DNA from: a virus | Virus record (IMG/VR): IMGVR_UViG_3300032322_001445 | Location: 1 to 22,121 of that record | Direction: 5' to 3' (one strand) | DNA length: 22,121 nucleotides | In this document: positions 1 to 22,121 of the stretch, piece after piece | How the letters are laid out: every line of letters starts with the position of its first letter | Position numbering within the stretch: position 1 is the first letter of the stretch | The notes under the pieces: model-generated | What the model was told of the DNA's origin: nothing | The model's database searches: none | What the model saw: the letters and a program-made list of their open reading frames with translations, nothing else | Program-made: the position numbers and the translations under genes

Positions 1-1145
1 ATTGATGATGTAACACCTTTCACATATGATAATTCTGTAAGTGAAGGATATGTTGCTGTTGTTAATGAACCAATAGTATCAGAGTCTAGCCAATATGTCA
101 GTTGATTTGCAGTACCAGAACCATCAATGTTTCCGTACACATAGTTAGCCCACGCCCCTGAGTGGTAATATCTATAAATAAGAGTACCAGCTGTTGCGTA
201 AGCAGTTCCTCCTACAGTTGCTGTTCCATTTCGTACAAATACAGTAAATCCTTTACCTGGTGCTGGTGTTGGGTCAGTATAGATTGCTGTTGCAACAGAT
301 ATATAGAATCGCCCAAGAACGGCAGTTGTATTTGCTGAAACAACAATTCTATTTACTCCTATTACGTTGCCTGTTACGTTACTACCGCTTGCGTCAAATT
401 CTAGCGTGTCTCCGTTTATAAAATCAGGGTCAGTTACTTCTGCTCCATTTACTGATATTGAAGAACCTGCTCCACCCTCAATAGTAACAATAGTCTTGTT
501 TCCGTTGTTCGTTATACTTGATACACCAGAACCTTGGAATTGAATACCTGATCCTGAACCCACCTTGTTACCAGTGCTATTAAATACCTCAATATTTCCA
601 CCACCAGAAGCTCTTGCATGTAAGACGCTAATAGCGTCTTTGATTTCTTGTATGTTTGGTACGTCTTTGAGAGCATTGAAAGATAGTTTTTCTTCTTCTT
701 CTAGTTCCTCAAGTCCACGAGCTATTTGTTCGTCTGTTCTTTCAATAGGGATAAGTGATTTGATTTCTTCAATCTTCTCGTTAGAAATAACCTCACGTTC
801 GATAATAGTCTCTTTTACTTCTACGATATTCTTTTGAGCTTCTACGTCTTTAAGTTTATCTTCAATAGAAGTAAACTTTTCTGTATGATTTGGGAAGTCA
901 TCAATCTTTTGTACAAGTTCAGCTAGTTTAGTTTTTAGATCTTCGATAGTCTCAGTATTGTCGTTATGTATGTTTACGGTAAAGTTTTCTTCGTCTGGGG
1001 TGCGAGACTCCATTTCTTGGATTGCTGTTTGTATCTTTTCTAGATCTGATTTGATTTCTTGTATTTCGTTCAATACAAAAAGGTCAGCGTTGTTTCCACC
1101 TTTTAATGCTAGTTCTATTAGTTTTTTTAATTTCTTATCTATCAT
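1..1145 (-). CDS. Tail/head fibre protein, C-terminus cut by window edge
   Basis: The frame is open from ATG at 1145 to the left edge: 381 codons without a stop. The N-terminus (MIDKKLKKLIELALKGGNNA) closely matches that of the next gene upstream (1159..2829), and so do the central segments LSFNALKDVPNIQEI and NIEVFNSTG-KVGSGSGIQF. Residues of about 25-120 are charged and heptad-like, probably a trimeric coiled coil. The rest is Thr/Ser/Gly-rich beta structure. The last visible residues, ELSYVKGVTSS, are of a type common in phage tail-fibre repeats. I infer a virion-anchored fibre whose variable distal part, beyond the edge, would bind the host surface. It lies 13 nt after its paralogue, so the two are probably co-transcribed. 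The receptor cannot be inferred. The fibre class is fairly secure; whether it is attached to head or tail is not. Confidence 0.8.
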   Translation of the reverse strand, partial: MIDKKLKKLIELALKGGNNADLFVLNEIQEIKSDLEKIQTAIQEMESRTPDEENFTVNIHNDNTETIEDLKTKLAELVQKIDDFPNHTEKFTSIEDKLKDVEAQKNIVEVKETIIEREVISNEKIEEIKSLIPIERTDEQIARGLEELEEEEKLSFNALKDVPNIQEIKDAISVLHARASGGGNIEVFNSTGNKVGSGSGIQFQGSGVSSITNNGNKTIVTIEGGAGSSISVNGAEVTDPDFINGDTLEFDASGSNVTGNVIGVNRIVVSANTTAVLGRFYISVATAIYTDPTPAPGKGFTVFVRNGTATVGGTAYATAGTLIYRYYHSGAWANYVYGNIDGSGTANQLTYWLDSDTIGSLTTATYPSLTELSYVKGVTSS

Positions 1146-1158
1146 GAGATAGGTTTTA

Positions 1159-2829
1159 TTAAAGTGCTACCCACGCTCCATTGTATCCGTTAAAAGCTGA
1201 AGTTGTTGTGTTATAAATAATCATTCCAGCTACAGGTGTAGCTATTGCATCTCTCTGTGCTGTTGTCATTCTTGGTAGCAAAAGAGCTTGTGTTGTTGAG
1301 TTAAACTCTGCAAGAGCTGAGGCGTTTGTAGGTAGTCCTGTACCTCCTACTCGAAGACGTGGGGATGAGGTGTTGTATGCTAAATTTGTACCTGTTGTTT
1401 GCAGTGAATAAATAAGTCCGTTTGTGTCAACGTTATTGATACCAATTCTCAATGAAGTTATGTTTCCATCTGTAGAACCACCAAATGAATAACCAACAAC
1501 AAACTGTCTGTCTGCGTTTGCTCTAGCTGCTTCTCCTAGCAGTATAACTCTGTCAAATGTCTCTCCTTGTCCTGCTGTTACCCCAATAGCAATACTTTGG
1601 ATTGAGTCAGAACTTTGAAATGTACTTAGTCCAATACCAATACTTGAAGTCGCATCTGACGACAGGAAACTGTTTGATCCTATCGCTATGTTATCTGTTC
1701 CTGTAGAAGAATCGCAAGACCCACTTCCTATAGCAATAGTATTTGAGGCATCGACAGACCTACCATGAAATACCCCAAGACCTATTCCAATATTACCAAA
1801 TCCTGCGACTTCATTTAAAATATTTTTTCCTATAACAATATTCTGGCCGAATGCACCGGCAAAGTTCATAAGGTCAAACCCTATAGCTATATTATCACCC
1901 GTATTAAAAGGAGATTCAGCATTTTGAAGTATGTTTATACCCATGACAAAGTCGCCTGGATATCTTGAATTATTTACTGGATCAGCAACTGTGTAAAGTA
2001 GGTTTTTACCTATTGCTAAATCATAAGAATCGACAGGTGAACCTCCGGCTGCAAAACTGGGAGTAATATCATTGTTTGTAATAAACAAGTTTACATTAGG
2101 AACTAGAGACTCAGAGTTCTGTACATCTTGTCGATATTTAATCGTATCCAATGTCATTATCTTATCAGTATCATCATAGGTAAAATCCGCAGAGCCACCA
2201 AATGCTCCTGCGTTATTCCATTGGATTGATGTGTCTGGAGCTGCTGGAGTACCTCCTCCACCACCTGTTACTGTTACGACAGCCCGATTACCATTATGTG
2301 TTACTGTTGCTCCTATAAACTGAATACCAGAACCAGAGCCTACTTTTTTACCTGTACTGTCAAATACTTCAATATTACTTCCAGTATATCGAGAGTTCAT
2401 TACGTTTACGACATCTCGTATTTCTTGAATATTAGGTACGTCTTTGAGAGCGTCAAAAGAAAGACGGTCTTCACCTGTTAGTGATTCAATAGACTTTACT
2501 ATTTCTTCAGGTGTTTTTTCTGCTGGTATTAGTTTCTTGATTTCTTCTACTTTACTTTCAGGGATGACTTCTCGTTCAACAATCGTTTCTTTTATTCTAG
2601 GGTTGTTTTCAATTTCTTGGAATTTCTTTTTGATGATAGAAAACTTATCTTTGAAGTCAGGAATTTTTACAGTACTTTTAATAATGTCTTTTACTTCACG
2701 CTTCATTTTTTCTGATAGTTTTGATTCCTCAGAAAGAATATCCTTTATTTCTTCCAGGATAAAAAGGTCGGCTTCATTCTCACCTTTCTTTGCTAGTTCT
2801 ATTAGATTTTGTAGTTTTTTATCTATCAT
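1159..2829 (-). CDS. Fibre protein with YadA-head-like repeats
   Basis: 556 aa. Residues 1-110 are highly charged and helical (probable coiled-coil stalk). Residues 123-171 contain the block shared with the downstream paralogue (LSFDALKDVPNIQEIRD, then NIEVFDSTGKKVGSGSGIQF). From about residue 270 to 445 there are roughly eight repeats, 16-17 residues apart, with the core [IL]-[AGV]-IG (LAIG, IAIG, IVIG, IGIG and so on). This resembles the left-handed beta-roll repeats of trimeric autotransporter heads (YadA/Hia). The C-terminus carries LLLPRMTTAQRDAI followed by a YNTTT / NGYNGAWVAL ending, a pattern seen in many phage and bacterial surface fibres. Likely role: trimeric receptor-binding fibre. 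An 83-nt gap precedes the start, which follows an AT-rich AATATG context without SD. Which capsid or tail site it docks on is not visible. Confidence 0.85.
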   Translation of the reverse strand: MIDKKLQNLIELAKKGENEADLFILEEIKDILSEESKLSEKMKREVKDIIKSTVKIPDFKDKFSIIKKKFQEIENNPRIKETIVEREVIPESKVEEIKKLIPAEKTPEEIVKSIESLTGEDRLSFDALKDVPNIQEIRDVVNVMNSRYTGSNIEVFDSTGKKVGSGSGIQFIGATVTHNGNRAVVTVTGGGGGTPAAPDTSIQWNNAGAFGGSADFTYDDTDKIMTLDTIKYRQDVQNSESLVPNVNLFITNNDITPSFAAGGSPVDSYDLAIGKNLLYTVADPVNNSRYPGDFVMGINILQNAESPFNTGDNIAIGFDLMNFAGAFGQNIVIGKNILNEVAGFGNIGIGLGVFHGRSVDASNTIAIGSGSCDSSTGTDNIAIGSNSFLSSDATSSIGIGLSTFQSSDSIQSIAIGVTAGQGETFDRVILLGEAARANADRQFVVGYSFGGSTDGNITSLRIGINNVDTNGLIYSLQTTGTNLAYNTSSPRLRVGGTGLPTNASALAEFNSTTQALLLPRMTTAQRDAIATPVAGMIIYNTTTSAFNGYNGAWVAL

Positions 2830-2837
2830 ATTGACTT

Positions 2838-2849
2838 ATTTTTAAGATT
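2838..2849 (-). promoter_or_regulatory. AATCTTAAAAAT leader element before fibre gene
   Basis: The 84-nt gap 2830..2913 contains no further ORF that I can support. Eight bases before the fibre ATG it holds the 12-mer AATCTTAAAAAT, also found exactly 5 nt before the major capsid ATG (12761..12772). Both genes lack an SD sequence. It may be a translation enhancer or a binding site. It is AT-rich, so chance is possible. Confidence 0.3.
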
Positions 2850-2913
2850 TGGTATAAAGAGGGTATGGACGTATTTTGGTTTATATTTTTTTTAATGCTA
2901 ATTTATATCGGCT

Positions 2914-4407
2914 CTAGTCGTTAGCGTTTACAATTTTTTCAACATCTTTCGGAACTTTTCCTTCTGTCAGTTGTTTTGCGATTGCTTGTTTTTTTCTATC
3001 AGATAGTGAATTAAGCCATTTAGCAAACCTTAGACGTATTGTAGGAGTTTCAATAATCTTTTTAGCAACAACAGCGACTGCGCCCGCTAGGGGTGAACCA
3101 ATAGCAGAAGCTGCTCCAAATACTCCCAAATCTCCTAGTTTAATGTTTGAACGTGTTAAACCTCTTGTGCTTCGTTCTTCAATAGCTTGCTCTAGCGTAC
3201 GAGCAGTAGCAACATTATTATTTAGTTTCCGTATGTCTTGACCACTGTTTGTTTGTACTTCTTTTTCAATAAATTCTTTAATTTCTGTTCTGATTTTAGC
3301 AAGACCTTCTTTTTGAGTTGATTCTTTTACATCACCAGTTACCTTATAAAGCGAGAACTGTTCATCCATAAGTTCTTTAACTCTTTGAACGTCAGAAAGG
3401 TTAACATTTTTCTTTTTTAGTAACGATTTAGCTTCTGAAGAAACGTCTTCTAGTCCAGGAACTGTGTCAGTTTGTTTTATAATTTGCTGAAGAGCTTGTT
3501 CGTATCTTGGAACATCTAGTTTAGAGTATTTTAGAGGTACTTTTGCTATTTCTTGTCTTACTTGTTCGTAAGAAGTATCTCCAAGTTCTTTTACCGCACT
3601 TCTTGTTTCGTCAACATTATTTCTAATCAAATTATTTTCAGATAACCAATTACCAACTTCATTATTAGTTGAAAGGTTTATATTTTTTACATCTCCTTGC
3701 GTCAAGTCTAGTGCACGAGTTACTTGTTGATTTGTAATTCTTGTCCGACTAGGAACTACGTCTCCTGCAACATTAGATATATTTTTTGCGGTTTGTGTGG
3801 CAACATCTCCAATGACTTTACCAGTATTTTTTAGTCCTTGTTGTGTTACGTCTACTGCAACATTTGCTCCACGTTTAGCTACACCCGCTCCAACAAATTC
3901 ACTCGCAAGAGCTACAACACCACCAATGGCGTCAATAGCTTCTTGAGTTTTAGGGTCTGCGTCTGCGTAACGCTGTGCAAGTTTTTGTACTTTAGGATTT
4001 TGAGCAACTGCTTCTCCTAGATTATCAGCAATTTCTTTAAGTTTATCTTCAGCAGTTTGAGGCAATAAAAGTTTTAGACCACCCTCAACAACTGCTCCTA
4101 TTGCGTCTGCTCCTGCCCCAAGTGCTTGCCCTGTTTGTTTTAGTGTTGTTCCAATAGCGCTTCTTTCATCTTCTTGCTTTTTTGCTTCAAGTTCGCTGAT
4201 ATTTTCTGCTCTTTTCGTTGCTGATTGTAGAATATCTTGACCAACATTTAGGAAATCTTGTGCTGTTTCTGAACCTACTGGCTCTTTTATTTTAGATTGA
4301 TATTGTGGATATTTTTTTAGGATGCTATCAACAAGCACATCGTCATTAATAGATGCGTATTGTGGATATTTTTGTTTTATTTGTTGTGCGAATTGTTGTT
4401 TGTCCAT
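2914..4407 (-). CDS. Candidate internal virion / DNA-ejection protein
   Basis: 497 aa from ATG at 4407. A start four codons earlier (4419) is possible, but 4407 gives the stop-T-ATG junction (TAATATG) seen at three other joints here, so I prefer it. The N-terminus has a tandem KYPQY motif (about residues 14-40: KYPQYASINDDVLVDSILKKYPQYQSKI), of a kind found at the start of phage structural and ejection proteins. The middle is Ala/Gly-rich with amphipathic or hydrophobic stretches (GGVVALASEFVGAGVA; GVFGAASAIGSPLAGAVAVV), and the rest is helical and charged. There is no lysozyme or transglycosylase motif. The position just after another long helical protein and before the fibres matches where podoviruses keep proteins ejected into the cell with the genome. 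The function is inferred from composition and position, not from a catalytic motif. Confidence 0.55.
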   Translation of the reverse strand: MDKQQFAQQIKQKYPQYASINDDVLVDSILKKYPQYQSKIKEPVGSETAQDFLNVGQDILQSATKRAENISELEAKKQEDERSAIGTTLKQTGQALGAGADAIGAVVEGGLKLLLPQTAEDKLKEIADNLGEAVAQNPKVQKLAQRYADADPKTQEAIDAIGGVVALASEFVGAGVAKRGANVAVDVTQQGLKNTGKVIGDVATQTAKNISNVAGDVVPSRTRITNQQVTRALDLTQGDVKNINLSTNNEVGNWLSENNLIRNNVDETRSAVKELGDTSYEQVRQEIAKVPLKYSKLDVPRYEQALQQIIKQTDTVPGLEDVSSEAKSLLKKKNVNLSDVQRVKELMDEQFSLYKVTGDVKESTQKEGLAKIRTEIKEFIEKEVQTNSGQDIRKLNNNVATARTLEQAIEERSTRGLTRSNIKLGDLGVFGAASAIGSPLAGAVAVVAKKIIETPTIRLRFAKWLNSLSDRKKQAIAKQLTEGKVPKDVEKIVNAND

Positions 4408-4408
4408 A

Positions 4409-5809
4409 TTATATTCCAAGCCCTAGTGGGTCTGTTTCAGTTATTTGTAATTCTAGACCAAGAGGGTCTTGATTAAAGAAGTCAACTGTTGGTGGAACAT
4501 AGTTAATACCTTGGGTTGCTAAATCTGAACGTATTTCACCAATCATGTAATTTGCAAGCTGGTTGATTTTTCTTTGAATCTGCTTGTCTGTATCACCTTT
4601 GTCTGGTGTCATTTTTTTAACTTTTCTCTCTTGCTCTTTTGTAAGACTTGCCCCAGAAGCCCACTGTTCAACTTTAAGATTTATCGCACTTATATCTCCT
4701 GTGTTGTATTGTCTTTCTGTTCGTGCCTCTTCACCCCTTAGAAAAGGAAATCGTACACCTGGTGCAGTTCCAATAAATCTTCCTTCAAGATTTCTGCTTG
4801 CTAGACCTTGTAAACCAGTAATCACACCAAGAGCCGTTGTGGACTTTTCACTTTTTTTAGCCCCCGTAGTGTCAAATACCTGTGAAATATCACTTACAAC
4901 ATCACCCGTTGGTTTTGGAAGTTCAAGGTTTTCTCCGTCGATATTTACACTTCGAGAACCTATTTGACTATAAATGTTTGCTAGTTGTGCTTTAAGCATT
5001 GGGTCGCTTCCATAACTTCCTGCATTCTTGTAAGCGTCTTCAAGTGATTCAGACTTTAGAATTGAACTCATAACACTGTTGTTTGCTCCATTGGCTTGTG
5101 CATTTCGTACAAGTTGAAGTTTCTCTTGCTCAAGTGATTGATACTTTGTTTTTGCAATGTCAAAAGAACGCTCATCACGTTTAATTCTTTGTTGAAATAG
5201 TTTGTCTTGTGCGTCTGTTAGGATACCTTTGTTCTCGTTGTAGATGAATTTTAGCCCATCTAAGCGTCGTTGTTCGTCTCCGAACTTCAATTCTACTTTT
5301 CGGTCAATGATAGATTGTGCGTTAGTTAGAGAGTTAGAACGAGCCATCTTAATAACTTCAAGGTCAGCTAGTTCCATATTGTTACGTCGTGATACATCTG
5401 CGAGTCTTGCACTTCTTTGAGCGGCGGTTAGTCCTGGCTCTGTTTGAATAGCTTCTTGTTCTCGTCTGAACGCTAGACTCTTTTGGTTGAGTTCATTTGT
5501 AACATCAGTAAGTTGTGTTTGTAAGTCAGAAATACCAAATTGGTTTTCCATTTGTTGTGTAAACTGTCCTTGCGTTGCTAGATTATTAAAAGAGCTTTCT
5601 ATTTGTGAAAGAATTTCATTTACTTGCGGTTGAGCCTGGTTTACTTGTTGTTGTGTTTGCTGTTCTAGTTCTGAGGGTTGAAAAAAATTCTGAATATTAG
5701 GAGTATTTTCAGGTAGGTTTATTTGAGGTTGCGGATTTTCAATGTCGCTCGCATTTACTGCGTTCTCAAAATCAGATATTGGGCTGTTAGTTGTTAATTG
5801 TTCGTCCAT
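4409..5809 (-). CDS. Gln-rich coiled-coil protein, candidate ejection protein
   Basis: 466 aa. Residues 1-70 are Asn/Gln-rich and probably disordered (QQQVNQAQPQVNEI). About 70-260 is long helical coiled coil rich in Q, E, R and L. The C-terminal third is mixed and ends in a duplicated DPLGLE / DPLGLGI tail motif. There are no membrane segments and no enzyme motifs. Its partner downstream (2914..4407) starts 1 nt after its stop. Two consecutive long helical proteins between the tail protein and the fibres are typical of podovirus internal core/ejection proteins, so I infer that role. A structural role in the tail cannot be excluded. The start follows the recurrent TAATATG junction. Confidence 0.55.
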   Translation of the reverse strand: MDEQLTTNSPISDFENAVNASDIENPQPQINLPENTPNIQNFFQPSELEQQTQQQVNQAQPQVNEILSQIESSFNNLATQGQFTQQMENQFGISDLQTQLTDVTNELNQKSLAFRREQEAIQTEPGLTAAQRSARLADVSRRNNMELADLEVIKMARSNSLTNAQSIIDRKVELKFGDEQRRLDGLKFIYNENKGILTDAQDKLFQQRIKRDERSFDIAKTKYQSLEQEKLQLVRNAQANGANNSVMSSILKSESLEDAYKNAGSYGSDPMLKAQLANIYSQIGSRSVNIDGENLELPKPTGDVVSDISQVFDTTGAKKSEKSTTALGVITGLQGLASRNLEGRFIGTAPGVRFPFLRGEEARTERQYNTGDISAINLKVEQWASGASLTKEQERKVKKMTPDKGDTDKQIQRKINQLANYMIGEIRSDLATQGINYVPPTVDFFNQDPLGLELQITETDPLGLGI

Positions 5810-5810
5810 A

Positions 5811-7595
5811 TTATTTAATGTTATCTGTGTTTATAATTGTCATTCCGTCAAGTTCATTCTCTCCTGTCCATTCCATGTATACCTTGATATCTATCCAGTG
5901 ATTGTTTCCTCCTTTAGATATTGTCAGCTTTTTGATTTGTTCTGTGTCATTTACGTCTATGTTTCCTGCGCTTTGGAATTTAGAGAAGTTTGCTATTCCT
6001 GTGCTTGTTGCTCCTGTAATTACGTCTGTTACTGTTACTGTGTATGTTCCACTTGATTCAGTGATTGATTGTATGTGAGTACATTTTCCGCTACCTGTTC
6101 CTTGTGTAATCATTACCTCGTCATCTGCAACAAAGTCTGAGATGTTCGTTGTTGTCGTGAAAGTTGTTGTTGAAGTGAAAGTAATCGGTACGTCGTTTAA
6201 TTCTTTCTTATTTACTCTATATTTTACCACGATTTTGTCTGCACTATTTAAAAGTTTTTTATACTTTGTATATATTCCATTCCAAGTGTCTTGGATTCGT
6301 GATGAGTGTAGCTCTCTTGTGATAAAGTAGCCTGCTTTTTTAGTTGTGTGTAATGTATCGTCTACAAGTAATGCCCAAATTCCAGCATCATTTGTAGATG
6401 TTCCATTCTCAAAGAATTTACAAGTCCATAGTAAAGTACCGCCTTCTGAAGTTGAGGCGTTGTTTGCAGTGTAAGGGTAAACTACCCCCGCACGTTCTAT
6501 TCTATATTGCCCATAATCAGTCTCACTTGTTGAACTTGTGAGGATATATGATGAAGAAAACTTGTGGTATAGACCGTTCTCGTTGTTGTAAGCCCAAATT
6601 CCACCTGGGAAGTCTGCGTACCGTGGAGTTGTTGAGTTGTTTTCAAGTCTATTAGCAAGATTGATAACTATTTCGTCATTGTATACTGCCATTCCTCTTG
6701 GGTGAACTGCTCGTGTGTTGTTAAGCCCTGAACCCATACCCCAAAGAGAGTTTCCTTGCTTTACCGGAAGTCTTGCTACCTCTTGAAATGCACTTCCATT
6801 AAATACCATAAGCCGTCCGTAAATGTCAAAGATATGAGGCACGTCATCTTTAATACAACCAGCTAGAATAAAAGGTGTGTCTACCTTATACTTTCGTATT
6901 GGTTGATTTTCACTTTCTCCATCCCATTCGTAAATCCAAGATACTTGTGCCGAAGCGTTATTTCCACTTGGAGAAGCTCCTACCCATACTCGGTCATTTC
7001 CAGTCATCAAAACTGTAATGATGTATCCATCAATTCCCAAGTCAAGAGTACCTGTTCCTGTCGCTGAGTAAGTGTTTGAACTGTTTACTGTATCTACTTG
7101 GTCAAGGTTGTTTGTTACATACATTCTATTTCCAAGAACAGCTAAAAGGTGAGGTGATGTAGACGAAAGAGACGCTGAAAGGTTTGCCCATGTATCGTTA
7201 TCTGATGTGTAATGTAGGTCATCACTAGATGTTCCCCAAAGACGGTTATTGAATTGGATTATATCACCATAGTTTCCGTTTGGTGCGTTAAAGCCTGTTG
7301 TAACCTCTGTAAATGCGTCATACGCTGAGTTTCCTCCTCGATATACATATTTACTAGCTTTTCCAGTAAAGAGAACTATAGCGTTATTAAATGAAGATAA
7401 TCCGTAAAGTCCTGAAGAGTTATTGTCTAATCCAATGATAGTATTTTCTGATACTGAAACTTTACTTCGTGTGAGTCTTACGCCTGTTATGTTAGAACGT
7501 AGGTCAAGATTAAAAGATTCGACAATATCACCGAGCCTTGAAGCTTGGTTTGATTGTGTTAAATATGGTTTCTCATTTGAAGGTATATTTATCAT
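5811..7595 (-). CDS. Beta-rich tail (nozzle/hub-like) protein
   Basis: 594 aa and almost entirely beta-strand in character. Many short blocks of alternating hydrophobic residues, Gly and Asn (GLYGLSSFNNAIVLFTGKASKYVYRGG; GNRMYVTNNLDQVDTV; NDRVWVGASPSGNN; PHIFDIYGRLMVFNGS) look like blades of a propeller in residues of about 40-340. The N-terminus (MINIPSNEKPYLTQSNQASRLGDIVESFNLDLRSN) is extended. A long beta-rich C-terminal part ends with a predicted sandwich (WIDIKVYMEWTGENELDGM). It lies downstream of the head-tail adaptor and two small proteins, where podoviruses encode the tube or nozzle protein. No signature is recognised with certainty, so the nozzle role rests on architecture and order. 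It overlaps the preceding gene by ATGA. Confidence 0.55.
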   Translation of the reverse strand: MINIPSNEKPYLTQSNQASRLGDIVESFNLDLRSNITGVRLTRSKVSVSENTIIGLDNNSSGLYGLSSFNNAIVLFTGKASKYVYRGGNSAYDAFTEVTTGFNAPNGNYGDIIQFNNRLWGTSSDDLHYTSDNDTWANLSASLSSTSPHLLAVLGNRMYVTNNLDQVDTVNSSNTYSATGTGTLDLGIDGYIITVLMTGNDRVWVGASPSGNNASAQVSWIYEWDGESENQPIRKYKVDTPFILAGCIKDDVPHIFDIYGRLMVFNGSAFQEVARLPVKQGNSLWGMGSGLNNTRAVHPRGMAVYNDEIVINLANRLENNSTTPRYADFPGGIWAYNNENGLYHKFSSSYILTSSTSETDYGQYRIERAGVVYPYTANNASTSEGGTLLWTCKFFENGTSTNDAGIWALLVDDTLHTTKKAGYFITRELHSSRIQDTWNGIYTKYKKLLNSADKIVVKYRVNKKELNDVPITFTSTTTFTTTTNISDFVADDEVMITQGTGSGKCTHIQSITESSGTYTVTVTDVITGATSTGIANFSKFQSAGNIDVNDTEQIKKLTISKGGNNHWIDIKVYMEWTGENELDGMTIINTDNIK

Positions 7596-7885
7596 CTTTT
7601 TTCGTACGCTAATAGTAGATATGTTTTTCCTTTATAACGAAATTCAAGTGTGTATTCTGGTGGGGCAAGTGTTGTTACGTCTGCTGCCGATAATGCGGGG
7701 ATAGAGGTTGTTATATAGAAAGTATTTGATTCAAGTGTTCCTGTTGCAAGGCTTTGGTCAAAACCTGCTTTGTTAAGAATCATTCTGTCCTCTAGGTTTG
7801 CGAAGAACTTAAAACCGAGTCCATTTTCAATGTCCTCTACTTTCCTCTTAAGGTCATTAAATTGTTTTCGTTCTTCTGGTGTCAT
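7592..7885 (-). CDS. Small structural protein of tail module
   Basis: 97 aa. A short charged helix at the N-terminus (MTPEERKQFNDLKRKVEDIENG) is followed by a beta-rich half (TFYITTSIPALSAADVTTLAPP, EYTLEFRYKGKTYLLLAYEKR). Its ATG overlaps the upstream TAA by one base (TAATG), and its own stop overlaps the next start (ATGA), so it is translationally coupled on both sides. GTAGGATAATG gives one of the few SD-like contexts in the window. Helix plus beta domain fits a small fibre or tip component that binds the larger neighbour, but I do not recognise the family. Confidence 0.75.
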   Translation of the reverse strand: MTPEERKQFNDLKRKVEDIENGLGFKFFANLEDRMILNKAGFDQSLATGTLESNTFYITTSIPALSAADVTTLAPPEYTLEFRYKGKTYLLLAYEKR

Positions 7886-8976
7886 TATCCTACTTTATCT
7901 ACTATCCAAAACTCTGCTGTTAATGATGAACCACTGTCTGCAACCCCCCATTCTGCAGTTATGGCAAGTGTTTTACTGGTTGTTGAATCTTCTGCTGCTG
8001 TACCATTTCCTATTGCAAAACCTTTACTGATTCCTACTGTTTGGTCTCCTCCCGAAGAAAGTTCCGTACCTTGAGAGAATACTTGTAACCACATAGCACC
8101 TTTTTGTGCTGATGTACTACCGTCGGCTACTAAAAATCCTTCAATGAACCCTTTAAGTCCTGAGAAATCAAGGTCTGAACCCATGTCGATACTTGCAATG
8201 GTTGTTGAACCATATTTGAGTCGTATAGCACAAATAGTATTTTGTGAGTAGTTACTTAGATATATTTTAAAACGTATCCCGTTGTTAGTCGAAAGAACTC
8301 CACCTGCTATTGAGTAATCAAATAGTGTTGTTTCAGTTACAGTGTTTGTTACTGTTACTTCCGTTGTATCAATTTCTAGTTTAGAACCTGAAATACCAGT
8401 CCATGAGAGAGTTCCTGCCCCATCAGTTATAAGTGCTTGTCCATTTCCTCCATCTACATCAGGGAATTGTAGTTCAGCGTCTCCTAGTTTTACTTTTCCT
8501 GTTCCTTTTCCTTTAATTTTAAGTCCTACGTTTGTATTGTCTCCTGCCGCCTCAATAGAAGCGTCATTTCCTGTTGCTGCGTTTGTTACTTTGATATGGT
8601 TGACCGCAGAACCTGTTGCTGGAGTTTCAATTACTTCATTTCCGTTAGCGTCGTTTATAGAAGTGGTGATTCTAGGAGTAGTTAGCAGTGCTGACGTTGC
8701 TGAAATAACACCTGTAAAAGTTTTATCTCCTCCAACTGTTTGGTTTCCTCCTGTTGAAACTGCTTTGTCTGTTGAAGTTACAGAAGATAATTTGTAATCA
8801 TGTGAAGTTGTTACCGCAGAAGAATTAGCTCCAACCTTTGCTTGGAGTGTTTCTACCGCATCGTTGATATCTGCGTGAAATTCGCTATGTGTTCGTCCAC
8901 CTACCTCTTCACCTTGTTTAGAAGATGGGGAAGGGTTTGTGAATGAATCTAATGATGTAGGAAAGTTTGTTGCCAT
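7885..8976 (-). CDS. Fibre-type virion protein (MATNFPTSLD family)
   Basis: 363 aa. The N-terminus MATNFPTSLDSFTNP, followed by HSEFHADINDAVETLQAKVG and SSAVTTSHDYKL, is a pattern I know from many phage fibre or structural proteins, in which this part acts as the attachment domain. The block GNQTVGGDKTFTG resembles the GSQTVxGxKTF repeat of fibres. Residues of about 130-200 are Gly/Asp-rich beta repeats (KIKGKGTGKVKLGDAELQFPD). The last 150 residues form a beta-sandwich-like domain (FRFKIYLSNYS, MWLQVFSQGTELSSGGDQTVG). There is no enzymatic motif. It comes directly after the adaptor and a 55-aa protein, so it may be a head or tail-hub fibre. The exact location on the virion is unknown. Confidence 0.7.
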   Translation of the reverse strand: MATNFPTSLDSFTNPSPSSKQGEEVGGRTHSEFHADINDAVETLQAKVGANSSAVTTSHDYKLSSVTSTDKAVSTGGNQTVGGDKTFTGVISATSALLTTPRITTSINDANGNEVIETPATGSAVNHIKVTNAATGNDASIEAAGDNTNVGLKIKGKGTGKVKLGDAELQFPDVDGGNGQALITDGAGTLSWTGISGSKLEIDTTEVTVTNTVTETTLFDYSIAGGVLSTNNGIRFKIYLSNYSQNTICAIRLKYGSTTIASIDMGSDLDFSGLKGFIEGFLVADGSTSAQKGAMWLQVFSQGTELSSGGDQTVGISKGFAIGNGTAAEDSTTSKTLAITAEWGVADSGSSLTAEFWIVDKVG

Positions 8977-8977
8977 G

Positions 8978-9145
8978 TTATGATTTTGGTTCGTTTACCC
9001 AAGTCTGTGATAATCCTATTCCGTCATAAAAGACGAAGTTGCCAGAATCGGGGTCTAATAATGCATCGTACTCAAGATTTAAGTCATCGTATAGTTGTCC
9101 TGAACCTTGATTACCTGGTTTGTCTATGTTTGCCCAAGTTGCCAT
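8978..9145 (-). CDS. 55-aa virion-associated micro-protein
   Basis: Read directly from the nucleotide sequence: ATG at 9145, stop TAA at 8978-8980, 55 codons. The protein begins MATWANIDKPGNQG and contains LYDDLNLEYDALLDPDSGNF and YDGIGLSQTWVNEP. Two W-x-N segments at the ends, joined by an acidic middle, recall the short WTN-x-x-KP proteins found next to adaptor or tail genes in other phages. That comparison is from memory and is not proof. The ATG follows the adaptor stop in the TAATATG pattern, and the stop is 1 nt from the start of the next gene. This tight packing supports a real gene. Confidence 0.75.
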   Translation of the reverse strand: MATWANIDKPGNQGSGQLYDDLNLEYDALLDPDSGNFVFYDGIGLSQTWVNEPKS

Positions 9146-9146
9146 A

Positions 9147-9890
9147 TTATTTAGGATTTCTATGCTTGTAAGTTATCTTTTTTGGTGTGTCTTTTGTTCG
9201 AGAGTAGTAGTGCTTTCGTATCTTTGCTTTTCGTTTAGTTATTTCTGCGTCTATTTCTCGTGCCTTATCTGCCATGCTGTTTTGCTTTGCGTATTTTGCA
9301 CAAGCATAGAGTGTAATGAGGTCTTGAAAGATAGGTGATATACCGGCTGCTTTAGTTGTGTCTGCTGAGGTAAAGTAGCTAGCTGGTCGTTGGAAGAATA
9401 TTTTGAGTCCTGATGCTGTTGTTACACTACCTGTGTCTGGTGCTGGATAGAGGAATAGTGATTCACCTTGCACATCGTAAAACATTGGTCGTCCATCTTG
9501 TTCAAAAAATTCTGTTTCTGATTGACCACTGTTTCTTATGTTTCTATAATCAATAGGTGATAGAGGGTAGTAATCCCCGTTAGCATCCTTTACCTCTACT
9601 CCTTGTAAGTTTAAGTGTGTTGTCTCAAGTACATAATCCTTTTGTCCCACGACAAGTGTTGTCGTAGCGATAGGATAGTCAGTATGGTTTGAGTCATCCC
9701 ATTGCCAAGTATTATCAACCTCTATAATGTCGTTTGTAACTTCATCTAATCCATAGTTAAGAAGTGCTGCAAATTGTTTAATCTTGTTTGTGTTTCCTGA
9801 AATAGAACCGAAGTCGCTACCAAAAAGCCATGCTTCGCAATCTTGAATATGTCCTGAGTAATTTGTTGTGTCGTTAAATGCTGTTGCCAT
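9147..9890 (-). CDS. Head-tail adaptor (connector) protein
   Basis: 247 aa. The pattern ATTTLVVGQKDYVLETTHLNLQGVEVKDANGDYYPLSPIDYR, then GRPMFYDVQGESLFLYPAPDTG, then KIFFQRPASYF is typical of the podovirus adaptor (gp11-like) proteins that form a ring under the portal. The C-terminal helix is very basic (KRKAKIRKHYYSRTKDTPKKITYKHRNPK) and suits contact with DNA or portal. Length is close to the usual 190-260 aa. It is the first gene after a promoter plus terminator-like hairpin (9897..9956) and has no SD, so its expression may depend on readthrough of that hairpin. The assignment is by sequence pattern and gene order. Confidence 0.75.
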   Translation of the reverse strand: MATAFNDTTNYSGHIQDCEAWLFGSDFGSISGNTNKIKQFAALLNYGLDEVTNDIIEVDNTWQWDDSNHTDYPIATTTLVVGQKDYVLETTHLNLQGVEVKDANGDYYPLSPIDYRNIRNSGQSETEFFEQDGRPMFYDVQGESLFLYPAPDTGSVTTASGLKIFFQRPASYFTSADTTKAAGISPIFQDLITLYACAKYAKQNSMADKAREIDAEITKRKAKIRKHYYSRTKDTPKKITYKHRNPK

Positions 9891-9896
9891 AGAAAT

Positions 9897-9931
9897 AAAA
9901 AAAAAACGGAGTTGTAAGCTCCGTTCTTCGG
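9897..9931 (-). terminator. Terminator-like hairpin just after promoter (attenuator candidate)
   Basis: On the minus strand the stem AACGGAG / CTCCGTT (7 bp; arms 9919-9925 and 9905-9911) with a 7-nt loop runs into ten consecutive T. This is a textbook intrinsic terminator shape. It lies only about 20 nt after the predicted start site of the 9941..9956 promoter and before the adaptor gene. The 11-mer CCGAAGAACGG (9921-9931) overlaps the 5' arm and could form a small competing hairpin. A second copy of the arrangement precedes the portal gene. Confidence 0.7.
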
Positions 9932-9940
9932 TAGTACCTA

Positions 9941-9956
9941 TATTATACCATACTTT
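9941..9956 (-). promoter_or_regulatory. Extended -10 promoter for adaptor/tail block
   Basis: AAAGTATGGTATAATA on the minus strand: TATAAT (9947..9942) preceded by TG-G, an extended -10. The TAA of TATAAT is also the stop codon of the upstream coiled-coil gene (codons ATG GTA TAA). The same 16-mer, without mismatch, lies before the portal gene (15365..15380), and with one mismatch at 20016..20031. No good -35 is seen, as is usual for extended -10 promoters. Confidence 0.7.
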
Positions 9957-10377
9957 TCTTTGAATTTCTCAAAGCTTTCACAGTATCTTCTAGTTTATCG
10001 TGGATTTTGTATGATATTACATCATCATGTCGGTCTACGCCCACAATGTCATCAAATTCATTAAGTTTTCCTGCAATGTCTTCGAGTACAAGCGGTAGCA
10101 TTTTCTCTTGTAGAGCAGAACTCTTTTGATTAAGAGCTTCTAGTTCGTCTTTAAGTTGTTTTGTTTCAGCTTCAACCTCGTTCTTGTAGTCGTCAAAAGG
10201 CTTTCGTAGCTCAATCATCTTTGTTTCGATTTCATTAAATCGAGCAATCTTTGGGTTAGCTTCTTTTTGAAGGTTTTGGATTTCTTCATAAAAGTATTTT
10301 ACCTTTTCATCTGTTACTGGAACAAATCGTGGGTTTGAGTAATTTTCTTCTGTTAGAAATTTTGAATCAATTTGCAT
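9943..10377 (-). CDS. Coiled-coil protein of head module
   Basis: 144 aa from ATG at 10377 (MQIDSKFLTEENYSNPRFVP). This start sits in CTATATG, like other starts here, and leaves an 11-nt overlap with the glycosyltransferase. An upstream ATG at 10413 would add 12 residues but overlaps more. Residues of about 20-100 are strongly heptad-like and charged (EIQNLQKEANPKIARFNEIETKMIELRKPFDDYKNEVEAETKQLKDEL), predicting a long coiled coil. A small mixed domain follows, with VGVDRHDDVISYKIHDKL. No enzyme motif or membrane segment is present. Lying between capsid and adaptor genes, it may be a minor head protein, a head-completion factor or an assembly chaperone. The function is unknown. Confidence 0.7.
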   Translation of the reverse strand: MQIDSKFLTEENYSNPRFVPVTDEKVKYFYEEIQNLQKEANPKIARFNEIETKMIELRKPFDDYKNEVEAETKQLKDELEALNQKSSALQEKMLPLVLEDIAGKLNEFDDIVGVDRHDDVISYKIHDKLEDTVKALRNSKKSMV

Positions 10378-11425
10378 ATAGTGTTTTAAAAGCGTCTTTC
10401 CATCTTTGGACATTATCTTTTATATTATAGTTTTTAATAACATAATCATAGGCTTTTTGTGCCATATCTTCTCTTAAATCTTTATCATTAAGAAGTCTTT
10501 GTACTTCTTCGTTCCATTTAGTGTTATCTGTGATAACTACCATGTACTTACTATCTTCTGGGTTTTGTTGGTATGGTGAATCGTTTGTATCAAATCCTTG
10601 TGCAATCACTGGTATTTTAAGCAGTGAGGCTTCTAGGAATTTAAGGTTTGATTTACAACGATTAAAGTATGAATCATTGCGAGGGATTATCACTAAATCA
10701 AGTTTGAGCTTTGATAGCGTGTGATAATAACTGTTCATGTTTACAAATGGTTGCCATTCTACGTTAGGTAGACTGTTCCAAAAGTCGTAATCTTCTTTGT
10801 AAGCTCCATTAATACTTCCTGATTGATGTTTGATACCGAATACAACTATTGTTGCGTACTCTGCTATCTTTCGTATCTCGTCTTTAATGTGGTTGTAGTC
10901 ATTGTTTGATGTTACAGAACCAATGAATCCTACTCGTGGTCTTCCTGTGTCGTTGACACGTTTAGTTTGTTCGTCAAGAGGGTCAATAAAGTTTGGAATC
11001 ATCACCACATTTTTATTGATAGCACTAAATTCTTCAGCTAGTAAAGGTGTCGAGGCGATAGCCATGTCTGCTATCTTTAATGTTTCATAAAGATAGTAGT
11101 TCATCTTCTTTGCTATTTCTCGTTGTTTGTCTGTCGGTAGCATTGAGAGTGGGACACCTTTGTCTGGTAAATAAGTGTCATCATTTTCAAACACAATCTT
11201 CTTCCCTTTTAGTTTGAGTGCCTTTGCTATTTCATAGCGTACAGGCTCATTAGGACGCTGTATAACGATTATATCTGCTTCCATAGCCTGTTGTATCAGT
11301 TGCTCTGGTTTATAGTCTTTACGGGCAAAATCAAGCACCACAGACATATCTCCATAAATACCTGGAAGATAACACCTGTAATAATAGCAACCGTCATATG
11401 CACCTGGTAGAAAAAATACTTTCAT
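10367..11425 (-). CDS. GT-B fold glycosyltransferase (GT4-like) inside head module
   Basis: 352 aa. An N-terminal Rossmann-like half (MKVFFLPGAYDGCYYYRCYLPGI; ADIIVIQRPN; KKIVFENDD; ADMAIASTPLLAEEF; NVVMIPNFID) is followed by a second half that starts RPRVGFIGSVTSNNDY. It then shows the nucleotide-sugar-binding signature CKSNLKFLEASLLKIPVIAQ (about residues 257-278), with the Glu that usually binds the sugar nucleotide. It ends with the usual crossover helix (LRNDKDLREDMAQKAYDYVIKNY-type). This is the GT4/group 1 plan. Donor and acceptor cannot be read. It sits between the major capsid protein and the adaptor, so a virion protein is a plausible acceptor; host surface glycan is the alternative. 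An extended -10 (11441..11446) ends 15 nt before its ATG and may give it a separate transcript. Confidence 0.8.
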   Translation of the reverse strand: MKVFFLPGAYDGCYYYRCYLPGIYGDMSVVLDFARKDYKPEQLIQQAMEADIIVIQRPNEPVRYEIAKALKLKGKKIVFENDDTYLPDKGVPLSMLPTDKQREIAKKMNYYLYETLKIADMAIASTPLLAEEFSAINKNVVMIPNFIDPLDEQTKRVNDTGRPRVGFIGSVTSNNDYNHIKDEIRKIAEYATIVVFGIKHQSGSINGAYKEDYDFWNSLPNVEWQPFVNMNSYYHTLSKLKLDLVIIPRNDSYFNRCKSNLKFLEASLLKIPVIAQGFDTNDSPYQQNPEDSKYMVVITDNTKWNEEVQRLLNDKDLREDMAQKAYDYVIKNYNIKDNVQRWKDAFKTLYAN

Positions 11426-11760
11426 TTTCGTAGTAGCTCTATTATAGCATCTAATTTAGTATTTGTTTCTTTTATTTCGTTTGCCATTTCCTCTTGTTTC
11501 TTTTCAAGTTCTTGTACTTTACTAGGTACGACTGTTCGGTCTGGTGCATTATCATCTACTTTTTGCTTACCAATAGCCGTCATTGCTTCTTGTTTATCTT
11601 TGAGAATTTGAATATATCTATTCCACGCTTCTTGATTTACTATTTGTCGTTTTTGAACAATCCATCCCCCTTGTTTGTCATCATACCAATCAATTATATT
11701 TCCTTGTGTGTCTTTTACTAATTTATTCCTCGACATTTTTGAGGCTACGTTTAATGTCAT
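11422..11760 (-). CDS. Small protein with C-terminal coiled coil
   Basis: 112 aa. The N-terminal part contains NKLVKDTQGNIIDWYDDKQGGWIVQK, which looks like a small beta motif. Residues of about 75-112 form a leucine/isoleucine heptad coiled coil (VQELEKKQEEMANEIKETNTKLDAIIELLRK). The ATG at 11760 is in the AT-rich TATATATGA context; an internal ATG at 11736 (MSRNKLV) is a weaker alternative. It follows the capsid gene after an 86-nt gap filled by a structured element (11780..11839) and overlaps the glycosyltransferase by ATGA. It could be a capsid-binding minor protein. I do not recognise the family. Confidence 0.7.
   Translation of the reverse strand: MTLNVASKMSRNKLVKDTQGNIIDWYDDKQGGWIVQKRQIVNQEAWNRYIQILKDKQEAMTAIGKQKVDDNAPDRTVVPSKVQELEKKQEEMANEIKETNTKLDAIIELLRK
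11441..11449 (-). promoter_or_regulatory. Possible extended -10 promoter for glycosyltransferase
   Basis: TGCTATAAT lies 15 nt before the glycosyltransferase ATG, inside the last codons of the preceding gene (Asp-Ala-Ile-Ile). It matches the TGnTATAAT pattern used elsewhere in the window, but it is constrained by coding sequence, so it may be coincidental. Confidence 0.4.
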
Positions 11761-11779
11761 ATATATTTTGGGCTTTAGG

Positions 11780-11839
11780 GTTTGTACTCTTTACATCTTG
11801 CCCCCATCGTAAAGAGGTGAGGGGGCAAGAGCTACAAAC
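11780..11839 (-). ncRNA. Structured RNA element after capsid gene (crossing stems)
   Basis: In 60 nt of the minus-strand transcript there are three perfect complementary pairs. P1 is GTTTGTA / TACAAAC (11839-11833 with 11786-11780). P2 is CTTGCCCCC / GGGGGCAAG (11829-11821 with 11805-11797). P3 is CTCTTTAC / GTAAAGAG (11816-11809 with 11794-11787). P1 encloses all; P2 and P3 cross. The linker between the 3' arms of P2 and P3 is only 2 nt, so full pseudoknotting would be strained and a P2-or-P3 switch is equally possible. There is no U tract, so this is not an ordinary terminator. It begins 8 nt after the tandem TAATAA at the capsid stop. Confidence 0.65.
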
Positions 11840-11846
11840 TGCGTTA

Positions 11847-12755
11847 TTACGCTACTGTAAGGTGAGATTTGAGCAATACTGCTGCACTATCTCGATTTTC
11901 TACTACACCGTAGCAAATATCCATAGTAACGAGTTCACCAAGATACTCATGTACATATGATTGCTGAACACGAACTCCTTCTGTACCTACGAATCCTGAA
12001 GCTGCTCGAACTGGCATTGAAAGTTTTGCCCAGTGTAGAGCGTCTTTGTGTGCAAGTACGTTCAATCGTGAACCAAGGTCAGAACCAACTGCTGGTGTAA
12101 CAATTACTGGAATACCGTAAAGCATTCGAGTTGGTTGTTTAGCTCGTGGCATTTCACTGTTAGTGTTTTGCCATAGAGTCATCTTGTCAATGTTTCCGAT
12201 TTGTCGGTAGAAAGTGTTAGGGTGGAAAATGAATGCCACATCTCCTGAGTAAATTCCTGGTACTCCTGCGTTCTCAAGTGTTGCAATAGCAGCCAAGAGG
12301 TCAGAATCAGCAATGTTAGTTGATGAAGCACCAAATGAAGTTGAGAATCCTGAGAATAGTGCTGCGATAGCATCATCAAGGTCTTGTGCAACTTCATAAG
12401 CTCCTCCCATAGCAATTTTTTCTTGCAAGTAGTAAGACTTTTTAAGCTGTGCTGCTTCTCGGTCTTCAATTACGAAAGACACTTCTTTCCAAGTTGATAC
12501 AGTCAATGTTTGTTCTGTATAAGTTGGTGAAGAGAGAGTAACTTCAGCGTTGTTAGTCTTTGTGTTTACTGAAAGTGCAGAAAGGTTTGGTGTGTGAATA
12601 AGGTATCCGCCATCTGACAATTCTTCACTTCGGTCAACGAAGAATGAAGCGAGGTCAAGATTGTATCGGAAGTAATCATTTACTTGCTGTCCCCAAACTT
12701 GTGGAATATCCACTGAGAGGTCTGCATAAGTAAATCCGTTTGTTCCTAAAGCCAT
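11847..12755 (-). CDS. Major capsid protein
   Basis: 302 aa, with the features of HK97-fold coat proteins from podo-like phages. The N-terminal segment has DIPQVWGQQVNDYFRYNLDLASFFVDRSEEL. A beta-rich E-loop-like part follows with ALSVNTKTNNAEVTLSSPTYTEQTLTVSTWKEVSFVIEDREAAQ. A spine-helix region contains QEKIAMGGAYEVAQDLDDAIAALFSGF. A P-domain/A-domain part contains VAFIFHPNTFYRQIGNIDKM, then RMLYGIPVIVTPAVG, LNVLAHKDALHWAKLSMPVRAA and YVHEYLGELVTMDICYGVVENRDSAAVLL. Position right after the scaffold gene supports it. No separate protease gene is seen nearby. It ends with tandem stops (TAATAA) and a structured element. There is no SD; the leader holds a 7-bp hairpin. Confidence 0.9.
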   Translation of the reverse strand: MALGTNGFTYADLSVDIPQVWGQQVNDYFRYNLDLASFFVDRSEELSDGGYLIHTPNLSALSVNTKTNNAEVTLSSPTYTEQTLTVSTWKEVSFVIEDREAAQLKKSYYLQEKIAMGGAYEVAQDLDDAIAALFSGFSTSFGASSTNIADSDLLAAIATLENAGVPGIYSGDVAFIFHPNTFYRQIGNIDKMTLWQNTNSEMPRAKQPTRMLYGIPVIVTPAVGSDLGSRLNVLAHKDALHWAKLSMPVRAASGFVGTEGVRVQQSYVHEYLGELVTMDICYGVVENRDSAAVLLKSHLTVA

Positions 12756-12775
12756 ATTTAATTTTTAAGATTAAG

Positions 12776-12792
12776 GTTTATAACTTATAAAC
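12776..12792 (-). repeat. Inverted repeat before capsid start
   Basis: A 17-bp perfect palindrome: GTTTATA-AGT-TATAAAC, a 7-bp stem with 3-nt loop if transcribed. It includes the TAA stop of the scaffold gene and lies 20 nt before the capsid ATG. It could insulate translation of the two genes, act as an operator or mark an RNA processing site. The shared AATCTTAAAAAT element (12761..12772) sits between it and the ATG. Confidence 0.5.
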
Positions 12793-13276
12793 CATTTTTT
12801 GATTTCCACAGTTCCTTATGTTGTACTGGTGTAATCCCAGGAGTATTGAGAGTTATATCCTTTTTAGCTTTTCCTGAACCACTTGTCGCATTAAGTTGTG
12901 CCTTTTCGGCTTTCCTTTGTGCGTCAATAGTTTGTTCAAAAAGTTTATAAAGGGGTGTATTCAATGCTTCTGATAGAGAGACTCCTTCGAGTTGAGCAAT
13001 TTTTCGTGCCTTATCTAGTTTCTCTTTATCTTGTACGCTTGAAATAACCAAAATCTCATCTTCTGTAAGACCTGAGGTCGGTTTATCCTCTGTCTTAGGT
13101 TGAACAGTTGCTTTAGCTTCTCTCAATGTTTTGAGTTCTGCTTCTGCTTTCTCTGCTCTACGCTTTTGTGAAAGATAGCGTTCATCTTGTGTTGAGGAGT
13201 CGTTTGATTCGTTGTCTACACCTGTATCAACGTCTTGCTCTAAAGCGTCAAGATTTACTTGGTTTTCTTCTACCAT
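12785..13276 (-). CDS. Capsid scaffolding protein
   Basis: 163 aa, highly charged. An acidic N-terminus (MVEENQVNLDALEQDVDTGVDNESND) precedes a coiled coil (RYLSQKRRAEKAEAELKTLREAKATV), then a Pro/Thr linker and a conserved-looking TEDEILVISSVQDKEKLDKARKIAQLEGVSLSEALNTPLYKLFEQT. A basic C-terminal tail (SGKAKKDITLNTPGITPVQHKELWKSKNG) would contact the coat protein. Composition, size and position directly before the major capsid gene are typical of scaffold proteins. Translation starts after a structured leader of about 77 nt (pseudoknot candidate 13284..13346), so dosage of scaffold against capsid may be controlled there. Confidence 0.75.
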   Translation of the reverse strand: MVEENQVNLDALEQDVDTGVDNESNDSSTQDERYLSQKRRAEKAEAELKTLREAKATVQPKTEDKPTSGLTEDEILVISSVQDKEKLDKARKIAQLEGVSLSEALNTPLYKLFEQTIDAQRKAEKAQLNATSGSGKAKKDITLNTPGITPVQHKELWKSKNGL

Positions 13277-13283
13277 AATATCA

Positions 13284-13346
13284 AGGCGTTTTTTTCGGAC
13301 GTTAGCCTGTCGTCCCTTATGGTAATAATGTGTTTATTCGTCCGAA
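13284..13346 (-). promoter_or_regulatory. Pseudoknot-forming leader of scaffold gene (riboswitch-like)
   Basis: Minus-strand RNA can form an H-type pseudoknot. Stem 1 is GGACG / CGTCC (13315-13311 with 13301-13297). Stem 2 is AGGC / GCCT (13308-13305 with 13287-13284). Loops are 2, 3 and 9 nt, and the last is GAAAAAAAC. The pseudoknot ends 7 nt before the scaffold AUG, where a ribosome would bind. An upstream segment, TTCGGACG (13346-13339), is perfectly complementary to CGTCCGAA (13301-13294) and would break stem 1. The layout resembles compact translational riboswitches such as preQ1-I, but the preQ1 consensus is not matched. Confidence 0.55.
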
Positions 13347-13359
13347 CAACACTAAACGG

Positions 13360-13365
13360 ATTATA
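13360..13365 (-). promoter_or_regulatory. -10 promoter for scaffold/capsid block
   Basis: TATAAT overlaps the GTA TAA end of the small gene 13361..13585, just as at the adaptor promoter. There is no TG extension (CAG precedes it). A start near 13353 would give a leader of about 77 nt containing the pseudoknot. Confidence 0.5.
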
Positions 13366-13585
13366 CTGCTCTATTCTTTTGTGTTTTTGTCTCTTTCTTT
13401 GGTTCGTACTCTTGTTTAAGAGTTTCAAAAGATTGAATCAACATTTCTTTTGCGTTCTTAATACCTGTTACATCAGCTCCTTTATACATTTGTTTAAGGG
13501 CGTATGAGTCAAGTTCGGCTAAAAGAAAGTTGTAGACTGCGTTACGTGTATTTACGTCGTTATAAAACTGGTTGAGTTCCTTCAT
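13361..13585 (-). CDS. Small helical protein following portal
   Basis: 74 aa, mostly helical (MKELNQFYNDVNTRNAVYNFLLAELDSYALKQMYKG, then GIKNAKEMLIQSFETLKQEYEP) with a basic tail (KKETKTQKNRAV). It starts within the last codons of the portal gene (26-nt overlap), so it is translationally coupled to it. A short helical protein between portal and scaffold is common in phages and is generally an uncharacterised head accessory. No specific function can be assigned. Its stop codon is embedded in the -10 box of the following block. Confidence 0.75.
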   Translation of the reverse strand: MKELNQFYNDVNTRNAVYNFLLAELDSYALKQMYKGADVTGIKNAKEMLIQSFETLKQEYEPKKETKTQKNRAV

Positions 13586-15311
13586 TTGTTTCAGTTGGTA
13601 CTTGCTGTACCTCTGTTAGTTCTTGTAAGGTCTTCTCTGGTTTAGCTAGGAATACATCTGGTGAGATTCCTATCCCTGAAAGTTCTACTACCTTTGCAAA
13701 TAGTTGGGATAGTCTAGGGTCATCTAGTACTGCTGGGTTTGTTGCAACTGTGTTGATTATGTTTGTTATTGTTTCAAACATTACACCTTTGTTTATTTGT
13801 TCACCTGTTGTGATTACGTCTATTTGGAACTCTGCGTCTTTAAAGTATCCTTCTGGGATAGTAACAAATCGTTCGTTTCTTATTCCTTGATTAAGTAATT
13901 CTTTCTGACCATCAATTAGTTTTTGATAGTCTTCTGGTGTTGTTACTTTTCCATTGATTGCTTGTTCAATAACGTATTGGTTTGCTTTCTTTACAGTAAA
14001 TGCTTTATCAATCATTTTAAGTTCTTCATCTGAGAAGTCTGAGCGTAGAATATGTTCTCGTGTAAGTCCTTTCTTGATATGTGGGATAACCCATTTTACA
14101 AATAGCTCTCGCCAGAATATACCCGCTTCCTCTTTTCGATAGTTAAAGATTGATTGTGCTTCTTGATTCTGTACTGCCAATGCTCTAAATGGTGTTCCTG
14201 AAGGCATTGTTTCTCCTGTGATAGCTTCAAATGTTGAAGTTGTCTTTGAGAGTTGGTCATCCCATTGCTGGATAATGTTATCAAGTGCTGGGAGTGAGCT
14301 TGGTGTTTGATTAAGAAGTCTGAAATCATCTTCACGTCCAATCTTAAACATATGACCAAAGTCTACTTCTGAAATGTTCTCTATTTGGGACACCTCGTCT
14401 GAGTTATGTACAAACATTATTTTCGCTGCTGCTTCCATAATGTCTTGTTGTTTGAGGATTGTGTCGTTTGTAGCAAACTGTGCTTCAAATCCATCTTCTA
14501 CTACTCCAATACCTAGTCCACGTCCTGAAGCTTTAAGCCAATCAAGATACATGTAGTCTGATTCCTTTCGTTTTTCACTGTGGAGACAAACAACAGGTTC
14601 ATCTGATTGCATAAGAACAAAGTGTTTTTGTAGTGAGTATCCTTCTTCGTCCTCATCAATATATTCGTTAGGGTATATTCCTTCTATTTCAAGGACACAT
14701 ACTCGTGCAGACGTACCGTAATCTTTTCCGTTGTCTGTTGCAAATGCTTTATCGATAACGTCTTCGTTTTCTTCTACAAAGTCCCAAACATCTTTCTTGT
14801 TGTAGATGTCTATTGGGGTGAGGAAATGCTTTTCTGCTTTTGTTCCATTCATATCAGCTTGGTCAAACACTACGTTTTTCCATTCTGGTATTTGGAGTGT
14901 AAGTTCTCCATCTTTCATTACTCGTTTTACAAGTACACCACCATACTTTGCTCGTGTGTATCCAAACTCGTTAAGAGTTTTAGCAAAGTTAGTCTTCTTC
15001 ATCCAGTTTCTAATTTCTTTTGAAAAGAGCATTGACTTTACATAATGCTTTGGATTTTCTGAATATACTTGAAAATCTTTTGTATCGAAGTCAGTTGCTC
15101 GTGTTGCTACGTTTACTCTGAAATTGACTACGTTATAGAAAGGTTTGTATCGTCCTTGATTGTCTTCTTGACCGTTAATGTATCGAGAGTTTGTATAGTA
15201 TTCAATCTTTTTGATTACGTCTCGTGCATTAAAAATAAGTCCATCTATGATTTCGATAGACTCGTCTGAATAATTGTTGATGAGTTGTTGTGCTTCTGTG
15301 ATAATTGACAT
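13560..15311 (-). CDS. Portal protein
   Basis: 583 aa, the usual size for portals of this type. The N-terminal helical region (RDVIKKIEYYTNSRYINGQED) is followed by a wing region with FNVVNFRVNVATRATDFDTKDFQVYSEN-type segments. Next comes FAKTLNEFGYTRAKYGGVLVKRV and a beta region (LQIPEWKNVVFDQADMNGTKAEKHFLTPIDIYNKKDVWDFVEEN). The stem/crown part contains IIQQWDDQLSKTTSTFEAITGETMPSGTPFRALAVQNQEAQSIFNYRKEEAGIFWRELFVKWVIPHIKKG, very typical of the portal core where the clip and stem helices lie. It forms the dodecameric ring at one capsid vertex and binds terminase. It lies downstream of TerL, as expected. No SD is present; the ATG follows a terminator-like hairpin and T tract directly. Confidence 0.85.
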   Translation of the reverse strand: MSIITEAQQLINNYSDESIEIIDGLIFNARDVIKKIEYYTNSRYINGQEDNQGRYKPFYNVVNFRVNVATRATDFDTKDFQVYSENPKHYVKSMLFSKEIRNWMKKTNFAKTLNEFGYTRAKYGGVLVKRVMKDGELTLQIPEWKNVVFDQADMNGTKAEKHFLTPIDIYNKKDVWDFVEENEDVIDKAFATDNGKDYGTSARVCVLEIEGIYPNEYIDEDEEGYSLQKHFVLMQSDEPVVCLHSEKRKESDYMYLDWLKASGRGLGIGVVEDGFEAQFATNDTILKQQDIMEAAAKIMFVHNSDEVSQIENISEVDFGHMFKIGREDDFRLLNQTPSSLPALDNIIQQWDDQLSKTTSTFEAITGETMPSGTPFRALAVQNQEAQSIFNYRKEEAGIFWRELFVKWVIPHIKKGLTREHILRSDFSDEELKMIDKAFTVKKANQYVIEQAINGKVTTPEDYQKLIDGQKELLNQGIRNERFVTIPEGYFKDAEFQIDVITTGEQINKGVMFETITNIINTVATNPAVLDDPRLSQLFAKVVELSGIGISPDVFLAKPEKTLQELTEVQQVPTETNEGTQPVL

Positions 15312-15353
15312 AAAAAATACGAGGGTGCTGTTAAGCCTTCCCCCGTTCTTCGG
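15312..15353 (-). terminator. Terminator-like hairpin before portal (attenuator candidate)
   Basis: Stem ACGGGGG / CCCTCGT (7 bp including one G-U; arms 15346-15340 and 15325-15319), then A and TTTTTT, then the portal ATG. The 11-mer CCGAAGAACGG (15353-15343) overlaps the 5' arm exactly as at 9921-9931. The hairpin begins about 13 nt after the predicted transcription start of the 15365..15380 promoter. It is weaker than the adaptor copy, with a longer loop and shorter T tract. Confidence 0.6.
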
Positions 15354-15364
15354 TGAGTTACTAT

Positions 15365-15380
15365 TATTATACCATACTTT
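15365..15380 (-). promoter_or_regulatory. Extended -10 promoter for portal
   Basis: AAAGTATGGTATAATA, identical over 16 bases to the adaptor promoter (9941..9956). TATAAT is at 15371..15366 with TG one base upstream. It lies immediately after the stop codon of the 47-aa gene (15380..15523). Confidence 0.7.
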
Positions 15381-15523
15381 TACTCTAATATCTCTTTATA
15401 ACTTCTGTGTACGATAAAAGAATCTGCCTTTCCTAACTTATCCGCAGTTATTTCTATCCGTTCAAATGGTTTGAGAGAACGAACAACAAGTATTATTTTT
15501 TGCTCATTGTCAGTAAGTGTCAT
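15380..15523 (-). CDS. 47-aa protein between terminase and portal
   Basis: Found by reading the apparent gap between TerL and portal: ATG 15523, TAA 15380-15382, 47 codons (MTLTDNEQKIILVVRSLKP, then ERIEITADKLGKADSFIVHRSYKEILE). It looks like a small alpha/beta or helix-turn-helix-sized domain: helix, short strand, LGK turn, helix. A DNA-binding role is conceivable but not demonstrated. Its ATG overlaps the stop of the 34-aa gene by ATGA, so the pair is translationally coupled to TerL. Confidence 0.65.
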   Translation of the reverse strand: MTLTDNEQKIILVVRSLKPFERIEITADKLGKADSFIVHRSYKEILE

Positions 15524-15624
15524 AATGCTTGATTGATTATCCTGTTTTTCTTTCTATCACGCTTTTTATAGATATGCTGTCCGTACGCTACTTCGATATG
15601 TTTTTGTTCTGTATCTAAAATCAT
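15520..15624 (-). CDS. 34-aa basic micro-protein after terminase
   Basis: ATG 15624, TGA 15520-15522, 34 codons (MILDTEQKHIEVAYGQHIYK, then a basic KRDRKKNRIINQAL tail). Its start overlaps the TerL stop as ATGA, and its stop overlaps the next start as ATGA, which argues for genuine coupled translation rather than chance. The basic C-terminal half could bind nucleic acid. Unknown family. Confidence 0.6.
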   Translation of the reverse strand: MILDTEQKHIEVAYGQHIYKKRDRKKNRIINQAL

Positions 15625-16850
15625 ATGGCAGAGTTTTTATGGCGATTTCTAATAAAGTTTTGACGTTTTGCAAATTGTTCTAGTCGTTCTTCATAGTTTA
15701 CAGGTTTGAGAGAGTTGATAGCATATCGTATAGCGTCCATTGAGTGGTCATATCCTGATTCTGGTTCGTTTATTATTTTACCTGTCTTATCTTCTACCCA
15801 TAGATACTTGAGATACTCTTTGTAAATATTAAGTGAACGCTTGGTAACTGAGATTGACTTTGTTTGAACAAACTGAATACCTTGAGTAATACTATCTCGT
15901 CCTTTCTTTGCTCCGATAATGTTTACTCCATAGCTGTATATTTCGTCTATACTCTTTGGTTCAGCACTATCAGCTACTACTAGAGCTTTCTCTTGGTTAG
16001 TAAGTATATCAGCTATCTGCTTATTGCTTAGTCCTTTACTGAAAGTTATTTCATCTAGGATATATCCGTTGTTATATTCGTAGATTGCAACAATAGCTGT
16101 TGGGTCATTGGTATATCCAAAGTCTAATCCATATCTTACTAATCGTGCTTGGTGAGGTATTTCTTCTATGAAATCCCAGTTAGTATATATCTTACGTTCA
16201 AGAGATGAAGGCTCTCCTAGCCATTTATGCTTATACAGTGATGGTCGCTTCTCTTTGTCATCATTCATTTCATTGAAGATAACATCTGGCATCCATCCGT
16301 ATTTCATTGCTACGTCATAATTGACGTTTATCTTGAGTGTATTAGGTCTTCCCTCTACTACAAGTCTTTGGTGTACAGGGTCATCTTCATTTAATCGGTT
16401 GTATGTATAGATAATCTGTGAGCCATCCTTTCGGACTGTTGGTGTGAGAATATCAATACTTTCCTTTGAGATTGTTTGAGCTTCTTCTATCCACGCAATG
16501 TCTATACCTTCGATAGATTTAATTGATTGAGAGTTATTACGAAGTCCTTTGAATATAAAGTCTGAGCCAGTAATTGTATTTATGATTGAGTTCTCTGTTA
16601 CTTTGAAATCTCTGAGGTTATATTCTTCAATTAAGTCTTTAAGTAGCTGGTGAGATGAATCTGCTATCGAGCTTTGAAATTCTCGTCCACATAATACTCT
16701 TATCTTTTCTTCTCTTGCTCGAATAAGTAGAACTCTTGCTACTGTGTGAGACTTTAATGAGTATCTTCCTCCCCATACTGCTGCTTCTCGCCAATCCCTA
16801 TCAAGTAGTCTTACAAACTCAACAGGTATATTCATTTCTTTATTTGCCAT
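15621..16850 (-). CDS. terL: Terminase large subunit (PBSX-type)
   Basis: 409 aa, full length. The ATPase half contains Walker A-like GGRYSLKS (27-34), an adenine-motif-like segment CGREFQSSIADS, and Walker B IAWIEEAQ (118-125) with catalytic Glu. The coupling motif is IYTYNRLNEDDP (about 147-158). The nuclease half shows the RNase H-like acidic triad: Asp243 in YGLDFGYTNDP, Asp294 in VVADSAEPKS and Asp372 in GYDHSMDAIRYAI. It cuts the genome concatemer and pumps DNA into the prohead through the portal. It follows TerS by 5 nt. The Walker A loop has Leu-Lys-Ser instead of Gly-Lys-Ser/Thr, a variant seen in this family. Confidence 0.93.
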   Translation of the reverse strand: MANKEMNIPVEFVRLLDRDWREAAVWGGRYSLKSHTVARVLLIRAREEKIRVLCGREFQSSIADSSHQLLKDLIEEYNLRDFKVTENSIINTITGSDFIFKGLRNNSQSIKSIEGIDIAWIEEAQTISKESIDILTPTVRKDGSQIIYTYNRLNEDDPVHQRLVVEGRPNTLKINVNYDVAMKYGWMPDVIFNEMNDDKEKRPSLYKHKWLGEPSSLERKIYTNWDFIEEIPHQARLVRYGLDFGYTNDPTAIVAIYEYNNGYILDEITFSKGLSNKQIADILTNQEKALVVADSAEPKSIDEIYSYGVNIIGAKKGRDSITQGIQFVQTKSISVTKRSLNIYKEYLKYLWVEDKTGKIINEPESGYDHSMDAIRYAINSLKPVNYEERLEQFAKRQNFIRNRHKNSAI

Positions 16851-16855
16851 AAGAG

Positions 16856-17269
16856 TTATTGTTTATCAATAATTCTAACAACGAGTGGTTCAATCTTATC
16901 ACCTTTTGATGTCAAATCAGTTTCAGTTGATTCTTTATATCCATGTTTAGCAAGTAGTAGTTTAGCAATAGTTGGATTATAATCTCCCGACAGACCGTTG
17001 TTTATAAGTCTATCTTCTTGCTCTTGACTAACCTCTTCCATAATGTCGGAAAACTCAGGATATTTTTGACTCCAGTCATATAGTGTGTCCCTATGTACCC
17101 CTAAATAATTTGCAAGTCCACCTTTTGTTGGTAACTTTGTTTTTAACTTATACACAGTTCCTCCAGTCCTACCTTCTCTTTCTATTTCTTCGTCGTTACA
17201 CAAGTCTAAATACTCCCTAGCTTTAGAGAGTACTTCTTCGTTATATTCTTGTGGTCTACCCGCTGGCAT
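16856..17269 (-). CDS. terS: Terminase small subunit
   Basis: 137 aa. It starts MPAGRPQEYNEEVLSKAREYLDLC, then a helix-turn-helix (LPTKGGLANYLGVHRDTLYDWSQKYPEFSDIME), a central helix (QEQEDRLINNGLSGDYNPTIAKLLLAKHGY) and a short C-terminal segment (TDLTSKGDKIEPLVVRIID). This matches the DNA-packaging gp3-like small-terminase pattern: DNA recognition by the HTH, oligomerisation by the central helices and TerL contact at the C-terminus. It lies directly before TerL. The preceding 43-aa gene ends 1 nt before this ATG. Confidence 0.88.
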   Translation of the reverse strand: MPAGRPQEYNEEVLSKAREYLDLCNDEEIEREGRTGGTVYKLKTKLPTKGGLANYLGVHRDTLYDWSQKYPEFSDIMEEVSQEQEDRLINNGLSGDYNPTIAKLLLAKHGYKESTETDLTSKGDKIEPLVVRIIDKQ

Positions 17270-17270
17270 T

Positions 17271-17402
17271 TTATTTCTTTACTACCTCTCCTCCCATTAC
17301 TTCTGCATATCTATTAGCAGTATCTGGGTCTTGGAATATCTTTTCTCTTGACTGGTTGATACCAAACTTTACGATGTATTCTTTTGGTTTTTTCTTTAAC
17401 AT
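17271..17402 (-). CDS. 43-aa leaderless-start protein before terminase
   Basis: ATG 17402, TAA 17271-17273, 43 codons (MLKKKPKEYIVKFGINQSRE, then KIFQDPDTANRYAEVMGGEV, VKK). It is small and basic with a strand followed by a helix; a PDPDTA-like turn lies in the middle. The ATG begins 8 nt after a TATAAT box, so transcription should start at or 1-2 nt before the start codon. The stop is 1 nt before TerS. It may be a regulator or terminase accessory; nothing recognisable. Confidence 0.65.
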   Translation of the reverse strand: MLKKKPKEYIVKFGINQSREKIFQDPDTANRYAEVMGGEVVKK

Positions 17403-17410
17403 ATACCTGT

Positions 17411-17419
17411 ATTATACCA
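17411..17419 (-). promoter_or_regulatory. Extended -10 promoter for packaging block (leaderless)
   Basis: TGGTATAAT, with TATAAT at 17416..17411, at the end of the 17412..17687 gene. The stop of that gene is again part of the box (ATG GTA TAA). Only 8 nt separate it from the ATG of the 43-aa gene. Confidence 0.65.
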
Positions 17420-17687
17420 TAGATTCTAAGTCTTTGTCTTTGTAGTTCTTGGTAGATAGTATTGATTGGTAAAATCCAGTAAGTCCTCTTGATTGTAAGA
17501 TATCGTATATTTCATACTCTCCTAGTAGTTTAGTATCTTCTTTAGGTTTTTTAAACATACAGTTAAAAGCAACGTGTATCTTATCAAACCAGTCTGAGTA
17601 TCTACGAAATTCTTCTCCCCAGTATTCTGCCACTGCGTATTGGTTATCTTTTTTAAATATATAATACCATTTTTTAATATTGTTCAT
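17412..17687 (-). CDS. 91-aa protein of unknown function
   Basis: Start chosen at ATG 17687 (MNNIKKWYYIFKKDNQYAVAEYW), which overlaps the end of the zinc-ribbon gene by 14 nt; the longer frame from 17741 would overlap it far more. The protein is rich in Trp, Tyr and Phe (WYYIFKKDNQYAVAEYWGEEFRRYSDWFDKIHVAFNCMF), followed by a charged part with LGEYEIYDILQSRGLTGFYQSI. It looks like a small alpha/beta fold. It is the last gene of the glycan cassette and may or may not be functionally part of it. Confidence 0.65.
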   Translation of the reverse strand: MNNIKKWYYIFKKDNQYAVAEYWGEEFRRYSDWFDKIHVAFNCMFKKPKEDTKLLGEYEIYDILQSRGLTGFYQSILSTKNYKDKDLESMV

Positions 17688-17820
17688 CTTGTTTTCTTTT
17701 TGAATAACACTTATTACAAATATCATCAGTTGCTCCTTCAATTATAGTACTTGGGACATAGTGTATTTTTTGGTTTTCTTTCCATTCTTTCTCACAGTCC
17801 CAACAAACAAATTTATTCAT
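17674..17820 (-). CDS. 48-aa zinc-ribbon protein
   Basis: ATG 17820 follows the glycosyltransferase stop in the TAATATG pattern, so I prefer this short form (MNKFVCWDCEKEWKENQKIH) to a longer frame starting inside the glycosyltransferase. Two CxxC knuckles, CWDC (residues 6-9) and CNKC (about 35-38), should bind one zinc ion. The tail is basic and acidic (YSKRKQDEQY). Such ribbons often bind nucleic acid or proteins. One of five tiny CxxC proteins in the right third of the window. Confidence 0.7.
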   Translation of the reverse strand: MNKFVCWDCEKEWKENQKIHYVPSTIIEGATDDICNKCYSKRKQDEQY

Positions 17821-17821
17821 A

Positions 17822-18436
17822 TTAGCAAGGGTTAAAGTTTTCTTTATGTCGCCTATAATAAAGTAATGCTTCGGGGACGTGAGTTCTGTTTCCAACTGTT
17901 AGTAGTCTTCCGTACAGTGATAAGTCTTCTAGGGTTCTTGTTCCATGTCCATCGTTATACCCTCCTACTTGTTTAGCTTTTGCTACGTTGTAGAGCATTG
18001 AGCCGTGATGACCGCTTGACCTATCCCAGTACCAATCCCCTTGATACTTTGAGACTTCACCTGGGTGTCTTCTTAGTATCTCGTTTTTGAGTTCTCCTGT
18101 AACCACTATATCATACGTTACAATATCATTTATATTCTTTTCTAGGATTTCAAGTGTGTCTGGTCGTAGCCAATTATCAGCTCCTAAGAACAGAACGTAG
18201 TCAGTATCTACTCGGTTGAGCATGTCTTGGAAGTTATCTACTGTGCCTTTGTTTGTTTCACGTGCTACAAAGTTTACCTGTGGATAAAGTTGTGGAATAT
18301 GTGAACAATCGCCTACACCGTCATCAACAAACCATATTTTGTCTGCTTTGCGTGTTTGAGCTAAAACTGATTCAACCGAATGACTTGCGAGGTGTCCATA
18401 TTTATAGCTACAAATTACGATTCCTATTGTTGCCAT
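17822..18436 (-). CDS. Family 2 glycosyltransferase (GT-A fold)
   Basis: 204 aa. The start IGIVICSYKYGHLASHSVESVLAQT is the classic GT2 first strand and helix; VDDG (37-40) is the second nucleotide-binding motif. FLGADNWL (83-90) takes the place of the DXD metal/sugar motif, with Asp87. GGYNDGHGTRTLEDLSLYGRLL (158-179) carries the ED acid pair. A C-terminal YYRRHKEN closes the domain. It is a single catalytic domain with no membrane segments, so soluble. It should transfer a sugar from a nucleotide donor; donor and acceptor are unknown. It lies in a cassette with a deacetylase and a methyltransferase, which suggests a shared glycan product. It overlaps the preceding gene by 13 nt. Confidence 0.85.
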   Translation of the reverse strand: MATIGIVICSYKYGHLASHSVESVLAQTRKADKIWFVDDGVGDCSHIPQLYPQVNFVARETNKGTVDNFQDMLNRVDTDYVLFLGADNWLRPDTLEILEKNINDIVTYDIVVTGELKNEILRRHPGEVSKYQGDWYWDRSSGHHGSMLYNVAKAKQVGGYNDGHGTRTLEDLSLYGRLLTVGNRTHVPEALLYYRRHKENFNPC

Positions 18437-18675
18437 AAAGTTCTACTAAGATTATCTGAATACTTGTGAACAGAATATACAAAATTACTTTCCATATCTT
18501 GTTGTTCAGTAAATATAAGAATATCTTGTGTGTCTCCCTTTTTTGCAATATATGTCCCGAATTGTGATTCTATCTTAGTGTCTTTATCATGAATAACATG
18601 GTTAAGAGTTGCGGTATGTTGTCCGTTTACATAAATGTCTACAATATTATTTTTTTGTTTATGCGTTATGTTCAT
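18424..18675 (-). CDS. 83-aa unknown in glycan cassette
   Basis: MNITHKQKNNIVDIYVNGQH followed by beta-type segments (TATLNHVIHDKDTKIESQFGTYIAKKGDTQDILIFTEQQ) and a short helix with SVHKYSDNLSRTLWQQ. Predicted small beta domain, no catalytic motif, no signal peptide. It overlaps the preceding gene by 17 nt and the glycosyltransferase by 13 nt, so translation is coupled. It may be an accessory subunit for the cassette enzymes or an unrelated small phage protein. Confidence 0.6.
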   Translation of the reverse strand: MNITHKQKNNIVDIYVNGQHTATLNHVIHDKDTKIESQFGTYIAKKGDTQDILIFTEQQDMESNFVYSVHKYSDNLSRTLWQQ

Positions 18676-18853
18676 TGAGCAAAAACCTAAACTTTTTAAT
18701 ATTCTTTTTTTTCTTAAAAGTTATCTCTCTCCATTCTGGTTGTTTACCATACTTCGTCGGTACGTATTCAACAATATCAATTGTAACAATTCCATCTTCT
18801 ATTTGGATTCGTGCATTATATCCTATGTTATGTATGGTCTTGGTATTGTCCAT
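18659..18853 (-). CDS. 64-aa unknown in glycan cassette
   Basis: Start chosen at ATG 18853 (MDNTKTIHNIGYNARIQIED), which leaves a 31-nt overlap with the deacetylase; the alternative ATG at 18913 would overlap by 91 nt. It is beta-rich (ARIQIEDGIVTIDIVEYVP, EWREITF) with a basic patch (KKKKNIKKFRFLLNEHN) near the C-terminus that could bind nucleic acid or an acidic glycan. Unknown family. Confidence 0.55.
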   Translation of the reverse strand: MDNTKTIHNIGYNARIQIEDGIVTIDIVEYVPTKYGKQPEWREITFKKKKNIKKFRFLLNEHNA

Positions 18854-19320
18854 TGTGTTCCGTCTGTTGCTATTACTGAATAAGCTTTCTCGTATCCACA
18901 TGCTTTTACGCATTCAATCACAAGGTCGTTATATCTTCCGTACGGATACGCAAATGTTTTCATAGGAAATGGAGGCATAACTTCTTTCATAATTTCCTCT
19001 CGTGATAGTTTTGTAAGGTCAGGGTGTGTCTTTGTGTGGTAGCCTAGTTCAAAGTCATACTTTTCACATAGTTCTTTGATTTGTTCTAATGTACAGTATT
19101 TTTCTAGCTTTGGGACGTGTGCCAGGTCAAAGGTGTTGTCTTTTCCTAGCGTGTCGTAGACAAAGAACATTATTCCTTTCTTTCCTACTAGTACGTCTTG
19201 GTTTTCGTATACGTTTAAATATATTCCGTCCCAACCTATCTCATCTTGGCAATCTAGTATTTGTTGGCGTGTGTTGTAGTTAGGGTGTTTTATATCTCCG
19301 ATATTGTGAGCTAATTTCAT
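18823..19320 (-). CDS. NodB-type polysaccharide deacetylase, atypical motif 1
   Basis: 165 aa, shorter than the usual 190-230. Motif 2 is intact: GYHTKTHPDLTKLSREEI with His95 and His99, the metal ligands. Motif 3 is AYPYGRYND (124-132), the active-site groove. The segment where TFDDG is expected reads GWDGIYLNVYENQDVL. It keeps one Asp (31, the likely metal ligand) but has Trp30 in place of the catalytic-base Asp. This may mark a variant subfamily or a changed activity. Family role: removal of N- or O-acetyl groups from sugar polymers using a divalent metal. No signal peptide, so it works in the cytoplasm, unlike cell-wall deacetylases. ATGA overlap couples it to the methyltransferase upstream. 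Confidence 0.75.
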   Translation of the reverse strand: MKLAHNIGDIKHPNYNTRQQILDCQDEIGWDGIYLNVYENQDVLVGKKGIMFFVYDTLGKDNTFDLAHVPKLEKYCTLEQIKELCEKYDFELGYHTKTHPDLTKLSREEIMKEVMPPFPMKTFAYPYGRYNDLVIECVKACGYEKAYSVIATDGTQWTIPRPYIT

Positions 19321-19811
19321 TTTCTTTTAAATACTCGTAGTACATGAGTATATTCTCTATATGGATAAGATTCTATGTGTATTTGTTCTAGTTCATGGCT
19401 ATGGATTGGTATTTCCCATGATTCTATGTGCACAGTTAGTAGGATTCCTCCTTTTTTAAGTGTTCTGAGTGCAAACTCTTGCATTTCTTCATAGTCGTAT
19501 TGTTGGTAAAATACACCTGTGGCTACAACTAAGTCAAATGTAAGTGTTGTTTGAAACGATACTCTTTCAAATTCTTCTGGTTGTCGGCTTGAAGCTAAAT
19601 CTGAAATTTCTTGAAAGAAAATCTTTTCTGCTGGTAAAACACGGGTTATAAATCCTTCTCCCGCCCCAATGTCTAGTGCTGTTTTAAATTGTCCATATGG
19701 TTTAAGAACATTAAGTATCTTTTGTCTGCGTTTCTTGTCTTCTGGGTTATTAAAGTATCCCCACTGGTCGGGAGTTTGATACCAAATCTCTAGTTCAGAT
19801 TTAGTTTGCAT
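19317..19811 (-). CDS. SAM-dependent methyltransferase (NodS-like)
   Basis: 164 aa class I methyltransferase. Motif I is ALDIGAGEGFITRVLP (45-60), followed by a short acidic strand (KIFFQEISDLA). FDLVVATGVFYQQYDYEEM (92-110) corresponds to the motif IV region, and LRTLKKGGILLTVHIESW (115-132) to the post-motif strand. The N-terminal segment (EIWYQTPDQWGYFNNPEDKKRRQKIL) and overall size resemble NodS-like and other small-molecule methyltransferases rather than DNA ones. Likely substrate: a sugar or amino-sugar acted on together with the deacetylase and glycosyltransferase downstream. First gene of the cassette. A TATAAT box ends 6 nt before the ATG, predicting a leaderless mRNA. Confidence 0.78.
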   Translation of the reverse strand: MQTKSELEIWYQTPDQWGYFNNPEDKKRRQKILNVLKPYGQFKTALDIGAGEGFITRVLPAEKIFFQEISDLASSRQPEEFERVSFQTTLTFDLVVATGVFYQQYDYEEMQEFALRTLKKGGILLTVHIESWEIPIHSHELEQIHIESYPYREYTHVLRVFKRK

Positions 19812-19817
19812 AGGTGT

Positions 19818-19826
19818 ATTATATCA
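19818..19826 (-). promoter_or_regulatory. Extended -10 promoter for glycan cassette (leaderless)
   Basis: TGATATAAT, with TATAAT at 19823..19818; six bases (ACACCT) separate it from the methyltransferase ATG. A start site 6-7 nt after the box would fall on the A of ATG. It sits directly behind a strong terminator, so the cassette is an independent transcription unit. Confidence 0.7.
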
Positions 19827-19832
19827 TAGAAG

Positions 19833-19863
19833 AAAAAATACCACTACTTGTATTCGTGGTATT
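19833..19863 (-). terminator. Intrinsic terminator of accessory block
   Basis: Perfect 8-bp stem AATACCAC / GTGGTATT (arms 19863-19856 and 19844-19837) followed by a run of T (six in all, overlapping the arm end). The stem includes the TAG stop of the 51-aa gene. It separates the accessory block from the glycan cassette. Confidence 0.8.
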
Positions 19864-19999
19864 TATTAGAGTTTTGTTGGCATTGACAGCAACGATAGGT
19901 GTGGGCAGTTTCTTTCTGTTCGTAGTTAGTAGTGGTCATTACGAGAAAACCCTTACTTTCTTTTAAACAGTTGTCACAGAAAAAATAAAAGTTTACCAT
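19844..19999 (-). CDS. 51-aa zinc-ribbon protein
   Basis: ATG 19999, TAG 19844-19846, 51 codons (MVNFYFFCDNCLKESKGFLV, then MTTTNYEQKETAHTYRCCQC, QQNSNKYHEYK). CDNC (8-11) and CCQC (37-40) form two zinc knuckles; the middle is beta-like. It has its own extended -10 promoter (20016..20031), with 17 nt between box and ATG, and its stop lies in the terminator, giving a monocistronic unit of about 180 nt. Function unknown; a nucleic-acid- or polymerase-binding regulator would fit. Confidence 0.72.
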   Translation of the reverse strand: MVNFYFFCDNCLKESKGFLVMTTTNYEQKETAHTYRCCQCQQNSNKYHEYK

Positions 20000-20015
20000 T
20001 TGTAATTATTTTACT

Positions 20016-20031
20016 TATTATAACATACTTT
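20016..20031 (-). promoter_or_regulatory. Extended -10 promoter for 51-aa zinc-ribbon gene
   Basis: AAAGTATGTTATAATA differs by one base from the 16-mer before portal and adaptor. TATAAT is at 20022..20017, with TG one base upstream, and lies 6 nt after the stop of the preceding gene. Confidence 0.65.
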
Positions 20032-20036
20032 TAATC

Positions 20037-20234
20037 TTAAGTTGTTAATTTCTTTTTTCTATTATCGTTAAATCCTCTATAAATTCTTTCAATATGCTCT
20101 ATGCTTTTACTTAATGTAATCTTTCCCCCAGGGTGAAGAACTAAATAATGTGATGTTGCATAAGTACATAATCCAGGACAGCTATTATGATACTGTACAA
20201 GGTTTTCTTGTTTACCACATATGGGACATTTCAT
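20037..20234 (-). CDS. 65-aa zinc-binding protein
   Basis: MKCPICGKQENLVQYHNSCP begins with a CPIC knuckle (3-6). A second set, H16-x2-C19-x3-C23, and H29 in the following segment (GLCTYATSHYLVLHPGGKIT) could complete the site. A basic C-terminal helix follows (IEHIERIYRGFNDNRKKKLTT). The start is in TATATGAAATG; the second ATG would remove the first knuckle, so I keep the first. Probably a small nucleic-acid-binding protein; family not recognised. Confidence 0.7.
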   Translation of the reverse strand: MKCPICGKQENLVQYHNSCPGLCTYATSHYLVLHPGGKITLSKSIEHIERIYRGFNDNRKKKLTT

Positions 20235-20247
20235 ATACTATTTCAAT

Positions 20248-20385
20248 TTAGCTTTTAAATGTAAGTGTTTTCACTAATAAAAATGAAAACAGTATTAACC
20301 ACCATTTATCAAAGTGAATTGCTAATACTGTAAAACAAGCAAGTGTACCAATATTTTCAAATGCAACTGTCCAATAATTTTTCAT
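20248..20385 (-). CDS. 45-aa membrane peptide with two helices
   Basis: ATG 20385, TAA 20248-20250, 45 codons (MKNYWTVAFENIGTLACFTV, then LAIHFDKWWLILFSFLLVKT, LTFKS). Two hydrophobic stretches (about 6-24 and 28-41) are joined by a short DKWW turn, so a helical hairpin in the inner membrane is likely. Size and shape allow a holin, a superinfection-exclusion peptide or another membrane effector, but no endolysin is adjacent, so I do not call it a holin. It lies 5 nt after the preceding gene and 13 nt before the next. Confidence 0.65.
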   Translation of the reverse strand: MKNYWTVAFENIGTLACFTVLAIHFDKWWLILFSFLLVKTLTFKS

Positions 20386-20390
20386 AGTGT

Positions 20391-20546
20391 TTATGTTAGG
20401 TTAGTAGAATCTGTTATAACAATTTTGTGTTGTGCTTGAAAACATGAACATGAGTGCTCGTGTGGCGGTAAGTTAGTTCCATGCCAAACTGTTGGTGTAT
20501 AAATTGGACTTCCACATCTATTACATTCTCCTACTTTTGTTTTCAT
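20391..20546 (-). CDS. 51-aa zinc-ribbon protein
   Basis: ATG 20546, TAA 20391-20393, 51 codons (MKTKVGECNRCGSPIYTPTV, then WHGTNLPPHEHSCSCFQAQH, KIVITDSTNLT). CNRCG (8-12) and CSC (33-35), with nearby His residues, form a plausible zinc site. The rest is short beta strands. A TTACTnAGTAA palindrome (20559..20569) lies 12 nt before the ATG. Function unknown. Confidence 0.68.
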   Translation of the reverse strand: MKTKVGECNRCGSPIYTPTVWHGTNLPPHEHSCSCFQAQHKIVITDSTNLT

Positions 20547-20558
20547 ATTCTTTATTAG

Positions 20559-20569
20559 TTACTTAGTAA
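20559..20569 (-). repeat. TTACTnAGTAA palindrome before zinc-ribbon gene
   Basis: TTACTAAGTAA, one of three related palindromes (also 21165..21177 and 21347..21360), each 7-12 nt before the start of a gene in the accessory block and followed by A/T-rich sequence with TAA-rich spacing. Confidence 0.45.
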
Positions 20570-21154
20570 TTAGCCCCATTGGTCAGCCATTGCTTCTGCA
20601 ATACCTTCCCAAAACTTACTTCTATTTTTTTGTCTTTCTTTTCCTCCTTTATTAAACCAGTTTCCTGCTACTTTTGTTGATTGGTATTCTTTTAAAATCT
20701 TTGTCGGTTGTAATGGCGGTAGTCCTTTCAGCCACAGACAAGTCTTCTTTGAGTATGGGTGTCCGAACTGGTAGGGTTGTATTATTTGGTCATAAGGTGG
20801 TAATTCAAAAATCTTTGACGGTACTGGATTTTCTACACAAACTTTGTCGCAGTTAGATTCTAAGAACTGCATAAAAAACTGTTTTGATATTTGTCCGAGA
20901 ATAAGTCTGTCCATATTGAGTTTTCCTTTTGGGTATAGGTGTACCGCCCCAGCGTTTGTTAAATATGTACAAGGAGGGTGAGCTATGATTAAGTCCCATT
21001 TATTTTTTAATAGTTTAGTAACATCTCCTTGAATATGCCATTCAGGGTATCCGCCACTACAAGGAAGAATATCGCAAGAATATGCCTCGTGTCCTTTTTT
21101 ACGAAACGCTTTACATACTGTTTGACTTTCCTCGCATGCAATCAATACCTTCAT
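20570..21154 (-). CDS. Short DNA cytosine-methyltransferase-like protein
   Basis: 194 aa. It begins MKVLIACEESQTVCKAFRKKGHEAYSCDILP, a SAM-binding start in which the usual glycine-rich loop is replaced by CEESQ, then GGYPEWHIQGDVTKLL. WDLIIAHPPCTYLTNAG (53-69) holds the PPC of C5-methyltransferase motif IV, and VCVENPVPSK (105-114) the ENP/ENV motif VI. QPYQFGHPYSKKTCLWLKGLPPL (126-148) is the segment diagnostic of this phage family. The protein is half the length of bacterial Dcm enzymes and lacks an obvious target-recognition domain. No restriction enzyme is adjacent, so it is probably an orphan that protects phage DNA, or a base-modifying relative. Start in TATATATGA, no SD. Confidence 0.78.
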   Translation of the reverse strand: MKVLIACEESQTVCKAFRKKGHEAYSCDILPCSGGYPEWHIQGDVTKLLKNKWDLIIAHPPCTYLTNAGAVHLYPKGKLNMDRLILGQISKQFFMQFLESNCDKVCVENPVPSKIFELPPYDQIIQPYQFGHPYSKKTCLWLKGLPPLQPTKILKEYQSTKVAGNWFNKGGKERQKNRSKFWEGIAEAMADQWG

Positions 21155-21164
21155 ATATATATTT

Positions 21165-21177
21165 ATTACTCAGTAAT
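21165..21177 (-). repeat. ATTACTGAGTAAT palindrome before methyltransferase gene
   Basis: A 13-bp palindrome that includes the stop codon of the 57-aa gene and ends 10 nt before the methyltransferase ATG. Related to 20559..20569 and 21347..21360. Confidence 0.45.
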
Positions 21178-21339
21178 CAAAGTCAGCTTACAGTTTAAAT
21201 AAGGATAGCCTGTCGTTTTATATTTTTTTTCACACCAACGACATTTTATCTCATCACCACTTGTTTGCAGTTTATGTATATCAAATGGGTGGAATCTACA
21301 TTCAAACCAACCATACTTTTTGTGTAATTTTTCTTGCAT
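21166..21339 (-). CDS. 57-aa zinc-ribbon protein
   Basis: ATG 21339, TAA 21166-21168, 57 codons (MQEKLHKKYGWFECRFHPFD, then IHKLQTSGDEIKCRWCEKKY, KTTGYPYLNCKLTLITE). CRWC (33-36) with upstream Cys14 and His17 gives a C-x2-H...C-x2-C zinc site. The N-terminus is basic. It starts 7 nt after the palindrome 21347..21360. Function unknown; one of the cluster of five tiny CxxC proteins. Confidence 0.68.
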   Translation of the reverse strand: MQEKLHKKYGWFECRFHPFDIHKLQTSGDEIKCRWCEKKYKTTGYPYLNCKLTLITE

Positions 21340-21346
21340 TTTTATT

Positions 21347-21360
21347 TTACTTATTAGTAA
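21347..21360 (-). repeat. TTACT-AATA-AGTAA inverted repeat
   Basis: 5-bp arms around AATA, 7 nt before the 57-aa gene. It resembles the two TTACTnAGTAA palindromes further along, with a longer centre. Confidence 0.4.
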
Positions 21361-21559
21361 TGTATAGAAAGCCTAGTTCTAGGTACTTAGATTTTACGGA
21401 CTTGCTCCCGTCATTTCTTGTTTCCAATAATGGTGGTGAAACACCAGCTTCATCATATACCCAGAATTAGACCTTCTATTTAGTTTTTATATCAGCTACA
21501 GGGTCAGGGGGACTTTGTTGGTCTATATTGTAGCAACCATTCCGCAGTTCTTTTCTCAT
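21347..21559 (-). pseudogene. Small gene interrupted by two in-frame stops
   Basis: From ATG 21559 the frame reads 27 codons (MRKELRNGCYNIDQQSPPDP, VADIKTK), then TAG, two codons and TAA. It then stays open for 39 codons (FWVYDEAGVSPPLLETRNDG, SKSVKSKYLELGFLYITNK) to a TAA packed 7 nt before the next gene. The second part has no usable start and a protein-like composition. This suggests one 70-codon gene with nonsense mutations, or a 27-aa gene followed by a remnant. Assembly or sequencing error is an alternative. The rest of the 309-nt stretch 21340..21648 holds a 6-bp hairpin and G-rich sequence without further ORFs. Confidence 0.45.
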
Positions 21560-21627
21560 AAAATATCGCCCTAGCTAGTTATTGATACTTTATGTTTCCC
21601 TGGTTATTTCCCCCTGTTCCTATAGCC

Positions 21628-21643
21628 GAGATTGTTAAATCTC
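21628..21643 (-). terminator. Hairpin after 84-aa gene, no T tract
   Basis: GAGATT-TAAC-AATCTC, a perfect 6-bp stem with 4-nt loop beginning 5 nt after the stop of the gene upstream. No T run follows, so it is more likely an RNA end-protecting or processing hairpin than an intrinsic terminator. Confidence 0.35.
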
Positions 21644-21648
21644 TTGTA

Positions 21649-21903
21649 TTAGTTTGATAAATAATCTTTTAATGCTTCCATACAAGTACAGTGTACTTCG
21701 TCAGGATAACATCTATACTCGTCTATCTTTCTCACTATCTCCTCTCTTTGTTCCTTGAGGGCTTGGGAGATGAATGATTTTAGCTTTGCTCTTGTTTCCA
21801 TCTCGTCAAATGTTTTTTCAGTTTCATAGTCGTGCATACCATCAAGCCAAAGTCCATCAAATTGGTCATCAAACTCTTCTAGCTTCTTTTCTTCAAATGT
21901 CAT
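21649..21903 (-). CDS. 84-aa acidic helical protein
   Basis: Start chosen at ATG 21903 (MTFEEKKLEEFDDQFDGLWL) because it overlaps the stop of the upstream gene by ATGA. The longer frame from 22026 would lie on top of that gene. The protein is acidic and helical (DGMHDYETEKTFDEMETRAKLKSFISQALKEQREEIVRKIDEYR), with a Cys-rich segment near the end (CYPDEVHCTCMEAL) that may bind metal. Function unknown. Confidence 0.65.
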   Translation of the reverse strand: MTFEEKKLEEFDDQFDGLWLDGMHDYETEKTFDEMETRAKLKSFISQALKEQREEIVRKIDEYRCYPDEVHCTCMEALKDYLSN

Positions 21904-22103
21904 ATAAATTGAATAAACATTATTCGTAATCTTGTTATTTTTTTGTTTGACCTCAATATTTTTCCATAACCGTTTATGAGAAATGCAGAAGACCATTGGA
22001 TATAGAGTAGTGAGCGTGTTTTCCATTTACCTCCAAAGCATAGGATATTGATATAGCTTTCGGCGTGTTTGTGTATGTCGAGTGAAAATAGTTCAAATGT
22101 CAT
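21900..22103 (-). CDS. 67-aa protein of unknown function
   Basis: ATG 22103 in AATATATGA context (MTFELFSLDIHKHAESYINI, then LCFGGKWKTRSLLYIQWSSA, FLINGYGKILRSN and a basic end). Aromatic and hydrophobic residues alternate with charged ones; it looks like a small alpha/beta domain rather than a membrane protein. Its TGA overlaps the next ATG. Its first 14 bases from ATATGACATTTGAA are identical to those of the next gene. Function unknown. The 18 bases right of it hold no feature. Confidence 0.6.
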   Translation of the reverse strand: MTFELFSLDIHKHAESYINILCFGGKWKTRSLLYIQWSSAFLINGYGKILRSNKKITRLRIMFIQFI

Positions 22104-22121
22104 ATATTATTCACCAGTTAA

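Follow-up and report, generated by a model that had tools for sequence, protein, structure and literature searches.

The major capsid protein (MCP) gene of an uncultured phage is followed, 7 nt past its stop codon, by a three-stem RNA element in which two of the stems cross each other (positions 11780..11839, minus strand). The element is present in 55 of 74 distinct regions downstream of related MCP genes, where it is kept by pairing alone, its letters being free to change, and it is exchanged there with ordinary terminators. We propose, with confidence about evenly divided, that the element may serve in place of a terminator as a post-transcriptional 3′ boundary of the capsid mRNA, through protection and/or processing.

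The window, i.e., the whole stretch of DNA that was analyzed, is 22,121 nt long (positions 1 to 22,121 of the IMG/VR virus record IMGVR_UViG_3300032322_001445). The minus strand of this 22-kb record carries the structural genes. First come the genes for the small and large terminase subunits, then an ORF of 583 aa in the position of the portal gene, a possible gene for a scaffold and the MCP gene; these are followed by the element, a gene encoding 112 aa, one that is glycosyltransferase-like and a site resembling an intrinsic terminator (9929-9901). The MCP gene (302 aa, 11847..12755, minus strand) matched the PHROG 267 major head protein (E 3e-16), and its distant tblastn matches were cyanophage capsid genes, several of them from the family Saffermanviridae. 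The 112-aa gene (11422..11760, minus strand), whose start codon is ~19 nt from the last arm of the element, gave no match in a PHROG search; a short motif at its N terminus (about GNIID) recurs in the gene found at the same place in many relatives. The glycosyltransferase-like gene (PHROG 7162, 10367-11425) is located inside the structural operon, and similar genes follow in several relatives. Since the site farther down the same strand (9901..9929, minus strand) is an ordinary intrinsic terminator, assigned by sequence match only, the window phage appears to use U-tract terminators elsewhere. Most starts in the window lack a Shine-Dalgarno sequence and are preceded by AT-rich leaders, a possible hint at the host.

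Since the genes here are on the minus strand, the RNA to be read is the reverse complement of the window. In this RNA, the arms follow each other in the order P1a (GTTTGTA, 11833..11839), P3a (CTTGCCCCC, 11821..11829), P2a (CTCTTTAC, 11809..11816, in the P3 hairpin loop), P3b (GGGGGCAAG, 11797..11805), P2b (GTAAAGAG, 11787..11794, 0-2 nt after P3b and directly 5′ of the adjoining P1b) and P1b (TACAAAC, 11780..11786), all on the minus strand. Pairing is exact in each stem: 7 bp in P1 (11780-11786 with 11833-11839), 8 bp in P2 (11787-11794 with 11809-11816) and 9 bp in P3 (11797-11805 with 11821-11829), where 11830/11796 forms an extra pair. P2 crosses P3, and both are enclosed by P1. The three perfect pairs within 60 nt that a sequence-only reading of this DNA had described are therefore exact at 11780-11839, and the coordinates confirm the crossing of one pair by another under P1. 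The same reading had held such an arrangement to be very unlikely by chance. With a topology scanner, the element scored 62.8, and the second-best site in the window scored 45.0; this score was reached in none of 2000 local dinucleotide shuffles (maximum 40.8) and in none of 60 whole-window shuffles (maximum 51.4). The fold of the minus-strand RNA had a z of −3.55, with none of 200 shuffles being as stable.

MCP searches of IMG/VR and of genome contigs yielded 89 loci with sequence beyond the MCP stop, the window included, 74 of which are distinct downstream of that stop. Fifty-three loci scored at least 48.4 right after the MCP stop, and all remaining loci scored at most 40.8. When each of the 53 sequences was shuffled 200 times, no shuffle reached the score of the original in 52 of them, the exception being L121 (1 of 200). 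The 55 carriers are these 53 loci minus L031 and plus L043, L070 and L091, in which a small gene separates the MCP gene from the element. Locus L031 (score 48.4) was dropped because of its weak P1 and an inserted HNH-like gene; this gene lies directly 3′ of the capsid gene, and a terminator-like hairpin stands where the element would be. The extra gene of L043, L070 and L091 encodes ~53-129 aa and is possibly a head accessory protein. Later scans added further carriers, L135 and L138-L140, the latter three with a shorter P2. After the MCP gene of L128, P2 and P3 are visible by eye and P1 is absent, possibly a decaying or reduced form.

The element is specific to its place and orientation. Across both strands of the same loci, ~1 million bases in total, only 20 off-slot hits with a score of at least 46 were found, and five of them correspond to the three displaced elements or to mirror images of these. 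No element was seen at other transcript ends within the scanned loci. Orientation relative to the gene is fixed, with 54 hits on the plus strand vs 17 on the reverse strand, some of which score because of symmetry. A single contig of a metagenome-assembled genome, that of Tenericutes bacterium ADurb.Bin239 (L129), contained a related MCP gene and may be a mis-binned phage; none was found in 278 other genomes of the same order.

Across carriers, the median stem lengths are 8 bp (P1), 10 bp (P3) and 8 bp (P2). P1a and P3a are contiguous in 41 of 53 elements, the gap between P3b and P2b is 0 or 1 nt in 49 of 53, and that between P2b and P1b is 0 or 1 nt in all; both loop gaps (P3a to P2a and P2a to P3b) are near 5. 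Parts of the two loops pair with each other to extend P3 upward (on average 2.22 pairs vs at most 1.96 in 2000 permutations), and double changes in this extension were present in the structure-independent alignment, too. The median distance from the MCP stop to the element is 13 nt (7 nt in the window). On the other side, a median of 6 nt separates the element from the next ATG, with which it is often in direct contact, although this distance varies widely and is ~19 nt in the window.

In slot-normalized stems, every position of P2 and P3 is occupied by 3 to 6 pair types, and the 5′ arms are 35-36% identical between carriers. The scanner itself demands pairing, hence the use of shuffles as a control. 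An independent covariation test was therefore based on 24 carriers aligned with MAFFT without reference to structure. In this alignment, 96.5% of cells pair, and changes on both sides are found in 95 cells vs 27 in shuffled data. The covariation score was 0.454 vs 0.133 for shuffled alignments (0 of 500) and 0.03-0.11 (at most 0.107) for slid ones, with separate contributions from each of P1, P3 and P2. In the covariance check in relatives that had been suggested from the sequence, the refuting pattern, non-compensating changes in both arms of P2 and P3, was thus not seen, and compensation preserves each of the three stems. None of the loop letters is conserved throughout the carriers, and the elements have almost no sequence in common.

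The direction of the mismatches tells RNA from DNA. Inside the helices, G-U pairs outnumber A-C oppositions 59:15 in total (20:0 in P1, 4:0 in P2 and 35:15 in P3), and it follows that selection acts on the coding-strand RNA. It had also been suggested that the stems could act at the DNA level, as a cruciform or as inverted repeats bound by a protein. Stems are indeed inverted repeats in DNA as well, but the G-U bias, most extreme in P1, disfavors this idea, as do the fixed orientation relative to the gene and the lack of any set-wide conserved sequence for a protein to read; we regard it as the most improbable of the explanations considered.

Since P3b and P2b touch, full P2 and full P3 cannot coexist; this exclusion within a standard pseudoknot is what RNA helix geometry would impose. 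The strain that the sequence-only reading had ascribed to the short linker is thus a general property, the linker being 0-1 nt in 49 of 53 relatives. Both a two-state molecule and a partly opened pseudoknot are possible. In nested folding, P1 with P3 is the more stable combination in 52 of 53 cases, the two medians being −20.3 and −12.2 kcal/mol. When P2 is formed after opening ~4 lower pairs of P3, the median gain in stacking is 3.1 kcal/mol before loop costs, a rough estimate.

We compared the carriers with relatives that have a terminator after the MCP gene. Ten relatives carry a U-tract terminator within ~30 nt of the MCP stop, and none of them has the element; a terminator scan of the slot was empty in all 55 carriers, so that no locus combines both states. 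There is no T tract 3′ of the window element either, and the earlier view that it is not an intrinsic terminator stands. On the MCP tree, the terminator label needs five changes, at least four of which are forced by well-supported branches. A locus with a terminator (L103) is sister to one with the element (L104), one carrier (L016) is placed among terminator loci, and terminators are present in the neighbors of the window (L001 and L002). In 5 of 10 terminator loci vs 0 of 51 element loci, an exact TATAAT is located no more than 25 nt from the next start. In terminator loci, TATAAT is often located 6-8 nt before the next ATG, and a −10 box at this distance predicts a leaderless message for the downstream gene. 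In loci L001, L002, L008, L009, L012 and L013, a −10-like box lies 3′ of the terminator, 6-8 nt from the ATG of the next gene, which predicts a leaderless restart. At the element, a transcript boundary is wanted but a restart promoter is not seen, suggestive of read-through with the messages separated post-transcriptionally.

One additional locus, L266, was among the matches listed in a pattern scan. Since the pattern fixed the letters of P1, the likeness of P1 in L266 carries no meaning. Its element is perfect and scores 62.6, the best of 1000 shuffles reaching 39.6. It is located directly 3′ of a PHROG 1357 capsid gene (E 1.6e-46), with a different gene downstream, and no relationship between the L266 and window MCPs was detectable by tblastn. 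In this one case, the element is tied to the capsid gene and not to the downstream gene. The capsid protein of L266 had no match in 392 genomes, in a search run without a positive control. Together with the exchange with terminators and the missing exact TATAAT, the occurrence behind an unrelated capsid gene supports the earlier suggestion of a probable 3′-end or control element for the capsid mRNA.

Annotated phages with relatives of either MCP family have nothing of this kind in the slot. Cyanophages A-4L, Pf-WMP3, TR020 and Lbo-JY12 have a terminator or nothing special after the MCP gene and lack the element, and phages of Bacillus, Paenibacillus, Bacteroides and other hosts with PHROG-1357-type capsids likewise have a terminator or nothing special there. 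Plain terminators occupy the slot in Pony, Pascal, API480 (an annotated terminator), MW202801, A-4L and TR020. Rfam release 15 gave no match at curated gathering cut-offs in the window or in 20 relatives; the best sub-threshold match of the element region was at most 15.4 bits (preQ1-II, cut-off 47). No earlier description of such an element after phage capsid genes was found in open-license PMC papers.

Several other functions were considered and rejected. A frameshift or readthrough signal finds no counterpart in the last 60 nt of any carrier MCP gene, where no in-frame X XXY YYZ heptamer is present, and most carriers have early stops in all frames with no consistent extension. A small self-cleaving ribozyme would be expected to have conserved catalytic core nucleotides, but no such core is common to distant carriers and no Rfam ribozyme matched, and a riboswitch is disfavored by the absence of conserved letters and of an Rfam match. 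PF00940, looked for as a T7-like RNA polymerase could be the reason for a special terminator, had no match in 16 records, but none in any control either, and this negative therefore carries no weight.

The element holds the slot of the intrinsic terminator of other phages and would separate the abundant capsid message from the later genes. RNA polymerase most likely reads through it, because the element lacks a U tract and is not followed by any obvious promoter. In the transcript, P3 would fold first and then be enclosed by P1, with P2a remaining in the P3 loop and P2b bulged out. P2 could then form only with the lower half of P3 open, or instead of P3, and the RNA would therefore have two competing compact states under one closing stem. 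An exonuclease moving 3′ to 5′, or a motor arriving from the 5′ side, would meet a stem whichever arm goes first. The expected outcome is a protected 3′ end of the capsid mRNA, lower expression of the genes beyond and, possibly, cleavage at the foot of P1.

Not all features fit such a boundary equally well. P1b in the largest clade is almost in contact with the start codon of the next gene, a proximity that is superfluous for a pure 3′-end function. P2 adds little to a simple 3′ exonuclease block beyond P1 and P3, so its strict conservation asks for more, and the MCP gene and the element are separated by a small gene in L043, L070 and L091. The closeness of P1b to the next ATG, often in direct contact, would be explained if the element were a translational insulator or switch, with P1b and P2b covering the region before the start and the gene staying silent as long as P1 is closed and the RNA uncut. 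A clean start would be favored, as window genes generally lack a Shine-Dalgarno sequence and several terminator relatives are predicted to be leaderless; further, a viral RNA motif that blocks Xrn1 also stalls scanning ribosomes in vitro (PMC10520033). We nevertheless consider this explanation rather unlikely, given that the start is ~19 nt away in the window and that this spacing is widely variable, that in L266 the downstream gene differs while the upstream one still encodes a capsid protein, and that the exchange with terminators fits a boundary more than the control of one gene. Sequence cannot tell apart an exonuclease block, processing and translational insulation.

The strict either/or with U-tract terminators could also mean that the element is itself an unusual terminator or attenuator, in which the hairpin, or a factor bound to the crossing fold, halts part of the polymerases without a U tract; T7 has a leaky terminator at this very place (PMC5592923). 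Yet the element lacks a U tract, a normal U-tract terminator is located 1.9 kb farther on in the window phage, a hairpin terminator has no need of a conserved crossing stem, and the element is unseen at other transcript ends in the scanned loci, which makes this option slightly less probable still than translational insulation. The paradox that near-zero linkers in 49 of 53 elements forbid full P2 with full P3 while P2 covaries strongly would vanish if the P3 loop (P2a) of one transcript joined the bulge (P2b) of another, in the manner of the phage-encoded GOLLD and ROOL RNAs, which assemble via covarying intermolecular kissing loops (PMC12286853). Such an assembly is very improbable, since the element is a 60-nt part of an mRNA with no indication of a separate RNA gene and since the opened intramolecular pseudoknot, with its median stacking gain of 3.1 kcal/mol, makes a dimer unnecessary.

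Returning to the post-transcriptional boundary, the common explanation for a high output of capsid relative to tail proteins from a single operon is a terminator 3′ of the capsid gene, T7 being an example. Entire groups of uncultured phages repeatedly and cleanly place a crossing RNA fold where this terminator is expected, which points to post-transcriptional marking of mRNA ends in bacteria. Such an RNA is of a kind invisible to sequence-based searches and Rfam, and its carriers form a natural set of variants for testing bacterial exonuclease blocks and RNA switches. We tentatively entertain a broader idea, which is more doubtful than the boundary itself: near-zero-linker stems that force an either/or of two hairpins under one closing stem may be RNA devices of a new, sequence-free class that evolved to replace terminators at the 3′ ends of capsid messages in unrelated phage lineages and that act as a latch, in either direction, against machines degrading or translating the RNA.

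Among known systems, T7 offers a positional parallel. The sole terminator for the T7 RNAP is located directly 3′ of capsid gene 10, and read-through is needed for genes 11 and 12 (PMC5592923). This terminator, T-phi, resembles the element in its post-capsid slot within a podovirus-type gene order and in setting the abundant capsid mRNA apart from read-through genes (PMC5592923). It is, however, a terminator, whereas the element has a crossing stem and lacks both a U tract and conserved sequence. We know of no crossing stem at the RNase cleavage sites of T7 late genes, and cleavage at the present element is a candidate activity only. Those sites are, like the element, intergenic and cut polycistronic phage mRNA (PMC5592923). 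GOLLD and ROOL are also phage-encoded and have complementary loops kept by covariation (PMC12286853), but they are cage-forming separate RNA genes of hundreds of nucleotides, often near tRNAs, in contrast to a 60-nt part of an mRNA.

The xrRNA-D class of exoribonuclease-resistant RNAs, from dianthoviruses, poleroviruses and luteoviruses, is a hairpin that pseudoknots with sequence 3′ of itself, and an open intermediate of it was crystallized; intergenic examples exist, and its stems covary with little sequence conservation (PMC6299227). Similarly, P2a in the P3 loop of the element pairs with P2b, 0-1 nt past P3b in 49 of 53 cases, and covariation backs P2. The two differ in that L1 and L2B of xrRNA-D are >97% conserved while the loops of the element vary among carriers, in that the element has a third stem, P1, closing the fold, and in that xrRNA-D resists Xrn1, a eukaryotic 5′-3′ enzyme, while the host in the case of the element is bacterial. 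Although a member of neither family by the tests made, the element works most like a terminator or an exonuclease block.

Follow-up and report, generated by a model that had tools for sequence, protein, structure and literature searches.

In one group of uncultivated tailed phages, the RNA leader of a scaffold-like gene constitutes a conserved cis-acting tandem pseudoknot element, as shown here by comparison of nucleotide sequences. We estimate the probability that the tandem element is real at about 95%, and very probably it is a control element. The window, i.e., the whole stretch of 22,121 bases analysed, derives from a virus record, and its structural genes lie on the minus strand (Table 1).

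Table 1. Features of the scaffold-capsid region and of the leader RNA (S1, S2: helices; PK: pseudoknot)
Feature	Position	Strand	Remarks
Terminase	15621-16850	-
Portal-like ORF	13560-15311	-
74-aa helical protein ORF	13361-13585	-	directly upstream of leader, in 85/94 loci; stop at 13361 bounds the leader
Scaffold-like gene leader RNA	13277-13360	-	84 nt, tandem H-type pseudoknots PK1 and PK2
PK1	13330-13360	-	S1 UCCG (13357-13360)/CGGA (13341-13344)
PK1 S2	13348-13352/13330-13334	-	GUGUU/AACAC
PK1 loops		-	loop 1 UUUA, loop 2 GUU, loop 3 CGAAUA
Segment complementary to 13294-13301	13339-13346	-	UUCGGACG, 8 nt, the 'anti' segment of the initial annotation
Linker PK1-PK2	13316-13329	-	AUUAUUACCAUAAG, 14 nt
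PK2	13284-13315	-	5-bp S1 GGACG (13311-13315)/CGUCC (13297-13301)
PK2 S2	13305-13308/13284-13287	-	4 bp, AGGC/GCCU
PK2 loops		-	loop 1 AC, loop 2 UAA, A-rich 9-nt loop 3 GAAAAAAAC (13288-13296)
Spacer to AUG	13277-13283	-	UGAUAUU, 7 nt, without Shine-Dalgarno
Scaffold-like protein, 163 aa	12785-13276	-	AUG at 13276 bounds the leader; homologue downstream of 94/94 leaders
Major capsid protein	11847-12755	-	phrog_267

The leader in the window and its surroundings

The order portal-scaffold-capsid is the one annotated in Pf-WMP3, and the names scaffold and portal are based on position and homology, with no PHROG or Pfam match. The scaffold-like protein, itself without match to PHROG or Pfam, has a very acidic N-terminus, and its structural model (pLDDT 70.2) gave no PDB match at E ≤ 0.001. 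The model of the 74-aa protein is helical (pLDDT 88.5) and gave no PDB match at the same threshold; the protein was considered as a candidate regulator. Elsewhere in the window, two adjacent long ORFs on the minus strand (3-1145 and 1159-2829) have alike N-termini (MIDKKL..LIELA) and are apparently duplicated tail or fibre genes. Cargo-like genes at 10367-11425, 18823-19320 and 19317-19811 (minus strand) match glycosyltransferase, polysaccharide deacetylase and methyltransferase families. In relatives, inserted ORFs recur in the interval between the scaffold and capsid genes (L070, L080, L081, L115, L300, L313, L030, L038), some of them with intron-like flanks, and judged by their motifs they resemble HNH or LAGLIDADG homing endonucleases.

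The initial annotation had described a compact H-type pseudoknot with stems of 5 and 4 bp and an A-rich third loop of 9 nt beside the start codon, ending 7 nt from the AUG. All these parts are present and the knot, here PK2, is real; a further H-type pseudoknot (PK1), formed by the first half of the leader, had been missed. Stacking energies in the descriptor search are -18.5 kcal/mol for PK2 and -14.6 kcal/mol for PK1. The two-knot score of the leader was reached by none of 2000 dinucleotide shuffles, and among the 84-nt segments of the same (minus) strand (n = 2204) the leader alone reaches it. A chance structure within an A-rich intergenic leader would be in line with the ordinary nested folding energy (z -0.44) and with the 7 of 2000 shuffles that give a single knot this strong, but the pair statistic stands against it and it is already contradicted by the covariation of both helices in relatives described below, so that we consider it extremely improbable. 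The nested folding is misleading here because it displays a hairpin found in the window only.

Covariation and distribution among relatives

Capsid searches, from which 80 of 114 and then 80 of 281 relatives were taken for leader collection, resulted in 94 non-redundant leaders of homologous scaffold genes, the window included. For the first set, L070, L080, L081, L115 and L116 were left out (inserts or start at an edge) and a similarity filter reduced 76 leaders to 63; the second set contains 31. Also left out were loci in which the upstream DNA was too short or no scaffold ORF was taken (L003, L017, L030, L039, L062, L117, L298) and two with insert ORFs (L300, L313, before the count of 94); the leader of L007 was cut 3 nt late.

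At this site the relatives often have two and sometimes three H-type knots, which fall into several sequence types. The commonest, type B, has the layout G[C/G]N - 1-3 nt - S2 - 0-4 nt - N[C/G]C - AUAAA-like - S2' and usually occurs twice; type A follows xGG-UUA-S2-CCx-nn-CAAAA-S2', and type C has a GAGG-like S1, a loop 1 with UUA, an S2 of 6-7 bp and a loop 3 with UAAA. One leader (L280) combines one type C with two type B knots, and in some (L098, L260, L283) a third knot lies upstream. The A-rich loop is the sole feature common to all knot types.

For S2 of type B, 87 places in 63 leaders were anchored by the loop-3 sequence alone, and with a helix cut-off of -3.5 kcal/mol the helix formed at 69 of them, compared to a mean of 20.1 and a maximum of 35 upon swapping of the downstream halves (1000 trials). 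The complement of the S1 triplet (AGC 24, GGC 19, UGC 16, UCC 8, ACC 2, CGC 1) was present in 70 of the 77 elements with good S2, whereas 2000 permutations gave a mean of 18.4 and at most 30. The anchors for both helices were written after the motif had been seen, S1 was tested only in elements with good S2, and both permutation tests are independent of the layout choice made for the 35-row alignment. In this alignment 94.3% of 245 cells are paired versus 27-39% when slid, and two-sided changes number 63 versus 19.7 in shuffles, values that lean to structure because its rows (35 of 87) were picked by layout; with one fixed layout and no picking, each of the eight pairs is formed by between 35 and 75 of all 87 windows. 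A strict type-B descriptor found at least two elements in 24 of the 63 leaders and in no leader of any of 200 shuffled sets. For type A, in which the anchor fixes GG/CC in S1 and only S2 is tested, S2 formed in 14 of 15 cases (permuted mean 4.9, maximum 11). For type C, with a hand-picked S1 list that includes the window's own arm, all 8 cases formed it (permuted mean 4.3, maximum 8), the mean energy being unreached in 2000 permutations. The H-type pseudoknot leader is thus supported by compensatory change in both helices of type B and in S2 of types A and C. The arms covary in the homologous leaders; a lack of covariation would, according to the initial annotation, have spoken against its knot.

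The closest relatives, which form a clade with the window (L001, L002, L004; capsid 75-82% identical), have a knot at the matching place with arms quite unlike the window's, and the counterparts of PK1 have other arms, too. The arms in these three are CGG/CCG + CAACU/AGUUG, CGG/CCG + CAAUU/AAUUG and CUGG/CCAG + AUGCUU/AAGUAU; taken singly the knots are weak, as 25, 98 and 2 of 200 shuffles reach the same score. On the capsid tree the knot type changes 25 times, with 3 as the minimum possible, and type B alone requires at least 11 forced changes.

In the final 90 nt before the AUG, the two-knot score reaches p ≤ 0.05 in 61 of the 94 leaders (47/63 in the first set, 14/31 in the second), compared with 7 of the 100 regions before other ORFs that served as controls, and 33 of the 94 fall short of this threshold. 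No knot was scored in these 90 nt in L071, L074, L075, L077, L276 and L292; in L077 a knot lies farther out, at -94, in L276 a knot with a zero-length first loop, outside the limits of the descriptor, is seen by eye, and a different type of hairpin seems to be present in L071, L074 and L075. In L301 the final 90 nt contain two hairpins with loops matching each other's downstream strand (UGAU of loop 1 with AUCA after hairpin 2, UGCU of loop 2 with AGCA after hairpin 1), an arrangement suggestive of interlaced knots. Upstream of the two knots, about 65-105 nt before the AUG, extra hairpins are seen in L019, L022, L025, L026, L038 and L099, the arms of which appear to covary (e.g., CAGCUC/GAGCUG and GUGGC/GCCAC).

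Nearly all strong matches of a type B covariance model in 20 whole phage records are at the scaffold leader; one weaker match (E 0.0019) lies away from it in the L057 contig, and matches with E above 0.04 look like chance. In 420 kb, type-B knots were found 87 times on the gene strand versus 14 times on the other. Two type-B knots are present in 35 of the 94 leaders; PK2 ends 7-8 nt from the AUG in 26 of these 35, and the gap between the knots is 5-6 nt in 20 of them (window: 14 nt). Loop 3 of the type-B pairs is 64% A versus 36% in the leaders. In 32 relatives, 16 of 208 ORFs are preceded by a loose Shine-Dalgarno match (summed over rows); such sequences are nearly absent before genes in the window, too. 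A TATAAT-like hexamer lies 79-83 nt before the scaffold AUG, at near-constant spacing and just 5' of the first knot, in a subset of leaders (L005, L008, L009, L010, L012, L015, L049 and others), as if transcription began right at PK1 in these. A -10 promoter is not claimed for the window itself: TATAAT occurs 15 times on that strand with about 19 expected, i.e., at chance frequency.

With regard to wider spread, a DNA pattern gave at least 120 matches in viral contigs, of which 80 loci were taken. A knot of some kind lies at the pattern in 9 of these 80, and 2 of the 9 are tandem leaders, namely L182 (identical to the L020 contig) and L173, which is new and has a scaffold homologue just downstream; the other loci look like chance. 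In bacterial genomes, none of 52 pattern-matching stretches was confirmed as a capsid homologue. Among cultured phages, cyanophage capsids are 29-35% identical in an alignment that covers only about 40% of the query, and in the two cultured relatives examined, Pf-WMP3 and CHP58, the scaffold gene directly follows the portal gene, with no such leader and no element.

Candidate functions of the element

The explanation we favour, at somewhat below even odds, is a translational operator that is bound by a phage protein and acts on an mRNA without Shine-Dalgarno sequence. The 30S subunit would load on unstructured RNA around the AUG, a need that would arise because Shine-Dalgarno sequences are rarely used in these phages, and the end of PK2, 7-8 nt before the AUG, would fall within the usual initiation footprint. 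A knot-binding phage protein would keep the knots closed and lower scaffold synthesis, and in its absence the ribosome would melt PK2 and translation would proceed; this protein may be the unassembled scaffold or a different product of the capsid region. The A-rich third loop, placed in the minor groove of S1, could serve as the common recognition feature. This operator reading is supported by the near-constant spacing from knot to AUG and from knot to knot in type-B pairs, by the best model matches in whole records being the scaffold leader and by the near absence of Shine-Dalgarno sequences, with T4 gene 32 and P22 scaffold control (see below) as precedents; the leader carries a pseudoknot, as it would in an autogenous operator of the T4 gp32 type. 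Against it stand the 33 leaders short of p ≤ 0.05 and the six without a scored knot, the frequent swapping of types on the capsid tree with the A-rich loop as their sole common feature, the free folding, which by a rough estimate slightly favours a nested hairpin, and the binding protein, so far only putative: the scaffold protein has the acidic N-terminus described above and a model without significant PDB match. More tentatively, and on the doubtful side, the pair of pseudoknots with which the scaffold-capsid message begins may measure free scaffold (or capsid) protein and represent a new class of phage RNA sensor. Such a sensor would link procapsid assembly to scaffold synthesis, with the fold kept and sequence types swapped in place.

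A structural role is the main and a serious rival of the operator, which we consider possible if rather unlikely. Standing close to the 5' end of the mRNA for scaffold and capsid, the knots would stop a 5'-3' exonuclease (RNase J, for example) or in some other way stabilise a highly used message, with no ligand involved. The topology is kept while sequence types swap, and in a subset of leaders the -10-like hexamer is placed just 5' of PK1. The elements are in tandem as in flaviviral exonuclease-resistant RNAs, and the available part of PMC5760640 reports that one of these stops bacterial RNase J1 in vitro. The likeness to flaviviral xrRNA1/2, as far as covered by that part of the source, is the tandem arrangement of knotted elements (PMC5760640); in contrast to the H-type knots found here, the known resistant RNAs have another topology, a ring fold, and reside in the 3' UTR of RNA viruses, and resistance is shown there and hypothetical here. 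Protection would moreover not need the strict spacing between PK2 and AUG, and TATAAT in the window is at chance frequency. As the types swap frequently on the capsid tree, a structural role fits as well as a specific operator.

A ribosome-recruiting or ribosome-positioning element that raises initiation on an mRNA without Shine-Dalgarno sequence appears unlikely. It would account for the scarcity of Shine-Dalgarno sequences and for the fixed distance to the AUG, and phage scaffold protein is required in large amounts; however, other genes of the same phages that lack a Shine-Dalgarno sequence have no type-B element, and structure close to the AUG usually reduces initiation.

Even less probable is a metabolite riboswitch, which would be of a new class. 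The initial annotation had proposed two mutually exclusive folds that sense a metabolite or a phage protein, with an upstream 8-nt segment opening the knot; a phage protein as the partner is the operator reading favoured above. The segment exists: UUCGGACG is fully complementary to CGUCCGAA, i.e., to an arm and its flank, and their pairing is the nested minimum-energy fold. Part of UUCGGACG is the 3' arm of S1 in PK1, so that it overlaps this knot. The alternative fold is not conserved, as the complement between the halves averages 4.85 nt versus 4.97 nt for leaders paired at random, and the only complement of 8 nt in 94 leaders is the window's. If only the RNA of the window is considered, a rough estimate puts the nested fold (-15.0 kcal/mol) and the two knots (about -13.9 kcal/mol) close in energy, wherefore bistability of the window RNA is possible; selection kept something else. 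In preQ1-I and SAM-II riboswitches (Rfam numbers presumably RF00522 and RF00521) a compact H-type knot lies beside the start and its third loop is A-rich, a likeness that speaks for a riboswitch, as does the tandem arrangement. In contrast, the gene downstream is a phage scaffold gene, and Rfam searches at gathering score (window and 15 relatives) and at E ≤ 10 (window leader and the type-B leader L022) gave nothing convincing, preQ1-I and SAM-II being absent from the matches of both. The sequences of arms and loops are free to vary, and across the types there is no evident unpaired pocket with strong conservation; in the 20 phage records the best matches are found only before one structural gene.

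A transcription antitermination RNA acting on RNA polymerase like the put sites of phage HK022 would suit the position, in the gene order, where the scaffold-capsid part begins, and the pairing of structured units, but a spacing tied to the AUG is not needed for an action on polymerase and put sites are, to our knowledge, not pseudoknots, which makes this highly unlikely.

Known phage leaders and biological meaning

The scaffold protein of phage P22 is autoregulated, its amount being under post-transcriptional control, and a translational operator in the leaders described here would share this control of scaffold amount; we know of no pseudoknot operator in the P22 case, and no text on P22 scaffold autoregulation was found in the literature searched. 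The leader of T4 gene 32 contains a pseudoknot of ~28 nt that is part of an autogenous operator and acts as nucleation site of the autogenous repressor, and according to the available part of the source its letters drift while the fold stays (PMC535899; for context, the accessible part of a T4 review, PMC3014915). T4 and RB69 gene 32 thus resemble the present case as phage mRNA leaders with a knot upstream of the AUG and a fold kept in diverged sequences. They differ in that the single knot of T4 gene 32 is separated from the AUG by a Shine-Dalgarno sequence and more than 40 nt of RNA containing UUAAA/UAAA, as far as described in that part of PMC535899, whereas here two or three knots, the last of them 7-8 nt from the AUG, precede a structural gene without Shine-Dalgarno sequence and the binder is putative. 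Pseudoknot operators in phage leaders are already known, and new here are the tandem arrangement, the minimal size, the structural gene and the start without Shine-Dalgarno sequence; no description of such leaders was found in the literature searched.

The retention of the fold at one site in dozens of phages, despite near-complete turnover of the letters, is strong evidence of function, and the leaders constitute a clean collection of naturally covarying H-type pseudoknots of minimal size (about 24 nt). If the element is an operator, the balance of scaffold and capsid protein in phages, an old question, can be addressed experimentally in the RNA. A structural 5' element, on the other hand, would show how phages nearly without Shine-Dalgarno sequences protect or position highly used messages.
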